Shown here: positions 1-64,000 of the stretch, one piece after another
Numbering within the stretch: position 1 is the first letter of the stretch
How the letters are laid out: each line of letters opens with the position of its first letter
Assembly (NCBI GenBank): GCA_022820485.1
Contig: JAJEFJ010000066.1
Span: 1 to 64,000, forward strand
Source: Candidatus Latescibacterota bacterium
GTDB taxonomy: Bacteria > Latescibacterota > UBA2968 > UBA8231
DNA: 64,000 bases
Direction of reading: 5' to 3'
Notes under the pieces: model-generated
What the model was told of the DNA's origin: nothing
What the model saw: only the letters and a program-made list of their open reading frames with translations
Database searches by the model: none
Program-made: the position numbers and the translations under genes

Positions 1-123
1 CGTACCCAGGCCTTGTGGACCACCTGTTTTGAACAAATCAAAGCCCTATTTGTAAAGGGTATTCGACAGAAAAAATACCACCAATTCCCCAAGTTAATGC
101 AATATAACTTGGCTCTTAAATGA
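1..123 (+). CDS. 3' end of an unidentified gene (partial)
   Basis: An open frame runs from the left edge in frame 1 to a TGA at 121-123 and encodes 40 residues ending in ...NLALK. It is basic and aromatic-rich (motifs CFEQIKALF and KKYHQFPKL). I do not recognise a family. Since the adjacent sequence is also fragmentary, it could be the tail of a mobile-element protein or a decayed gene. Everything upstream lies outside the window. Confidence 0.3.
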   Translation, partial: RTQALWTTCFEQIKALFVKGIRQKKYHQFPKLMQYNLALK

Positions 124-191
124 TTTAGGACTGCTATATAGAGCTTTGGGATTATCAGGAGCGAAAAGGCATAAGTGACCAAATTGCAGGC

Positions 192-368
192 ATGAAGTGT
201 ATCCGGTCGAACTATTCGGAGCTCTTTGACACCTTCAACGGTAATCAACTTACATCAACCACTCTATGGTCGTTTTCAGGGACTCCTAACTTGGACAACA
301 ACCCAAGTCAAAATGTGGACATCAGTAATATCGAGGGTATTACCAAACTTACCCTCACGTATGACTGA
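192..368 (+). CDS. short unidentified ORF, probably a gene remnant
   Basis: ATG at 192, TGA at 366-368, 58 codons. The frame is open from 129, just after an in-frame TAG, so the ATG may be internal to an older, longer gene. The product is Thr/Asn-rich (TFNGNQLTSTTLWSFSG near residues 14-30). I recognise no domain and see no clear ribosome binding site. It sits between another fragment and the DUF6978/DUF1828-like pair, so a decayed gene is as likely as an expressed peptide. Confidence 0.25.
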   Translation: MKCIRSNYSELFDTFNGNQLTSTTLWSFSGTPNLDNNPSQNVDISNIEGITKLTLTYD

Positions 369-407
369 GAAACTGTCTTAAACCGAAAAACCGAGCGCGA
401 TTGCGTA

Positions 408-854
408 GTGGCAGACATCAACCTGACTCAAGCAGAGGCAGACGCCTTAATCGCGATGGAAAAACACCGCGCAACAGATGAGCAGACCGACTTCCCGGTG
501 GGGGGCGAATCCAAAGTCCTGCCGCTTCAGTCCGCCGACAAACGAGAACGATTCCTGCTCGACCTGAGTCGTGGCCGCATCAATCTGCAAAAGGTCAAGA
601 TGCAGACGCGAGGCAGGCAAGTCGTCGTACTCGTCCGTCTCGATTTGGGCGGTGCTCCACATCGCAACCCGGACGGCGAAGAGATACCAGTGCCCCACCT
701 TCACGTTTACCGCGAAGACTACGGCGACAGGTGGGCTGTACCTGTTCCAGCAGATCAATTTCGCACAACCGACGATGTGTGGATGGCATTTGAAGACTTC
801 CTGCGGTTTTGCAACATCACGCAACCGCCCTATATCAACCGGGGGCTCGCATGA
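408..854 (+). CDS. DUF6978-like protein, first gene of a two-gene unit
   Basis: A 148-residue soluble acidic protein with a GTG start at 408. The fold-defining part seems to be residues 50-130, with motifs [27 protein letters not shown] and [13 protein letters not shown]. This matches my recollection of the DUF6978 family, small proteins usually found directly upstream of DUF1828 proteins. The stop overlaps the next start as ATGA at 851-854, so the two are translationally coupled. Function is unknown; such pairs are often on mobile or defence-rich DNA, and here gene fragments lie on both sides. Family assignment is by memory of the motif pattern, not a search. Confidence 0.6.
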
Positions 855-1615
855 TTCAAGACATTCAGAATCTGCTCACTACCTATTACGATTGGCTCAA
901 GGACAAGACAGAACTACACCAATTGGACCAATGGGTCGAAATCACAACGCCCTACCTCGATCGCCACAACGACTATGTGCAGATATACGTCAAGAAGACC
1001 AACGGAGGATTCTTACTAACGGACGATGGGTACACTATAGATGACTTGCAGCAAAGCGGCTGCAAGCTCGACAGCCGCAAGCGACAAGCACTTCTCAAGA
1101 TGACGCTCAATGGTTTTGGCGTGAAGCAAGATGGCAAGGCGTTGCAGATCCATGCCTCGGCGGAGAACTTTGCTGCGCGCAAACACAACCTCGTGCAGGC
1201 CATGCTCGCCGTTAATGATATGTTCTATCTTGCTGTGCCTGTGGTGACGAGCCTGTTTTACGAGGATGTGGTTGCTTGGTTCGATGCCAATGACATTAGG
1301 CACACGCCCAAAGTGAAATTTACCGGAACGACCGGCTACGATCACCTGTTCGATCTCGTAATTCCGAAGTCGCGGCAACAACCGGAGCGCATCATTCAGA
1401 CGATCAATCGACCCAATCGCGCCACCGCTCAGACCGTGGTTCTCGCATGGGTTGACACCAAGGAAATCCGCACTCCCAAATCGCGTGCCTATGCGCTGCT
1501 AAACGACTCGGCTCAGACAGTGCCTCTGGACGCGCTAGAAGCACTGCGAAGCTATGATGTAAAGCCGATCATGTGGAGCCAGCGCGAGGCGGTAATGAAG
1601 GAACTAGCGGCCTGA
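851..1615 (+). CDS. DUF1828/DUF1829 domain protein
   Basis: 254 residues from the ATG at 851, chosen because it overlaps the upstream stop as ATGA; a TTG 42 bases earlier is possible but unnecessary. Residues 1-90 match the DUF1828 pattern, with [32 protein letters not shown] and a following basic helix. Residues 140-250 resemble DUF1829 ([13 protein letters not shown] and [11 protein letters not shown]). Proteins of this type are phage- and plasmid-associated and uncharacterised. The pairing with the DUF6978-like protein is typical as far as I recall. Nothing in the sequence reveals a catalytic site with confidence. Confidence 0.65.
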
Positions 1616-1634
1616 ACGAGCAGTGGAACGCACT

Positions 1635-1748
1635 ATGAAACCCCATGAATTCACCCTCATTCTAACCACCGATCCCAACGAAGAAGAATCGGATCGCCAA
1701 TTCCCGAAAGGAAAAAAACAATGGCTAAAGTCATCGGCATTGACTTAG
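1635..1748 (+). pseudogene. 5' fragment of a small conserved ORF running into dnaK
   Basis: ATG at 1635 opens a 37-codon frame ending with TAG at 1746-1748, inside the dnaK start region. Its first ~20 residues ([20 protein letters not shown]) resemble the N-terminus of a family of ~70-75 residue proteins that I recall beginning with a HEFTL-x-L segment followed by an acidic stretch. After that the sequence changes to basic, low-information text and the dnaK ribosome binding site. I read it as a truncated third gene of the preceding operon. It could alternatively be a leader peptide for dnaK. Confidence 0.35.
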
Positions 1749-3640
1749 GCACCACCAACTCGTGCGTGGCCGTCATCGAAGGCCAAGACGCGGAGGTCAT
1801 CGCCAATTCCGAAGGGGGCCGCACCACGCCCTCCATGGTCGCCTTCACCAAAGAAGGTGAGCGCCTCGTCGGCCAGACCGCCAAGCGCCAAGCCGTCACC
1901 AACCCGCAAAACACGGTCTATTCGATCAAGCGCTTCATGGGCCGCCGCTACGGCGAAGTGTCCAACGAAATCAGCGAAGTTCCCTACGAAGTCGCCTCAA
2001 GTGGCCGCGACATGGCCGTGGCCAAAATCGACGGCAAGGAACACACGCCGCCGGAAATCTCGGCCATGATCTTGCAAAAGATGAAGCAGACGGCCGAAGA
2101 CTATCTGGGCGAAGAAATAAAACAAGCCGTCGTCACCGTCCCGGCGTACTTCAACGACTCCCAACGCCAAGCCACCAAGGACGCGGGCACCATCGCCGGC
2201 CTGGAGGTCTTGCGCATCGTCAACGAGCCGACCGCTGCGGCGCTGGCCTATGGCTTGGACAAGGGCGGCACCAACGAACAAATCGCCGTGTACGACCTCG
2301 GCGGTGGCACCTTTGACATTTCCATCCTCGAACTGGGCGACGGCGTCTTTGAGGTCAAATCCACCAACGGCGACACCCACCTCGGCGGCGACGACTTCGA
2401 CCAGAAAATCATCGACTGGCTCGCCGAGGAATTTGAAAAGAGCGAGGGCATCGACCTGCGCCGCGACCCCATGGCCCTGCAACGGCTCAAGGAAGCGGCC
2501 GAAAAAGCCAAAATCGAGCTGTCTTCCGCCACTGCCACCGATATTAACCTGCCGTTTATCACCGCCGATCAGACCGGGCCTAAGCACTTGCAAACCAGTC
2601 TGTCCCGCGCCCAATTTGAGCGCTTGGTTGACGACCTGATCGAACGCACCAAGGCCCCCTGTCAGCAGGCCCTTGCCGACGCCGAATTGCAAGCCAGCGA
2701 AATCGACCAAGTGATTTTGGTCGGCGGCTCAACGCGCATCCCCAAAATCCAAGAGACCATCCAAGCCCTCTTCAACAAAGAGCCAAACCGCAGCGTCAAT
2801 CCCGACGAAGTCGTGGCCTTGGGCGCGGCCATCCAAGCCGGCGTGCTCGCTGGCGACGTCGACGACATCCTGCTGCTCGACGTCACGCCGCTCTCGCTGG
2901 GCATCGAGACCATGGGCGGAGTGATGACGCGGCTGATCGACCGCAACACCACCATCCCCACCAAGAAGAGCCAGATCTTTTCCACAGCCTCGGACAACCA
3001 GCCCTCGGTGGAGGTCCACGTGCTGCAAGGCGAGCGCGAGTTCGCCAACGACAACCGCACCCTCGGCCGCTTCCACCTCGACGGCATTCCCCCGGCCCCG
3101 CGCGGCATGCCCCAGGTCGAGGTGACCTTTGACATCGACGCCAACGGCATCCTCAACGTCGCGGCCAAGGACAAGGGCACCAATAAGGAGCAATCCATCC
3201 GCATTGAGTCGTCCTCGGGCCTGAGCCAAGAGGAAATCGACACCATGCAGAAGGACGCCGAGGCCCACGCCGATGAGGACAAACAGCGCCGCGAGGCCGT
3301 CGATCGCCGCAACGAGGCCGATCAACTCATTTACGCGACGGAAAAATCCCTAGCCGACTACGGCGACAAGTTAGCCGACGCCGACAAGAAAGGCGTTGAG
3401 GACGCCGTCGCCGCGCTCAAGCAAGCGCTCGAAGGCACGGACGACGAGGCCATCGCGCAGGCCATGACCGCGCTGCAACAGGCGTCGCACAAGCTGGCCG
3501 AGGAAATGTACAAGGACGCCCAAGCCCAACAGGCCCAGGGCGAGCCAGCGCCGGAAGGTCCCGCCAGTCAGCCGCAAGGAGGCGGGGATACGGAGCCGGT
3601 CGATGCGGACTTCAAGGTTGTGGACGAGGATAAGAAGTAG
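1721..3640 (+). CDS. dnaK: Hsp70 molecular chaperone DnaK
   Basis: A full-length 639-residue cytosolic Hsp70 that binds exposed hydrophobic segments in an ATP-dependent cycle with DnaJ and GrpE. The ATPase domain opens with [14 protein letters not shown] (residues 5-18) and has the phosphate loop [12 protein letters not shown] and the [14 protein letters not shown] motif. The linker [17 protein letters not shown] precedes the substrate-binding domain, and a helical lid ends in the typical acidic tail ...[13 protein letters not shown]. The ATG at 1721 follows AAAGGAAAAA. No grpE, dnaJ or hrcA is adjacent, and I see no CIRCE element upstream. The upstream gene appears truncated, so the native promoter context may have been rearranged. 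Confidence 0.97.
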
Positions 3641-3666
3641 GGAGCGTTAAATACGCGACGTCATCG

Positions 3667-3693
3667 TAGGGGTGCCCCTTGTGGGTGCCCCTA
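3667..3693 (+). terminator. hairpin after dnaK
   Basis: TAGGGGTGCCC / GGGTGCCCCTA form an 11-bp stem including two G-U wobbles around the loop CTTGT, 26 bases after the dnaK stop. There is no strong T run, only TTCCCTT, so termination efficiency is uncertain. It could also be one copy of a dispersed hairpin. Confidence 0.5.
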
Positions 3694-3707
3694 TTCCCTT
3701 AGCCCCT

Positions 3708-3730
3708 GACGTCAAGAAATACTTGACGTC
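3708..3730. promoter_or_regulatory. perfect 9-bp inverted repeat, possible operator
   Basis: GACGTCAAG-AAATA-CTTGACGTC is a perfect inverted repeat about 50 bases before the small gene at 3779. Its right arm contains TTGACG, close to a -35 consensus, so a bound protein would cover the presumed promoter. A related half-site, GACGTCATC, lies near 3656. No convincing -10 box follows at ideal spacing. A short hairpin terminator without a T run is the alternative reading. Confidence 0.4.
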
Positions 3731-3778
3731 GCACCTAAGCGTATTAGATATATAAGTATGAGAAAAGGAGGACGACTA

Positions 3779-4021
3779 ATGGAAAACACCGAATTAGATA
3801 AGGCTAGAATTTCTGCAGTGGAAGAGCAGATAAGGACTCTGGAATTCCTTTGGAGGATTTCCGTTGCACAGATGGGGCCGGAATTTGTCGAGGTTCTAAT
3901 AAAGAACATCGACGAGATTGATCTAGAAAACGAGGAGGCGATGGGAATGATTAAAAATATAAGACATAACTTGAAAGATTCCCTCACCACTTGGCTTGGA
4001 GAAGAAAATGTCAGACTATAA
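3779..4021 (+). CDS. small acidic helical protein, unknown
   Basis: 80 residues from the ATG at 3779, preferred over the ATG at 3758 because AAAAGGAGG (3764-3772) sits seven bases before it. The protein is acidic and looks entirely helical (ARISAVEEQIRTLEFLWRIS, then a second amphipathic helix). I recognise no family. Base composition is visibly more AT-rich than dnaK or the methylase, suggesting acquired DNA. The 3' end overlaps the start of the next small membrane gene by 14 bases, so the two are probably a coupled pair. Confidence 0.55.
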   Translation: MENTELDKARISAVEEQIRTLEFLWRISVAQMGPEFVEVLIKNIDEIDLENEEAMGMIKNIRHNLKDSLTTWLGEENVRL

Positions 4022-4214
4022 GGGATATGGCAATTTAGGAGACATTCTACTCAAGAACGAAGGTCGTATTTCCGGCATTGAATCAAGTATCCGAGGTCTT
4101 GCTACCAAGGAAGATGTTGAAAAGCTAAAAACGTCTATTCTATATTGGCTTGTTCCTACTATTATAGCAACGATTGGGGTGACTGTTGGATTAGTGACTT
4201 TAGTATGCAAATAG
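4008..4214 (+). CDS. small single-pass membrane protein, unknown
   Basis: 68 residues from the ATG at 4008, preceded by GGAGAAG; a TTG at 3996 is less likely. Residues 1-42 are soluble with a short predicted coiled coil (ATKEDVEKLKTSI), followed by one hydrophobic span (WLVPTIIATIGVTVGLVTLV) and a C-terminal Cys-Lys. The layout resembles small phage-associated or holin-like membrane proteins, but I cannot assign a family. The overlap with the preceding small helical protein and the shared AT-rich composition suggest a two-gene module of foreign origin. Confidence 0.5.
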   Translation: MSDYKGYGNLGDILLKNEGRISGIESSIRGLATKEDVEKLKTSILYWLVPTIIATIGVTVGLVTLVCK

Positions 4215-4330
4215 TATGCAAAAAATCCTGACTTCCATTCTCGATTTCTCTCGACTTCGCCTAACTTATTCCGTGACAACCAAGCAAACGTCCTCCAGAA
4301 TAGTAGAGCAGCCGGAAAACTCTCCGATCC

Positions 4331-6346
4331 TCACACCCGAAACACCTTCATCACCTCGTCCCCCAAGTGATTGATCACCTTCACCGCAATCCGGCCGGAC
4401 GTCGGCTTGTCAAAGGGCCGGGAGGTGTTGCTGTGGAGGGTTTCCCAGGCTTCTTGGTTGACCTCGGCTTTGAGCGTCGTGCGCAGCGATTTGTACGGGT
4501 CGTTAGCGCCGAGGAAGTAGGCGTGGCGGACGAAGAAGCTTTCCTCGTTGTAGTCGGTATCGACGAACCAGCAGGCGATGCCGTCGGCGCTGTCGCTGCG
4601 GATTTCGCCGGTGTTGGGGTGGAATACATCGACGCCGTTGACCTTGACTTGGATTTGACTGTCTTCTGCGTCGAGGATGTCGATGTCCGGTTCGCCGAAG
4701 ATGACGAAGAGGTTGCCTTTACCGGTGTTTTTGAGGTCGTCGGCCATGTGGAGGTCGGCGTTCATGCGGGCCTTGAGGACGGGGACGCGGCCGAGTTTGT
4801 TGAACTCCGAGGCGTGGGCGTCGTAGTTGAAGGCGCAGGCGACCAGCACGTCGAAGTCGGCGTCCGCGGCCTCGCGCACTGCTGATACGAGGTCGGGACG
4901 GGAGACGGTGCCGAATTCCGGGCCGACGAAGATGCCAGCGCGTTTTTCAGCGCCCGAGTCGCTGGTGCCTTCGACGTAGGTTCCTTCGGCGCAGACGTGG
5001 TAGCCGGGCCAGGGTCTGATCCCAGAAAACGAGATGCGGTCGTCTTTGTGCGCCTGTTGGACGCCGGAGGTTTTGAGATTGTCGAGGATCATCTCGGCGA
5101 AGTCCTGCTTTTCGCCGTATCCTAACTTGGCTTCGGCGACGTTGTCGATGAGTTCGTCGTTTTCATCGACGCCTAATAGGCGGTGCGGCGACAGGCTTTC
5201 TACGGTGAACGGGCCGGCGACGCGGACTTTTTTGTTGTCTTCGTAGGGCTTGTCGTAGAGGTATTCGTAGTCGGCTTTGGCGGCGATGGAGGCGTCGATT
5301 TCCTTTTGCCGGGCGATGCGCTGTTCCCACCAATCCGCGTGAATTTTTTTGACTTCCTCGGGCCAAGCGTCGTCCGCATCGCGGGGGATTTCCCATTCCT
5401 CGTAGGATGTGCCGAGTGCGTCGTTCAATTCCCCACGCAGCGGCTCCAGTGTTTCTTGGAATTTCTCCCAGATTACGTCGATTTCGGCGTTGTTGGCGAT
5501 GGACTTGAGGGTGATGTGGGGGACGCGCTCGTACACGAAGCCTTGGCGGATGTCGTTGTACGTGGGTTTTTGATAGTTGTCTTCCCCAAACACCTCATCC
5601 ATCAACGCCCGCACCCGATGCACATTCTCGTCCCCAATCTGCACAAAGACCGACCCACTCTCCGTCAACAAATCCCGCGCCACCGTCAGCCGATCCCGCA
5701 AATACGTCAAATACGAATGAATCCCATCTCGCCACGTATCCCGAAACGCCTTCACCTGCTCCGGCTCGCGGGTAATGTGATCGGCCTTGCCGTCCTTCAC
5801 ATCGCGGCTGGTCGTTGACCACTGGAAGTTGGAGTTGAACTTGATGCCATAGGGCGGGTCGATGTAGATGCACTGCACCTTGCCGCGCAGCCCCTCCCGC
5901 TCGGCCAGCGACGCCATCACCTGCAAGCTATCGCCTAAAATCATCCGATTCGACCAGTTGGCGTCGTGCTGGTAAAACTCCGTCTGCGCGTCCGCACTCG
6001 GCAGCCCATTGAAATCCGCGAACAAATCCGTCTGCAAGTTAGCTTCGCCATCCCCCGTCTCCTTGCTCCGCTGCCGCAAATCGTCAATCAACACCTTCGG
6101 CTGCACCTTCTCCTGAATGAACAGCGGCGGCGCTTGCACCACCAAATCCGACCAGTTCTGCTCATCCTTCCCCCGCCAAACAAGCTGCGGATCGAGATCC
6201 CGATTGCGCCGCTCATACGCGACCCTAATCGGATTCCGGTCGTCCTCCGCCATCACCGCCTGATACTCAGCCGTGGGAATATTCTTCCGCGATGCGTCCG
6301 GGTGCCGCAGGGTTTCAACAGTCTTGGTCGATTTTCGTTTCGCCAT
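4331..6346 (-). CDS. mod: type III restriction-modification methyltransferase Mod, internally deleted
   Basis: A 671-residue beta-class adenine-N6/cytosine-N4 DNA methyltransferase subunit. The N-terminal part has the catalytic motif IV YIDPPYG (residues 161-167), preceded by WSNRMILGDSLQVM and followed by SYLTYLRDRL and GSVFVQIGDENVHRV. In this class the S-adenosylmethionine motif I (FxGxG) lies after motif IV. Here residue ~257 (FGEDNY) jumps straight to the C-terminal specificity and Res-interaction part (GFVYERVPHITLKSIANN onward), and no FxGxG motif is present. Homologues I recall are 900-1,000 residues long. The reading frame is kept, so a shortened protein would be made but should lack methylation activity. 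It abuts hepT with no gap and is the last gene of the island. Confidence 0.85.
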   Translation of the reverse strand: MAKRKSTKTVETLRHPDASRKNIPTAEYQAVMAEDDRNPIRVAYERRNRDLDPQLVWRGKDEQNWSDLVVQAPPLFIQEKVQPKVLIDDLRQRSKETGDGEANLQTDLFADFNGLPSADAQTEFYQHDANWSNRMILGDSLQVMASLAEREGLRGKVQCIYIDPPYGIKFNSNFQWSTTSRDVKDGKADHITREPEQVKAFRDTWRDGIHSYLTYLRDRLTVARDLLTESGSVFVQIGDENVHRVRALMDEVFGEDNYQKPTYNDIRQGFVYERVPHITLKSIANNAEIDVIWEKFQETLEPLRGELNDALGTSYEEWEIPRDADDAWPEEVKKIHADWWEQRIARQKEIDASIAAKADYEYLYDKPYEDNKKVRVAGPFTVESLSPHRLLGVDENDELIDNVAEAKLGYGEKQDFAEMILDNLKTSGVQQAHKDDRISFSGIRPWPGYHVCAEGTYVEGTSDSGAEKRAGIFVGPEFGTVSRPDLVSAVREAADADFDVLVACAFNYDAHASEFNKLGRVPVLKARMNADLHMADDLKNTGKGNLFVIFGEPDIDILDAEDSQIQVKVNGVDVFHPNTGEIRSDSADGIACWFVDTDYNEESFFVRHAYFLGANDPYKSLRTTLKAEVNQEAWETLHSNTSRPFDKPTSGRIAVKVINHLGDEVMKVFRV

Positions 6347-6718
6347 TTATACGGAGTCCTCGTTGGTCGTGTTCAACAGATTGCGCAATTCGGGCAGCAG
6401 TTTCGGAATCGCGTCTTGAATGATTGTCCAGATGATATCGTTACTGATGCTCAGATAGCTGTGAGCCAAGCGGTTGCGCGTCCCCACAATCGCATGCCAA
6501 GGAATGTCTGGGTACGCCTCACGCACCTCGCTTGGAATATGGGTTGCTGCCTCGCCGATCAGTTCCAGATTGCGCAGGGTGGCGTCATAGGTGAGTTCAT
6601 CGGCGATGAACGCATCTTGGTCCAAGCCCTCGGTATAGGATAGCACCCTTTCGCTGAATTCGATCATATCCTGAATGTAGAAACGCCATTCTCGCGCTCC
6701 TTGCTCAGCATTAGACAT
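6347..6718 (-). CDS. hepT: HepT-like HEPN toxin (DUF86)
   Basis: A 123-residue helical HEPN-domain protein. The RNase signature Rx4HxY is present as RNRLAHSY, with Arg81, His86 and Tyr88. In the family, HepT cleaves RNA and is neutralised when its MNT partner AMPylates the tyrosine of this motif. The partner gene lies just upstream and overlaps it by eight bases (6711-6718), the usual two-gene layout, though here the antitoxin comes first. The gene stops exactly where mod begins, so toxin and methylase share a transcript. All key residues look intact. Confidence 0.88.
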   Translation of the reverse strand: MSNAEQGAREWRFYIQDMIEFSERVLSYTEGLDQDAFIADELTYDATLRNLELIGEAATHIPSEVREAYPDIPWHAIVGTRNRLAHSYLSISNDIIWTIIQDAIPKLLPELRNLLNTTNEDSV

Positions 6719-7001
6719 TGATCACCTCCCGCTCCACGTAGGGGCGTATCTCGACGCGCAGATCTTGGTTGGTTGCCAAGTCCACCGGCCGCCCTAGTAG
6801 GTCTTCCAAGTAGCCTTGAGCGCCGAAATAGCGTTGCCAATTGGGGGGCACGTCGAACCGCACTAGGACATCGACATCGCTGTCGTCCGTAGCTTGGTCG
6901 CGGGCGAAGGAACCGAAAAGGGCGAGTTCAGAAACGCCAAAGCGCTGTGCAAGAGTCTCCTTGTGCTCTCGGAGTACGTCTAGGACTTCATCTCTGTTCA
7001 T
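6711..7001 (-). CDS. mntA: MntA-like nucleotidyltransferase antitoxin
   Basis: A 96-residue minimal nucleotidyltransferase. The active-site signature GSx10DxD is seen as LFGSFARD...SDVDVLV, with Gly30, Ser31, Asp42 and Asp44. Family members AMPylate the HEPN partner HepT and so inactivate the toxin. The start MNRDEVLDVLREHK is nearly identical to a truncated copy at 12768-12854, showing that this antitoxin was duplicated within the island. It overlaps hepT by eight bases. An 86-base gap separates it from brnA, long enough for its own promoter, though I see no clear one. Confidence 0.88.
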   Translation of the reverse strand: MNRDEVLDVLREHKETLAQRFGVSELALFGSFARDQATDDSDVDVLVRFDVPPNWQRYFGAQGYLEDLLGRPVDLATNQDLRVEIRPYVEREVINV

Positions 7002-7087
7002 AATTTCTCTCCGTGTCAGCTCGTCCTTGCCATGCCAGACGAACTACGAGGCAATTCAGACAGCGAAGAAGATTTGTACCTCGGAAA

Positions 7088-7378
7088 TCAGGAAGGCTGC
7101 ATCACATCGGCCATGGCTTGTTCGATCGTTTTCGTATCTACACCATGGTTTTGCAGACTTTCGACAAATAGTTCAAGCCCAGGGCTATTTTCCAGTCGCA
7201 TCAAATCCTGACGAAGACCTTGGCCTATGTAGGCTCGAATGAGCGGTTGGTAGCCGGAGAATCCCAATTGAGGGGCGATTCGTTTAAGATCTTCAATTAC
7301 GTCCTCTGGCATGCGAATGCTCACCGGGACCATCTTCCGATTCTTATCCAGTCGTCTCCGTAACTCATCGCTCTTCAT
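7088..7378 (-). CDS. brnA: BrnA-type antitoxin (ribbon-helix-helix)
   Basis: 96 residues from the ATG at 7378; an upstream in-frame start would only read back through brnT. The segment KMVPVSIRMPEDVIEDLKRI (residues 16-35) is a ribbon-helix-helix DNA-binding start, followed by a helical C-terminus that would grip the toxin. BrnA proteins bind BrnT and repress their own operon. The gene overlaps brnT by 14 bases in the toxin-first order typical of brnTA. The palindrome at 7687-7698 is the probable operator. Confidence 0.8.
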   Translation of the reverse strand: MKSDELRRRLDKNRKMVPVSIRMPEDVIEDLKRIAPQLGFSGYQPLIRAYIGQGLRQDLMRLENSPGLELFVESLQNHGVDTKTIEQAMADVMQPS

Positions 7379-7664
7379 AGCTCTTTCCCTCGGTTGGCGT
7401 TGCCGGCCGCGCGGAGATGAGGCGAAATCTGTCGCCATGTCGTTCGGCATAAACAACGCACAGGAGCTTCCATTGGAGAGTCATTCCGATTAGCGTATCC
7501 CTGACTTCATGCCCGTGATGTTCACTTTCCAATACCAAGACGAATGGATCGAAGAAGGCCTCACAGGCTACTTCGAAATCAACTCCGTGCTTTTCGATGT
7601 TGGCTTCTGCCTTGTCGCTGTCCCACTCGAATTCGATACCATGAAGCCGAATCGTTACGTCCAT
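7365..7664 (-). CDS. brnT: BrnT-type ribonuclease toxin
   Basis: 99 residues from the ATG at 7664; a TTG four codons upstream is also possible. The pattern FEWDSDKAEANIEKHGVDF near the N-terminus, then RDTLIGMTLQWKLLCVVYAE and FRLISARPAT at the end, is characteristic of BrnT, a RelE-like-fold ribonuclease that inhibits translation. It precedes and overlaps brnA. The promoter region, with a perfect palindrome 23 bases upstream, lies inside a repeat shared with the region upstream of the XRE-ImmA gene, so this unit has taken part in a rearrangement. Confidence 0.85.
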   Translation of the reverse strand: MDVTIRLHGIEFEWDSDKAEANIEKHGVDFEVACEAFFDPFVLVLESEHHGHEVRDTLIGMTLQWKLLCVVYAERHGDRFRLISARPATPTEGKSYEER

Positions 7665-7686
7665 ATCCAGACTCAAACTTACGGTT

Positions 7687-7698
7687 ATGTATATACAT
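7687..7698. promoter_or_regulatory. 12-bp palindrome upstream of brnT, probable BrnA operator
   Basis: ATGTATATACAT is a perfect palindrome centred about 29 bases before the brnT start. BrnA-type ribbon-helix-helix antitoxins autoregulate at palindromes overlapping the promoter, which fits position and symmetry. A one-mismatch copy occurs at 9680-9691. Confidence 0.55.
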
Positions 7699-7831
7699 CG
7701 TCAATACAATATTCGGTCCCTATCCCGTTGCCCGAAACCCCTCAACCAACTGCGCGAACTCGGCGTCCATTCCGAACGCATCGGTAAACTCAGCAAAAGC
7801 CCAGTGCCCGTAATCTCTGTGATGATTCACA
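7689..7831. repeat. diverged direct repeat of 9682-9830 (res 3' end plus promoter)
   Basis: This stretch aligns with 9682-9830 with a small gap and scattered substitutions, including an identical block of more than 30 bases that begins TGCCCGAAACCCCTCAACCA. It covers the palindrome, the leader between the two genes, the res stop codon and about 35 codons of the res C-terminus. A second aligned block (7840-7895 with 10103-10158) follows after a deletion of roughly 270 bases relative to the intact copy. The two copies bracket the XRE-ImmA/PIN module. Confidence 0.75.
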
Positions 7832-7895
7832 TTAACGAGCCAATTGATATGGCAACGGCGAGAGTCGGCCTGCCAGCGGCTAGTCTTGGTCGTGT
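7720..7895 (-). pseudogene. remnant of a second res gene (3' end, internally deleted)
   Basis: Read on the minus strand, this matches two separated parts of the intact res gene at 9719-12754: its extreme 3' end including the TAG stop (7720-7722, equivalent to 9719-9721) and a block about 380 bases further upstream. The intervening ~270 bases are missing and nothing further 5' is retained. The remnant runs almost into the 3' end of the PIN gene. It shows that a res gene, or a copy of its end, once stood immediately upstream of brnT. Confidence 0.75.
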
Positions 7896-7914
7896 GTCCA
7901 ACAGGGTTTTTTCG

Positions 7915-8472
7915 CTAAAGTTGATCGTGTTCCTCTTGATTCTGTCCAAGCACAGCGAGCGGGGTCCACTCAAAACGCACTTCAAGATCGCGTAGCATCG
8001 TAAAAGTATCGCGGTAATCAACGTCGAACTGACGGCAGACGTTAGGTAGCGGCACCCTTTTTCTCACGTCCGCATTAAATACTTCGTGAGTAACTACGAC
8101 TGCATTATGGACTCTTGCATAAGCCGCGACCCATCCATCGGCTACTCCTGCGAATTGCTCTTTTGCTTCAGGTAGAAACTGACTATTCCCTTGAACCCAA
8201 TTCATCATTTCCATGAAAGTTTCTATAACCGGTTCTTCTGCTGATGATACGAATAGATTGTCCGGTGCCTGCTTCACCCACTTAGACAGTTGATCTTGGC
8301 TAATCAGCACTTCGTCACGAACTCGATCAATGCTGAATACCCGCCCTTCACGGCAATAATGGATCAGGCATTCCCAGAATCCCGGACACAGATCTTGCGC
8401 GTAATAGCGGCGGTGCGCTTCTATGAAGATATTCGCATCAAGCACGAACGAGGAAATACCTTGGTTCGTCAC
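7915..8472 (-). CDS. PIN-like DUF4411 family protein, probable toxin
   Basis: 185 residues from a GTG at 8472. The N-terminus SSFVLDANIFIEAHRRYY carries the first conserved PIN aspartate and its following Asn. Later acidic positions occur near DRVRDEVL, VADGWVAAYA and VVVTHEVFNADV, consistent with a metal-dependent ribonuclease active site. DUF4411 proteins usually sit beside an HTH-ImmA/IrrE protease gene, and here the upstream XRE-ImmA gene overlaps by GTGA (8469-8472). The proposed role is a toxin released when the ImmA partner senses stress. Family name is from memory of the motif and context. Confidence 0.72.
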   Translation of the reverse strand: MTNQGISSFVLDANIFIEAHRRYYAQDLCPGFWECLIHYCREGRVFSIDRVRDEVLISQDQLSKWVKQAPDNLFVSSAEEPVIETFMEMMNWVQGNSQFLPEAKEQFAGVADGWVAAYARVHNAVVVTHEVFNADVRKRVPLPNVCRQFDVDYRDTFTMLRDLEVRFEWTPLAVLGQNQEEHDQL

Positions 8473-9632
8473 TGCGGTATTTCCATCTTTTTCGGCATGT
8501 TCTCAAAGGCTTCTCCCTTAAGACCGGTGAGATTGTACGCCTCGCGATAGGGCAAACGACCCTCTCCAACCGCACGAATTATGGCAGAGGCAAAACGAGG
8601 GCCGATACGCCACTTCTGAGTATTCCAAAAGTGGCCCCCACTTCCCTGACGCTGCTGCTCGCTACGCCATCCATCGACTCTTCGGTTGTAGAAAAGGAGA
8701 AACGCATCCCTGTCGATTAAATCGAGATCAAGAGCCCGACGCGCGGCCACGAGGGAACTCACTTTGAACTTGCGGGCGATAGTCTGATAAGGATCATTCG
8801 TTCGTCGGGCACTAGGCCAGAAAGCGCGTAACTCTTCTTCCGGTATCAGAAATTCGGCAGCGGCCTTGTTGCAGAACTGCTCGATTTCATCCGACGGCGG
8901 TTGTAAGTCTTCTAAATTGGAGATACCGCTCTGGGCTATGAAGAGGTGTGCCAGTTCGTGAGCCAGAGTAAACATCTGCGCCGCCATGAAATCGGCGCTG
9001 TTCACAAAGACGAACGGGGCATACTCATCCACAAGGGCGAAGCCCTGAAATTCATCGGGGTCCAGCTTTCGATATGCGTTATTACCCACGACGCCACTGA
9101 ACGACACCAGAACTCCGGCAGCATCAACCAAATGTCGCAGATGCCGCAACGCATCGCTCCAATTACCTAACTCTTCCGCCCAATCTTCGGTAAGCTGAAG
9201 CGCATCGCGCATGGCTGCCCCAACTTGCCGAGGATGGATATCTGTGCCGTAGGCTCCGATGAAATCCAGCGGTTCAGCACCACCTTCGATAAGCTCATCG
9301 CGCATCCAAGCCTGACGTCGCTGCATAAGGTAAATGGTCTCAAGTAGATCGGAACTCGGAGGCGGAACATCATCTCGGGTGCGAAAGTCGGGTATTGGCA
9401 AGCGTTCTTCGGGCGGCTCTGTCAAGTACAGAAATCCCAGAGCGGTATGAGTGCGTTGGGCGAGTCTATCTGCCTGTGCAACACTGATCTTGCCATTGCG
9501 TTCCCACTCCGACACGCGCTCTGGACTCACTTTCAACTTGTGCGCCAGTTCCGGTCGATCAAAGCCTGCCCGCTCTCGCGCCCACCGCAGCACTTCAGGT
9601 TGCAATGTTATCTGCAAACGTCGGCTGGTCAT
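8469..9632 (-). CDS. XRE-family HTH and ImmA/IrrE metallopeptidase
   Basis: 387 residues. Residues 1-65 form a Cro/C1-type helix-turn-helix (RERAGFDRPELAHKLKVSPE and VSEWERNGKISVAQ). The middle and C-terminal parts hold the ImmA/IrrE zinc peptidase, with HELAHLF giving HExxH near residue 225. Proteins of this build act as antitoxin or repressor and may cleave a partner or themselves on signal. Its stop overlaps the start of the PIN gene, so the two are one operon. The promoter region is the right-hand copy of the duplicated repeat, including a near-palindromic operator 48 bases upstream of the start. Confidence 0.85.
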   Translation of the reverse strand: MTSRRLQITLQPEVLRWARERAGFDRPELAHKLKVSPERVSEWERNGKISVAQADRLAQRTHTALGFLYLTEPPEERLPIPDFRTRDDVPPPSSDLLETIYLMQRRQAWMRDELIEGGAEPLDFIGAYGTDIHPRQVGAAMRDALQLTEDWAEELGNWSDALRHLRHLVDAAGVLVSFSGVVGNNAYRKLDPDEFQGFALVDEYAPFVFVNSADFMAAQMFTLAHELAHLFIAQSGISNLEDLQPPSDEIEQFCNKAAAEFLIPEEELRAFWPSARRTNDPYQTIARKFKVSSLVAARRALDLDLIDRDAFLLFYNRRVDGWRSEQQRQGSGGHFWNTQKWRIGPRFASAIIRAVGEGRLPYREAYNLTGLKGEAFENMPKKMEIPQ

Positions 9633-9679
9633 GGTTCACATAACCTCTGGCTTAATATGGATTCGTCGAACTTACGATG

Positions 9680-9691
9680 ACGTATATACAT
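9680..9691. promoter_or_regulatory. near-palindrome upstream of XRE-ImmA, second copy of the brnT operator
   Basis: ACGTATATACAT differs at one base from the perfect palindrome ATGTATATACAT at 7687-7698 and lies in the duplicated flanking sequence. It would place the XRE-ImmA/PIN operon under a site resembling the BrnA operator. Confidence 0.4.
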
Positions 9692-9718
9692 TATCAATAT
9701 CAATCCAATGTTCGATCC

Positions 9719-12700
9719 CTACCCCTTTGCCCGAAACCCCTCAACCAACTGCGCGAACTCAGCGTCCATTCCGAACACATCGGTAAATTCGGCAAAGGCC
9801 CAACGCCCGTAATCTCCGTGATTATTCACACCAGGCACCCAATAGGTGTCCATAGTCGTTTTCTTGGCCTTGGCGTCTTCCCTTCGCTCTCCTTTGATCT
9901 CAACAATCAAATTCAGAAGATCGTCGTCGCCACGGCCATCATCAACGAGAACGATAAAGTCCGGAAGGTACGTCCGCATTTCCGACCCAAGACGATAGGG
10001 TACCTCCAAGCCGAGATTGTGGTTCTTGACGTAGGCTTTGACGTGCGGATGGGATTCAGCAACGCGACAAAACTCCTCTTCCCAGCCGCTGTCGAGGACG
10101 ATCCAATTGATGTGACAACGGCGGGGGTCAGCCTGCCAGCGGCTGGCCTTGGTCGTGTTGAAATTCACGTGGGCTGTCGAACCAACGGGATTGTACGGAT
10201 CAAGCACCGCTTTGACCGGACGACGGTCAATTCCCTCGCGCGTGATAGCGGCAAAGATGCGCTCGCAGGCCATGTCGGCCAGTTCCTGGTACATGAGTTG
10301 GGCGGGATAAGTGTCGCCCTTGCAGTCGAGATAGCCATCGAGCCACTGTCTGGCAACCCGCTTGAGCTGTCCAAAAAGATAGAGCTTGGGCTCTTCACCC
10401 GGATCGCGGAACTTGGTGTAGAGTAGCCGCTGAGTCAGGTGAAACAGAAGGGTCGAGGTCCGCAGGTCGTTGGTATGCACTAGACTGAGATCGACGCTCT
10501 CGCCGATAATCCCCTGATTCCTCGTAATCGACGGGCCAATCAGAGCGGGCGTCAGTTCCAGCACCGAGTCCCTGTTAAACTCGGCTTTGAGCCGCTCTTC
10601 CGGCAATTCGACCCGATACCCAGCCACCCGAGGAAAACAAATCTCCAACGCATCCCGTTCGGGCCGCACGGCTCGCACCTGAACGGTCTCTCGCGGCTGC
10701 TTCGGCGGAGCCACAACGGGCTTAGCCGTAAAATCAAACGGAATGCCCAAAACATCCGCGTACTCCACATCAAACAAGCCATCTCCGTTGAGCTCGTAAG
10801 ACTGCCGCCGTAGCGCTCGACCAATGACCTGCTCGCAAAGCAACTGCGTCCCAAAGGCGCGCACGCCCAGCACATGGCTAACCGTATTCGCATCCCACCC
10901 CTCCGTGAGCATCGACACCGACACCACACAGCGAATCGAATCCCCCAGCCGCCCCGGCTTGCCGACAGTATTCATAACCTCGCGCAGCAGCTCTTGGTCG
11001 CTAATGTTCTCGGCTTGGCGGCGATCTCCAGTGCGCTCGATAATCTCTCGCCGAAAGCGGTCAATCTCGTCGGCAGCCATATTGCGGAAATTCCTGTCAA
11101 GCGCGTCGCCAGACTCTAATTGTTCGCTGTCGATCAACAACGTGCGAGGCCGTGGGTACTGGTTGCCCTGTTCGTCAAAGTTGCGAAACAGTTCCAAGCG
11201 ACCGTTTACCAACGTCGTCGATCCATCCTCGTTCTCGCGATAGAAACCGGAGATATAGTCGTACACCAGCTTGGAGGTCGAGGTATTGTTGCAGACCACG
11301 ATGAAGCACGGTGGCACGCCAATGCCCTCCTTCTCCATCAACTCAAAAGTTTTCTGATAATGTCCGTACAGGGCGTCCAGCGCGGTCTGTAACTCCACGG
11401 GCAGACTGAGGGGATCAAGGGTCTTAGCCTTGCCTCGCCCTTTCTTCGGCATGTCGCTGCGGATGTGTTCCCAAAGATTGCGAAACTTGGGCATTTCGCC
11501 GCCGGGAATGTTGTCGGCCACCGGTACGCGAGGCAATTTGACGATGCCGCATTCAATAGCATCCATGAGCGAGAAATCGCACATCGTCCAAGGGAACAAC
11601 GTGCCTTCGGCATAGCCCGACCCGCGCAAGAAGAAGGGCGTCGCCGACAGGTCCATCACCCGGTTGATGCCCAATTTGTCGCCGACAATTTCCAGCCCCG
11701 AAATCCACAGCCGCGCCGCCTCCGTGTTCTTTTCGGCTTCCCTTCTGTCATCTCCCTTGAGCTCGTCTTCCTCCCCCTCGCCCGGCTTCTCTCGATAGCA
11801 GTGGTGCGCCTCGTCGTTGAGTATCAAGACGTTCTTTAAGCCCATGAGTTCGGGCATCACCCGTTGCAGCATTTGCCCCTCGGTCTCCAGAGTCGTCAGT
11901 GTCTCGCCCCGTCCCTGAAGCAATGAACGCCCGCCTTTGGAAAGCTCCATGCGTTCGCGCAGCTTGAAGGCGTGGTAGTTGGTGATGACGATCTTGGCCT
12001 TTTCCAAGTCGGGCAGCATGTCGTTCGGAACCAGCTCGCGGCTCTGATAGTAACTGTCGGGATCGTTCGGTTGCAGCACGCGCAGGCGGTCCTTGATGGT
12101 GATGCCGGGCGTGACCACCAAGAAACCGCGCGTGAAGCGGCGGCTCTGGGGCCGACGCACCGCATTGACGGTCTGCCAAGCGATCAACATCGCCATGACC
12201 GTGGTCTTGCCGGTACCGGTCGCCAACTTGAGCGCCAACCGTGGTAGTGGCAGATCGGGATTGGCGTTATTGTTGGCGTTCTCCAAATGGTCGAGAAAGT
12301 CCCTGCCGGATCGCGTGTTAGGCGCAACCTCGGTGAGCCAGATAGCGGTCTCCACCGCTTCGACTTGGCAGAAGAAGGGCCGAATGCCACTAAAGCGGTG
12401 GTCCCGCCAATGCTGAAGCAGACGCGCCGTCTCCGGAGTCACCTGCCATTGGCTCGGGTTCGGCAGTTCGCGCCAGCGGTCAACCTGCTGGCGAATCCCG
12501 TTGATGATGGCCGTCAGGTCGTATTGCTGACCGGCGGTTTCGAGCTTCTGCGCCGCCTCGTCGAACACCAGCGCGGCTTGTTGCGCAGCTCCCTTGCGCC
12601 GCTTCGGCTGCGGAATCGGCGTGACGAACTCGGCCGATCTGCGGCTTTCAACGACTTGCTGCGTCGGCTGCCCAGTCTCGTCCAGTTCCCAGTGTCGACT

Positions 12701-12754
12701 CGGGCGCTCGTAAGGCGAGTTGAGGACAGGCTGTTCAAAGAATAGATCAGTCAA
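9719..12754 (-). CDS. res: type III restriction enzyme Res subunit (helicase-endonuclease)
   Basis: About 1,011 residues from a TTG at 12754, where homologues begin with TDLFFEQP; the frame is also open to a TTG at 12805. It is a superfamily 2 ATP-dependent translocase with the Walker A loop KLATGTGKTTVMAML, the DEAH-type box LNDEAHHCY and motif III LSATPFF. The C-terminal PD-(D/E)xK nuclease is visible as YLPDFIVLVDD followed by LIVEIKGERR. All catalytic elements look intact. Res cuts only in complex with Mod, whose gene here is internally deleted and lies 3.4 kb downstream, so the system is probably inactive. The two are separated by three toxin modules, which is unusual for a mod-res pair. 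Confidence 0.92.
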   Translation of the reverse strand: MTDLFFEQPVLNSPYERPSRHWELDETGQPTQQVVESRRSAEFVTPIPQPKRRKGAAQQAALVFDEAAQKLETAGQQYDLTAIINGIRQQVDRWRELPNPSQWQVTPETARLLQHWRDHRFSGIRPFFCQVEAVETAIWLTEVAPNTRSGRDFLDHLENANNNANPDLPLPRLALKLATGTGKTTVMAMLIAWQTVNAVRRPQSRRFTRGFLVVTPGITIKDRLRVLQPNDPDSYYQSRELVPNDMLPDLEKAKIVITNYHAFKLRERMELSKGGRSLLQGRGETLTTLETEGQMLQRVMPELMGLKNVLILNDEAHHCYREKPGEGEEDELKGDDRREAEKNTEAARLWISGLEIVGDKLGINRVMDLSATPFFLRGSGYAEGTLFPWTMCDFSLMDAIECGIVKLPRVPVADNIPGGEMPKFRNLWEHIRSDMPKKGRGKAKTLDPLSLPVELQTALDALYGHYQKTFELMEKEGIGVPPCFIVVCNNTSTSKLVYDYISGFYRENEDGSTTLVNGRLELFRNFDEQGNQYPRPRTLLIDSEQLESGDALDRNFRNMAADEIDRFRREIIERTGDRRQAENISDQELLREVMNTVGKPGRLGDSIRCVVSVSMLTEGWDANTVSHVLGVRAFGTQLLCEQVIGRALRRQSYELNGDGLFDVEYADVLGIPFDFTAKPVVAPPKQPRETVQVRAVRPERDALEICFPRVAGYRVELPEERLKAEFNRDSVLELTPALIGPSITRNQGIIGESVDLSLVHTNDLRTSTLLFHLTQRLLYTKFRDPGEEPKLYLFGQLKRVARQWLDGYLDCKGDTYPAQLMYQELADMACERIFAAITREGIDRRPVKAVLDPYNPVGSTAHVNFNTTKASRWQADPRRCHINWIVLDSGWEEEFCRVAESHPHVKAYVKNHNLGLEVPYRLGSEMRTYLPDFIVLVDDGRGDDDLLNLIVEIKGERREDAKAKKTTMDTYWVPGVNNHGDYGRWAFAEFTDVFGMDAEFAQLVEGFRAKG

Positions 12755-12767
12755 AACGATGCACCTT

Positions 12768-12854
12768 CTACATTCCAGATTCAGTGACGCCAAAGCGTTG
12801 CACAAGGGGCACCTTGTGCGTTCGGAGCACGTTTAGAACTTCATCCCTATTCAT
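12768..12854 (-). pseudogene. 5' fragment of a second mntA gene
   Basis: From the ATG at 12854 the minus strand encodes MNRDEVLNVLRTHKVPLVQR and then FGVTESGM before a TAG. The first 25 residues match the intact antitoxin at 6711-7001 (MNRDEVLDVLREHKETLAQR, FGVSE). The nucleotidyltransferase signature is lost. The start overlaps the stop of the AlbA-like gene as ATGAATAG, the kind of coupling expected of a functional operon gene, so truncation came after the operon formed. It lies 13 bases before the res start. Confidence 0.8.
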
Positions 12855-14604
12855 CGGTCCCCTGTCTGTGGGCCGGGGGTTCGTATTCCAACAGCGCCGA
12901 CTTGCCGATCATCTCAATGAACCGCACAATCCATTCAAACCCGTTGACATCCGTCAGTCGCAAGGGCTGGTTCAGTCTGAAGTGAACGGGTTGCTGCTTG
13001 CCGTCATCAATGGCGACGTTCGTTGCGTAAAGGTACATGCGGTCGAGATCGTCGAGGATTGGGTCTAGTCGCCCGGTCAAATCGGGCAAATGACCTGTTC
13101 CCTCCGTGAACACCGCCGAGCCACCTAGCGGCAGCGGTTCAAGCTGCACAGAGAGCAGTTCCGGCGGGTGCCAATCCCGCTCCACATGGGCGGCGTGTCC
13201 CGGTGCCGCGCAGAAAACGGTGATGGGGAGTTGCGAGTGAAATCCAAAAGCGACCCGGCCAAACGCATCGGTTTCCCCCTCCATCCAAGTCTTGTTGGGA
13301 TACAGCGCAACTATCTGGGCACCTGCAAGCGGCTGACCGGCGGCGGATACCGACACTTCCCCTTCGATGCCCGTTACCGGTGGGCGAGCAGAAGGTATAG
13401 TCAGCCGCAGTTCCGTACCTCCGAGCAATTCGTATACTGGATCGCGCCCGGTCAGGTCCCGGGTCTGCTCGTAGATGATCGGAACCCCTTCGCCGCGTTG
13501 CTCCAAGAAATACTGCCGATCACCCGCACCGACTATATCCCCTACCGCGAGCATACGGAGGATGGAAGCGAGCGTCTCATTGCGGGTAGCTTGTCGGTTG
13601 CGCATGGCTTCGATGGGCAGTGTGTTGGGCAGAGCACCCGGCGAGTACAACTCAAAGCGATCGTCAAAAATGAAGAGTCGTATCTTCGCGTTCTCTATCG
13701 AGTAGTCGCGGTGTACCACAGCGTTGACGATGGCCTCGAATAGTACTCGCGGACTGAATTGCGGGGTCTCCACCCGCCCCGGAGCCTTGTGCGCCGCCAC
13801 CCGCGTGTTGAGCCTAGCGAAGTTGACGGCATCGCGGACCTGCCGGTCTAACGGACCAGTGATGGACGCCGCATCGTGCTGGCTCGCACTGCCGAGTACC
13901 GTGCCGCGATAGCGAACAGCTTCTATCATCGCGCCGCGTATGTACTCATCTGGGCGTGCGGAGCAAAGTAGCACCCCGGCGACCGTTGCGCGGATCACGC
14001 CGCTGTCATCCTCCCGCACCAATCCCAGCTTTGTAAGTTGGACTGTTGTGGGCTCAGTGGCGCGTGAACTCAGGAAACGATCCGCTAGAGTCTCGTCGAG
14101 CGTGTTGGATCCAGTTCCGGCAACGATCACTTCGTCGGGGCCAAGCTGGCCAGAACGTCCCCGCTGCTGAAATAGACGGTTTAATGCCTCCGACGACATC
14201 CCTCGCTTGGCACTGCCTTGTCGGGCAAGGTATCCTCCGGGACTCCTGTGGACCAGTGCGCTCTGTTCGACTTCAACGACCAACACAAACGAACCGTCCG
14301 GCAGAGCCAAACGTTGGGTGACAAATGCCAACGGGGGACGAATGCTGTCCGAACAAACCTCGCCGACGAAGGTTTCCAGCGCATCCATCTGTTGACGGTT
14401 CATCGACCGCACCTCGCCAGCGTCGGACACGCTGAAGATCAATGTGCCGCCCATGGTATTGCCAAAAGCGGTCAACTCGTCGGCGATAGCGTCCCGATGA
14501 GGCGCACGGACGCGGTTGCCGCTAAATACGGCTTCCTTGAACTCGACGCGGCTATCCTCACCAAGTTCGAGTTGCTGCAACAAGCTATCGCTATTCCAGA
14601 GCAT
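12847..14604 (-). CDS. AlbA/Schlafen-like ATP-binding protein with carboxypeptidase-regulatory-like domain
   Basis: 585 residues from the ATG at 14604, chosen for the AAGGGAAG site just upstream. Residues ~10-130 are an AlbA_2/Schlafen domain (EDSRVEFKEAVFSG, ELTAFGNTMGGTLIFSV). A HATPase_c_4-like region follows (LFEAIVNAVVHRDYSIENAK, ELYSPGALPNTLP). Near residues 415-480 there is a beta-sandwich resembling carboxypeptidase regulatory domains (VTGIEGEVSVSAAGQPLAGA, then TDAFGRVAFGF). A last ~120 residues are unassigned. Proteins with the first two parts occur beside restriction systems and may bind nucleic acid. It heads the minus-strand island and overlaps the truncated mntA copy. Confidence 0.72.
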   Translation of the reverse strand: MLWNSDSLLQQLELGEDSRVEFKEAVFSGNRVRAPHRDAIADELTAFGNTMGGTLIFSVSDAGEVRSMNRQQMDALETFVGEVCSDSIRPPLAFVTQRLALPDGSFVLVVEVEQSALVHRSPGGYLARQGSAKRGMSSEALNRLFQQRGRSGQLGPDEVIVAGTGSNTLDETLADRFLSSRATEPTTVQLTKLGLVREDDSGVIRATVAGVLLCSARPDEYIRGAMIEAVRYRGTVLGSASQHDAASITGPLDRQVRDAVNFARLNTRVAAHKAPGRVETPQFSPRVLFEAIVNAVVHRDYSIENAKIRLFIFDDRFELYSPGALPNTLPIEAMRNRQATRNETLASILRMLAVGDIVGAGDRQYFLEQRGEGVPIIYEQTRDLTGRDPVYELLGGTELRLTIPSARPPVTGIEGEVSVSAAGQPLAGAQIVALYPNKTWMEGETDAFGRVAFGFHSQLPITVFCAAPGHAAHVERDWHPPELLSVQLEPLPLGGSAVFTEGTGHLPDLTGRLDPILDDLDRMYLYATNVAIDDGKQQPVHFRLNQPLRLTDVNGFEWIVRFIEMIGKSALLEYEPPAHRQGTDE

Positions 14605-14733
14605 TATCGCTTCCCTTTGGCAATTTCCAGCGCACCAAGCTATAGGCGCGTTGCCACTTGCTATATTCCAAACCTCACCCAATCCAATGTCGGCAACTCA
14701 ACTTCCATATCGCATTCCAGCGTCCCTCCCCCC

Positions 14734-15768
14734 TCACCCCTGCGGCATAAACATCAGCTTGATCCCCTCCTGCCCCTCGGCCATGTCAAAAGCCCGCTGC
14801 CATTCGCTCAGGGCAAAGTGGTGGGTAATCAGCTTCTCGCTGGGAATAAAGCCCCGCTCGATCAGCCGCAACGCCCGCTTCCAAGCCGGTCGCCGCTGCC
14901 CTATGCCGCCGGAAACTTGAAGCTCGTTGTAGGCGATCTTCTCAAAGTCGATCTCCACCGGCGCACCCGGTAGCCCCATCTGGGAAAAGCGGCCCCGCTT
15001 GCGCACAAGTTCCAAAGCCAACCGCATAGCCGGTGCCACCCCCGCGCACTCGACCACCACGTCAGCACCATAGCCGTCAGTCAACTCGCGCACCCGCTCC
15101 ACTGGGTCGCAGGCCGTAATGTCGATTGTATGTTGCACGCCCAGTTCCTCGGCCAGTCGCAGCCGCTCAGTATCCCGCTCAGTGCCGCAGAGGATCACCG
15201 TCCCCCCCTCGGCCAGCGCCACCAGTGCCGAGAACAAACCCACCGGCCCAGGCCCGGTGATGGCGACAAAGTCCCCAGCCGTCACGCCGGCCTGCTCGAT
15301 AACCGAATGCACGCAGCAGGCCAACAGCTCGGTCAGGGCACCGGCTTCAAACCCCACGCCCTCGGGCAGCTTGTGGACAAACGTCGCATTGCAGTAGGGC
15401 GCAAAGCAGCCGTGGTGCCAATAGCCCATGACCTTGCGATTGGGGCAAAGATTGTAGTGCTCGCTCAAGCAGTAGTCGCAGTCGCCGCAGATGTACACGC
15501 TCGGCTCGCCCGTCACGCGGTCGCCCACCTGCACATGGTCGCCGACCTCCGCGCCCTTTTCCACCACCACGCCGCTAAACTCGTGCCCCATGACGACCGG
15601 CGTTTGGATATTGTAGTTGATGGTATCGCGGTACACGTGTAGATCCGATCCGCAAATCCCCGTAGCCTGCACCTCGACCTTCACCTGATTGGGGCTGGGC
15701 GGCGCGTCCGCCAAGTCGCGCAACTCGACAAATCCGTCGCCCCGCTGATATTTGACCACTCCCTGCAT
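14734..15768 (-). CDS. zinc-dependent medium-chain alcohol/polyol dehydrogenase
   Basis: 344 residues of the medium-chain dehydrogenase/reductase family, close to sorbitol and threonine dehydrogenases. Catalytic zinc ligands are in GICGSDLHVYR and MGHEFSGVV, and the structural zinc loop is CGDCDYCLSEHYNLC. The Rossmann motif is GPGPVGLFSALV and the NAD(P) ribose-binding region LCGTERDTERL. It would oxidise an alcohol or polyol with NAD(P); the substrate cannot be told from sequence. It follows the CsgG-like lipoprotein gene by two bases, so the two are co-transcribed, although no functional link is obvious. Confidence 0.9.
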   Translation of the reverse strand: MQGVVKYQRGDGFVELRDLADAPPSPNQVKVEVQATGICGSDLHVYRDTINYNIQTPVVMGHEFSGVVVEKGAEVGDHVQVGDRVTGEPSVYICGDCDYCLSEHYNLCPNRKVMGYWHHGCFAPYCNATFVHKLPEGVGFEAGALTELLACCVHSVIEQAGVTAGDFVAITGPGPVGLFSALVALAEGGTVILCGTERDTERLRLAEELGVQHTIDITACDPVERVRELTDGYGADVVVECAGVAPAMRLALELVRKRGRFSQMGLPGAPVEIDFEKIAYNELQVSGGIGQRRPAWKRALRLIERGFIPSEKLITHHFALSEWQRAFDMAEGQEGIKLMFMPQG

Positions 15769-15770
15769 CG

Positions 15771-16781
15771 CTATTCTCCTTCTGCTATCTCAAGTCGGTC
15801 GCCCGCCTTGATCTCCCCGGTTGCGCGGAGCACTCGCAAGCTGGCGAGCCGGGTGCTGATGATTTCGGCGACCTCGACGAGGGCGACGGACTCTTCGGGA
15901 GCCAGTCCCTCGGCCTTTATCCGCTCGTTGCTGGGATAGACGAAAAAGCGCAACCGCGGCCGCACGCCGTGCTCGCTGCCGATATTGGCGTAAATGTCCT
16001 CGCTGTACACGGCGATGACCTCGGGCGCGTCGCCTCCGAACACCAAACCTTCCGGCTCAAAAGCAGCAACCACCTTGTGTACCAGCTCGCCCACGGCCTC
16101 GACCGTCGCCTGGCCCAACAGAGTCTGGCGGAACTCCTCCGAGCCGAACTCTACTTCCTTCAAGCTGGCAAATTGCAAGTCCTGCTCGCGCGGCTTGCCC
16201 AACAGGTCGAGCCCCACGTCGCGATCAGTGAGATTGCGCAGGGTCTCTGCCTTACCAATCGCGCTGCCGTCGTCAGCCTGTGCGATCTCGACGCTCATCT
16301 GCGCCACGGCCGAATAAGATTTGTAGCCTCCCACTAAGGGATCCCCCACCGACAGACGGCGCATATCGTAGTCTTGCAACAGGCCGATAATGACGAAGTC
16401 CGCCCCTAACTTGCGGCCAATTGAGAGGGCCTGCTCGTGGCTGGCAAACCCCCATTCCATAGCCAACTCGGCCACCGCGTCAAAAGGGACGACCTTCCAA
16501 TTGCGAACGGCCACCAACTCGGCGCTGAGCATGTTGGCCAACTCGTATTCTATGTTCCACACGCCCTCGCGAAACCCCGACTCATCGACAAACGGCACCA
16601 CGGCCACAAAGTCGGGCCGCGGGCCGGAGCCATAGCGCTGACGCACCTCCAAGTACTGCTCTAGCGCACTCGGCGGTGGCGGCGGCGGCTCGGATTTCTG
16701 CCAATCCTCCGGGCCTCCCGCAGGAGAGGTCAGAGGGGCGCAACTACACCACAAAAGGAATGCAACAGTCCATTTTTTCAT
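15771..16781 (-). CDS. CsgG/TolB-N-like periplasmic lipoprotein
   Basis: 336 residues from the ATG at 16781 (MKKWTVAFLLWCSCAP). The start is a lipoprotein-type signal with Cys at about 12 or 14, followed by a proline-rich spacer. Residues 55-160 resemble the CsgG or TolB N-terminal fold, with FVAVVPFVDES, ANMLSAELVAVRNWKVV and LGADFVIIGLLQDYD. The C-terminal part has a repeated-strand domain (YANIGSEHGVRPRLRFFVYP). Such proteins assemble in or near the outer membrane, but the specific role is unknown. It is divergent from addB and heads a two-gene unit with the dehydrogenase. Confidence 0.65.
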   Translation of the reverse strand: MKKWTVAFLLWCSCAPLTSPAGGPEDWQKSEPPPPPPSALEQYLEVRQRYGSGPRPDFVAVVPFVDESGFREGVWNIEYELANMLSAELVAVRNWKVVPFDAVAELAMEWGFASHEQALSIGRKLGADFVIIGLLQDYDMRRLSVGDPLVGGYKSYSAVAQMSVEIAQADDGSAIGKAETLRNLTDRDVGLDLLGKPREQDLQFASLKEVEFGSEEFRQTLLGQATVEAVGELVHKVVAAFEPEGLVFGGDAPEVIAVYSEDIYANIGSEHGVRPRLRFFVYPSNERIKAEGLAPEESVALVEVAEIISTRLASLRVLRATGEIKAGDRLEIAEGE

Positions 16782-16939
16782 CGCGAATTCTACCAAGAAA
16801 AAGTGTGATCCTACTGCGCGGCATAAAAAGCGGCCTGCCCAGTTCTATGTCAACGCAAAGCGGCGCGCACCTTGACAGTGTTTTCCCTCGACGATACGTT
16901 GCCAACCCACCCCTCCACGCCACTCCCAACTTGCTGCTC

Positions 16940-19900
16940 ATGGGCGAACTAACCCTCATCTACGGCCCGGCCCATCCCGACAAAATGTCGCCTGCGTACG
17001 AGCGCTGCTTGGCGAGTCTCGACGCGGGCGACGGCGAGTCCTTTCTCTGGCTCTTTCCAACGCACTTCCAAGCCCAGCTCATGCGGCGGCAACTCATCCG
17101 CGCCAACCGCACCAGTCTGCTCACTGGGCACTTGGCCCTCGACCTAAATAGCTTTACCGACATTCTCTACAGTCTCTGTCCCAGTCAGCGACCGGCCCTG
17201 CCCCTCAGCGCGCAGCGGCTGTTAGTCGAAGACGCCCTCGCCGCCAGCGCGGCCAACGCGCCCTATTACAGCCGCCAACCCGAGCGGCTGAGCCGGGGGC
17301 TGACTCAGTTGTTTCGCCGATTGGAGGAGACCGGCACCCAGCCGAGCGACTTAGGGGGAACAACCCAGCGCAGCGCGGAATTGCAAGTCCTTTATGCAGC
17401 CTACTTGGAACGTCTCGCAGATGGCTGGAGCGGGAGCCGCGAGCGCTTTGCCGCTGTAGATGCCCATCTCGCCCCCTCGACGCTCGCACAGCGTTTCCCC
17501 GACCTCGACCTACTCGTGCTCTGCGGCTTTGTAGAAATGCCCGCGCCTTTTTTCCCTGTGTTGGGCAAGCTGCTAGCCCTCGTTCCAGAATCCATCGCGC
17601 TACTCGACTACGATCCCGAAGGCCCCAGTTTTTTTGCCCGCACTCGACCCCTGTACGAATTCCTCCGCGCCCGCGCCGTCTGCGCCGAGCGCAGCACCGC
17701 CGACCAATACCCAGCCACCGCATTCGCCGGTCGTCTCTTCACCCACAGCCGCGACCGCCTCAACGCGCCCGTAGAGCGAGTCGCTTGCCCGGACCGAGTC
17801 GGCGAAGTCGCGGCCATGGCCCGCCGCATCCGCCAGTTGCATCAAGAGCAAGGGGTCGAGCTAGCCCAGATCCGCATTGGTTTCCGCAGCCTCGACACCT
17901 ATGCCGAACTCGTGGCCGAAGTGCTGCCGCGTCACGGCCTGCCTTTTTACCTCGCGCGCGGACGGCCCCTTGCCACGGCACCCGCCATGAACACCGTCTT
18001 CGCGCTCATCGACGCGGTGCTAGAACGCTATAGCCGCGCCGCGCTCTTTCGCCTACTCAGCTCGCCCTTGGTGCGACTGCGCTATTCATTTTCAGACCAG
18101 ACCCGCACGCTTGCCGCTGAAGACTTCGCTACGTGGACCCGCAACGTTCCACCGTCGACCGGGCGCAGCACTTGGCTCTCAGCTATTGACGACAACTTCG
18201 CCTACTTAGAGCGCGAACTAGGCCGAAAAAGCGAGCCGTTTGCCGAAGACATCGACGATTTCCCCACTCGACGCGAGGACCTACGCGCCGAGTTAGAAGC
18301 CCTCCAGCCCCTGCGAGCCGGCCTAACCACGCTCTTTGACCTGCTCCAGCCCTTGGAAAGCCGACAGGACCTGCCCTCCTTCCGCCAGCATCTACTCCAC
18401 GCCCTCAGCGCGTTGGGTGTAGAGGATGCGCTCACAGCAGAAGACGGCCGGGCACTGGCGCGCTTTTTGGACCTGCTCGACGAATTGTGCGCACCGGCCG
18501 CCGCCCTCCAGCCCCGCACCCTGAGCCAGTTCGCCGACCTGCTGCGCGACGCCATGTCCCAAGCGCACATCCCCGCTGCAACGCGTGCTGGCATTCAAGT
18601 GACCGACCTCGCCGCAGCGGGCAGCGCGCCCTGCGAGTACCTCTTCCTCGGCGGGTTGGTACAGGGCGAATTCCCCCGCTTGCCGCCAGCCGACATTTTC
18701 CTCGAAGAGAGCCAGCGCCGCGCCCTGAACTTGGACGATGACGCCAACACCGAGGCCGAGCGCTTGCTGTTCTACCGCGCCATATGTTCACCGCGCCGTG
18801 GCCTCGGTCTCTTTCATCCCCAACAGTCGGGCAGCGAGACGCTAGCCCCCTCGCCCTTTATCGACGAGTTAGACGGCCTACTCGCCCCGCAACCTGCGAC
18901 GGACGAGTCCAACGGCACACCGGGCACTCTAGCCGAGTTGCACCTCAAATTGGGCCAAGGTCTATGCACGGCGCGTGCATCCGACTCAGCGTGCGACGCC
19001 CTCGCACTCTACAGCCAGGCCGCGCAGCTCAACGGCCACACCACTGCGCTGCGCCACCTCATACGCGGCTTGCACCTCGCCGAGTTGCGCACGGCCCCCA
19101 AGAGTCTCAGCAGCCACGAAGGTGTAATCGACGAGGAACCACTGCTCGCCGCGTTGCGCACCCGTCTCGGTGCGGGCCATTCTTTTTCCGCAACCCAATT
19201 GGAGCTTTACGGCCGCTGTCCCTTCCGGTTTTTTGCCCAAGAGTTGCTCAACCTCCAACCTCTCCGCGACCCGGAAGAAGACGACTCGGCACGCAAGCGC
19301 GGCAACCTCGTCCACCGCACCCTCTATCGTTTCTATGCGACCCATGGCGAAGCAGCCGAACGCGCGGAAAACTTAGCTGAAAACATCGCGGAACTGCGCC
19401 GCCAAGGTCGCCAAGTTGCCGACGAAATGAGGCTTACAGGTTTTTTCTGGGAGCGGGAATTAGAGCGCCTGCTCGGATCCGACGATGGGGAGCGCGAGGG
19501 CGTTTTGCCGCGCTTCCTCCGCCTGCAAGCGGCCGCAGCTAATCCGGCTGTGCCGACCCACTTTGAGTTGAGCTTTGGCAGCTATCCTGGCATGGGGGAA
19601 GGCGACCCGCAATCAACCACCACGCTCTATGCCATCGGCGACCCAGAGACCGGGAGCGAGGTGCGGATCGCCGGTAAGATCGACCGCATCGACCGCACGG
19701 CCGACGGCCGCTTCGTCGTCTTCGACTACAAGACCGGCCGCATGCCCTCGGTAGCCGATATTGACACCGGCCTCAACCTCCAACTCCCACTTTATTTGCT
19801 AGCGGCTGAATCCCTGTTCGAGGAACTTGAGCTGCGACAAGGAGCCGGGGCCGCGTACCTGATGCTCCGCGACTTAGAGGACTGCGGCCGCAGCGGGCTA

Positions 19901-20140
19901 TTCGCCGATGCCACCCATCGCAATACAGCCTATGTCGCCAGCGGCCGCTACGGCATCTACGAGCACGAGGCGTATCGCCAACGTCTCGACGCCGTGCGCG
20001 GCTTTGTCCTCTCGTACACGCGGGCCATGCGCCGTGGAGTATTCCACGTCACCACCCACGACCCAGACAAGATCTGCCCGCATTGTCCTTATCAACAAAG
20101 CTGCCGCCTCGATCCCCAACGCATGAGGGCCTTGTCGTGA
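16940..20140 (+). CDS. addB: AddB-like helicase-nuclease subunit with Fe-S nuclease domain
   Basis: 1,066 residues from the ATG at 16940; the frame is open further upstream, but homologous sequence (MGELTLIYGPAHPDK) begins here. The N-terminal part is a UvrD/Rep-like helicase fold without a convincing Walker A. The C-terminus holds a RecB-type nuclease, KIDRIDR...FDYKTG, with Asp929 and Lys931. It also has the AddB/Cas4-like iron-sulfur cysteines: Cys760 in YGRCPFRFF and Cys1046, 1049 and 1055 in CPHCPYQQSC. With AddA it would process DNA double-strand ends for recombination. Its TGA overlaps the addA start as GTGA. Confidence 0.85.
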   Translation: MGELTLIYGPAHPDKMSPAYERCLASLDAGDGESFLWLFPTHFQAQLMRRQLIRANRTSLLTGHLALDLNSFTDILYSLCPSQRPALPLSAQRLLVEDALAASAANAPYYSRQPERLSRGLTQLFRRLEETGTQPSDLGGTTQRSAELQVLYAAYLERLADGWSGSRERFAAVDAHLAPSTLAQRFPDLDLLVLCGFVEMPAPFFPVLGKLLALVPESIALLDYDPEGPSFFARTRPLYEFLRARAVCAERSTADQYPATAFAGRLFTHSRDRLNAPVERVACPDRVGEVAAMARRIRQLHQEQGVELAQIRIGFRSLDTYAELVAEVLPRHGLPFYLARGRPLATAPAMNTVFALIDAVLERYSRAALFRLLSSPLVRLRYSFSDQTRTLAAEDFATWTRNVPPSTGRSTWLSAIDDNFAYLERELGRKSEPFAEDIDDFPTRREDLRAELEALQPLRAGLTTLFDLLQPLESRQDLPSFRQHLLHALSALGVEDALTAEDGRALARFLDLLDELCAPAAALQPRTLSQFADLLRDAMSQAHIPAATRAGIQVTDLAAAGSAPCEYLFLGGLVQGEFPRLPPADIFLEESQRRALNLDDDANTEAERLLFYRAICSPRRGLGLFHPQQSGSETLAPSPFIDELDGLLAPQPATDESNGTPGTLAELHLKLGQGLCTARASDSACDALALYSQAAQLNGHTTALRHLIRGLHLAELRTAPKSLSSHEGVIDEEPLLAALRTRLGAGHSFSATQLELYGRCPFRFFAQELLNLQPLRDPEEDDSARKRGNLVHRTLYRFYATHGEAAERAENLAENIAELRRQGRQVADEMRLTGFFWERELERLLGSDDGEREGVLPRFLRLQAAAANPAVPTHFELSFGSYPGMGEGDPQSTTTLYAIGDPETGSEVRIAGKIDRIDRTADGRFVVFDYKTGRMPSVADIDTGLNLQLPLYLLAAESLFEELELRQGAGAAYLMLRDLEDCGRSGLFADATHRNTAYVASGRYGIYEHEAYRQRLDAVRGFVLSYTRAMRRGVFHVTTHDPDKICPHCPYQQSCRLDPQRMRALS

Positions 20141-23100
20141 AGCGCGCCATCTCCCTGACTCCCATCCAGCGCATGGCCCTCGACAGCCAGCGCAATATCG
20201 CGGTCACCGCCAGCGCTGGTGCTGGCAAGACCGCAACGCTAGTCGAGCGCTACATCGAGTTGTTGCGCCAGCATCCCGAAATCGGCGTGCGCCAAGTGCT
20301 GGCCATCACGTTTACCCAAAAGGCCGCGGCGGAAATGCGCGAGCGCATCGCCCGGCGGCTGGCAGACGCCCTCGACGACTCGACTGAGCTCGCCGAAGTC
20401 CAAGAACTGTCCGAACCAGAGCGGCAGCGCCTGCGGCAAATCCGCGCAGACCTGCCCGCAGCGCGCATTTCCACCATCCACGCCTTCTGCGCGGCCCTGC
20501 TGCGCGAGTATCCCATTGAAGCAGACGTGGACCCGGCCTTCGCGGTCTTAGAGGGAGTAGATGCCGCGCAGCTTCGGCACCAGGCCGTGCGCCAAACCCT
20601 AGAGTTCCTAGCCAGAGCGCACGACTCCGACCCGGACAAAGAAGCCTTGCGACGAACCCTATCCGAATGGCCGCGCCGCTATCTCGAACAAGTCTTGGAA
20701 TACCTGCTTGAAAAAAAACATCTCGCCCGTACGTGGTGCCGCCGCTACGCCGAGCAGTCGCCGGACCAAATCCTCAGCGGCTGGCGCGGGATGCAGCAAG
20801 CGGCCAGTGCCCCTGCATGTCGCGCCCTGCTCAATGACACCCACTTCACCGCGATGCTCGCAGAACTTGCCGCGCTCTCGCCCCTAACCGACGAGAGCGA
20901 CTCAGCCGTCAAGCGTCTCGACCCGCTGCGCGATGCCATGCGTAGGTTGAGCCAAACGCCCCCGCTCGACGAGGCCCTAGCAATCCTCCCGCGCCTAGCC
21001 GAAGGGCTTTTGACCAACGGCAAACCCCTGAGCGTCAGTCGCTTCGGCAGTAAATCCAACTGGGACGAGGTGGCTCTCGCCCGCGTCCGCGAACTCGTAC
21101 CCGCCGTGGGACGCTGCTTAGTCCCACACGCCGACCTTCTTAGCCTCGAACTCAGTGCGGCCGACGAGCGCGCTGCGGCCATACTGCCCGCCTTGTCGCG
21201 CGTCTTCTTCAGGGTCGATGCGCGCTACGAGAGCAGCAAAGGCAACGGCAGTATGCTAGACATGGACGACCTGCTAGAGAAAAGCCACCTGCTCATCGAC
21301 GCCGACGCGGATATCCGCCACCGCTTGGCCCAACACTATCGCTTTGCGCTAATCGACGAATTCCAAGACACCGATCCTTTGCAGTGGAAAATCATCCGCG
21401 CGCTGGCGTCGCCGGATGGGCAAATGGCTGGCGACAAACTCTTCATCGTCGGCGATCCCAAGCAGTCGATCTACTCGTTCCGCGCAGCCGACGTCACCGT
21501 CTTCGCCCGCGTCCGCGACGCCATTGCGGAAGCCAATGCCGCACACAAACGCGAGTCCCAGCCCTTTTGCGACGCCGGCGAGCTCCTCGACGCCTCCCCC
21601 GCCCAGCGGCTCGGCTCCCTCGTCATGGGCGAAAATTTCCGCACCCTCGCCCAGCCGGTTGCCTTTGTCAACGCGCTCTTTCCCAAATTCATGCAAGCGG
21701 TCCCGGACGAGCCTTTTCAAGTCGGCTACGACCCGCTCATCGGGTGCCGCTCGGCCGATGTAAGCGAAGGTTCGGTCGAGCTTTTGCTCTTGCCGCCCGA
21801 CGACAGCCGCGACGCGACGGAAACCGCGCGGTGCGAAGCCGAATTGGTCGCCCGCCGCCTGAGTCACCTTTTAGAGGGCAACGACCTGCAAGTCGCCGAC
21901 CAAGACGGCTTGCGCCCACCCGTCCCCGGCGACATTGCCTTGCTCCTGCGCCGCCGCCGCAATCTCTCCGCGTACGAAGACGCGCTGCGGGCCTGCGGCA
22001 TCCCCTTCCAAGTGGCCGGCGGCCGAGGCTTTTACCAGCGCCAAGAAATCTACGATCTAGCCGATATCCTCCGCGTCCTGTGCAACTCCGGCGACGGCAT
22101 CGCCCTGATGGGTGCGTTGCGCTCGCCGTATTTCGGCCTTTCGGATAACGCCCTGTATGAACTGACCGCGCCCGACGGCGGATGGCTCGCGAAGCACCTC
22201 GGCGACGCTAGTCAGAGGCAGCAGCTCGCCGCCGCGGATCAAGAAGCCGCCGAGGATGCCGTCGCCCGACTCCAGCGCTGGGAAGAGCTGCGCGACCGCG
22301 TCCCCCTCGTCGAGCTGCTGCACACCATCCTCGAAGAGACCGGGGCTTGGGGTTTTCTCTGCTATGGCGAGCGCGGGGATCAGGCCGTGGCCAACGTGCA
22401 CAAGCTCCTCGACCTCGCTCGCGAATTCCGCGGCCCTCTCGCCGATTTCGTGGTGCGCCTCGACTTGTTGACCAATGAAGAAGAACAAGAAGGCGAAGCC
22501 GTCCTCGACGCAGACGCCTTGCACATCCTAACCGTCCATGCGGCCAAGGGCTTGGAGTTTCCCATCGTGGTCGTGCCCGACTTGGCCGCGCGATTCAACT
22601 TTCAAAACAGCGCGCCGGCGCTCATCGACGCGGAAAAAGGCATCGGCTTGCGCGCGCTCGATCCCGAGCAGGATTACAAAAGGACCTCCTCCTTTGTCCG
22701 CACCCTCATCAATCGCAACTCAAGCCGCCGCCAGCGCGCCGAAGAAAAGCGCCTGTTGTACGTGGCTTGCACCCGCGCCCGAGACCACTTGCTGCTCGGC
22801 GGCGCGCTGACCGACAAACACTTTGCTACCGACCTCGACGCGGCTATGGACTGTCTCGGTTGGATTTGCGGAAGCCTAGCACTGACAGAGGACGACCTCG
22901 CCCGAGGTTCCAAGGAGGTTGCAGGCGTACCATCCCCTCTGCCCATCTACACCGATGCCAGTGAGTTCCCGGTCTCTGCGACCACTGACCCCCGGGCCGA
23001 GCCAGCCTTTCACGACCTCGCCGCCGCACCTACGCAACCAGCAGAACCGGCATTGGCTCTGCTTTCGCCACTCGGCGATTCCCAAGACCGGCCCGAATTT

Positions 23101-23784
23101 GCAGCCAGCGAATTGGTTCTCTTTGCCGCAGATCCGGCCGCGCACCATCGCCAGTATGTCCTGGGCCTGCCGCCGTGGCCCCTCGGCCAAGTAGATGCGT
23201 CCCGCCGCCGTGCCATGCTCTTTGGCCAGTTAGCCCACGCCGGTATAGAGGCCCTGAGCAACAGTCCAGACGCCGACCCCGCAGCCCTCGCTGCCGATCT
23301 CGTCGCCGCCGCCACCTTGCCTGTAGCATCCTATCGCGACCCGTTCGAACGCGAGTTGGCCGCCCTGTTGCGCTGCTGTCGCCAATCGCCTATAGCCGAA
23401 CACTGGCTCGCCCATGCGGAGGCTCGTACCGAAGTGCGCTTCACGCTCTCGCTGGAGCGCGGATTAGTACATGGAGTGGTTGATTATATAGGGTGCGGGG
23501 CCGACGGGCTGTGGGAATTAGTCGATTACAAGACCGGCCACCGCGCACGTCCAGACGAGGCAGTACAACACTACCGCCTCCAGTTGGAAATCTACGCCCT
23601 CTGCGTACAGGCCCTCCACCCGGATCAAAGCGAATACCGCGCGACGCTGTACTTCACCGACTTAGGCGAAGCGCGTCTCGTGCGTTTCACACCAACCGAT
23701 CTAGCCGCGGCCCGCACCCGCCTCGACGACCTCGTCGCCCAACTCATTGCGGCCAAAAATTCCATGCCCACCGGGAGGCCATAA
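20137..23784 (+). CDS. addA: AddA-like UvrD-family helicase-nuclease
   Basis: 1,215 residues from the GTG at 20137, which overlaps the addB stop; the longer upstream frame lies inside addB. The Walker A loop ASAGAGKTATLVERY has Lys31. Walker B is ALIDEFQDTDPLQW with Asp407-Glu408, and other superfamily 1A motifs include IVGDPKQSIYSFRAAD, LTVHAAKGLEFPIVVVP and LLYVACTRARDHLLL. A C-terminal RecB-type nuclease domain ends with ELVDYKTGH, Asp1130 and Lys1132. Together with AddB it forms a RecBCD-like motor nuclease that repairs double-strand breaks and degrades foreign linear DNA. The stop overlaps the next start by one base (TAATG). Confidence 0.92.
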   Translation: MKRAISLTPIQRMALDSQRNIAVTASAGAGKTATLVERYIELLRQHPEIGVRQVLAITFTQKAAAEMRERIARRLADALDDSTELAEVQELSEPERQRLRQIRADLPAARISTIHAFCAALLREYPIEADVDPAFAVLEGVDAAQLRHQAVRQTLEFLARAHDSDPDKEALRRTLSEWPRRYLEQVLEYLLEKKHLARTWCRRYAEQSPDQILSGWRGMQQAASAPACRALLNDTHFTAMLAELAALSPLTDESDSAVKRLDPLRDAMRRLSQTPPLDEALAILPRLAEGLLTNGKPLSVSRFGSKSNWDEVALARVRELVPAVGRCLVPHADLLSLELSAADERAAAILPALSRVFFRVDARYESSKGNGSMLDMDDLLEKSHLLIDADADIRHRLAQHYRFALIDEFQDTDPLQWKIIRALASPDGQMAGDKLFIVGDPKQSIYSFRAADVTVFARVRDAIAEANAAHKRESQPFCDAGELLDASPAQRLGSLVMGENFRTLAQPVAFVNALFPKFMQAVPDEPFQVGYDPLIGCRSADVSEGSVELLLLPPDDSRDATETARCEAELVARRLSHLLEGNDLQVADQDGLRPPVPGDIALLLRRRRNLSAYEDALRACGIPFQVAGGRGFYQRQEIYDLADILRVLCNSGDGIALMGALRSPYFGLSDNALYELTAPDGGWLAKHLGDASQRQQLAAADQEAAEDAVARLQRWEELRDRVPLVELLHTILEETGAWGFLCYGERGDQAVANVHKLLDLAREFRGPLADFVVRLDLLTNEEEQEGEAVLDADALHILTVHAAKGLEFPIVVVPDLAARFNFQNSAPALIDAEKGIGLRALDPEQDYKRTSSFVRTLINRNSSRRQRAEEKRLLYVACTRARDHLLLGGALTDKHFATDLDAAMDCLGWICGSLALTEDDLARGSKEVAGVPSPLPIYTDASEFPVSATTDPRAEPAFHDLAAAPTQPAEPALALLSPLGDSQDRPEFAASELVLFAADPAAHHRQYVLGLPPWPLGQVDASRRRAMLFGQLAHAGIEALSNSPDADPAALAADLVAAATLPVASYRDPFERELAALLRCCRQSPIAEHWLAHAEARTEVRFTLSLERGLVHGVVDYIGCGADGLWELVDYKTGHRARPDEAVQHYRLQLEIYALCVQALHPDQSEYRATLYFTDLGEARLVRFTPTDLAAARTRLDDLVAQLIAAKNSMPTGRP

Positions 23785-26000
23785 TGTTGTACTCGCTCCT
23801 CTCTCTAGTCGTATCCCTAGCCGCCTGTACAGCTCCCGAACAAGCTCGGCCGTCCGCGGCGGATACCCAGCGCATGGCCGAGCGTTTGCAACAAATCGCC
23901 CACAACCAAAATCCGGTTTCCAACATCTATCTGAACGACTTGCGAGTGGAGCACTTCAGCAGCCGACAAGACCTCTTATCGCCTTTGGCCCGCATGAGGG
24001 CGCGGATTTTATTGGCCCGGGAGCGCCTGCGAGCCGGCCAGACGCAGGCTTCCATTGACGAATTCCAGCAGTTGCGGCCCGAGCTTGAAAAGCGCCAAGT
24101 CCGCATGGAGCCGAGCCTAGACATGCTCTTGGGTCTCGCCTATTTGCGCTTGGGCGAGCAGGTCAATTGTCTGGAGGGTCATACTACGGCCTCGTGTCTT
24201 TTCCCCATTGGTCCCGACGGCGTTCACGCCGACCCACGCGGATCGCGGACGGCCCTAGACTACTTGGCCACGGTGCTGGAGCAAAACCCCGACGATTTGA
24301 CTGCTCGCTGGCTTCTCAACATCGCCTATATGACCTTAGGAGAATACCCCGACCAAGTCCCACCCCAGTGGCTCATTGAACCCTCGCTTTTCGCCTCCGA
24401 GTACGACATCGGCCACTTCCCCGACATCGCGCCCTTTCTGCAGCTCGACTTGGTATCCTTAGCTGGCGGCAGCATCATGGACGACTTTGACAACGACGGC
24501 TTCCTCGACCTGATGATTTCGTCTTGGGACCTAGATGAGCAACTGCGCTATTTTCGCAACCAAGGCGACGGCACGTTCAGCGAGCGTACACAAGAAGCTG
24601 GTCTCACCGGCATAACCGGCGGCCTGCAACTGGTCCACGCCGACTTCGACAACGACAGCTATCTCGATTTTCTCGCGGTGCGCGGGGCTTGGCAGGGGAT
24701 CGACGGCCAGCATCCCAATTCGCTAGTGCGCAACCAAGGCGACGGCACCTTTGCCGATGTGACCGAAGCAGCCGGCTTGCTCAGCTTTCATCCCACCCAA
24801 ACGGCGGCCTGGGCTGACGTCGATAGCGACGGCCGGCTGGACCTATTCGTCGGCAATGAGACCTTTCCCGGCCTCAACGATGTCCACCCCGGTGAACTCT
24901 TCCACAACCAAGGCGACGGCACTTTCGTCGAAAAGGCCGCCGCGCTCGGTTTGGCCGTTGAGGGCTTTGTCAAGGGCGCAACTTGGGGGGACTTTGACAA
25001 CGATGGGCAGATCGACTTATACGTCTCGCGGCTGATGGGCGACAATTTCCTCTTCCGCAACCAAGGTGCGGGCCGGCCCTTGGCGGATGTGGCTGGCCGG
25101 GCCGGGGTCAAGCGACCGCACGAGAGTTTTCCCACTTGGTTTTGGGACTTCGACAACGACGGCTGGCTCGACTTGTTCGCCTCGGGTTATCACTACAACC
25201 CCGATCTCAACGCCGGGGATGTCGCCGCCGACTATCTGGGCGTGCCCACCGACGCCGAACGGGCGCGGCTTTTCCGCAACCGCGGCAATGGGACTTTTGC
25301 CGATGTCAGCCAAATCCACCACCTCCACAAAGTGCTCTATACGATGGGGTGCAATTACGTCGATCTAGACAACGATGGCTGGCTCGATTTGTATGTTGGT
25401 ACAGGCGCACCTTCCCTGCGCTCGGTGATGCCCAACCGCATGTTTCGCAATGCGGGCGGGCAGGTCTTTCAGGACATCACCGCCTCGGGCGGCTTCGGCC
25501 ATTTGCAGAAAGGGCACGGGGTAGCGGTCGGCGATTTGGACAACGACGGCGATCAAGATATATACGCGGTCATCGGCGGGGCCTATACCGGGGATACCTT
25601 CCAGAATGTCCTCTTCGAAAATCCCGGGCACGGCAACCGCTGGATCACCTTATTGCTGGAGGGTACCCGAGCCAACCGCAGTGCCATTGGAGCCCGCGTC
25701 GAGCTCCAAGTGGAAACGGCCGCGGGCACTCGGTCCATCCACCGGATGGTGAGCAGCGGTGCCAGCTTCGGCGCTTCGAGCCTGCAACAGGAAATCGGGC
25801 TAGGCCAGGCCACGGCCATCCGGGAAATTGCGGTGCTCTGGCCGGGCGAGGACGCGGTTCAGCGCTTTGCGGATGTTCCGCTGGACCAAGCTTATCGGGT
25901 GCGGCAAGGCGAAGCGGCCTTAATTCCACTAGTGCGGAAGTCCGTGTCTTTGGCACCCGAGCGGGATGCCCAAGGCCACCACAGCCCTGCACACAATTAG
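23784..26000 (+). CDS. FG-GAP/VCBS repeat lipoprotein with ASPIC/UnbV domain
   Basis: 738 residues from the ATG at 23784, preceded by GGGAGG. A lipoprotein signal (MLYSLLSLVVSLAAC) is followed by a helical TPR-like region (residues 30-200). About seven FG-GAP/VCBS calcium-binding blades follow, each with a loop such as DFDNDGFLDL, DVDSDGRLDL or DLDNDGWLDL, probably forming a beta-propeller. Residues ~640-715 are the ASPIC/UnbV domain (NRWITLLLEG, IGARVELQVE, GASFGASSLQQEIGLG). The product should be anchored facing the periplasm or outside. Its one-base overlap with addA is odd because the functions seem unrelated. The stop codon lies in the palindromic repeat at 25995-26105. Confidence 0.85.
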   Translation: MLYSLLSLVVSLAACTAPEQARPSAADTQRMAERLQQIAHNQNPVSNIYLNDLRVEHFSSRQDLLSPLARMRARILLARERLRAGQTQASIDEFQQLRPELEKRQVRMEPSLDMLLGLAYLRLGEQVNCLEGHTTASCLFPIGPDGVHADPRGSRTALDYLATVLEQNPDDLTARWLLNIAYMTLGEYPDQVPPQWLIEPSLFASEYDIGHFPDIAPFLQLDLVSLAGGSIMDDFDNDGFLDLMISSWDLDEQLRYFRNQGDGTFSERTQEAGLTGITGGLQLVHADFDNDSYLDFLAVRGAWQGIDGQHPNSLVRNQGDGTFADVTEAAGLLSFHPTQTAAWADVDSDGRLDLFVGNETFPGLNDVHPGELFHNQGDGTFVEKAAALGLAVEGFVKGATWGDFDNDGQIDLYVSRLMGDNFLFRNQGAGRPLADVAGRAGVKRPHESFPTWFWDFDNDGWLDLFASGYHYNPDLNAGDVAADYLGVPTDAERARLFRNRGNGTFADVSQIHHLHKVLYTMGCNYVDLDNDGWLDLYVGTGAPSLRSVMPNRMFRNAGGQVFQDITASGGFGHLQKGHGVAVGDLDNDGDQDIYAVIGGAYTGDTFQNVLFENPGHGNRWITLLLEGTRANRSAIGARVELQVETAAGTRSIHRMVSSGASFGASSLQQEIGLGQATAIREIAVLWPGEDAVQRFADVPLDQAYRVRQGEAALIPLVRKSVSLAPERDAQGHHSPAHN

Positions 26001-26105
26001 GAATTACGAATTAGGAATTACGAATTAGCCCAACTGCCCCGCCGATTCGGACGCCTTGGCAAGCTCTAATTCCTAATTCGTAATTTTTAATTCCTAATTC
26101 CTAAT
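25995..26105. repeat. AT-rich palindromic element, copy 1
   Basis: Arms built from GGAATTACGAATTA units (left) and CTAATTCCTAATTCGTAATT units (right) flank a GC-rich core near 26030-26066. The reverse complement of the core matches the core of copy 2 at 33335-33424, so the two copies lie in opposite orientations. The arms could fold into a long hairpin. The repeat supplies the AAT-TAG ends of both the UnbV-like gene and the small minus-strand gene. I see no transposase nearby, so a MITE-like or REP-like element is the best description. Confidence 0.7.
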
Positions 26106-26306
26106 CGCCGCAGCGCGCGCCAAAACCGCCATCACCTCCTCGCGCAGGGCCTCTGGCAGGTCCGCGAAGTCGATCTGCCTAGCTCCGCTCGGCAACTCGG
26201 TCCGGCTCTTGTTCCACCCCTCTTCCGCACGGCACCACCGGATTACCAAACCATTGCCCAAGCGGATGAAATACGCCCCATCGTCTGTATAAAGTGTCGC
26301 TTGCAT
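26094..26306 (-). CDS. small hypothetical protein
   Basis: 70 residues with a good ribosome binding site (GAGGAA) before the ATG at 26306. The N-terminal half looks like a small beta sheet (TLYTDDGAYFIRLGNGLVIR), and the C-terminal half is an acidic helix (FADLPEALREEVMAVLARAA). I recognise no family. The last two residues and the stop (AGG-AAT-TAG) come from the palindromic element, so the original 3' end may have been replaced. It lies alone between two plus-strand operons. Confidence 0.5.
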   Translation of the reverse strand: MQATLYTDDGAYFIRLGNGLVIRWCRAEEGWNKSRTELPSGARQIDFADLPEALREEVMAVLARAAAIRN

Positions 26307-26406
26307 AGAGTTCCTCTCGCTGAATCGCGTCGTTTGCGCTCCCCGTCCGACCGCGTACTTTCTTTAAGCATTCCCAACGTAGAAGACAAATCGCGTAGGA
26401 CATCCA

Positions 26407-28125
26407 ATGCAGATTTCCGCCCTTCGGGCCTCGGCCGATTTCGGTGCCCAAGTGCAACAGGCCGCCGAGCGCTTAGCCGCCGAGCGCGTCTATGAGCGAA
26501 TCCTCGCGCGCGACCACACGGTTTGGCGGCCCGACCCCACCGAGATTACCAACCGGCTCGGGTGGCTCGACAGCCCGCGCGTCATGCGGGATGCCATCGG
26601 CCCCATCCGCCAATGTATCGACGCCGTCCGCGCCGATGGCTATACCCACGCCCTGCTGTTGGGCATGGGCGGCTCTAGCCTCGCGCCGGAAGTATTTCGC
26701 GCGGTCTTTGGCGTGGCCGATGGTTTTCTCGACCTTTCGGTACTCGATAGCACCCAGCCCAACGCCGTCTTGGCCAAAGCGCGCGCCCTCGACCTAACCC
26801 GCACCCTATTTCTCCCGGCCACCAAATCCGGCGGCACCGTAGAGACGCTGTCCTTGCTCAAGTACTTCTACAACCGCACGGTAGATGCTGTCGGACCAAC
26901 AGAAGCCGGACGGCACTTCGCCGCCATCACCGACCCAGGCAGCGGCCTCGAAGCCCTCGCGCAACACCTCGGCTTTCACCACATCTTCCTCAATGATCCC
27001 AACATCGGTGGGCGCTACTCAGCCCTGTCGTATTATGGCTTGGTCGCGGCCGGTGCCATTGGCGCGGATCTCGGCCACCTGCTCGACCGAGCCGAGCGAG
27101 CCACTGCCGACCCGCAACCGGGCATTCAACTCGGGGCCTTTCTCGGCGCAGGTGCCCTCGCTGGCCGCGATAAACTAACGCTCATCGCTTCGCCAGCCAT
27201 CAGCGCACTTGGCGCTTGGATCGAGCAACTCATCGCCGAGAGTACCGGCAAAGACGGCAAGGGCCTGCTGCCGGTCGATCTAGAACCTGAGTGCGCAGCT
27301 CACACCTACGGACCCGACCGGCTCTTCATCCATCTCCGTTTGGACGACGCAGCCGATACTCGCGCCCTTCGGCTGAGCTCAGGTCGAAGCCAAGCCATTG
27401 CCGCAGCCGGGCACCCAGTCCTGTGTCTCCAATTAGCAGACGCCTACGATCTCGGCTCGGCCTTCTTTCACTGGGAAATTGCCACGGCCATCGCCGGATT
27501 CTTCCTCGACATTCATCCCTTCGACCAACCCGATGTCGAGGCAGCCAAGGAACTGGCTCGCCAAATGGTGGCCGCCTATCAGCAACGCGGTGCGCTGCCC
27601 ACCCCCACACCCGACCTCGTCGATGGCCTCGCGCTATATGGACCGGTGCAGGGCACCACCTTGCCACAGGCCCTAGCGCGCTTTCTGGCAAGCGGCGAAT
27701 CAGGACGCGCGTACATTGCCCTGCAAGCGCACCTCCCGCCGACCCCGGCGACCACCAACGCCCTACAGGACCTACGCCGCCAGCTACTAGCGCGCACCGG
27801 GCTAGCCACGACCCTCGGCTTTGGGCCGCGCTTCTTGCACTCGACCGGCCAATTGCACAAGGGCGACGCCGGGCACGGGCTTTTCATTCAGCTAACGGCC
27901 GACTCAGCAGAGGACGCGCCGATTCCCGACCAAGCCGGAACCTCGGCTTCTAGCATCACATTCGGCGTCCTCGCCCAAGCCCAAGCCCTCGGCGACCGCC
28001 AAGCCCTCGGCGATCAAGGACGGGCCGTGCTTCGTATCCATCTAGGCGCAGATATCGCCACAGGTATTGCCCAATTGCGCCGCGCCTTAGACCCAAACAA
28101 CGACCCCACAGGAGCAGTCCAATGA
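26407..28125 (+). CDS. pgi: glucose-6-phosphate isomerase, of the type found in transaldolase fusions
   Basis: 572 residues. It interconverts glucose 6-phosphate and fructose 6-phosphate in the cytosol. The sugar-phosphate loop [13 protein letters not shown] (near 80-92) and the segment [14 protein letters not shown] (near 138-151) are clear, as is the C-terminal catalytic region [13 protein letters not shown]. The sequence most resembles the isomerase half of Tal-Pgi fusion proteins, including the C-terminal [12 protein letters not shown] region, but no transaldolase part precedes it. The ATG lies about 100 bases after the divergent small gene. Its stop overlaps gnd as ATGA, so both form an operon linking glycolysis and the pentose phosphate pathway. 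Confidence 0.9.
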
Positions 28126-29576
28126 GCCGAGCAGACATCGGCCTAATCGGCCTAGCCGTAATGGGCGAAAACCTCGTCCTCAACATGGCTAGCCACGGTT
28201 TCACCGTTGCCGTTTACAACCGCACAACCACCAAAGTCGATGCCTTTATGTCCGGTCGCGCCCGCGGTCAATCCATCATCGGCACCCATTCGCCAGCCGA
28301 ACTGCTCGCCCAGCTCAAAAAGCCGCGCCGCGTGATGCTAATGGTGCAAGCCGGCCAAGCCGTGGACCGCGTCATAGCCGAACTCGTGCCCTTGCTTGAC
28401 GAAGGCGACATCCTCATCGACGGCGGCAACTCCAACTACCAAGACACGACCCGCCGCACCCAAGAGCTGGCTGCCAAAGGCTTGCTCTACGTGGGCACGG
28501 GGGTCTCCGGCGGCGAGGAGGGCGCGCTCAAGGGGCCGAGTATCATGCCAGGCGGCAATCCCGCCGCTTGGCCCCACATCAAAGACCTCTTTCAAGCCAT
28601 TGCCGCCAAAGTAGAAGACGGCAGCCCGTGCTGCGATTGGGTGGGCCGCGACGGCGCTGGCCACTACGTGAAAATGGTCCACAACGGCATCGAGTACGGC
28701 GACATGCAGATGATTGCCGAGGCATACGCCCTGATGCGCGAGGGTCTCGGCATTGAGCCGCCGGAACAGAGCGAAATTTTCAAGCAGTGGAACGAGGGCG
28801 AACTCGACAGCTACCTCATCGAAATCACTGGCGATATCCTCGCCAAGATCGACGACGAAACCGGCCAGCCCATGGTCGATGTCATACTCGATGCGGCTGG
28901 CCAAAAGGGCACCGGCAAGTGGACCGGCATCGACGCCCTGCAATTGGGCGCGCCCGTAACCGCCATTACCGAAGCGGTATTTAGCCGCGCCCTTTCTTTT
29001 CTCAAAGACGAGCGCGTGGCTGCGGCCGATGTCCTCCAAGGCCCAGACGCTTCATTCACTGGCGACAAAGACGCTTTCGTCGCAGACATCCGCCAAGCCC
29101 TGTACGCAGCCAAAATTTGCTCCTACGCCCAAGGCTATCAGTTGCTCGCCCTCGCCGCTCGCGAATATGGCTGGGAACTCAACTACGGCGGCATCGCCCT
29201 GCTATGGCGCGGCGGCTGTATTATCCGCGCTCAGTTTTTGGGCCGCATCAAGGAAGCCTTTGACGTGGATCCAACGCTGGCCAATCTGCTGCTTGCACCG
29301 TACTTCAGCGCAGCAATCGCACAAACCCAAGCGTCTTGGCGCAGAGTCGTGGCCACGGCTGCGACGCTCGGCATCCCCGTGCCGACCTTTGCCAGCGCCC
29401 TCGCGTACTACGATGGCTACCGCTCTGCCCGCCTGCCCGCCAACCTGCTCCAAGCCCAGCGCGACTACTTCGGTGCCCACACCTATGAGCGCACCGACAA
29501 GCCACGCGGCATGTTCTTTCACACCAATTGGACCGGGCGCGGGGGAACGACGGCATCGACGGCTTACAACGTCTAA
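28122..29576 (+). CDS. gnd: 6-phosphogluconate dehydrogenase, decarboxylating
   Basis: 484 residues, the usual length. It converts 6-phosphogluconate to ribulose 5-phosphate, CO2 and NADPH in the oxidative pentose phosphate pathway. Motifs in order are the coenzyme loop [27 protein letters not shown], the GGNSNYQDT loop, the signature [19 protein letters not shown] and the catalytic [13 protein letters not shown]. The C-terminus is full-length ([10 protein letters not shown]). The start overlaps the pgi stop by four bases. A hairpin at 29660-29695 is the likely end of the operon. Confidence 0.96.
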
Positions 29577-29606
29577 TCCGCAAAAAAGCATATAGCAAAA
29601 GCTGTA

Positions 29607-29634
29607 TTGACACACGTAATTTGTCGCATACAGT
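29607..29634 (+). promoter_or_regulatory. sigma-70-like promoter candidate
   Basis: TTGACA, 16 bases, TACAGT. The -35 box is perfect and the -10 is moderate. It lies 31 bases after the gnd stop and just ahead of the hairpin at 29660-29695, so it would give either a very short RNA or read-through to the HTH gene at 29852. The rest of the 275-base gap (29577-29851) is AT-rich with no ORF. Confidence 0.4.
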
Positions 29635-29659
29635 CGCTAGCAATCTATTATAAAAACAA

Positions 29660-29695
29660 CCCCTGTTGTCATCCTTTTTGGACTGAAAACAGGGG
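29660..29695 (+). terminator. hairpin downstream of gnd
   Basis: CCCCTGTT and AACAGGGG form an 8-bp stem around a 20-base loop. Weak extra pairing outside (AAAACAA with GTCGTTT) and a short T-rich tail support a moderate intrinsic terminator for pgi-gnd. Confidence 0.5.
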
Positions 29696-29851
29696 GTCGT
29701 TTCTAATAAGTGGAAATATTTGCTGCACCTTCTTTTGCTACTTTTTCGTTAGCGTCCACAATACCATTCTGCACTGCATTTGCTAAATACTATATTTTTT
29801 TTAGTTTAGAAACGTTATATCTACACACACTTAAAGGCGAAAGGATTTTTT

Positions 29852-30295
29852 ATGCCTACTCTCGCAGCCCTTTTGAAAGAAGAAATTGGCAAGATCGTCC
29901 GCAAAGAAGTGCAAGATCAAATGCGCGATCTCAACAAAACAGTGCGCGCCCAGCGCGATGCACTCGCTCGCTTAGAAAAGCAACTCGGCTCAGCAAAGGC
30001 CAAACCAGCCGCTAAGCCAGCCGCTAAGCCAGCCGCCAAACCAGCCGCCAAAACCAGCAAAGCATCCACCGGCGACAAAAGAAAACAACTCCGCATCTCA
30101 CCGGATACAATCAAGAAGCACCGCAAGCGCCTCAAGCTCTCCCAAGCCGATCTCGGCAAGCTACTCAATGTTAGCACCAACACCGTTTTGCGCTGGGAAG
30201 CGGGCACCTCTAAACCGCGTAGCAAGCACCTCCCGGGACTTGGTCAACTCCGTTCTATAAGCAAGCGAGACCTCAAGAAACAACTCGGCGAATAA
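29852..30295 (+). CDS. HTH (XRE) protein with coiled coil and Lys/Ala/Pro linker
   Basis: 147 residues in three parts. Residues 1-50 are a charged coiled coil (KIVRKEVQDQMRDLNKTV, ALARLEKQL). Residues 50-70 are a low-complexity tail made of AAKP repeats, encoded by four copies of a 12-base unit. Residues 80-147 are a Cro/C1-type helix-turn-helix (KKHRKRLKLSQADLGKLLNV, NTVLRWEAGTSKPR). The histone H1-like tail suggests non-specific DNA contact or oligomerisation beside specific binding. It is a lone gene with an AT-rich upstream region and a strong terminator right behind it, typical of a stand-alone regulator or nucleoid protein. Target unknown. Confidence 0.75.
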   Translation: MPTLAALLKEEIGKIVRKEVQDQMRDLNKTVRAQRDALARLEKQLGSAKAKPAAKPAAKPAAKPAAKTSKASTGDKRKQLRISPDTIKKHRKRLKLSQADLGKLLNVSTNTVLRWEAGTSKPRSKHLPGLGQLRSISKRDLKKQLGE

Positions 30296-30310
30296 CAGGC
30301 TTTACAGAAC

Positions 30311-30358
30311 CAACAAAACCCCCCTAGTCCGCGTGGACGGACTAGGGGGATTTTGTTG
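30311..30358. terminator. strong bidirectional intrinsic terminator
   Basis: The arms 30311-30331 and 30338-30358 pair over 21 bp with one mismatch, around the loop CGTGGA, with A-rich and T-rich ends on both sides. It lies between the convergent HTH gene and the glycosyltransferase gene and should stop both transcripts. Confidence 0.85.
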
Positions 30359-30366
30359 CGACCCTA

Positions 30367-31188
30367 TCACTGCCAACGCGCTATATAGTCGCCCATCTGC
30401 TGCTGCAATTCCGCGTTGTCGCGCTTAGCGGCTCCGCGCTCGACAATCCGCGCCTTGCGCAACAGCATAGTGCGCGCGGCCGCAGCGCGATCCGCTGCTA
30501 GTTGCGACTCTGCGCACAGCAGCTTGTCGAGCGCGTACACCCGGAAGCGATCCATCGCGTAGTGCGCCTGCGATAGCTGATCGGCGTGGCCGCCGTATTT
30601 GCGGATGAGTTGCTCTGCCAAATAGACTACCTCATAGCGACAGGTAATCCGCAGCCAAAGTTCGTAGTCCTCGCAGGCCGGCAAGCATTCGTCAAACATC
30701 CCAACGTCCGCAAAAACTTGGCGGTGAATCGCAATAGACGAAGGCGACATAACACACAACGGCAGAGCCTGCAAGAAAATGTCGCCGCCGTATTTCTGGT
30801 GGTGTTTGTGAGGGTTGACCCGCACGCCATTGCGGATCCAGATCTCGTCGGTGTGGCAGATCAACAATCCGCTCTCGCGCAGGGCCGCTGCTTGGCGTGC
30901 GAGCTTGTTGGGTAACCACTCGTCGTCCGAGTCGAGTAAGGCAATCCACTCGCCTTCGGCTGCCGCGATCCCGCGATTGCGCGCGGCAGAGACCCCGCTG
31001 TTTGCTGCCAAACTCACTATTTTGACTGCGTCGCCAAATTCCTCGCGCACTTGCTCGGGCGTGCCGTCGTCAGAGGCATCATCTACCACGATCACCTCAA
31101 GGTCCACTCCCTGCTGCGCCAGTACCGAACGAATCGCCCGGCCGACTAATGCGCGGCGATTGTACACGGGAATGACAACCGAAAACAC
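30367..31188 (-). CDS. family 2 glycosyltransferase
   Basis: 273 residues from a GTG at 31188. It is a GT-A fold enzyme that transfers a sugar from a nucleotide-sugar donor. The N-terminal strand FSVVIPVYNRRALVGRAI, the VVDDASDDGT motif and the metal-binding DxD-type site LLDSDDEWLPNK are all present. A C-terminal helical region follows, with no transmembrane span. Acceptor and donor cannot be told. It starts three bases after the dsbD stop and so is the second gene of that operon; no polysaccharide cluster surrounds it. Confidence 0.88.
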   Translation of the reverse strand: MFSVVIPVYNRRALVGRAIRSVLAQQGVDLEVIVVDDASDDGTPEQVREEFGDAVKIVSLAANSGVSAARNRGIAAAEGEWIALLDSDDEWLPNKLARQAAALRESGLLICHTDEIWIRNGVRVNPHKHHQKYGGDIFLQALPLCVMSPSSIAIHRQVFADVGMFDECLPACEDYELWLRITCRYEVVYLAEQLIRKYGGHADQLSQAHYAMDRFRVYALDKLLCAESQLAADRAAAARTMLLRKARIVERGAAKRDNAELQQQMGDYIARWQ

Positions 31189-31191
31189 GGC

Positions 31192-33318
31192 TCAGGCTCC
31201 ACTAGCAAGCGCGGCGGCCGCGTCTAGTTTTTCGATGACCATTTCTGCCGTAATAACCTCGGGCAACACCAGCGGCTGGTCGATAAGACCGGCGGGAAAA
31301 ATCACGTACAAGGGCACCCCTGAGCGTCCAAAGGCGCGCAAGAGCTGGGTGATCTCGGGATTGCGGTTGGTCCAATCGGCTTTGACTAGCGCCACATTGT
31401 GCGCGGAGAATCGCTCGCGGACCACTTGCTGCGCCAGCACGGCCCGCTCGTTGACCTTGCATGTCCAGCACCACTCGGCTGTAAAGTCGATAAAGACCGT
31501 CTGCCCGCCCGCGACCAAATCCTCAACGTGCGCGGCGCTAAACGGCTGCCAGTCCAATTCAGACGCGGTGGTCTGCTCGGCCAAGGTTTGCTCGGCGGCC
31601 AACAGCGGATGGACAAAGATCACATAACTGCCCAAAACCAGAATCAGCGCCACCGTTCGGGCCAACAGTTTTGCGGGGTTGGGATGTAGGAAACTACCCC
31701 ATTGACCCCAGACCCAGCAGGCCAAACCCAGACCCAGTAAAAAGGCCCCCGTCCACACCACGCCTTCGACGCCGACCTGATTGCCTAAGACCCACAACAA
31801 CCACAGCACCGTGGCCATCAGCAAAAATCCCATTAGCTGCTTGAAGCGCACCATCCAAGGGCCGGGCTTGGGCAAGCGCCCGATCCACGCCGGCTTGAGC
31901 GCCAGTACCACATACGGCAGTGCCATCCCCGCGCCAATCGCCAAAAAGACCGCGATGACGACGCCGGCCGGCTGGGCAAAGGCAAACCCCAACGCGGTCC
32001 CCAAAAAGGGCGCAGTGCAAGGCGTGGCCAGAATCGTCGCCAGCACGCCGTTGAGAAAGGAGCCCGTCAATCCCTCGCGTCCTTCTAGCCCCCCCAAGTT
32101 GCTAGTCCCCGGCAGCAAAATTTCATAGACTCCGAACAAACTTAAGGCCAATGCAAAAACCAAGGCACTCATCGCCACCACAAAACCCGGGTACTGAAAC
32201 TGAAAGCCCCAACCGATCTGTTCGCCACTGCTTTTGACCAACAACACCGCTAGCGCCAGCACCAAAAAAGTAGCCACAATACCAGCGCAAAACGCCCACC
32301 CTAGTTGCTGCACCCGCTTGGTCTCTTCGCCGGCTTGATTGACAAAGCCGAGCACCTTGAGCGAGATGACCGGCAACACGCAGGGCATCAAGTTGAGGAT
32401 CAATCCACCCAACACCGCAAAGGCGATATAGACCCACAGCGAGCGAGCGACCTCCCCGCTAGCCGCGCGGTAATCCCGCTCCAAGATTCCTCCTCCCTGG
32501 CGCGGCGCAGCGCGTAGATCCAGCGCCGACGTCCCAGCTTGCACCTCGCCATCTAGTCCATAGACGAGCACTCCGCGCAACGTATCGACTTCGGCACCGC
32601 CATAGGGTTCGATAGACAGCACGAGATGATCGGCGGCTAGCCGCCGGGTGGACAACGCAAAACCGTCGGCTGCCAGCGGATAAAAGTCGGGGGTCTGCTC
32701 ACCCTGCTCCAAAGCCTTGTCCTCGTGGGAAAGGCGCACGTCAACCTCCATAGCCCCCTCGCCCCGCACGGCAAGTTCTACCGCAACGCGTTCGTCCAAC
32801 GCGCCCGGCACCTGTGCTGCATAGCGGTCAAATTGTGCCTGCTGGGCGCTCGGCTTGCCGACGGCGGCCACCGGCAGGGCCAACGTCAACGATGCTCCTC
32901 CGGGGATGCACAGTTCGCGGCATACCAACCAGGAGACCTCAGCCCCAAAGTGCAGTGTATCCCCTGCTGCCAACGCCTGCGGCGCAGTAGCCTCGGCCAT
33001 GAGCAGCACTTCGTCGGCATACCCATAGACCACCAGTTCCCCCTGTTCCTCGAATTTGTTGGGCAAGGGCCATTGCAGCGGTCCTGCCACAACACCGGCC
33101 GGTAGCTGCCACTCGACTTCGATAGGCAAACCAGCATCGCCGCTAAAAAGCCAATAGGTGTGCCATTTCTCCTCCATTGTCAGTTCGACCCCCAGCCGCA
33201 AGGACTGGCCGGGCGCTACGGCATCTACATCGGCCAGCAAGCGGGCTTGAACAGGATGGTCGGCAGCGGCGAGCGGGCCGCAGAGAACTAAGGTGAGAAG
33301 CAGGATGAAATTGTACAT
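31192..33318 (-). CDS. dsbD: DsbD-like thiol:disulfide interchange protein
   Basis: 708 residues from the ATG at 33318, five bases after GAGG; a GTG two codons upstream is less likely. Order: signal peptide, an N-terminal DsbD-alpha-like periplasmic domain with a Cys pair in LVCRELCIPGG, an eight-helix CcdA/DsbD-type core with redox cysteines in MPCVLPVISLK and ATPCTAPFLG, and a C-terminal thioredoxin-like domain with TAEWCWTCKVNE. It carries electrons from cytoplasmic thioredoxin across the inner membrane to periplasmic disulfide reductases and cytochrome c maturation proteins. All three Cys pairs are present. The promoter region borders the palindromic element, and the gene is followed by a glycosyltransferase. 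Confidence 0.9.
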   Translation of the reverse strand: MYNFILLLTLVLCGPLAAADHPVQARLLADVDAVAPGQSLRLGVELTMEEKWHTYWLFSGDAGLPIEVEWQLPAGVVAGPLQWPLPNKFEEQGELVVYGYADEVLLMAEATAPQALAAGDTLHFGAEVSWLVCRELCIPGGASLTLALPVAAVGKPSAQQAQFDRYAAQVPGALDERVAVELAVRGEGAMEVDVRLSHEDKALEQGEQTPDFYPLAADGFALSTRRLAADHLVLSIEPYGGAEVDTLRGVLVYGLDGEVQAGTSALDLRAAPRQGGGILERDYRAASGEVARSLWVYIAFAVLGGLILNLMPCVLPVISLKVLGFVNQAGEETKRVQQLGWAFCAGIVATFLVLALAVLLVKSSGEQIGWGFQFQYPGFVVAMSALVFALALSLFGVYEILLPGTSNLGGLEGREGLTGSFLNGVLATILATPCTAPFLGTALGFAFAQPAGVVIAVFLAIGAGMALPYVVLALKPAWIGRLPKPGPWMVRFKQLMGFLLMATVLWLLWVLGNQVGVEGVVWTGAFLLGLGLACWVWGQWGSFLHPNPAKLLARTVALILVLGSYVIFVHPLLAAEQTLAEQTTASELDWQPFSAAHVEDLVAGGQTVFIDFTAEWCWTCKVNERAVLAQQVVRERFSAHNVALVKADWTNRNPEITQLLRAFGRSGVPLYVIFPAGLIDQPLVLPEVITAEMVIEKLDAAAALASGA

Positions 33319-33334
33319 GGGCACCTCGAAGGGG

Positions 33335-33424
33335 AAATTAGGAATTAGGAATTAGAGTTTGCCAAGCGGTACGAATCGGGGTGGTTGGGTCAATTCGTAA
33401 TTCTCAATTCCTAATTCTCAATTT
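33335..33424. repeat. AT-rich palindromic element, copy 2
   Basis: Left arm AAATTAGGAATTAGGAATTAG, right arm CAATTCGTAATTCTCAATTC and following bases, with a core AGAGTTTGCCAAGCGG... that matches the reverse-complemented core of copy 1 at about 75-80% by eye. It lies between the divergent 5' end of dsbD and the 3' end of ribB and supplies the ribB stop (AAT-TAG at 33411-33416). No flanking target duplication was recognised. Confidence 0.7.
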
Positions 33425-34025
33425 TACGCAGCACGGCTTGGTGGAGTTGCTCGATGTCGATTAAGCGGCAACCTAAGTGGCGAGCAAAGTCCACTAGCTG
33501 TTGGCCCTTAGCCATGGAGCCGTCGGGGGCCATCACTTCGGACATCACCGCCGCCGGAAAAAGACCGGCTTGGCGAGCTAGCTCTACTGCGCCTTCGGTG
33601 TGCCCCTGGCGGCTGAGCAAACCCTCCGGGCGAGCGGCCAAGGGAAATACGTGCCCGGGAATGACGATGTCCGCCGGGCCGGTGTCTGGGTCGAGGGCGC
33701 ACTGAATGGACGTGGCGCGATCGGCAGCCGAGACACCGGTTTCAATCCCCTCGCGCGCGTCAAAGGGCAGGCCGAAACGCGGGGTCGTCCAATCGGCATT
33801 GTGCGGCTCAATCAACCCCACGCCGAGCCGGGCTAGATGAATCTCGGTCGTGGCCAAGTGCAGCAGACCGCGTGCCTCTTGCAGCATCCGATTTATCTTG
33901 GCGGTAGAAACGCGCTCAGCCGCTAAAATTAGGTCGCCCTCGTCTTCGCGCTCCTGCGCATCCACTAAGACTAGGAACTTCCCAGCGCGAAAATCCGCGA
34001 TCGCTTCGTCGAGCTGACAGAACAT
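33411..34025 (-). CDS. ribB: 3,4-dihydroxy-2-butanone 4-phosphate synthase
   Basis: 204 residues. It makes the four-carbon riboflavin precursor from ribulose 5-phosphate, with formate release. The signature EREDEGDLILAAE (near residues 24-36) carries the acidic metal and substrate residues. SAADRATSIQ, HVFPLAARPEGLLSRQGHTE and AVMSEVMAPDG are the other conserved blocks. It is the stand-alone form with no GTP cyclohydrolase II domain, and no other rib gene is in the window. The start is adjacent to the stop of the enolase-superfamily gene with no gap. The final Asn and stop come from the palindromic element. Confidence 0.93.
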   Translation of the reverse strand: MFCQLDEAIADFRAGKFLVLVDAQEREDEGDLILAAERVSTAKINRMLQEARGLLHLATTEIHLARLGVGLIEPHNADWTTPRFGLPFDAREGIETGVSAADRATSIQCALDPDTGPADIVIPGHVFPLAARPEGLLSRQGHTEGAVELARQAGLFPAAVMSEVMAPDGSMAKGQQLVDFARHLGCRLIDIEQLHQAVLRKIEN

Positions 34026-35147
34026 TTATTGCACCTGGTGCGCCATAAGCACCGCTTCGTCCAGTTCAATTCCCAAGCCGGGCGCGTCCGGCACTCGGAT
34101 GTGACCGTCTATTATGGTTTCTGCCGGGCACACCAACTCGCCGCGCCAATCCACCTCGCCAAACGCATATTCGAGCACCGTGAAGTTGGCAACCGTCGCC
34201 GCCAAATGTACCCCAGCCATCGTCGATACCGGACCGGCCGGGCTGTGAGGCGCAATCGGCATCTGCGCTATTTCGGCCAGCGCGGCAATGCGCCGACATT
34301 CGGTAATGCCGCCAGCGTGTTTGACATCTGGCATCAGCACATCCACTGCTCCTTGGGCGATGTAGGGCCAAAAGCCCTCGCGACCGACGAGCGACTCTCC
34401 GCCAGCAATCGTATGGCCCGAGTGCAGCCGCAACTGGCGCAGCGCATCGACCCGGTCGCGCGGCACCGGCTCCTCAAACCAGTACAGATCGAGCGGACGC
34501 ACCTTTTCGGCCACCTTAAAAGCCAAGGCCAAGTCAAAGCGCTGATGGCAATCCACCAACAGCTCGATTTCGTCGCCAATGGCCTCCCGCGTCGCCTCAA
34601 GCCGAGCGATTCCTTTGTCCGCATCGCGCTCGACCCCACCGCGATCCATCCGCCGCCAATGCACCTCGTCAAAGGGCGTGCTCTTGACGGCGCTAAAGCC
34701 GGCATCGACTGCTCGGCGCGCCGCATCGGCAAACCCCTGTGTGCTGCGGTCGCGGGTGCCGCGATTGAGGTTGGCGTACAATCGCACGGAGTCGCGCCGC
34801 TTGCCGCCTAGCAAGCGCCAAGCCGGGACCCCGAGCGCCTTGCCGGCCAAATCCCACAGCGCTTGGTCGACTGCGCTCCGCGCCGTGGCTCCGACGCGGC
34901 CAGTGTCGCCCGAGAAAATCGCCGATCCTCGCGCCATCTGTTCCCACAACACCTCTACTTGGGTCGGGTCCGCACCCACCAACCGCGGTTCCAGTTGCTC
35001 CAGCGCGGCTGCGACCAAACCGTCGTTGCCGCTCTGGCTCGCTTCGCCCAGCCCGCTCAGCCCGGCGTCGGTGTGAATTTGCACGAATATCCAAGTGCCT
35101 CGGTGCGATGCTGCTACTGAGTGTAGTTCCAAATGAGTAATTTTCAC
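34026..35147 (-). CDS. mandelate racemase/muconate lactonizing enzyme family protein
   Basis: 373 residues from a GTG at 35147 with GGAGAG upstream. An enolase-superfamily enzyme with an N-terminal capping domain and a C-terminal barrel. Metal ligands are visible as the Asp in LLVDCHQRFD, the Glu in YWFEEPVPRD and the Glu in IAGGESLVGR. The general-base region includes DVKHAGGITE and PHSPAGPVS. Members abstract a proton alpha to a carboxylate, often as sugar-acid dehydratases; the substrate here is not determinable. It is directly upstream of ribB, which may reflect operon convenience only. Confidence 0.88.
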   Translation of the reverse strand: MKITHLELHSVAASHRGTWIFVQIHTDAGLSGLGEASQSGNDGLVAAALEQLEPRLVGADPTQVEVLWEQMARGSAIFSGDTGRVGATARSAVDQALWDLAGKALGVPAWRLLGGKRRDSVRLYANLNRGTRDRSTQGFADAARRAVDAGFSAVKSTPFDEVHWRRMDRGGVERDADKGIARLEATREAIGDEIELLVDCHQRFDLALAFKVAEKVRPLDLYWFEEPVPRDRVDALRQLRLHSGHTIAGGESLVGREGFWPYIAQGAVDVLMPDVKHAGGITECRRIAALAEIAQMPIAPHSPAGPVSTMAGVHLAATVANFTVLEYAFGEVDWRGELVCPAETIIDGHIRVPDAPGLGIELDEAVLMAHQVQ

Positions 35148-35279
35148 ACGGTCTCTCCAGCGTAAAACTGCATCCTCAGAACATAAAGAAGAGACGGCCT
35201 AGCCGCTATGAGCCACCCCTCCTAGAGGCCGTATTAAACCGAGGCGTGCCCCAAGTACCCGTTACCTCACCTCTGCGTT

Positions 35280-35303
35280 CATCTGCGTTCATCTGCGGAT
35301 ACG
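35280..35303. repeat. 24-bp dispersed repeat, copy 1
   Basis: A 24-base stretch (core CTGCGTTCATCTGCGGATAC), with a further TCTGCGT copy just upstream. It is identical to the reverse complement of 41746-41769. The surrounding 231-base gap (35148-35378) upstream of rarA holds no ORF, only this repeat and a weak hairpin near 35199-35232. Confidence 0.7.
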
Positions 35304-35378
35304 CTTCTAAGGGATTCACGCGGTTCAATTGAGTCGTTATGTTCTTAGTCCACGCCTTCTTTACCCGGAGGTGAAAGC

Positions 35379-37628
35379 ATGGATCTCTTCGACGCCGGAC
35401 TGCGGGATCGCCAAGCGGAGGACCAACCCCTAGCCGCCCGCCTGCGACCGCACACCTTAGACGAATACGTCGGCCAAGACCACATTCTTGGGCCGGGTCG
35501 CCTGCTGCGGCGCGCCATTGAGGCCGACCAACTCTCCTCGCTGATTTTCTACGGCCCGCCCGGCACGGGCAAAACCACGCTCGCCGCGGTCATTGCCCAC
35601 ACCACCAGCGCCCATTTTATCTCCATCAACGCCGTCTTAGCTGGAGTCGCCGACATTCGCCAAGCCGTCGATGAGGCCGGCCAGTTGCGCAAGCTGCACA
35701 GCCGCAAAACCATCCTCTTTATCGACGAGGTCCACCGCTTCAACAAGGCCCAGCAAGACGCGCTCCTGCCCTGGGTCGAAAACGGCACCATCATCCTCAT
35801 CGGCGCAACCACCGAGAATCCCTACTTCTCGGTCAATCGCCCCTTGCTCTCGCGCAGCCGGGTTTTTCAACTCCAAGGCCTCAATTCCGCAGCCCTCGCG
35901 CACATCGCCCAACATGCGCTTACCGACTCGCGCGGCTACGGCCATCTCCGCGTCGCCCTGCATCCCGACGCCCTCGCGCATCTGATCGACGTGGCCAACG
36001 GCGACGCCCGCGCCCTACTCAACGCCTTGGAGCTAGCGGTCGAAACCACCGATCCAGACACCCAAGGACGGATCGTCGTCGACCTAGCAGTAGCCGAGGA
36101 GTCCATCCAGCGTCGCGCCCTGCTCTACGACAAGGAGGGCGACTACCACTTCGACGCCATCAGCGCCTTTATCAAATCCATGCGCGGCTCAGACCCAGAC
36201 GCCACCCTCTACTGGCTAGCGCGGATGGTGTACGCCGGTGAAGACCCCCGCTTCCTCTTTCGCCGCATGCTCATCTTCGCCAGCGAGGACGTCGGCCTCG
36301 CCGACGAACGCGCCCTCCAGGTCGTCATCGCCGCGGCTGAATCTTTCGACCGCATCGGCCTGCCCGAGGGACGCTTTCCACTGGCCCACGCCGCCTTGTA
36401 CTTAGCCACCGCGCCCAAGAGCAACTCGACTATGACTTTCTTCGACGCGCTGGCGGTCGTGGAAAAAGAGCGCGAAGGCGAGGTGCCCAATCACCTCAAA
36501 GACGCCAGCCGCGACAGCGAGGGCTTTGGCCACGGCGCTGGCTATCTCTACCCCCACGCTTACCGCGAACACTGGGTTGCCCAGCAGTACCTGCCCGCTG
36601 GTCTGCAGGGCCGCATCTTCTATCAACCCTCGGACCAAGGCCGAGAAAAAGACGTTGGCGACCGCATCCGTCAGCACCGCGATCTACAGCTCGCCGCCAT
36701 GTGCGAGGCAGAGTCCGCCCCGGCCGAGGTGCTGTCCCTGTCCCCACCCGATCAAGCGCGCGACCAATGGCTCAAACGCGCCAGCGGCGACGTTGGCACC
36801 CACCTAGAGCACACGCGCCAACGCCTCTTTTCCCCGCTTGCACTTGCGCGCCATCACCTCGTCCTCGACTTGGAAGCCAGCACGGGTCTGCTCACTTGGG
36901 AAGCCCTGCGGCGCGTGCCCGAAGGCGGCGTCTGGGCACACACCAGCGACAAAATCGCGGCCGTGGCCCTGCACGAAACCGCCGAGCACCTAGCTGAAAT
37001 CGAGCGGCCTCAAGTGCTGCAAGGCCCGCTCGCCGCCCTCGCCGCCCAGCTCGCCGACCACAACCCCGACATCCTCTTTGACGCCATCGTAGGCCGCAAC
37101 GCCCTCGGCGCGCTAGCGCACAAGGAAGAAGTCATCGCGGCCCTCTATCGCTACCTCGCCCCACAGGGCCGCATCAGCTTAGTCGAGACCCTCTCGCGCT
37201 GGTCGCAACGTCTGTACCAGTTGCTCGACTTACAACAACTAGGCGACCTAGGCGAGCGCCTCGTCGCCGCCGAAGAGGCCATCTACGCCGCGCCCGACAA
37301 CCCGCGAGTCAACTGGGATGCTGCGGATCTCGAACAGATGTTCGCGGCTGCGGGCTTTGGCGCGGTGCAGGTGCAGGTGGAAGCAGTCCAGTCACAGCGG
37401 CACATCGAGCCGCGCCATCTCGCGCATTGGTTCAATCCCGGCGGCGAGAAGCGGCACACGTACGCCCACCATCTAATCCATCATCTCGACGAAGGCGAAC
37501 TGCGGCAGGTGCGCAAGTTCTTTGAGCAGAGTTTGGCCAACCGCGCGGTGACTTGGACGACGCCGCAGGCATTTGTCACGGCAGAAGGGCGGCAAGAAAG
37601 CGATGCGGGGACCGCATCCAAGAATTGA
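35379..37628 (+). CDS. rarA: RarA/MgsA AAA+ ATPase fused to a methyltransferase-like domain
   Basis: 749 residues. Residues 1-430 are replication-associated recombination protein A, which acts at stalled replication forks. They include [12 protein letters not shown], the Walker A loop [14 protein letters not shown] (Lys65), the Walker B motif [15 protein letters not shown], sensor 1 [12 protein letters not shown] and the tetramerisation region [14 protein letters not shown], through [14 protein letters not shown]. Residues ~500-735 are an extra domain resembling a Rossmann-fold methyltransferase ([19 protein letters not shown]; later [14 protein letters not shown]). Its glycine-rich loop is degenerate, so methyl transfer is doubtful. 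Canonical RarA is ~430-450 residues; the longer form is known in some lineages. SD: CCGGAGGTG. Confidence 0.9.
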
Positions 37629-37688
37629 TTTATGGCGTCTCACGGCTTACCTTATCCGCATTTCGCCACCTCTAACCCGCCATAGACT

Positions 37689-38903
37689 ATGATCGCCAAG
37701 CGCCTAACCTGTTTACTTGTATTGGGCCTCAGCGCCTGTAGCACCACCGAAGAGCAGGTCGTCGAACTCTTAGAACAGATGGCCGCCAACCCGGTGGATT
37801 CGCCCGCCTATCAGCAATCAATCGACGAATTAGCCGCCATTGGTCGGCCAGCCGCCCGCCAGCTCATCGCCCGCCTCAACCCCGACCTGTACCTCGGCGA
37901 GAACTACCGCGAGTTCCGCGACGAACAGGAAAAGCTCCGCATCGGCTGCGCCCGCGCCCTCGGCCACATCAAGCCGCGCGGAGCCACGGGCGCGCTCAAG
38001 GACCGGATCACCACCGCTTACACGGACCGCGAGCGCATCGCCTGCCTGTGGGCCATGGGCCAAGTCGGCTACGTCCAAGCGGGCGTGGATGCAGCCAAAG
38101 TCCAGCTCGAAGACGACGACCCTATCATCCGCATCCACGCGGCCATTGCCCTGCTCAAGATGGACGACGAACTCGGCACCAGTGAAATCGAAGCCGCCCT
38201 AGCCAGCAGCGATCCAGAGTTAGCCCAAACCGCCCTGCAAGGGCTAGAGGAATCCGGCTACTTTGGCGTCCCGCTGCTCGTGGAGTTGAGCGACCACGCC
38301 GGTCCTCACCAAGCTGCGCTGCGCTCGGTGATAGCCAAGGTCAAAGACCAACTCGTCGCCCAGCTAGGGGCCGAAGAGCCAGTCCACCGCCAGCGCGCTG
38401 CGCAAGCTCTCGGCTACATCGGCGACGAGGGCTCAGCGACTGCCCTAGCCGACTTGCTGGAAGATCCCAGCAATCAGGTGCGCTTCAGCACGGCCGCCGC
38501 CCTGGCCACCATGGAGCGCAGCCAAGGCATTGAATTCCTCTTTGAGGCTCTGCGCAACACCGACTCCATCCTCCGCGCCAATGCCGTCAAGTTTCTCACC
38601 AATGTCCAGCAACAATCCGGCGCAGTCGAAGCGCAACTCATAGCTGCCCTCAGCGCTGAGGATCCGCTCGCCCGCGCGGGCGCAGCGCAAGTCCTAGGCC
38701 AAGCGCGGGTGCAATCCGCCCTCAGCGCCCTGCTCGCAGCCACCGCAGACGAAGTCGCCGACGTGCGCGCCAATGTGGCCATTGCCCTCGGCCACATCGG
38801 CGGCGACCAAAGCCGCGCTCAGCTCGAAACATTGCGCCACGACAGCGACGCCACCGTTTCCTACTACGCCGAGTGGGCCTTAGGTCAGCTCGGATCGAGT
38901 TGA
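37689..38903 (+). CDS. HEAT-repeat lipoprotein
   Basis: 404 residues with a lipoprotein signal (MIAKRLTCLLVLGLSAC, Cys17). The rest is a run of about ten two-helix HEAT or PBS-lyase-type repeats, for example IGCARALGHIKPRGATGAL, AAQALGYIGDEGSATALADL and NVAIALGHIGGDQSRAQLE. Such solenoids act as protein-binding scaffolds and this one is membrane-anchored in the periplasm. No catalytic motif. It is followed 21 bases later by a secreted NTF2-like protein and then a symporter, all on the plus strand; the set could be one operon. Confidence 0.85.
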   Translation: MIAKRLTCLLVLGLSACSTTEEQVVELLEQMAANPVDSPAYQQSIDELAAIGRPAARQLIARLNPDLYLGENYREFRDEQEKLRIGCARALGHIKPRGATGALKDRITTAYTDRERIACLWAMGQVGYVQAGVDAAKVQLEDDDPIIRIHAAIALLKMDDELGTSEIEAALASSDPELAQTALQGLEESGYFGVPLLVELSDHAGPHQAALRSVIAKVKDQLVAQLGAEEPVHRQRAAQALGYIGDEGSATALADLLEDPSNQVRFSTAAALATMERSQGIEFLFEALRNTDSILRANAVKFLTNVQQQSGAVEAQLIAALSAEDPLARAGAAQVLGQARVQSALSALLAATADEVADVRANVAIALGHIGGDQSRAQLETLRHDSDATVSYYAEWALGQLGSS

Positions 38904-38924
38904 CCCTAACCCCCCCTTCGCGCC

Positions 38925-39839
38925 ATGCAAAATGCAATCTACCTGTTGTTCGTCCTTTTGGCCCTGCCGCCATTTGCCGCGCCCAGCCGCGCCGGCGAGA
39001 CGCCCGAGACTCTTCTCATCCGCCAAGCCCTCGCCAACGACATCTCCGGGTATCGCCGGGCTGATACCGAACTGGCCCTCAAGGCGTATCACCCGCACTT
39101 CGTCGCCTATCAGGGCCACGCCAACGGCGACCCGCGCGCTTGGACGGTTCTGCACGAAGACCGCGATGCGTTCGCCAGCCAGCTAGCGGAGGACCTCAGC
39201 GCCCAGCGCTATGAAGTCACGCGCACGGTTCCCTTTATCGCAGTGCGTGCAACCCACGCCATTGCCACCAGCGTGGACTCCGGGCTCGTCGTCGATCGCC
39301 AGACCAGCGAGCCCACACCCGTTGTCGTCCACCGCTTCTGGACCTTCCTCAAGGAAGAGGACGACTGGCTCGCCACCGGCATGGTCGCGGATTTGGGCGA
39401 CACGCTCTTGCCCGCAGCCGGCGCGCCCGCCAACGGCGAAATCGCCGAGCTGTTGCAGCGCGAAAGCCAAGCGTGGGAAGCGGGCAGCGGCATTCTCGGC
39501 TTCTTCGACGCCAACTTCACTGGCTACGAAGCCTTGGGCGCTTTCAAACCGGCCTCCTACAAAATCGCCTTCAGCGGCAGCGAGGAACTAGAAAAGTGGC
39601 TCGACAAGCGGCTACCCTACGTGCAGTATGACCTCGACCGCAAAGTACTCCATACGGCCATAGGCCCTAACGGCGACGAAGCCTTGGCCGTCACGCATGA
39701 AAAAGTGGCCGTCGAACACGTCAAAGGACCGGCCAAACACCACAAGGAACGCTACGTGTTCTGGACGCTGAGCCGCCGCTCCGGCTCGTGGAAAGTCACC
39801 AACATGGTCTTCGACTTGGGGCTGGAACTTTCCGACTAA
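38925..39839 (+). CDS. secreted protein with two NTF2-like halves
   Basis: 304 residues beginning with a Sec signal (MQNAIYLLFVLLALPPFAAP, cleavage near SRAGE). The mature part seems to have two SnoaL/NTF2-like halves. Each has an early helix pair and a strand ending in a conserved Trp segment: VVHRFWTFLKEEDDWLATGM near residues 130-150 and RYVFWTLSRRSGSWKVTNM near 278-296. Such proteins bind small ligands or serve as assembly modules. Family assignment is by pattern only. It lies between a HEAT lipoprotein and an SSS-family symporter (three-base gap), so a role in ligand capture for transport is conceivable. Confidence 0.55.
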   Translation: MQNAIYLLFVLLALPPFAAPSRAGETPETLLIRQALANDISGYRRADTELALKAYHPHFVAYQGHANGDPRAWTVLHEDRDAFASQLAEDLSAQRYEVTRTVPFIAVRATHAIATSVDSGLVVDRQTSEPTPVVVHRFWTFLKEEDDWLATGMVADLGDTLLPAAGAPANGEIAELLQRESQAWEAGSGILGFFDANFTGYEALGAFKPASYKIAFSGSEELEKWLDKRLPYVQYDLDRKVLHTAIGPNGDEALAVTHEKVAVEHVKGPAKHHKERYVFWTLSRRSGSWKVTNMVFDLGLELSD

Positions 39840-39842
39840 CTC

Positions 39843-41717
39843 ATGGAAAAGCTGGTCTGGCTACTGCTCTTTACCGTCGGCTACTGGTCGTACTGCATCT
39901 TCTGGGGCGTCAAAGGAGCCCGCCGGGCCAAGACGGCCTCAGATTACTTTATCGCCGGCCGCGGCATCGGCCTGTGGGTCTTCGTGCTCGCCGCCACCGC
40001 CACTTCCTTTAGCGGCTGGACCTTCGTCGGCCACCCCGGCACCATCTACAACGTCGGCCTGCCCTACGCCTTTGCCTCCTTTTACGCGATCACCATCCCC
40101 TTCACCGGGGTGTTGTTCCTCAAGCGCCAGTGGCTTTTGGGCCAGCGCTTTGGCTATATCACGCCGGGCGAGATGTTCAGCGACTACTACCGCACGGACG
40201 CGATGCGTTTCCTCACCGTCATCGTCGCGCTCGTCTTCAGCGTGCCCTATCTCGGCATCCAGCTCAAGGCATCGGGCTTGCTGTTCAACCGCCTGACGAC
40301 TGGCACGCCGCTGGAGGGCACCTTCATCCACTCGGTCGAAGGTGGGGCGATTGTGCTTTCGGTCATCGTCTTTATCTACGTAGCATCCGGCGGGTTGCGC
40401 TCGGTCGCCTACGTGGACTGCGCCCAGTGCATCCTCTTGGCCTTCGGCATCGTCGTCCTCGGCTTTGTTGCCCTCGACTTGGTCGGCGGCTGGACGGCCT
40501 TCAAGGGGGGATTGGTCGCCCTCGCCCAACAAAAACCCGATATGGTCGCCATTCCGACCCGGCCGGAGTCTGCCTCCTTTTTCGAACGAGTCGGCACTAT
40601 GTTTTTCGACAGCACCGGCGGCCCTTGGACCGGCCTGATGATCCTGACCTATATGTTCGCCTTGATGGGCATTCAGTCGGCTCCGGCCTTTTCGATGTGG
40701 GCTTTTGCCAACCGCGACCCTCGGCCTTTTCCCTGGCAACAGGTTTTCGCCTCTTCGCTGGTCATCGGCGGCATCTTGTTCTTTTTCACCGCCTTCCAAG
40801 GGCTGGGCGTCCGGCTGCTCGATATGGAACTGATCGCCGGGACTAAACCCCTCGGCCTGCCCGCATCCGACCACTTGGTTCCCTACCTGATCGATACCTT
40901 AGCCGGCAGCTTTCCCTTCCTCTTGGGGCTTTTGGCCGTTTGCGCGCTAGCCGCAATGCAATCGACCGGGGCCGCCTATATGTCCACGGCCAGTGGCATT
41001 ATCACCCGCGACCTCTACCGCCATTTCTTCAACAAAGAAGCATCGCATTCGGCCCAAGTCTTTGTCGGTCGCTTGACTGTGGCGGTCGTCGTCAGCCTAG
41101 CCCTGCTAGTCGGCCTAGCCTCCGGCGACCTGCTCGTCTTGCTCGGAGGGTTAGCCGTCTCCTATGGATTCCAAATGTGGCCGGCGCTGCTGGGCATCTG
41201 CTACATCCGCTTCTTCACCCCCAAGGCCATCGTCGCCGGACTCATCGCCGGACTCATCGCCGTTACCTTCACCTACATAACCGAGCTAGGCGGCCTCATC
41301 GGCATTGGCCGCTATCCGCTCACGCTCCACAGCGCCGGTTGGGGCATCCTCTTTAACATGGGCACTGTCGTCATCGTCAGCTTGTTCACTCAGCCCAAGG
41401 AAGCCAACCATTTGGCCCACCGCGATCGCTACCATCACTTCCTCAAAGAACACACGACCCTGCCCGAGGCGAAAAAGAAATGGAAAACGCCGGTCTGGAT
41501 TTTGACGATCGTCTGGTTCCTCTGCGCCATCGGCCCCTTTGCCGTCCTTGGCAATCAGACCGATCCAGCCCAATGGCCCTTGGGGATTCCCTCGCTGTGG
41601 ATATGGCAGATCGCCTGGTGGATCATCGGCTGTTTTATGATGTACTTGCTGGCCTTTAAGCTGGAAATGTCCACCGTCCCCACCAGCGAGGTCGAATCCC
41701 CGCCGCAAGACGACTAA
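39843..41717 (+). CDS. sodium:solute symporter family protein
   Basis: 624 residues with about 13-14 hydrophobic spans in the LeuT-fold SSS pattern. The N-terminal region ASDYFIAGRGIGLWVFVLA, SGWTFVGHPGTIYNVGLP and the Na+-site region QSTGAAYMSTASGIITRDLY are typical. It would import a small organic solute with sodium. The substrate is not readable. The C-terminus carries a cytosolic segment and two more spans, longer than the shortest family members. It starts three bases after the NTF2-like gene and is the last gene before the 24-bp repeat. Confidence 0.9.
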   Translation: MEKLVWLLLFTVGYWSYCIFWGVKGARRAKTASDYFIAGRGIGLWVFVLAATATSFSGWTFVGHPGTIYNVGLPYAFASFYAITIPFTGVLFLKRQWLLGQRFGYITPGEMFSDYYRTDAMRFLTVIVALVFSVPYLGIQLKASGLLFNRLTTGTPLEGTFIHSVEGGAIVLSVIVFIYVASGGLRSVAYVDCAQCILLAFGIVVLGFVALDLVGGWTAFKGGLVALAQQKPDMVAIPTRPESASFFERVGTMFFDSTGGPWTGLMILTYMFALMGIQSAPAFSMWAFANRDPRPFPWQQVFASSLVIGGILFFFTAFQGLGVRLLDMELIAGTKPLGLPASDHLVPYLIDTLAGSFPFLLGLLAVCALAAMQSTGAAYMSTASGIITRDLYRHFFNKEASHSAQVFVGRLTVAVVVSLALLVGLASGDLLVLLGGLAVSYGFQMWPALLGICYIRFFTPKAIVAGLIAGLIAVTFTYITELGGLIGIGRYPLTLHSAGWGILFNMGTVVIVSLFTQPKEANHLAHRDRYHHFLKEHTTLPEAKKKWKTPVWILTIVWFLCAIGPFAVLGNQTDPAQWPLGIPSLWIWQIAWWIIGCFMMYLLAFKLEMSTVPTSEVESPPQDD

Positions 41718-41745
41718 GAAGCTGGCTGAAAACTCCGGTAGCAAG

Positions 41746-41769
41746 GTATCCGCAGATGAACGCAGATGA
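41746..41769. repeat. 24-bp dispersed repeat, copy 2 (inverted)
   Basis: GTATCCGCAGATGAACGCAG... is the exact reverse complement of 35280-35303, and a partial third unit GAGCACAGATG follows. It lies in the 111-base gap between the SSS symporter and the NhaC-type antiporter genes. Confidence 0.7.
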
Positions 41770-41828
41770 GCACAGATGCTGGATGACGTTGCTTGGAGCG
41801 TACTCGGAATTTTCGGACGACTTCTAAG

Positions 41829-43523
41829 ATGCGCTCCGCCTTTCCCTTTCTCCGCTTGCTGCTAGCGCTCGGCGCGGCCCTGCTCGGCGCGCTGCTCTTG
41901 CCCGATCAAGGTACAACGAGCGGACTGAGCCTTTTTCCGCCCGCTGCGGCCATCCTCGTCGCCGTGGCCACTGGACGCCTGATCTTGGGACTCGGGTTGG
42001 CAATCGTCGGCGGTGCGCTCATTTCCCTGCCGGCAGACGTCCCATTCTACGCGATCCCATTTCGCGGCTTAGAGCGCGCGCTCTTAGACTTTGTCTGGAC
42101 CCCGCTGCGCGATTCCTTTCAACTCTTCATCCTCGGCTTCACGGCCTCCCTGATCGGTATGGTGCGCGTCATCTCGCTGGCCGGAGGCACCCGCGGCATC
42201 GCCGACTTGTTGGTCGCCCGGGCCGCGGGCGTGCGCTCGGCCCGGCTGGCCACCGCGCTGCTGGGGCTGGCGGTCTTTTTCGATGATTACGCCAACACGC
42301 TCGTCGTCGGCACCACCATGCGCCCCATCGCCGACCGCTTCCGCATCTCGCGCGAAAAGCTGGCCTTTCTCGTCGATTCCACCGCCGCCCCCGTAGCTGG
42401 CATCGCCGTTGTCAGCACTTGGATCGGCTTTGAAGTCGGTCTGTTCGACAGCGCGATGGAGCAAGTCGGCGCAGGGGTCTCCGGCTACGAGTTGTTCTTC
42501 CGCGCTCTGCCGGCCCGCTTCTACTGCCTGCTAACCTTGGCTTTCGTGCTGTGCTCCACTGTCGCCGGCCGCGATTTTGGCCCGATGCTCAAAGCCGAGG
42601 AGCGCGCCCGGCGAACCGGCCAAGTCCTCGCGCCGGGAGACCGCCCGATGACCGGCGACGCCTCCCAACTCCCCGAGCACCCCGGCCTCCGCGCCCATTG
42701 GGCCGTAGCCGCAGGCCCCGTCCTCCTCGTCGTCGCTGGCGTCCTCGGCGGGATGCACCTAGACGCCAGCCAAGCACCGGCTGTGGTGGCCGCTCGCGCC
42801 GAACACGGCTTTTTCGCCCGGCTCTACTGGATCCAAGTTTTTTCCCACGCCGACGGAGCCAAAGTGATGTTCCTATCCGCCTTAGCTGGCTCGGTACTGG
42901 CTGCGGTCTTGGCCCTAACCCGCCGCGAGGAAGCAAGCCCTAGACGCCCGCTCGGCCTAGTGGAAGTCTGCAAGACTTGGGCGAGCGGCATTACGGGCTT
43001 TTCCTATGCGCTGGTGATATTGATCTTGGCCTGGGCGATCAAGGAAACCTGCGAGGCCGTCGAGACCTCGGCCTATATCGTCGGTGCGCTCTCCGGCTTC
43101 CTCGACCCGCACTTCCTCCCCCTCCTCGTCTTCCTACTCGCCGCGGTGGTCGCCTTCTCCATCGGCACCTCGTGGACGACCATGGCCGTACTCTTGCCGA
43201 CCATGATCCCGGTAGCCTACGACTTGGGTGGTCTGGCGCTGACGGTCCTCGTCGCCGCCGCGGTATTGGATGGCGCGATCTTCGGCGACCATTGCTCCCC
43301 CATCAGCGACACCACCGTCCTCTCCAGCATTGCCGCCGCCTGCGACCACCTAGCCCACGTGCGCACCCAGATACCCTACGCCCTGACGACGATGACAATC
43401 GCCGGGCTGTGCGGCTACTTGGGCAGCACCCTGCTGTGGTCGCCGACCACTGGCTTGGCTGTGGGACTATGCCTGATTATTGCAGTGATTTTTGTAGTGG
43501 GAAGAAAAACAGACGCCGATTGA
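41829..43523 (+). CDS. NhaC-family Na+/H+ antiporter
   Basis: 564 residues from the ATG at 41829. An integral membrane protein with about 11-13 spans of the ion transporter superfamily. Typical segments are FILGFTASLIGMVRV, ALLGLAVFFDDYANTLVVG (conserved charged pair in a membrane segment), STAAPVAGIAVVSTWIGFEV and the C-terminal GTSWTTMAVLLPTMIPVAY with FGDHCSPISDTTVLSS. It exchanges sodium or a carboxylate for protons at the inner membrane. Placed after a sodium-coupled symporter, it could help restore the sodium gradient. That link is inference from position. Confidence 0.87.
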   Translation: MRSAFPFLRLLLALGAALLGALLLPDQGTTSGLSLFPPAAAILVAVATGRLILGLGLAIVGGALISLPADVPFYAIPFRGLERALLDFVWTPLRDSFQLFILGFTASLIGMVRVISLAGGTRGIADLLVARAAGVRSARLATALLGLAVFFDDYANTLVVGTTMRPIADRFRISREKLAFLVDSTAAPVAGIAVVSTWIGFEVGLFDSAMEQVGAGVSGYELFFRALPARFYCLLTLAFVLCSTVAGRDFGPMLKAEERARRTGQVLAPGDRPMTGDASQLPEHPGLRAHWAVAAGPVLLVVAGVLGGMHLDASQAPAVVAARAEHGFFARLYWIQVFSHADGAKVMFLSALAGSVLAAVLALTRREEASPRRPLGLVEVCKTWASGITGFSYALVILILAWAIKETCEAVETSAYIVGALSGFLDPHFLPLLVFLLAAVVAFSIGTSWTTMAVLLPTMIPVAYDLGGLALTVLVAAAVLDGAIFGDHCSPISDTTVLSSIAAACDHLAHVRTQIPYALTTMTIAGLCGYLGSTLLWSPTTGLAVGLCLIIAVIFVVGRKTDAD

Positions 43524-43539
43524 CTAAGCCGTGGACTGG

Positions 43540-44040
43540 CTACCACCCCGCCGTCGTCCGATTCACCAATTCCTCTAACACCATGTCCAGCGCCCGCTCC
43601 ACCGCCGGATCCCGCCCCTCTTCCTCGGCCAGCGCGGCGTCATAAGTTGCCCATCCCTCTAGCTCGGACAAGGTCAACAACACCTCCCCATCCTCCACCC
43701 GCACCAATTCGGCCGCTACCAAGACCGCAAACCGGTACTGCTCGGTCTGCTCGGCCGTCGTATAGGTAAAGGGGCGGTCCTCAATGGAGATCACGTTGAG
43801 TTGCAAGAGGGCATCGGCGCTCTCTTCGTCAACGACCCGCAACTGGCCATCCGCGGTGTAAAGCGAATCGGCGAGTTCAGTTAGACGCTCGGCCACGGCG
43901 AACTCCGAGGTCTGGTTGTCAGCTACGGGGATGCCAATGCTGCGGATGCCGCCCAACAGGCCGCCGGAGGTTGAGTAATAAGCACATCCACCGATGCAGA
44001 GCGCGGCCAGCGCCACTCTAATCGTCTGACTTGCTCGCAT
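43540..44040 (-). CDS. lptE: LptE-like outer-membrane lipoprotein
   Basis: 166 residues from the ATG at 44040. Lipoprotein signal MRASQTIRVALAALCIGGC, then a Gly-rich stretch (STSGGLLGGIRSIGIPVADNQ) and helices ending in AVERALDMVLEELVNRT. This matches the LptE/RlpB family as I recall it (a GG-hydrophobic-IP-x-x-xNQT pattern); LptE plugs LptD and helps insert lipopolysaccharide in the outer membrane. The gene overlaps the preceding minus-strand gene by 23 bases. A periplasmic lipoprotein of another family with the same short pattern is the alternative. Confidence 0.65.
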   Translation of the reverse strand: MRASQTIRVALAALCIGGCAYYSTSGGLLGGIRSIGIPVADNQTSEFAVAERLTELADSLYTADGQLRVVDEESADALLQLNVISIEDRPFTYTTAEQTEQYRFAVLVAAELVRVEDGEVLLTLSELEGWATYDAALAEEEGRDPAVERALDMVLEELVNRTTAGW

Positions 44041-44575
44041 CGCCCTCGGCTGCAGGCTTACTCGCATCGTCATCAGCGGCGGACTTACTCACATCGTCCT
44101 CGACCGCCGGCTTGCTCACATCCTCCTCAGCGGCTGACTTGCTCCCGTCGTCCTCAGCCACCGCCAACGACCTCGCTCCGTCGCCCACGGCAATGGGCTG
44201 GTTCTGGGGCCGCCCCCGCACATCGCCCCCTCGCACCTCCAGCCGCTGCCACTGCTCTTGGCCCGGGGCGCGAGCCACCGAGTGCTCGACCATCATCGCG
44301 CTCAAAGGCCGGGTATCGCCCACCACCGGCACCTCGCCTACGACCGGAGCGCGCACCGTACACAGGCGAGGTTGCACATGGGTGGCGACTACTCGCGCCT
44401 TGACCGCTTCCCAGCGACCCAGCGGCTGCCCGCTGTCTGGGTCTGCGATCTCCCCGTGCAAGGCGAAAATGGCAAAGGCCATGCCTTCTTGGACGCCCTG
44501 CTCGCTGCCGACGTTGAGTACCAGCGTTGTGTCGTCGATAATGGCGGCTACTTTGCCCTCAATAGGCGTGCTCAT
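44018..44575 (-). CDS. FlgT-C-like small beta protein with acidic repeat tail
   Basis: 185 residues, with a short beta domain (residues 1-105, beginning EGKVAAIIDDTTLVLNVGSE, with GVQEGMAFAIFA and RVVATHVQPRLCTV). This resembles the FlgT C-terminal fold or other small SH3-like modules that report on cell-envelope state. Residues ~138-185 are a low-complexity acidic tail of about five repeats of the form [D/E][D/E]xxSK[S/P]A. No signal peptide is seen. It precedes and overlaps the lptE-like gene. I cannot give a function. Confidence 0.5.
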   Translation of the reverse strand: MSTPIEGKVAAIIDDTTLVLNVGSEQGVQEGMAFAIFALHGEIADPDSGQPLGRWEAVKARVVATHVQPRLCTVRAPVVGEVPVVGDTRPLSAMMVEHSVARAPGQEQWQRLEVRGGDVRGRPQNQPIAVGDGARSLAVAEDDGSKSAAEEDVSKPAVEDDVSKSAADDDASKPAAEGDASKSDD

Positions 44576-44589
44576 ACGGCTGTACTCCG

Positions 44590-44626
44590 AAAAAAAGACC
44601 GGCCCGCGTTTGCTGGACCGGTCTTT
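44590..44626 (-). terminator. intrinsic terminator, minus strand
   Basis: AAAGACCGG and CCGGTCTTT form a 9-bp stem around a 15-base loop. On the minus strand it is followed by a run of T residues (complement of 44590-44596), so it ends transcription of the M23 peptidase gene before the FlgT-C-like gene. Confidence 0.75.
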
Positions 44627-44648
44627 AGGTACTTGGTAGAGGTTCGAA

Positions 44649-45704
44649 TCACTCGCTTGCGGCCCACATATAGTCCCCGTAGTCCCCGCTGTTGTCGAAG
44701 ATAAAATCTTCTGGGTTCTGGTATCCTCGGTGTTTGCTCAACTGCTGATCCCGCAAACGCACCGCATAGTGTAGGTGCGGGCCGGTCGAGCGGCCCGAAT
44801 TACCCATCGTCCCGATCTGCTGCCCGCGCTTTATCTGTTCACCTTGCACGACCATAATTCTATCCAAGTGGCCGTATTCGGTCTGGTAGCCGCCCTGGCG
44901 CGCATAGGGCTGGCCCTGCTCGTCGCGTTCCTTTTTTCGATGGGCAACAATAATCGTATTGCCGAGGTATTTATCCTTCCCAGCATAGCGTACAAAACCA
45001 TCCGCCGTCGCGTAGATGGGTGTCCCTTTGCGGCCAGCAAAATCGACGCCCCGGTGGAAGGCCCGACGCCCGGTAAAGGGATCAATGCGCCAGCCAAAGG
45101 GCGACGACCGCCACGTCTGCTGCGCGGGGACTGGTAAAATCGTGGGCAAGTATTGGACGTTCGTTTCTTCGAATTTGCGCTCGATTTCCTCAAAGCTCTC
45201 GGCCTGTAGGTTGACCATCCGCTTCAGGTAGTCGATGCGCACGCTCATCTCGCGCATCATCAAGTGCTTTTGCGGCGGTAAGGACGCGACCTCCTCGGAC
45301 AAATCTTCCACGCCGCCGACGCCGCCCAACTCCCCATCCGCAGCGAGTGGCTCTATCTCCAGCGGCTCCATCTCGTGGTGGGCGCGCAATCTATCTTCCG
45401 TGGCTTTGAGCTGATCCATCGCCTCCCCGAGCTGCTGCACTTCCTCGCGGGTCTGCTCTAAGCCGTGCAAGAGGTTTTTGTTTTCTTCCTGCAAGGCCAG
45501 CAGGGCTTTCTGATCGCTCGATTGATGAAAGCCCTCGGTGTAGGCGTAATAACCACCACCAACCACAAAACCCAACACGCCCAGCAAAATCAGCCCTAAG
45601 GCGCGAGGCGAAAAACTATACTCGCGGATCTGACCATCGCGCGGGGAAATGACGATAAAAGTCCGGCGCTTACCCAACATATTCGCTTTCGCTGCTATCT
45701 TCAT
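44649..45704 (-). CDS. M23-family peptidoglycan peptidase
   Basis: 351 residues from the ATG at 45704. A short cytosolic N-terminus, one membrane span (ALGLILLGVLGFVVGGGYYA), a long periplasmic coiled coil (ALLALQEENKNLLHGLEQ, RIDYLKRMVNLQ) and a C-terminal LytM/M23 zinc domain. Metal ligands are in FHRGVDFAG (HxxxD) and GPHLHYAVR (HxH), and TEYGHLDRI is also conserved. It would cut peptide cross-links or regulate amidases during cell growth. It is divergent from coaX across an AT-rich 105-base gap and is ended by a clear terminator. Confidence 0.92.
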   Translation of the reverse strand: MKIAAKANMLGKRRTFIVISPRDGQIREYSFSPRALGLILLGVLGFVVGGGYYAYTEGFHQSSDQKALLALQEENKNLLHGLEQTREEVQQLGEAMDQLKATEDRLRAHHEMEPLEIEPLAADGELGGVGGVEDLSEEVASLPPQKHLMMREMSVRIDYLKRMVNLQAESFEEIERKFEETNVQYLPTILPVPAQQTWRSSPFGWRIDPFTGRRAFHRGVDFAGRKGTPIYATADGFVRYAGKDKYLGNTIIVAHRKKERDEQGQPYARQGGYQTEYGHLDRIMVVQGEQIKRGQQIGTMGNSGRSTGPHLHYAVRLRDQQLSKHRGYQNPEDFIFDNSGDYGDYMWAASE

Positions 45705-45809
45705 GCAGGACAACTTTCGCTAAGGGGATGAGACGTAAATGTTGGATATTGTTTGAATTAGAAAGTTATATTATATAGATAACGCGCCGGAAAGTCAATA
45801 AATTCGCCC

Positions 45810-46559
45810 ATGCTCTTGGCCATCGACATCGGCAACACCTGCATCGACATCGGTCTTTTGGCCGGGGATGAAACCGTTTGTCGCCACAAATTCCCCACGG
45901 CCCGACCAGCCAATACCGACCTCCTGTGCCGGCTGGCCGGGCTTGCCACCCCCCCCATTGGCGCAGTCATCGGATCGGTCGTCGCGGAATTGGGGGCGGC
46001 GTACGCCGCAGCTTGTCGCGATTTCTCCGCCGGCCCCGTCCTCCAAGCGCACAACACGTGGGATTGGGGCCTGCAAATTGACTACGACGATCCCGCTCGG
46101 ATTGGCGTTGATCGCCTCGCGGCGGCCGCAGCCGCCCATCGCACAGCCCCGGCTGGCCAAGCCGTTGTGGTCGTCGATGCCGGCACCGCGCTAACGGTCG
46201 ATGCCATCGACGCCGCTGGCACCTTTCGCGGCGGGGTCATCGCCCTAGGGCTGCGCCTCGGATTAAATGCCCTCAGCGCAAACACCAGCTTCCTACCCCA
46301 AGTCGAGCTCGCGGCCACCACGCCCTTGCTGGGCCAAAACACCGCGGACGGCCTGCGCTCGGGGGCACTGCACGGGTCGGCCGCACTCGTCGAGGGCCTT
46401 TGCACGCGCATGGCCGCAGCCTTAGATAGCCCTGTCGCAGTCTTCCTTACCGGCGGCGACGGCCCCCTCCTCCACCCTCATATCGCCGCGGTCCACACGT
46501 GCGATCCAGACCTCGTATTGCGCGGTTTAGCCCTCGCGTACCGGCGGCGCACTGCTTGA
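45810..46559 (+). CDS. coaX: type III pantothenate kinase
   Basis: 249 residues of the ASKHA fold. It phosphorylates pantothenate at the first step of coenzyme A synthesis. Motifs in order are LAIDIGNTCIDIGL (phosphate 1), ARIGVDRLAAAAAA, VVVDAGTALTVDAI (phosphate 2), GGVIALGLRLGLNALSANTS and LTGGDGPLL. Homologues usually have Pro where this protein has Leu in the GGxIxPG loop, a minor oddity. No biotin-protein ligase (birA) is adjacent, although the two often pair. The ATG follows the AT-rich divergent promoter region. Confidence 0.93.
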   Translation: MLLAIDIGNTCIDIGLLAGDETVCRHKFPTARPANTDLLCRLAGLATPPIGAVIGSVVAELGAAYAAACRDFSAGPVLQAHNTWDWGLQIDYDDPARIGVDRLAAAAAAHRTAPAGQAVVVVDAGTALTVDAIDAAGTFRGGVIALGLRLGLNALSANTSFLPQVELAATTPLLGQNTADGLRSGALHGSAALVEGLCTRMAAALDSPVAVFLTGGDGPLLHPHIAAVHTCDPDLVLRGLALAYRRRTA

Positions 46560-46574
46560 CGCGGTACAGGCGTG

Positions 46575-46603
46575 TTGATATTATGTCATGCTTCTATTAT
46601 GCA
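46575..46603 (+). promoter_or_regulatory. sigma-70-like promoter for the S41 peptidase gene
   Basis: TTGATA, 17 bases, TATGCA, located 16 bases after the coaX stop and 34 bases before the TTG start at 46637. TATTAT three bases earlier is an alternative -10 with a shorter spacer. Confidence 0.45.
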
Positions 46604-46636
46604 TCTCAACGCGCCCTACTGACCAAGGAGTGTCGC

Positions 46637-48508
46637 TTGTCCATTTTGCGTATTTCGCTGCTGCTCGCCCTCGTCGCATCCGCTTCTGACTTGCGGGCTG
46701 AGCGCTCCGTTGAAGACGAATACAAAGCCCTGTTGTGGAAGACGGCCAAAATCATTCACCAGTACTACATTGAAGAAGTACATCCCGATTCCCTAGCGCA
46801 GGCGGCCGTGCGAGGGATATTCAACTCCTTAGATCCAGCCTCGGAATACACGTTCAACACCCATGCCCAGCTCGATAGTGAGGACGTGGAAAGGCAGCTA
46901 AACGACCGCTTCTACACCCTCATGCAGATGGCCCAAGCCATCGACGAGAATGCCTTTTATCCGGTTACTGCGGATACGCTAGTCCGCTTTGGCATCGCCG
47001 GGATGATGGAAATCCTCGACCCTTATTCGGTGTTTTTGGAAAAGCGCAATCTCGACAATTTCAACATCCAGACCCAAGGCAAATACGGGGGATTAGGCTT
47101 CCGCATCCAAGTCGTCTATCCCGACAGCGCGATTGCCGTGTGGAGCCTCCTACACGACCAGACGCCGGCCGCTCTAGCGGGCGTCCAGTCGGGCGACCTC
47201 ATCACTGCGATCAACAACACTTCCACCAAGGGCATGTCGGCTGGCGTGGCCGCCGACAGCATGCGCGGTACGCCTGGCACCTCCGTAACCCTGACCTTAG
47301 AGCGCACCGACCGCCCCACTCCTTTTGACCTGACGATCGAGCGCCGAGAAGTGCAGATGAACAGCGTCTCCCTTGCCACCCTCTTCCCCGACGGCACCGG
47401 CTACATCAAGCTCGACAGCTTCCAAAAGGGGTCGACCCGAGAGGTGTTCAAGGCAATTGTCGAGCTAGAAGAACAAGGCATGGAGCGGCTGATTTTCGAT
47501 CTGCGCAACAACGGCGGCGGGTACCTCGAAGAAGCCGTGCAAATCACCGATCTCTTCCTGCCCCGCGACTGCCTCGTGGCCTTTACCGAGGGCCGCCGCA
47601 TCGAAACTGCCGAATACATAACCCGCGAGGACGCCCTGCTGCGCGACACACCCCTCATCGTCATGGTCAACCGCCTGTCCGCTTCGGCGTCCGAAATCGT
47701 CGCCGGTGCTATCCAAGACTGGGACCGCGGGCTGGTGCTGGGAACTACGACCGTGGGCAAGGGCTCCGTTCAGCAGATCGTCCACATCGACGACCGCGCC
47801 GAACTCAAGCTGACTATGGCCGCTTGGCACACGCCTTCGGGGCGCTCCATCGACAAGCGCATGCGCAAGGATTCCACCCTCGTCCGCGGGTACGACAAGG
47901 AGTTCAAGACCCTCCGGCTCGAGCGCATCGTTCGCGGCAGCGGCGGCATCACCCCAGACATCGAGGTATCTGGACGCAGTGGCAGCCGCCTCGACGCGCA
48001 GCTCAGCGGCTTCTACAGCCTCAACAACCAATTCTTCTACTACGCCCGCGAGCACCGGCTCAAGTACCCCGATCTGACGCCAGACTTCGTCGTCGGCCCA
48101 ACAGAGCTAGCGGCCTTCCGCGCCTTTGCCGAAAATCGCGGATTCAACTACATCAGCGACCTCGAAGCCCAAATCGAGGAATTGGACAAAGTCGCCGAAG
48201 ACGAGGAGTACAACCAGCTCGCCAAACCGCTCAGCCATCTGACTGACGAAATCGACAAAATCGAGGAACAACACTGGCAGGAGAACGAAGACCTCATCGC
48301 TTGGCGGCTCACCTTCGCCATCCTCGAAAAAGCATTCGGGGAGCCAGTGGCTGAAGCGTACAATGTAACCGTGGATCCCCAAGTACTGGAGGCGCGCCGC
48401 ATTGTCGCCGACCCGAGCGAGTACCAGATGTGGTTCGACAAGGGAGAAATAGGTACACCAGAAGAGGACTCCATCGCCCAAGAAGACGGCAGAGGCGATC
48501 TCCAGTAG
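46637..48508 (+). CDS. S41-family C-terminal processing peptidase
   Basis: 623 residues from the TTG at 46637, chosen because AAGGAG lies six bases upstream and a Sec signal follows (SILRISLLLALVASASDLRA). Order: helical N-terminal region, a PDZ domain (GGLGFRIQVVYPDSAIAVWS, GVQSGDLITAINN) and the S41 core. The core has RNNGGGYLEEAVQI, the catalytic Ser in RLSASASEIVAGA and the catalytic Lys in TTVGKGSVQ. A C-terminal helical extension of about 180 residues has a coiled coil. It cleaves periplasmic or secreted proteins at their C-termini. Longer than the ~400-residue CtpA type. Confidence 0.9.
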   Translation: MSILRISLLLALVASASDLRAERSVEDEYKALLWKTAKIIHQYYIEEVHPDSLAQAAVRGIFNSLDPASEYTFNTHAQLDSEDVERQLNDRFYTLMQMAQAIDENAFYPVTADTLVRFGIAGMMEILDPYSVFLEKRNLDNFNIQTQGKYGGLGFRIQVVYPDSAIAVWSLLHDQTPAALAGVQSGDLITAINNTSTKGMSAGVAADSMRGTPGTSVTLTLERTDRPTPFDLTIERREVQMNSVSLATLFPDGTGYIKLDSFQKGSTREVFKAIVELEEQGMERLIFDLRNNGGGYLEEAVQITDLFLPRDCLVAFTEGRRIETAEYITREDALLRDTPLIVMVNRLSASASEIVAGAIQDWDRGLVLGTTTVGKGSVQQIVHIDDRAELKLTMAAWHTPSGRSIDKRMRKDSTLVRGYDKEFKTLRLERIVRGSGGITPDIEVSGRSGSRLDAQLSGFYSLNNQFFYYAREHRLKYPDLTPDFVVGPTELAAFRAFAENRGFNYISDLEAQIEELDKVAEDEEYNQLAKPLSHLTDEIDKIEEQHWQENEDLIAWRLTFAILEKAFGEPVAEAYNVTVDPQVLEARRIVADPSEYQMWFDKGEIGTPEEDSIAQEDGRGDLQ

Positions 48509-48530
48509 GAGCTTGTATCTTGGCGGCGGT

Positions 48531-49748
48531 ATGAAGTGCTTTAGCGGGCCTGTTCCCTACCTCATAGCGGGCCTTTTAATTCACGCCGTTTTCCTTGCCG
48601 CCCTCGGCACCGACCTCATCCGGCCCCTCTTCAACGACGCCTCCCACACCCGCCGCGGCTTTGACTTCGGGGTTTTCTATTTGGCGGGCCAAGCCCTAGC
48701 CGAAGGCCGCGACATCTACTCAGTGTCGGGAGCCTTCGGCTTCCGCTATCTACCAGCCTTTGCCCTAGTTGCTAGTCTTTTCGCCCAACTTCAGCCCTTC
48801 ACTGCATACCTTCTCCATCTCTGCTGCACTGAGCTTTTCCTCACGGCCAACCTCTATCTGACTTGGCGGTGGGTCGAAGGGCCGCGCCGGGGCTTGGCCT
48901 TGTTTATGTGGCTGGCGTTCTCGCCTTACTTTCTCGAACTCTACATGGGGCAGGTCAGCTTCTGGGCGGCCTCGCTGCTCTTTTGGCTCATCGTCGGCCT
49001 CCACAGCGGCCGGGAACGGGTGGCCAACTTGTGTTGGGCGGGTGCCCTCTTGGTCAAACCCAACGCCCTAATCCTCGCCCCCGCGCTTTTAAGGCTTCGC
49101 GCCTGGCGCGTCCTCGCTTTGGGACTGCTAGCCGGCTTGCTTACGTCGCTGCCTTACTTCCTGCTGCATCCAGATAGCTGGGGAACTTTTTTCGTCGCCA
49201 ATATGTACGGCGCTCCCGTCCAAGGGGCCCTCACCCACGCGGGCAACCTCGGGCTGCAAGGCGGGCTGGTCAGCGTCGCGGCCCAACTAGCCGAGCGGCC
49301 TCTAACCGAGCTGACGACCCTCGCCGACCTCCCTTTGGCGGGCCGTGCGGTCATCTACTGCTCGCAGGTCGCCATCCTCGTCGCGGCACTGGTGGCCACC
49401 TATCGTGGCCGCGATGCCCTGCCGCTGCTCGCGCTGTGGATGTGTACCTTTTTTCTCGTTTACAAAGACGTTTGGGAGCATCACTACGTCTTTCTCCAGC
49501 CCGTACTCGTGGCTTTGTACGCGCGCTCAGGTTCTCCTAAGTTCTTGTGGATATTTGCTTTTATCGCTCTGCCGACGCCCTTTGTCTTCTTCGACCTTGA
49601 ATCGGGTGTCTATGGGCCAATTGACCCTGAGCGCACGTGGGGGCCGCTCACTTCCATCGCCTATCGCAGCACTAAACTCATTCCCCTCGGCTATCTGTGG
49701 TACGGGCTCTGCCGCACGTGCTTAGCCTCGGCACCCACCAAGTCTTGA
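48531..49748 (+). CDS. GT87-like polyprenyl-linked mannosyltransferase (DUF2029)
   Basis: 405 residues from the ATG at 48531; a TTG at 48513 is an alternative. About ten hydrophobic spans with the GT-C pattern: the first periplasmic loop carries DFGVFYLAGQALAEGRDIYS, with the Asp typical of this fold, followed by FSPYFLELYMGQVSFWAASL and LLVKPNALILAPAL. Family members transfer mannose or arabinose from a polyprenyl phosphate donor. No acceptor is indicated by context. It follows the S41 gene by 22 bases and ends where the lipA promoter begins. Confidence 0.78.
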   Translation: MKCFSGPVPYLIAGLLIHAVFLAALGTDLIRPLFNDASHTRRGFDFGVFYLAGQALAEGRDIYSVSGAFGFRYLPAFALVASLFAQLQPFTAYLLHLCCTELFLTANLYLTWRWVEGPRRGLALFMWLAFSPYFLELYMGQVSFWAASLLFWLIVGLHSGRERVANLCWAGALLVKPNALILAPALLRLRAWRVLALGLLAGLLTSLPYFLLHPDSWGTFFVANMYGAPVQGALTHAGNLGLQGGLVSVAAQLAERPLTELTTLADLPLAGRAVIYCSQVAILVAALVATYRGRDALPLLALWMCTFFLVYKDVWEHHYVFLQPVLVALYARSGSPKFLWIFAFIALPTPFVFFDLESGVYGPIDPERTWGPLTSIAYRSTKLIPLGYLWYGLCRTCLASAPTKS

Positions 49749-49773
49749 TATTAGCGTGCCGGAGTCGTATTAT
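49745..49773 (+). promoter_or_regulatory. strong sigma-70-like promoter for lipA
   Basis: TTGATA, exactly 17 bases, TATTAT. The -35 box overlaps the stop codon of the GT87 gene. The lipA ATG is 33 bases downstream of the -10 box. Confidence 0.65.
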
Positions 49774-49806
49774 ATTCTATTCTTTTAGTTTTTCCTCGTC
49801 TATCCT

Positions 49807-50694
49807 ATGGCATCTAATTCCAAGCGCCGACTTCCGCCCTGGCTCAAGGCCAAAGCCCCAGGCCACCCCAATTACATCGCCCTAAAAAACCTGCTCGCCG
49901 ATTTACAGCTTAACACGGTGTGCGAGAGTGCTCATTGCCCCAACATCGGCGAGTGCTGGAGCCAACGCACGGCGACTTTTATGATTCTGGGCGATGTCTG
50001 CACCCGCAGTTGCGGGTTTTGCGCGATCAAGACGGGTCGCCCTCAATGGCTCGACGAAGGCGAGCCTGAGCGCGTTGCCGCTGCCATCGCCCGCCTCGGG
50101 CTAGAGCACGCGGTGATTACCTCGGTCAATCGCGACGAATTGCCAGACGGCGGAGCGCGGATCTTCGCCCGGACGATCGCAGCAGTACATCAGCTTTGCC
50201 CCGAGACGAGCGTCGAAGTCCTGATCCCGGATTTCAAAGGCGACTGGCAGGCCCTAGCTACCGTCCTTGAAGCCGGCCCGGACATTCTCAATCACAACAT
50301 CGAGACGCCGCCTCGCCTCTACTCCACCATGCGCCCGCAAGCCCGGTATGGCCGCTCGCTAGAGCTCCTCGACCGAGCGCGCAAGATCAGTCCGGCCCCC
50401 ACCAAGTCCGGCATGATGCTAGGGGCCGGCGAAACCAAAAGAGAAATAGCCCAGAGCATCCAAGATCTAGCGGATGTTGGCTGCGCCATTCTGACCTTGG
50501 GCCAATACCTAAGCCCGTCCGCCGACCACGTGCCCGTAGAGCGCTTCGTCCATCCCGACGAATTCGCCGAGTGGCGGCGCTTTGCCCTCGGCTTGGGCTT
50601 TCGCCACGTCGAGTCTGGCCCGTTGGTGCGCAGCTCGTACCATGCCGCCAGCCAAGTCGAACAGGTGCGGGCCGCCACCTCCACTACTTCCTGA
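49807..50694 (+). CDS. lipA: lipoyl synthase
   Basis: 295 residues, a radical SAM enzyme that inserts two sulfurs into protein-bound octanoyl chains to make lipoamide. Both [4Fe-4S] clusters are represented: auxiliary cysteines in CESAHCPNIGEC (C-x4-C-x5-C), radical SAM CTRSCGFC (C-x3-C-x2-C) and the C-terminal serine ligand in RSSYHA. VITSVNRDELPDGGA, LNHNIETPPRLY and MLGAGETKREI are the other conserved blocks. Complete in length. A strong promoter precedes it and the APH-like kinase gene follows after nine bases. No lipB is in the window. Confidence 0.97.
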   Translation: MASNSKRRLPPWLKAKAPGHPNYIALKNLLADLQLNTVCESAHCPNIGECWSQRTATFMILGDVCTRSCGFCAIKTGRPQWLDEGEPERVAAAIARLGLEHAVITSVNRDELPDGGARIFARTIAAVHQLCPETSVEVLIPDFKGDWQALATVLEAGPDILNHNIETPPRLYSTMRPQARYGRSLELLDRARKISPAPTKSGMMLGAGETKREIAQSIQDLADVGCAILTLGQYLSPSADHVPVERFVHPDEFAEWRRFALGLGFRHVESGPLVRSSYHAASQVEQVRAATSTTS

Positions 50695-50703
50695 GAGAAG
50701 CCC

Positions 50704-51708
50704 ATGAACCTAGAGAAAAAGGCTATATCCCAGTACCTGAAACGCAAAAAACTGCGCACCGACGAGGGGCCGATCCGCGTCCAGAGCTTGAGTGACGGGC
50801 TAAAAAATCGGGTGTACTACGTAGAGGCTGCCAATCAGGCTTGGATCGTCAAGCAGGCGCACTCGCGCGTCCAAATCAAGGAGCGCTGGTGGACCGATCG
50901 GCGGCGCATCTTCGCCGAGAAGAGCTGCATCGAGCGCTTGGCGGCATTTCTCGCTCCCGAGGTCTTGCCGGAAGTCCTGCTCGAAGACCGCACGGACTTC
51001 ATCCTCGTGACGACTCCGCCGCCGCACAACGCCCTGTCGTGGGAAGGCGACTTGGTCAATGGCCGCATCGACCTGCAAATCGCCGTCCAGTGCGGCGAAC
51101 TGCTGGCCACGGTCCACAACGAGACCGCCAACTCGTCCGAGGTCGCTGACGAGTTGGCATCTACTAAGGCATTTGAGCAACTGCGCATTGACCCGCACTA
51201 CAACTACATCGCCAACGCCTATCCCGACCTCAAAAAGGCCATTGCCGTCCATACCAACCGCTTGCTCAAAGAGGGGTTTTGTCTCGTCTTGGGCGACTTG
51301 CGGCCCCGCAACGTATGGGTCGCCAACGGCCAGCCCTATTGGGTCGATTTTGCCACCGCCCACTACGGCTATCCCACCTTTGACCTCGCCTTCTACACGG
51401 CTGATATGTGCATCAAGGCCATGCAGAATACCGCCCAAAAAGCCGCCTATTTAGAGGCCGTCAATGTATTCTGGAACAGCTATTTTCAGAATGCGAGCTA
51501 CAAGAAAGCCGAGGAAGTCAAACACCAAGCCGTACACGATCTCGGCTGCCTGCTATTGAGCGCGACCGATGGCCGCCAGCCAGTCGCGCTCGACGACGAA
51601 CGCATCGTCGGGCTCTCGCGGCGCATCTCCCAGAGCTTGATTTTAACGGGATTGGGACGAATCGAGGAAGTCACCGAGTTCGTCAATCGGACACTGATCG
51701 ACGGCTAG
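50704..51708 (+). CDS. APH-fold kinase resembling methylthioribose kinase
   Basis: 334 residues with a protein kinase-like fold. The pattern SLSDGLKNRVYYVEAANQ (nucleotide loop), IVKQAHSR (Lys50), FEQLRIDPHYNYIA and WVDFATAHYG resembles methylthioribose kinase MtnK. In the catalytic loop the usual HGDLHxxN appears as LGDLRPRNVWV, so the His is replaced by Leu while Asp198 and Asn203 remain; Asp215 of VDF is intact. Activity is therefore plausible but not certain, and the substrate is unknown. It follows lipA closely and converges with the GntR gene, overlapping its 3' end by 26 bases. Confidence 0.65.
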   Translation: MNLEKKAISQYLKRKKLRTDEGPIRVQSLSDGLKNRVYYVEAANQAWIVKQAHSRVQIKERWWTDRRRIFAEKSCIERLAAFLAPEVLPEVLLEDRTDFILVTTPPPHNALSWEGDLVNGRIDLQIAVQCGELLATVHNETANSSEVADELASTKAFEQLRIDPHYNYIANAYPDLKKAIAVHTNRLLKEGFCLVLGDLRPRNVWVANGQPYWVDFATAHYGYPTFDLAFYTADMCIKAMQNTAQKAAYLEAVNVFWNSYFQNASYKKAEEVKHQAVHDLGCLLLSATDGRQPVALDDERIVGLSRRISQSLILTGLGRIEEVTEFVNRTLIDG

Positions 51709-52429
51709 TTCGCTGCAAATCTCCGCTGCTGGAGCGGATGTGCGCTGCCATCGCCTGCCGCGCGGCCTCCGCATCCCGCCGCTGCAATGCTGCCAATATC
51801 TGGCGGTGTTCCGCCAGCGAAAGTTCGGCCCGAGGGCCAGCCAGCGCCGGCTCCGCTAAACTTTCCTTGATCCATTCTTGTAGATAATTGCGAGTGGTTT
51901 CGAGCAAGCTGTAGAGAATGGAATTGTGCGTGGCCCGCGCAATAAGTAGGTGGAACTGCAAATCGCTGGCGAGAAAGCGCCCCTCGTCAGAAAGCCCCCC
52001 GGCCATGCCGGCCAGCGCGTCGGCAATGGCCGCCAAATCCTCGGGCGTGGCCCGTTCGGCCGCCAAATAGGCGTTTTGCGACTCGAGCATCATCCGCGTC
52101 TCGCTCAGGTCTTGCAGCTTCTTGCCGTCGAGTAAAAACCCCCACTGCAACGCCCGCTCCACGTATTGGCCCTTGTCGCAGACAAACGTGCCCTCACCCA
52201 CGCGGCCGTCGAGCAGCCCCATCATGGACAACGACCGCAGGGCTTCGCGCAGCGAAGAGCGCCCAACCTGAAAGCGCTTGCACAGCTCCCGCTCCGGCGG
52301 TAGCCTGTCGCCGGGCTTGAGGACGTTGCGCTCGATCAAGTCTGTTATCTGCGCGATAATCTCGTCGCTGACGGACGTGCGCTGCACCGGGCGCATGGCA
52401 TCGTCAATCGGAGCCGTGGCTTTTTTCAT
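51683..52429 (-). CDS. FadR-subfamily GntR transcriptional regulator
   Basis: 248 residues from the ATG at 52429. An N-terminal winged helix (LKPGDRLPPERELCKRFQVG, RSSLREALRSLSMMGLL) is followed by an all-helical FCD ligand-binding domain with metal/acid-binding His at positions seen in DLQFHLLIARATHN and SLAEHRQILAAL. FCD regulators usually respond to small carboxylates or related metabolites. It is divergent from the corrinoid cluster, with a perfect inverted-repeat site 45 bases upstream of its own start, so it likely controls both itself and the cluster. Confidence 0.88.
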   Translation of the reverse strand: MKKATAPIDDAMRPVQRTSVSDEIIAQITDLIERNVLKPGDRLPPERELCKRFQVGRSSLREALRSLSMMGLLDGRVGEGTFVCDKGQYVERALQWGFLLDGKKLQDLSETRMMLESQNAYLAAERATPEDLAAIADALAGMAGGLSDEGRFLASDLQFHLLIARATHNSILYSLLETTRNYLQEWIKESLAEPALAGPRAELSLAEHRQILAALQRRDAEAARQAMAAHIRSSSGDLQRTSRRSVSD

Positions 52430-52473
52430 AGAAAGTGCCAAGTGTCAAATGCGGAAGAAAATAAAATTTGCCG

Positions 52474-52486
52474 ATGGTCAGACCAT
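52474..52486. promoter_or_regulatory. GntR/FadR-type operator
   Basis: ATGGTC-A-GACCAT is a perfect inverted repeat with the TGGT...ACCA pattern characteristic of FadR-subfamily sites. It sits in the 108-base space between the divergent regulator gene and the first gene of the corrinoid cluster, 52 bases before the latter. Confidence 0.7.
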
Positions 52487-52537
52487 TAGCTATTTTCTAA
52501 AACAGTACTCAATCCCGCACTTGGCTGTCAAGAGGGA

Positions 52538-53173
52538 ATGCAAATGGCACAAACTTTGGATCTTGGCTCGCGCGTCGAATTGGTCTCCATGGATCTCCAC
52601 TTCGACGACATTTCCATTGCGCTCTATTGCCCCGATGGCCCTCCCTGCTATCAAGTCCACACCTACAGCCATCTTCTTGGAGCCGCCGAGCGCGTCGCCG
52701 GAATCGCGGACGCCATGCAGGTGCTCGGCGGCATGGAGCAAACCAGCGACGGCCTGCTCCGCTTCCCCTGCGGCCACGCCCATCTGCTCGCGGTCAAGCG
52801 GCTCTTCCTAGAGGCTTGCAAGCTGCCGCCAGAGCAGCCCGTCAAGCCACGCCCACTGCACATCTTCGACAAAAAAGCCAACGCCACCATCGCCGTTGCC
52901 AGTCTCGGTCAGGGCCTGTACGAGGTCCGCGCTACCGAACAGGTCCGAGGTGTGGAGCGCCGCGTTGCCACCATCGCCCGCGGCCTAATCCGCCTCGGTG
53001 AGATGGAAGAAATCGCCGATCAACCCAACCAAGCCCGCTTCGGCTGCGGCCACTCCCACGACGCCCTAATCGGCCTGTTGCTCATCCGCGCCCCCAACGT
53101 GCGCGCTGCCGTGCGCGAGGCCGAAGCCATGGCCAGCCGCGGCGTGCTCTCAGCCCCCAGCGCCCAGGAATAA
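52538..53173 (+). CDS. unknown protein with duplicated CGHxH domain, first gene of corrinoid cluster
   Basis: 211 residues from the ATG at 52538; the ATG at 52544 is equally possible. No family recognised. The protein is an internal duplication: residues 38-95 (YQVHTYSHLLGAAERV ... RFPCGHAHLLAV) align with residues 128-187 (YEVRATEQVRGVERRV ... RFGCGHSHDALI). Each half has a two-strand start, a helix and a conserved Cys-Gly-His-x-His motif (Cys78/His80/His82 and Cys170/His172/His174) followed by a hydrophobic helix. The motif looks metal-binding. No signal peptide or membrane span. Its place ahead of the methyltransferase and corrinoid protein genes suggests a partner of methyl transfer or cobalamin handling. 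Confidence 0.7.
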   Translation: MQMAQTLDLGSRVELVSMDLHFDDISIALYCPDGPPCYQVHTYSHLLGAAERVAGIADAMQVLGGMEQTSDGLLRFPCGHAHLLAVKRLFLEACKLPPEQPVKPRPLHIFDKKANATIAVASLGQGLYEVRATEQVRGVERRVATIARGLIRLGEMEEIADQPNQARFGCGHSHDALIGLLLIRAPNVRAAVREAEAMASRGVLSAPSAQE

Positions 53174-53184
53174 AGGAGTCTATC

Positions 53185-54219
53185 ATGCCTTCTTCGATGA
53201 CCAGTCGCGAGCGCGTCCTCGCCGCCCTCGCCCGCCAGCCTGTGGACCGCACCCCGCTCTGCAACCCAACCTCGGTGGCCACCGTCGAATTAATGGACCT
53301 CGTCGATGCCCCCTTTCCCGCAGCAAACCGCGAGCCCGAGCTCATGGCGCGGCTGGCCGCCACCGGCTACACCGAGTTGGGCTTTGACACCATCATGCCG
53401 GTCTTCACCATCATTCAAGAGTCCTCGGCCCTCGGGTGCAAAATCCAGTGGGAGCAAAAGGACAACTGGCCCACCGTCCGCATGAGCGAGCCAATCTGGC
53501 ACGAACCAGACGACATCAAAATCCCCGCCGACCTCTGCACCCACCCCGACACGGCCTGCGTCACCGAAGCAATCAAAATTCTGCGCAAGGAATACGGCGA
53601 CGAAGTCGCCATCGTCGGCAAGACCATGGGGCCTTGGTCGCTGGGCTACCACTGCTTTGGAGTCGAGCCTTTTCTGCTGCTGTCGCTCGACGACCCCGGC
53701 GAGACCAAGCTCTGCCTAGATCGCATGAAGGAGATCACGATTGAATTCGGCCAAGCGCAGATCGAAGCCGGTGCCGACGCTCTGTGCCTGCCCGACCACG
53801 CCACCGGCGACCTCGTCAGCGGCGAGTACTACGAGCGCTACCTGCGCGACTTGCACATCGAGTTTGCCGAGCGGCTTTCGGTGCCCATCATCCTCCACAT
53901 CTGCGGCCGCACGGTTGACCGCATGGAGTACATCGCCCAAACCGGCATGGCGGCCTTCCACTTCGATTCCAAGAACACGCCCGAGGAATCCACCCAAATC
54001 ATGCGCGATCGCATCTCATTAGTAGGCAACATCAACAACCCCGAGACTCTTTTTTCTAAAGGGCCGGAAGTCGTCGGTGCCGAAGTCGTGCGCAACCTCG
54101 AAGCCGGCGTCCAACTCATCGGCCCAGAGTGCGCCATCCCCTTGCAGACTTCCATCGAAAACCTCAAGGCCATTCCCCGCACGGTACAAGAGTGGCACCG
54201 CGACCAAGCGCACAACTAA
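53185..54219 (+). CDS. UroD-fold corrinoid methyltransferase (MtaA/MtbA/CmuA type)
   Basis: 344 residues with a good ribosome binding site (AAAGGAG). The fold is that of uroporphyrinogen decarboxylase, but the zinc signature of the methyltransferase branch is present: His and Cys in ILHICGRTVD and a second Cys in IGPECAIPLQTSIENLKAI. In relatives this enzyme moves a methyl group between a corrinoid protein and a thiol or substrate; chloromethane and methoxyl enzymes also use the fold. Since the next gene is a corrinoid protein and methylene-THF reductase is nearby, it could load the methyl group from an unknown donor or transfer it onward. Haem synthesis is unlikely. Confidence 0.88.
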   Translation: MPSSMTSRERVLAALARQPVDRTPLCNPTSVATVELMDLVDAPFPAANREPELMARLAATGYTELGFDTIMPVFTIIQESSALGCKIQWEQKDNWPTVRMSEPIWHEPDDIKIPADLCTHPDTACVTEAIKILRKEYGDEVAIVGKTMGPWSLGYHCFGVEPFLLLSLDDPGETKLCLDRMKEITIEFGQAQIEAGADALCLPDHATGDLVSGEYYERYLRDLHIEFAERLSVPIILHICGRTVDRMEYIAQTGMAAFHFDSKNTPEESTQIMRDRISLVGNINNPETLFSKGPEVVGAEVVRNLEAGVQLIGPECAIPLQTSIENLKAIPRTVQEWHRDQAHN

Positions 54220-54235
54220 AAGAATGAGATCATAA

Positions 54236-54985
54236 ATGGCAGACATTACCGACATCGCCAATGAATTTATCCGCGACGAGATCGAAGAGTTTATCGAGCG
54301 CGACGAGGAACGCGAGCGCATCATCGGCATCTTTGCCCAAGCCAGCGAGCAAATGCAGAACATCGCCGCGGCCCTCATCGATGGCGACCATCTAACGGTT
54401 GACGAGCTGACCGGCCAAGCCATTGCTGCGGGCGTGGAAGCCCTCGAAGTCATGGACGATGGGCTGATCTCCGGCATGGCCATCGTCGGCATCAAATTCC
54501 GCGAAAACTTCATCTTCGTCCCCGAAGTGTTGGCTTGCGCCCGCGCCATGAAAGCTGGCATGACCCACATCGAACCTATTCTCTCGGCCTCGGGCGTCGA
54601 GCCCATCGGCATTGTGATAATGGGCACGGTCAAGGGCGATCTCCACGACATCGGCAAAAACTTGTGCATTATGATGCTGCGCGGGGCCGGTTTCGTCGTC
54701 CACGACCTCGGCGTGGATACCTCCGAAGACGATTTCATCGATGCCGTCGAAGAGCACGAAGCCCCGCTCTTGGGCATGTCGGCCCTGTTGACCACCACCA
54801 TGCCCAACATGGGCAAGACCATCGAGGCTTTCATCGACGCCGACTTGCGCGACGATGTCAAAATCATGGTCGGCGGCGCGCCCGTGACCCAGGAATTTGC
54901 CGACGACATGGGCGCCGACGGCTACGGCAAGGACGCCCTCGCCTGCGTGGCCTTGGCCAAGGACTTGCTGGATGAGGATACATAA
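54236..54985 (+). CDS. corrinoid (methyl-cobalamin carrier) protein
   Basis: 249 residues. Residues 30-115 form the helical cap domain (B12-binding_2), with GVEALEVMDDGLISGMAIVG and FFVPE-type FIFVPEVLACARAM. Residues 120-245 are the Rossmann B12-binding domain, with the lower-ligand motif DxHxxG in GDLHDIGKNL (Asp135, His137, Gly140), followed by MLRGAGFVVHDLGVD and IMVGGAPVT. The histidine coordinates cobalt. It carries methyl groups between the UroD-fold enzyme and other partners and needs a reductive activator, which is encoded at 55875. The N-terminal ~30 residues are an unusual acidic helix (RDEIEEFIERDEERERIIG). Confidence 0.93.
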   Translation: MADITDIANEFIRDEIEEFIERDEERERIIGIFAQASEQMQNIAAALIDGDHLTVDELTGQAIAAGVEALEVMDDGLISGMAIVGIKFRENFIFVPEVLACARAMKAGMTHIEPILSASGVEPIGIVIMGTVKGDLHDIGKNLCIMMLRGAGFVVHDLGVDTSEDDFIDAVEEHEAPLLGMSALLTTTMPNMGKTIEAFIDADLRDDVKIMVGGAPVTQEFADDMGADGYGKDALACVALAKDLLDEDT

Positions 54986-55034
54986 TGAGGTTAGGGGTTG
55001 TGGCCTCTCCCGCAGTAATGGAACATTTTGATAC

Positions 55035-55225
55035 ATGCTAGATTTGAATGATCTTGGTAATGGCCTCCCAGCTATCACACCGAGCTTCGGCATGTCACTG
55101 GCAGAGGCTGGAGGTGTATGTTTGGAATCACAGGGCAGCAGATCAACCGATCCGACGGGACCTTACCATCGTATGTAATCGTAGTTGAGTTTGGACAACC
55201 CCTTGCTGAGGTTCAAGAAAAATGA
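55035..55225 (+). pseudogene. internally deleted and frameshifted gene, partner of the HigA-like fusion
   Basis: The ATG at 55035 opens a 47-codon frame whose first ~34 residues (DLNDLGNGLPAITPSFGMSL, AEAGGVCLES) match a family of ~150-residue proteins I recall. From about 55133 the expected C-terminus is found in another frame: RSDGTLPSYVIVVEFGQPLA then EVQEK and TGA at 55223-55225. The middle is missing. The native stop still overlaps the next start as ATGA (55222-55225), so this was the first gene of a coupled pair that has lost its core by deletion. Confidence 0.7.
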
Positions 55226-55860
55226 GTGTTCGCGATTCCCACAATAAGGCTATGGAGTTTGCCGAACGCGCCTTTGTAGTACGAGTGCAAGGCAACATAG
55301 AAGAATCTACCAAACTTTTCGAGAAAGCATTGGAGAATGAACTTGCGGCGATCTCCGAATTAGAAGCAGAGGGGCGAGTCGAACCGACGTACTCAGTACT
55401 GCATCGCAGCGCTGGTACGTTGGCGTTAGACTGCAACCAGCCCCGGAAAGCCGAGCAAATCGCAACCAAAGCACTCGCCCAAGATCCACCCCAAGAGATC
55501 GCAGACGAATTACGTGAGCTTCTGCATCGAATATTCTCGTTCTTAACAGATCAAAAACGCACCATCCCGCCCACGCATCCCGGAGCGATGCTAAGAGAAG
55601 ATTTTCTCTCCGACTACGCCTTGACGGCGGACTCTTTGGCCGATGAGTTGGGCGAATCTCGACAGACTATCCGCGAACTATTGCAAGAGCAGTGCTCTAT
55701 TTCGTCCATCATGGCCCTAAAACTATCCCGTTTATTCAGGAACTCTCCTGAGTTTTGGCTGAGCGCCCAACACGCCAGAGATCTTTGGGAGTTGGAGCAG
55801 CAATATCGAGACGAATTGGCTCAGATCGAGCCATTGCCACTATACACTTCTGAGCGATAA
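55222..55860 (+). CDS. TPR-like domain fused to a HigA-type antitoxin domain
   Basis: 212 residues. Residues 1-110 are a helical TPR-like region (NKAMEFAERAFVVRVQGNIE, SVLHRSAGTLALDCNQPRKA, PPQEIADELRELLHRI) found in small proteins coupled to the gene family represented by the upstream remnant. Residues 115-212 are a HigA-type HTH domain (HPGAMLREDFLSDYAL, SLADELGESRQTIRELLQ, LFRNSPEFWLSAQHARDLWE). The fusion is unusual to my knowledge. No HigB toxin is adjacent. The unit interrupts the corrinoid cluster and ends 15 bases before the activator gene, so it may be co-transcribed with that cluster. Confidence 0.7.
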   Translation: MSVRDSHNKAMEFAERAFVVRVQGNIEESTKLFEKALENELAAISELEAEGRVEPTYSVLHRSAGTLALDCNQPRKAEQIATKALAQDPPQEIADELRELLHRIFSFLTDQKRTIPPTHPGAMLREDFLSDYALTADSLADELGESRQTIRELLQEQCSISSIMALKLSRLFRNSPEFWLSAQHARDLWELEQQYRDELAQIEPLPLYTSER

Positions 55861-55874
55861 CGACGCCTTCGTCC

Positions 55875-57752
55875 ATGACCCAAATCGACCCCCAAGAATA
55901 CCAAAAGAGCCTCGACCGCCTGTCGGGCATCCTCGCGGGCATCGCCACCCATGCCGACGTGCAGGCGACCTTCCGCTGCCCGTACAAGAACCGCTTCGAC
56001 CAATGCACCGCCCACTTTGGCTGCCGCAACCAGCGCAAGCCAAAAGAGCCGGGCGGGCTGTTCCAGTGCGGCAGCGACGACCAACTCGACTACCGCTCGG
56101 CCTGGGAGATGGAGCAACGCCCAGCCACACCCGGTCGCGGGCAAATCCGCTGCGACGGCACCTCCTACCCGCTATCGACCGGCGGCACCCTCTTCGACTA
56201 CGCGGATCAACTCGGTGCCCGGGTACCCACCTCCTGCGGACGCACCGGTCACTGCCACGAGTGCATCGTCGAAGTCACAAGCGGCGCACAAGCCCTCAGT
56301 GCGCCAACGCCGGCCGAAGACTTCCTCGGCGGTGAGTTCCGGCTCGCCTGTCAGGCCAAAGTCGAAGACGCCGATGTCGATATCGAATTCGCACCGCTTT
56401 TTCGCACGCCCCGGATACTGACCCAGACCGTGGATCGATCCGCCGAGATCGACCCAGTAGTCCAGCGGCGCGGGCAAACCATCTACTACGGCGACGAGGA
56501 AATCGACCAATACCGCGGCCACCTCTACGGCTTAGCCATCGACTTGGGCACCACCACCATTGTCCTCGACTTAGTCGATCTGGAGACGGGCGAGAGCGTG
56601 CATTTGAGCGCGTTTGAAAACCCGCAGCGCTTTGGCGGCAGCGACATCATGCACCGCATCTCCTACGACGGGCAACACCCTGGCGAACTGCGCCAAGCCT
56701 TGGTCAAGGCGCTCAACCACGAGATCGCAGACCTCTGCCGACGCGGCGGCTTTGTGCGGCAGGAGATTTACGAGATAGCAGTCGCCGGCAACTCGACGAT
56801 GCGCGACATCCTCTTCCGCCTCGACGTGCAGAGCATCGGCCAAAAGCCCTATAAATCGCGCATTGAGCACGAATACCTAAGCGGCGAACGCACCGCGACC
56901 AGCCTAGTCGAAAAGACCCGCCGCCTCGGCCTAAGGGCCAATCCCAAAGCGCGCGCGTACTCGCTGCCGCTGATCGCCAGCCACGTCGGCGCAGACGTAG
57001 CCGCCGACTTAGTCGCCGTCGATATGGACCTTTCCAGCGAGAGCGCGATGCTAGTCGATGTGGGCACCAACACCGAAGTCGTCGTCGCCCACCAAGGCCG
57101 CCTCGTCGCGGCCTCTTGCCCGGCCGGCCCGGCCTTTGAAGGCGGCGGCATCACCTATGGTATGCCCGGTTGCGACGGGGCCATTGAGTCCATCGGCTGG
57201 GACGGTACGCGCTGGCAGTGGGAAACTATCGGTGACACCGCGCCGGCGGGCCTGTGCGGCTCTGGGCTAATCGACCTCCTCGCCGAGTTGCGCTGCCACG
57301 ACTTGATGACTCCCAAAGGCGTCTTCGCCGACAAAAAGCGTCAATTTGAGCTAGTCCCCGAGCGCGGCATCACCTTCTCGCGCCTCGACGCTTCAAACCT
57401 CGCCCAAGCCAAAGCCGCCAATTTCTGCGGCCAGTACATCGTCTTGCGGACCTTGGGCCTGAACCCGGGCGACGTGCAACAGCTTTACCTCGCCGGTGGC
57501 TTTGCCAACTACGTCGATGTCCAAGCCGCCATCGACATCGGCTTTTTGGCCCCCGTGCCCACCGCCCGCATCGCCAAGGTGGGTAATGCCGCCGTCCAAG
57601 GGGCGCGCGAAGTACTCCTTTCGGCCAGCAAACGCGCCCGCATCGAAGCGCTGGCCAAGCGCATTGAGCACGTCGAATTAGAGACGACCCCCGACTTTTT
57701 TGAACTCTTCGTCGAGGGCTGCCAATTCAAACCCATGCCCGCCGCACTTTAG
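55875..57752 (+). CDS. RACo-like corrinoid activation protein (2Fe-2S and ASKHA ATPase)
   Basis: 625 residues. Residues 35-65 contain four cysteines (35, 44, 50, 65; FRCPYKNRFDQC, HFGC, LFQC) not present in classical RACo and possibly a second cluster. Residues 88-172 are a plant-type 2Fe-2S ferredoxin (Cys121, 127 and 130 in SCGRTGHCHEC, Cys159 in LACQ). The C-terminal ~430 residues are the DUF4445 ASKHA domain, with AIDLGTTTIVLDLVD, AVAGNSTMRDIL, MLVDVGTNTEVVV and LAGGFANYVD. Such proteins reduce Co(II) to Co(I) corrinoid in an ATP-dependent way. Fits activation of the corrinoid protein at 54236. Followed by metF after two bases. Confidence 0.9.
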   Translation: MTQIDPQEYQKSLDRLSGILAGIATHADVQATFRCPYKNRFDQCTAHFGCRNQRKPKEPGGLFQCGSDDQLDYRSAWEMEQRPATPGRGQIRCDGTSYPLSTGGTLFDYADQLGARVPTSCGRTGHCHECIVEVTSGAQALSAPTPAEDFLGGEFRLACQAKVEDADVDIEFAPLFRTPRILTQTVDRSAEIDPVVQRRGQTIYYGDEEIDQYRGHLYGLAIDLGTTTIVLDLVDLETGESVHLSAFENPQRFGGSDIMHRISYDGQHPGELRQALVKALNHEIADLCRRGGFVRQEIYEIAVAGNSTMRDILFRLDVQSIGQKPYKSRIEHEYLSGERTATSLVEKTRRLGLRANPKARAYSLPLIASHVGADVAADLVAVDMDLSSESAMLVDVGTNTEVVVAHQGRLVAASCPAGPAFEGGGITYGMPGCDGAIESIGWDGTRWQWETIGDTAPAGLCGSGLIDLLAELRCHDLMTPKGVFADKKRQFELVPERGITFSRLDASNLAQAKAANFCGQYIVLRTLGLNPGDVQQLYLAGGFANYVDVQAAIDIGFLAPVPTARIAKVGNAAVQGAREVLLSASKRARIEALAKRIEHVELETTPDFFELFVEGCQFKPMPAAL

Positions 57753-57754
57753 CC

Positions 57755-59365
57755 ATGTCGCTGACCGCGCTCCATCCACCCGCCCGCTACTCGGGTGCCT
57801 GGCAGAAGAAACCCCTGCGCCACCTGCTCGAAACCACCGACACCTTCGTCCACATCGTCGAGTTGGTGACCTCGCGGGGCTTAATCACCGAGCGCGACGG
57901 CCGCAAGGTCCTCGCCCTCGCCCGCCGCCTCGCCGAGCATCCGCAATTCCACGCTCTGAGCATCACCGACAACCCCGGGGGCAACGCCATGATCAACCCG
58001 GACACCCTCGGCACAGACCTGATCTCGCGCGGCCAAGACGTCATCATCCACCTTTCCTGCAAGGACTGGAACCGCAACGCGCTGCAAGGCCGCGCTTGGC
58101 AACTTGCCAGCGAGGGCTTCAACAACATCCTCGCCCTGTCTGGCGACTACCCCATCAGCGGCTATCAAGGCACGGCCGGCGGGGTCTTCGACCTCGATTC
58201 GGTCAGCCTGCTCGAAATGTTCGCCGCCATGAACGCTGGGCTGAAAATGAAAAAGGGCAAGCGGACCCAGCGCATGGAGGCCACGGATTTTTATCTTGGG
58301 GCCGTAGTCAATAACCACAAGCGCTACGAGCGCGAGGTCATGCCCCAATACTTCAAGCTGGCCAAAAAAATCCACGTCGGCGCGGCTTTTGTCATCAGCC
58401 AGATCGGCTACGACGCGCGCAAGCAGGACGAGTTGCTCAAATACATGGCCTTGTGTGGTCTCGAGGTCCCGGTCATCGCCAACGTGTATGTGCTCTCGCG
58501 GCCGACGGCGCGCTTCTTCCACAAGGGCCACATTCCCGGAGTTGAAGTCACCGACGAACTGATGGCCGTCGTCGAAAAGCAGGCCCAAGCCAACGACAAG
58601 GGTCGGGCGTTCTTTTTGGAGTTGGCCGCCAAGCAGTGCGCCATCGCCAAGGGTCTCGGCTACCGGGGGGCTTATCTCGGCGGGCACCTGCAATACGGCG
58701 ACTACGAAAAAATCCTCGCGCTCGCCGCGACCTACTCGGAAGACGACTGGCGCGATTTTGCCGTGGAACTCTGCTTTTCCTTTGCCGACGAATTCTACTT
58801 TTTTGAACCCCAGGGCGACACCGGTCTCAGTTCTACTACTATCAACCGCGCGTACCTCGCCTCCAAGGAGCAAGCCGCCCTCCGCCAAGCGCGCGGCCAC
58901 CTGCCGCTGAGCTACAAGGTAAATCGCCGCATCCACGATCAAGTTTTTGCGCCCGAGAGCGCGGGCTTTCGCACTGGCGCTCATCTCGCCCGCGCTCTAG
59001 CCGAGCACCCCAAGGCCGCCAAGCTCTTCCACGCGGCCGAGCACGCGCTCAAAATCGCTGCTTTTGACTGCCGCGACTGCGGCGACTGCTCGCTGCCGGA
59101 CATCGCCTATTTGTGCCCGGAATCGCAGTGCGTCAAAAACCAGCGCAACGGCCCCTGCGGTGGCACGCGCCAAGGCAAGTGCGAAGTCGGCGACAAGGAC
59201 TGCATTTGGGCGCGTGCGTACGACCGCCTCAAAGCCTATGGCGAAGAGGAACAAATGCTCGGCGACGCAGCCGTTATCAAGGACGCAGCCTTACAGGGCA
59301 CTAGTGCCTGGACCAACGCCTTTTTGCAAAAAGATCACAACGGGAAAAAGGAAGATTCGCAGTAA
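57755..59365 (+). CDS. metF: methylenetetrahydrofolate reductase with fused MetV-like C-terminal domain
   Basis: 536 residues. Residues 20-330 form the FAD-binding MetF barrel (VTSRGLITERDGRKVLALAR, HALSITDNPGGNAM, CKDWNRNALQGRAW, ILALSGDYP, AQPEY-type GAAFVISQIGYD). The last ~110 residues are a cysteine-rich MetV-like domain with CRDCGDCSLPDIAYLCPESQ, CVKNQRNGPCGGT and KCEVGDKDC, likely binding zinc or iron-sulfur. In acetogens MetV and MetF are separate proteins that act as a complex; here they are fused. The enzyme interconverts methyl- and methylene-THF. In this cluster it would oxidise methyl groups delivered by the corrinoid system, or supply them in reverse. Confidence 0.9.
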   Translation: MSLTALHPPARYSGAWQKKPLRHLLETTDTFVHIVELVTSRGLITERDGRKVLALARRLAEHPQFHALSITDNPGGNAMINPDTLGTDLISRGQDVIIHLSCKDWNRNALQGRAWQLASEGFNNILALSGDYPISGYQGTAGGVFDLDSVSLLEMFAAMNAGLKMKKGKRTQRMEATDFYLGAVVNNHKRYEREVMPQYFKLAKKIHVGAAFVISQIGYDARKQDELLKYMALCGLEVPVIANVYVLSRPTARFFHKGHIPGVEVTDELMAVVEKQAQANDKGRAFFLELAAKQCAIAKGLGYRGAYLGGHLQYGDYEKILALAATYSEDDWRDFAVELCFSFADEFYFFEPQGDTGLSSTTINRAYLASKEQAALRQARGHLPLSYKVNRRIHDQVFAPESAGFRTGAHLARALAEHPKAAKLFHAAEHALKIAAFDCRDCGDCSLPDIAYLCPESQCVKNQRNGPCGGTRQGKCEVGDKDCIWARAYDRLKAYGEEEQMLGDAAVIKDAALQGTSAWTNAFLQKDHNGKKEDSQ

Positions 59366-59484
59366 TACTGCATTATCGACCATTCCGCTATATCCCGTGA
59401 AAACCCACCCGATAGGGCAGACAGTGGGCCGACACGCAGGATCGACGTAGCACCAACCGTCAAATGATAAACATTGAAGAATAG

Positions 59485-59535
59485 ATGGCAGCCATCCATC
59501 ACCTCCGATTATCAGTCTCCAATCTAGATACTGCG
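59485..59535 (+). pseudogene. N-terminal fragment of a VOC/glyoxalase gene
   Basis: ATG at 59485, then AAIHHLRLSVSNLDTAMRFY, which looks like the first strand-helix of vicinal-oxygen-chelate enzymes (HLRLSV-x-x-LD-x-AMRFY, with the metal-binding His). It runs in frame into the esterase's signal peptide, so the two genes are joined at about 59545. The 119 bases before it carry no gene. Either a deletion fused two genes, or the esterase uses this as an extended N-terminus; a start at 59536 gives a cleaner signal. Confidence 0.45.
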
Positions 59536-61737
59536 ATGAGATTCTATTTCCTTCCCCTCAATCCCCTGTATCCGATCGTCCTGATCCTCGCGTCAGCCCT
59601 CGCTCCACCAACCTTTGCCGACGTGCGTCTGCCCAAGATATTCGGCGATCACATGGTATTACAGCGCGATAGCCCCCTGCCTATCTGGGGCTGGGCTGGG
59701 CCTGGCGAGCAGGTCATCGTCGAATTTCTCGGGCAAACTGACAGTACCAGTGCCAATGCACAGGGCGAGTGGAAGGTGGAATTGCCACCAGCCCAAGCCG
59801 GTGGCCCCCATGTGCTGACGGTGACAGGCACCAACAGCATTGAACTGCAAAACGTGCTCGTCGGCGAAGTCTGGCTCTGCTCGGGGCAATCGAATATGGA
59901 AATGGGCGTCAGTCTCTGCCTCAACCCAGAAGCGGAGATCGCCGCAGCCAATCATCCACAAATCCGTCTCTTCCAGATTCCCAAAAAACTCAGCGCTGAA
60001 CCACAAACGGACATCGAGGCCGATTGGAATCTCTGTACCCCGGAGACCATCGCCAAGGGCGGCTGGGGTGGGTTCTCGGCCGCCGCCTACTATTTCGGTC
60101 GCCACTTGCAGCACGAGCTCGACGTGCCCATCGGCTTGATTCAGTCAGCTTGGGGCGGCACCCGGATTGAACCTTGGATCCCTCCCGCTGGTTTTGCCGC
60201 AGTACCTGCTGTACACGACATCTACGAGCAACTACAATTGCAAAACCCGCGCAGTGATCTGTACAAAGTGCGCTTAGGAGGCGTATTGGACGAAGTCGAA
60301 GCCTGGCTTAACGTCGCCCGCACGGCGCGACAAAGCGAAGAGCCGGTACCGAAAATGCCAACCTATCCCCCCGAACTCCTGCCGCCAAACGACCCGCAGC
60401 AACCCGCCGTGCTCTACAACGCCATGATCCACCCCCTCGTCCCCTTTGCGGTGCGCGGTGCCATCTGGTACCAAGGCGAGTCCAACCACACTGAGGGCAT
60501 GCTCTACACGGAGAAAATGAAGGCGCTCATCGGGGGTTGGCGCGGCCTTTGGCCAAGTGGCGAGTTTCCGTTTTACTACGTGCAGATCGCCCCTTACTCC
60601 TATGGTGGCGAAGCATCTGACGTACTGCCCAAATTCTGGGAAGCGCAAACGGCCGCGCTGGAAATTCCCCACACCGGCATGGTCGTCATCCACGATGTCG
60701 GCGACCCCAATGATATCCACCCCAAAAACAAGCAGGAGGTCGGGCGGCGTTTGGCACTGGTCGCGCTGGCCAAGACCTATAACCAAGAAGTGATCTATTC
60801 AGGTCCGCTCTACCGTTCGATGCAGATCAAAGGCGACAAAATGCACTTGCGCTTTGACCATGGCAGCGGCCTAAAAACACGCGACGGTGCAGCACCAGAT
60901 CACTTTGCGGTGATCGACCAAAAACGCGGCGGATTCGTCAAAGCAAATGCTAAAATAGTAGGCGATGAGGTCGTAGTTTCAGCGCCGGGTGTTGCAAACC
61001 CCGTGGCCGTGCGCTTTGCCTGGCGCAAGCTGGCCGAACCTAACTTAGTCAACGCCACCGGCCTACCCGCCGCCCCATTCCGCGCCGGTGTCGTGCCCCA
61101 ACGCGATCGGCTCGCAATGGAAGTGCCCGAAGCGGCAGACTATCACCTCGTGTACGACCTCGATCTGGCCAACCTCGGCGCGGATATCCACTACGACATC
61201 GACAATAGTGCTGCGATCATCTCGCCCTTTGACCGCATCGCCTACTTTGTGGAATTGCAACACAGTGATGGCGGAACGCGTTTTCTCTACGTTTCACTGG
61301 ATGCCTTTACCGATGATCTCAAAATGATCGGCGTACCCACCTTGGCCTCGGGGGCTCACTTCCAACAACCCGTCACCCGGATGAACATCTGGTCCAACAC
61401 TGGCGTACACAACGGCATCGGCTTAGAAGAAGGCCACATCGAATTCTGGCCCAATAACTACACCCCCGCCAACTCCTCTGCCGTGCCCAATGCCTCTCAG
61501 CATAGCTACGACTTTGGCGACCAGCCAATAGACCCCGCTGACGGCTATGGTAGTATGCAGATACACAACGCCACGACGGAACAGACGCTCTTTGCCATCA
61601 ACCACTGGCGTCGAGGTGAACGCGCCGATATCGGCATTGGCAATCGGGCGGATAAACACTCCGATTGGACTTTTGCCAGCAATGCACAAAGCTACTCTGC
61701 CAAAAGACTGCGAGTACTGGTGAGACTAGATCGGTGA
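59536..61737 (+). CDS. sialate O-acetylesterase-like SGNH enzyme
   Basis: 733 residues from the ATG at 59536. A Sec signal (LNPLYPIVLILASALAPPTF) is followed by a beta domain (LPKIFGDHMVLQRDSPLPIW) and the SGNH/GDSL hydrolase core. Catalytic blocks are CSGQSNMEMGV (Ser), SAWGGTRIEPW, WYQGESNHTE and DIHPKNKQEVGRR (Asp/His). A ~200-residue C-terminal domain from about residue 530 (YHLVYDLDLANLGADIHYDI) is a jelly-roll type fold often found on carbohydrate-binding proteins. It would remove O-acetyl groups from sialic acids or other glycans in the periplasm or outside. Convergent with the TonB receptor. Confidence 0.88.
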   Translation: MRFYFLPLNPLYPIVLILASALAPPTFADVRLPKIFGDHMVLQRDSPLPIWGWAGPGEQVIVEFLGQTDSTSANAQGEWKVELPPAQAGGPHVLTVTGTNSIELQNVLVGEVWLCSGQSNMEMGVSLCLNPEAEIAAANHPQIRLFQIPKKLSAEPQTDIEADWNLCTPETIAKGGWGGFSAAAYYFGRHLQHELDVPIGLIQSAWGGTRIEPWIPPAGFAAVPAVHDIYEQLQLQNPRSDLYKVRLGGVLDEVEAWLNVARTARQSEEPVPKMPTYPPELLPPNDPQQPAVLYNAMIHPLVPFAVRGAIWYQGESNHTEGMLYTEKMKALIGGWRGLWPSGEFPFYYVQIAPYSYGGEASDVLPKFWEAQTAALEIPHTGMVVIHDVGDPNDIHPKNKQEVGRRLALVALAKTYNQEVIYSGPLYRSMQIKGDKMHLRFDHGSGLKTRDGAAPDHFAVIDQKRGGFVKANAKIVGDEVVVSAPGVANPVAVRFAWRKLAEPNLVNATGLPAAPFRAGVVPQRDRLAMEVPEAADYHLVYDLDLANLGADIHYDIDNSAAIISPFDRIAYFVELQHSDGGTRFLYVSLDAFTDDLKMIGVPTLASGAHFQQPVTRMNIWSNTGVHNGIGLEEGHIEFWPNNYTPANSSAVPNASQHSYDFGDQPIDPADGYGSMQIHNATTEQTLFAINHWRRGERADIGIGNRADKHSDWTFASNAQSYSAKRLRVLVRLDR

Positions 61738-61766
61738 GCTGAAGACTTGGGGCTCTCGTCGTGCCA

Positions 61767-64000
61767 CTAGAGCATCACTCTCAATCCAATATCCGCCGTC
61801 ATACCATAACGTTCTTGCAACGCCGGAAAGCTAGTTTTCTGATTGAGATCAATATCATCCGCGCCTGTAATATTATTCAGGTTAAAAAACGCCTGCATTC
61901 CAAACCACGGAAGCCGCTGGCTGATCGCGAGATCCCACCGCGTGTACTTGTCCGAGTGAATTCGCTGTTGCAACCAGAAGTCGGGTTTCTTGAAAATATT
62001 ATCTTGGTACAAGGCAGACACTCTGGCTGAGAATCCACGATAATCGAATCCGACTGCTAGATTAAAGATGTCATTGGGCTGGTGCAATAAGCGGCTCGTA
62101 TAAAACGTATCCACCACCGTTCTGTACAGCGTTCCGAGTTCATCATACGATATATCCAATTCCGTTCGCGGATAATTTGCTTCCGAAAACACTCGCGTAT
62201 AGTTGATATTAAAGACCAGATTAGACAGGATACCAGGTAGATACCATGGATGCGTTTGCCAGTCAATTTCAATACCTCGAACGTCGGTCGGGTTCGGATT
62301 GTTAATAAACGTACTGAAATTATACAGTTGTCCATTCCCCTGACCGTCTTGTGGCAGATCCGGATATGCACTGAGATCGCTAAGGAATGTTGTTGACGGG
62401 AAGATCAAGTCCTCTATACGTTTTCGAAAAGCATTGACCGTAAACAATCCTACTGCATTTCCATAGATCGACACAGCGAGATCGATATTCTCCGACGAAG
62501 CCGTCCTTAGCGAATAATTATTGTAAATGATCGTCGCCAGTGACACGTCATACCGTGGGACAATTGCGCTATAGTCCGGGTAGTTTAATGTATTGGTATA
62601 GGCAAAATGAATTTGCAACCACCGTAGCGGCTTGTACCGCGCATGGACCATAGGAAGCAGAAAGCCACGAGAATTAGTTGCGGTCGTATCCCTAGCATTG
62701 AATGCTATCCCACCGCCGGCATCTGGCAGTTGCACACCGCGATTGCCCGTATAGCTCGTCCTCAGGTTCTGGAAACGCATGCCGGGCAGTAGCGTAATCT
62801 TTTCGCCTATATTAACCGTGAGCATCCCATAGGCTGCGCTCTTGGCCTCTGATCCATTGTAATCAAAGCCGAGAGATCTATACTCATTCTCTATGAAGCC
62901 TACATCTCTTGCTATGGCGATTTCTATAATCTCTTCCATGAAATCAATATTCATCGGATATGCCAGCGAATAGTCCCCGGCGAGAAAATTTCGATATGAA
63001 TATGGATCGTCTGTAAATAGAGCTAAGACAACATCGCCATTGTACATGTTCAATTCGGGATACTTTTCGAACACTCTTGCGTATAGTTGTCTACCGCCTA
63101 GATCGAAATGTACTCCTGCTCTGTCATCGATGTCGTAGGATCGCTTGCGGTACTGATAAGAGCCGCCAAGCTTGACCTTAGATGCAAAAACATCAACGGT
63201 CACCAGATCTCTTTCCAGACCCACAGATCCCGTCAGCGACCGGTCCATAGCAACGTTTTTCGAGCTATTAATCGTTTTCAGCTTAGCGCCTATCGAGTCA
63301 GGTACTCCTGAAGCGGCTATGGTTGAAGGATGTGATTTGGACAAATCGCCTTGGCCAGCATATCCTGCCCTGTCTTGCAGAAATATGAGTGTGAAATCTT
63401 CAGGATTCTGGCTCCTCGAATAGGTATGGGAGAACTTCAGGTCAATATCGAATAGTGGTACTTCCTGCCGAATACTGAGCAGATTAGTGACAGACATTAA
63501 ATCATTACTGGATCGTCCGCCCGAGTACGTGATATCGTCAATGGCATGTACGAATGACTGTCCTCGACTCAGAGCTCCAGTCTCCGATGTACTAAAAAAA
63601 TTGAGAATGCCCACTTCGCCTGAATCATGATTGTAATCTACCACAAGAGTCGCGCCATGGCGCTGTTTTTCGCTGAAGACGTCACTTAGATCGACACTCG
63701 TTAGATCGGGAATACCGTCATCCCCGTGCGACTTGTCGTTTAGCACATAATAGGCCGCCAGCCGATTAGCACTCCGATTGCGCTTTTCAGTGGTGCCCTG
63801 TAAGAACAAACCCAGTCGTTGATTTAAGACTCGATGTTCAAGAGAACCAACCAATCTATAGTCGGCATACGTTCCTTTCAGATCATTGTAACTTCCTTGT
63901 GAGGTAAGGCCAAAGACAGGGCGAGTGCCGCTGGTCTTCGCTTTCCGTAAGCCGAAATTCACTACGCCGCCGATAACCGCAGCATCCATATCCGGAGTAA
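61767..64000 (-). CDS. TonB-dependent outer-membrane receptor (5' end outside window)
   Basis: About 744 residues are visible; the frame stays open past the right edge, so the start, signal peptide and TonB box are missing. The visible part begins in the plug domain (MDAAVIGGVVNFGLRKA) and continues as a long beta-barrel with alternating polar and aromatic strands (for example RYKPLRWLQIHFAYTNTLNY, RWDLAISQRLPWFGMQ). It imports an iron complex, vitamin or oligosaccharide; no SusD-like partner is visible. It ends ...GLRVML rather than in an aromatic residue, slightly atypical. Base composition is clearly more AT-rich than the neighbours, pointing to a different origin or a different selective regime. 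Confidence 0.88.
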   Translation of the reverse strand, partial: TPDMDAAVIGGVVNFGLRKAKTSGTRPVFGLTSQGSYNDLKGTYADYRLVGSLEHRVLNQRLGLFLQGTTEKRNRSANRLAAYYVLNDKSHGDDGIPDLTSVDLSDVFSEKQRHGATLVVDYNHDSGEVGILNFFSTSETGALSRGQSFVHAIDDITYSGGRSSNDLMSVTNLLSIRQEVPLFDIDLKFSHTYSRSQNPEDFTLIFLQDRAGYAGQGDLSKSHPSTIAASGVPDSIGAKLKTINSSKNVAMDRSLTGSVGLERDLVTVDVFASKVKLGGSYQYRKRSYDIDDRAGVHFDLGGRQLYARVFEKYPELNMYNGDVVLALFTDDPYSYRNFLAGDYSLAYPMNIDFMEEIIEIAIARDVGFIENEYRSLGFDYNGSEAKSAAYGMLTVNIGEKITLLPGMRFQNLRTSYTGNRGVQLPDAGGGIAFNARDTTATNSRGFLLPMVHARYKPLRWLQIHFAYTNTLNYPDYSAIVPRYDVSLATIIYNNYSLRTASSENIDLAVSIYGNAVGLFTVNAFRKRIEDLIFPSTTFLSDLSAYPDLPQDGQGNGQLYNFSTFINNPNPTDVRGIEIDWQTHPWYLPGILSNLVFNINYTRVFSEANYPRTELDISYDELGTLYRTVVDTFYTSRLLHQPNDIFNLAVGFDYRGFSARVSALYQDNIFKKPDFWLQQRIHSDKYTRWDLAISQRLPWFGMQAFFNLNNITGADDIDLNQKTSFPALQERYGMTADIGLRVML

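Follow-up and report, generated by a model that had tools for sequence, protein, structure and literature searches.

The first gene of a corrinoid methyl-transfer operon in the window (the whole 64-kb stretch of DNA that was analyzed) encodes a 211-residue protein made of two repeated halves, and in relatives this gene is almost never parted from the gene of its methyltransferase partner. Based on sequence, conservation, and gene context, we infer that it probably assists that enzyme system as a metal-binding protein, in a little-studied group of bacteria, mostly Latescibacterota. More specifically, we tentatively propose that it may be an accessory subunit of the corrinoid methyl-transfer system, specific to one MtaA-like subfamily, which would bind a metal, dock on its partner, and occupy the slot held elsewhere by DUF1638 (PF07796). 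The protein and its parts are as follows.

52538 to 53173, plus strand: the two-repeat protein, 211 aa, with two CxxxH motifs, first gene of the operon (open reading frame, model, repeat, conservation, and context)
52568 to 52822, plus strand: half-domain 1, aa 11 to 95 (profile match to half 2; secondary structure of the model)
52769 to 52783, plus strand: CGHAH, aa 78 to 82 (C78 and H82 invariant; H80 variable)
52850 to 53140, plus strand: half-domain 2, aa 105 to 201 (secondary structure of the model; profile match to half 1)
53045 to 53059, plus strand: CGHSH, aa 170 to 174 (C170 and H174 invariant; H172 variable)
53138 to 53167, plus strand: C-terminal tail RGVLSAPSAQ, candidate docking peptide (conserved; low model confidence)

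A preliminary description of this DNA had stated that the two halves align with each other, and this is borne out by profile comparison. Half 1 matches half 2 in hhalign with a probability of 96.9, an E value of 1.5e-10, and 36% identity over 58 columns, with CxxxH placed on CxxxH, and the score of 58.9 is far above those of the controls (at most 23.0 for 100 column shuffles and 9.9 for a reversed profile). Judged by these profiles, the halves are genuine repeats. In the AlphaFold model, each CxxxH lies between the final strand and the final helix of its half. C78, H82, C170, and H174 are each present in 53 of 53 nonredundant homologues, which extend down to 32% identity, so that the Cys/His conservation on which the earlier proposal depended holds for the terminal Cys and His of each motif. 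The middle His is variable (H80 in 15 of 53 homologues and H172 in 18 of 53). Therefore, although CGHAH and CGHSH do follow strands here, the CGHxH layout that had been described is not kept in the family, and the six potential metal ligands are ruled out in favor of four candidate ligands in a motif CxxxH that occurs twice. These four are the number of conserved Cys/His ligands looked for in a zinc protein. D19, R52, K113, Y128, and R142 are also invariant among the 53 homologues, and Asp111 is found in 52 of 53. The C-terminal tail (RGxLxAPSxQ) has R201, G202, L204, A206, P207, S208, and Q210 in at least 50 of 53 homologues and a pLDDT of <50 in the AlphaFold model despite this conservation.

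The family is absent from all of the libraries searched, and solved structures offer no fold match, in agreement with the earlier statement that no named family has this layout. The whole protein had no match above the curated cutoff in Pfam (best E value, 1.4) or NCBIfam (none), its halves had no match in Pfam when searched separately, and 18 family members searched against Pfam gave no consistent family. A PDB sequence-profile search returned only two antibody light chains (E values of 0.86 and 1.5). AlphaFold gave confident models for this protein and for the homologue from locus L015 (pLDDT of 86.2 and 85.2, respectively), in which the elements follow almost the same order, and Foldseek searches of the PDB with both gave nothing at an E value of ≤0.001 (best E values of 0.29 and 0.031; TM scores of ≤0.24). 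Because the terminal Cys and His residues are invariant and no known family is matched, a metal site with four ligands is plausible, in which the two CxxxH loops of the pseudosymmetric protein would come together and coordinate a single Zn (or an Fe or Fe-S center). Of the zinc or cobalt site suggested earlier, with a donor-activating or cobalamin-loading role, the metal site thus stands as plausible, but the searches yielded nothing specific for cobalt or for cobalamin loading. It is also possible, though we think it on the unlikely side, that the protein has a new fold and is a new corrinoid component, namely, a pseudo-2-fold 2Cys/2His metalloprotein that would serve as a catalytic or obligate partner of the MtaA-like methyltransferase, unlike the donor enzyme, carrier, acceptor enzyme, or activase.

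The surrounding genes and sites are as follows.

51683 to 52441, minus strand: GntR/FCD transcriptional regulator, divergent from the operon (PF00392 and PF07729)
52475 to 52485, no strand assigned: palindrome TGGTCAGACCA, probable FCD-regulator operator (sole TGGTNNNACCA in the 64-kb window)
53185 to 54219, plus strand: MtaA/CmuA-family (UroD-fold) methyltransferase, His-x-Cys...Cys site H238, C240, and C316 (PF01208, TIGR01463, and 4ay7 alignment)
54236 to 54985, plus strand: corrinoid carrier protein (PF02607 and PF02310)
55222 to 55860, plus strand: open reading frame with TPR and HigA-like HTH, between the corrinoid and activase genes (position in the codirectional run)
55875 to 57752, plus strand: RACo-type corrinoid reductive activase (PF14574, PF17651, and PF00111)
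55977 to 56024, plus strand: extra N-terminal Cys motif of the activase, CPYKNRFDQCTAHFGC (recurs in loci of this type)
57755 to 59365, plus strand: MTHFR-type protein with a DUF5981 C terminus (PF02219 and PF12225)

As the preliminary description had it, the two-repeat protein heads a corrinoid methyl-transfer cluster, its gene being the first before those of the UroD-fold methyltransferase, the corrinoid protein, RACo, and MTHFR. Past the end of the window, 3 to 6 kb farther on the same contig, are genes for a PF00809 methyltransferase (MT2; at C55:67207), a PF02574 homocysteine methyltransferase, and a PF13769 protein, and in two related loci (L010 and L050) the activase and MTHFR genes run on into such genes without interruption. 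Donor methyltransferase, corrinoid protein, acceptor MT2, and activase are encoded together, as in a three-component corrinoid system, and with MTHFR and the homocysteine methyltransferase they make up a complete route for methyl groups. The TPR/HigA-like open reading frame appears to be an insertion peculiar to this lineage, since tblastn found only partial matches to it, in L007 and L008. The extra motif of the activase (CPYKNxxxxCTAxFGC) has no Pfam match and in L015, L045, and L058 lies in a separate small open reading frame before the activase.

The UroD-fold protein scores 255.7 bits against TIGR01463 (cutoff, 235.4), which places it in the MtaA/CmuA family, and its H238-I-C240 and C316 align with the H-I-C and C of MtaA (4ay7). 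The His-x-Cys...Cys site of MtaA-type enzymes is described as activating thiol or methyl-thioether substrates (PMC10418091). Based on this site, the UroD-fold protein is probably able to activate a sulfur substrate by itself, and for this reason a partner role is the best place for the two-repeat protein. It is quite unlikely that the latter is itself the activator of the methyl donor, with a 2Cys/2His metal that binds the methylated substrate and a UroD-fold protein that only transfers the methyl group to or from the corrinoid. Such a role would suit the enzyme-like look of the protein, in which Asp19, Arg52, Lys113, Tyr128, and Arg142 are invariant beside the ligands, and the fact that no MttB or MtaB was recognized among the conserved cluster genes. 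However, the UroD-fold protein already has the activating site (PMC10418091), and the two-repeat protein diverges faster than its neighbor (about 50% versus about 80% identity), which is unusual for an enzyme that specifies the substrate.

Of 194 related genomes, 47 have a homologue of the two-repeat protein, almost all of them from the same class of the phylum, and the protein also turns up in a few other groups (including G102, G158, G175, and G365). Some homologue records are titled Poribacteria or Rhodospirillaceae, which as titles of metagenome assemblies may be wrong. A plasmid search gave no homologue, and a plasmid origin was rejected on that ground. In every fetched locus that contains both genes (86 entries from about 60 genomes, duplicates included), the gene directly precedes a member of the same UroD subfamily in the same orientation, at a spacing of 15 to 211 nt with one exception, a 1,466-nt insertion. 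A DNA-methyltransferase-like open reading frame, judged by its sequence, is inserted between the two genes in G027 (L059:8928 to 9827). The usual order after the pair is corrinoid protein, RACo-type activase, MTHFR, PF00809, PF02574, and PF13769. Near relatives that lack the two-repeat protein (G011, G013, G033, and G362) have no close UroD orthologue either (best identity, 44%).

The activase lies within 10 kb in 41 of the 47 genomes; the other six are G102, where the cluster is split, G039, G036, and G023, where the gene is near contig ends, G015, where the cluster is split over contigs, and G025. In G102 and G366 (the home of L012), the pair with UroD is intact and the corrinoid gene is on another contig; by coordinates, the G102 activase is also away from the pair, which is near a contig end. 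In G025, the homologue stands apart from UroD and the other cluster genes, an observation against the subunit reading. Thus, of the expectation that homologues always neighbor MtaA-type and corrinoid genes, the first part holds practically always, and only rarely are corrinoid or activase genes missing from the neighborhood, as in G102, G366/L012 (corrinoid gene), and G025. Of the two halves of the earlier proposal, the one with more support is that the protein acts alongside the UroD-fold methyltransferase. As an accessory subunit, the two-repeat protein would dock through its C-terminal tail on the methyltransferase or the methyltransferase:corrinoid complex and would be required either to make methyl transfer productive or to keep the corrinoid in a form that can be reactivated.

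The GntR/FCD gene is retained upstream of the two-repeat protein in many relatives. From general knowledge of this regulator family, we take the palindrome TGGTCAGACCA to be the probable operator of the FCD regulator. Of 56 distinct regions upstream of homologues, 18 contain the sequence TGGTC[A/T]GACCA, at 63 to 95 nt from the gene. The position of the two-repeat gene, first after the regulator site, would fit a structural or regulatory zinc protein outside methyl transfer, such as a sensor that tunes the GntR-controlled operon. This is extremely unlikely, because the gene is kept in operons without a GntR gene and without the palindrome (which 38 of the 56 regions lack) and because the 18 family members searched against Pfam have no match to a DNA-binding domain.

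Parallel clusters in G005, G013, G017, G018, G020, and G024 have DUF1638 beside the corrinoid protein and/or the activase (in G017, without an adjoining activase). On contigs of sufficient length, these clusters also show UroD-fold proteins and a PF00809-MTHFR-DUF5981 fusion (checked by Pfam in two of the clusters). Like the two-repeat protein, DUF1638 is a small protein beside a corrinoid protein and RACo, and it has a conserved Cys. In contrast, the conserved residues differ and there is no sequence-profile similarity between the two; remote homology was rejected (hhalign probability of 0.1, no detectable homology). None of the activase loci has both DUF1638 and the two-repeat protein, and the CPYKN...C...C motif found in activases of the present type or in their split neighbors does not appear in any of the nine DUF1638 loci scanned. 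Both accessory genes occur in 6 of the 57 RACo-bearing genomes of the phylum, and since avoidance at the genome level is not significant (Fisher P = 0.06), we used only the exclusivity at the level of the locus. Because no activase locus has both genes and the Cys motif divides the loci in the same way, the two-repeat protein is a candidate replacement of DUF1638. The argument from a shared slot is suggestive only, given the lack of detectable homology and the weak genome-level avoidance once parallel systems are counted.

In Phaeobacter, DUF1638 and a RamA-like protein are required for function of a split methionine synthase (PMC5764234), a genetic link between DUF1638 and B12 reactivation. 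This phenotype, the locus-level exclusivity, the restriction of the extra Cys motif to RACo of the present type, and the presence in G005, G018, G020, and G024 of a separate RACo paralogue with each accessory gene, on its own contig, are all consistent with a DUF1638 replacement that works with RACo in corrinoid reactivation, e.g., as an electron relay or a sensor of the Co(II) state. We consider this unlikely, since in broken operons the two-repeat protein stays with UroD and not with RACo (G102; G366 was mapped for the corrinoid gene only) and it matches no redox-cofactor family. It is very unlikely that the protein is a chaperone that loads metal into the UroD zinc site or cobalamin into the corrinoid protein. 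Its small size, its two Cys/His-bearing repeats, and its association with the genes of a zinc enzyme and a corrinoid protein would fit this description, but the ligand set fits a structural site as well, the UroD relatives in DUF1638 clusters manage without the protein, and no GTPase or transport partner was seen.

The pathway is a new variation on known corrinoid methyl-transfer systems. Its separate corrinoid protein, PF00809 MT2, PF02574 protein, and RamA/RACo activase are shared with MtgBCDE, the dual glycine betaine demethylase and split methionine synthase known from Ruegeria and Phaeobacter (PMC12478193 and PMC5764234); here, MTHFR is in the same cluster. It differs in that the methyl donor enzyme is an MtaA-like UroD rather than a member of the MttB family, and the two-repeat protein is present while DUF1638 is absent from the operon. 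Going by the available text of Kountz and Balskus (PMC10418091), type 1 mlp clusters likewise have an MtaA-like His-Cys-Cys protein, a corrinoid protein, and a Ram/RACE activase; they contain two or more Mlps (Mlp2 and Mlp3), and a tetrahydrofolate methylase is absent within 20 kb; the two-repeat protein is not among the components that this text describes. The present cluster has one Mlp, with MTHFR, MT2, and homocysteine methyltransferase genes alongside. Membership in type 1 was rejected on the single MtaA-like gene and the PF00809 MT2.

Methyl groups would pass to methyl-THF and on to oxidation through MTHFR, or to methionine, as in MtgBCDE of Ruegeria. The genome of the window has no long, MetH-type PF02574 protein, which G027, G030, G158, G175, G352, and G362 do have, and for this reason the cluster probably doubles as its methionine synthase, by analogy with Phaeobacter and Ruegeria (PMC5764234 and PMC12478193). 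PF01717 matches in this genome are weak and speak neither for nor against a MetE. G041 has 13 PF02574 matches, none of MetH length.

In marine and sponge-associated bacteria, C1 metabolism and methionine synthesis both draw on corrinoid methyl-transfer systems. The two-repeat protein is a second small protein, unrelated to DUF1638, with a conserved ligand set at an equivalent gene position, and a family missing from the searched databases is now given a testable role. If it and DUF1638 share one job, comparing the two would reveal that job; if their jobs differ, the family points to a methyltransferase subsystem, and a direct search for the substrate of that subsystem becomes possible. A literature search on corrinoid demethylation in Latescibacterota found nothing relevant.

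A small PF13769 protein lies beside the homocysteine methyltransferase at L083:10005 to 10286, L045:6747 to 7067, and L089:7052 to 7381. Its Pfam name, Virulence_fact, led only to unrelated papers and looks misleading in methyl-transfer clusters. In divergent genomes, a D-2-hydroxyacid dehydrogenase-type gene lies by the cluster (L015:8950 to 9903 and L045:12737 to 13741, both by Pfam, and L188:74 to 1126), and this neighbor is a possible clue to the substrate.
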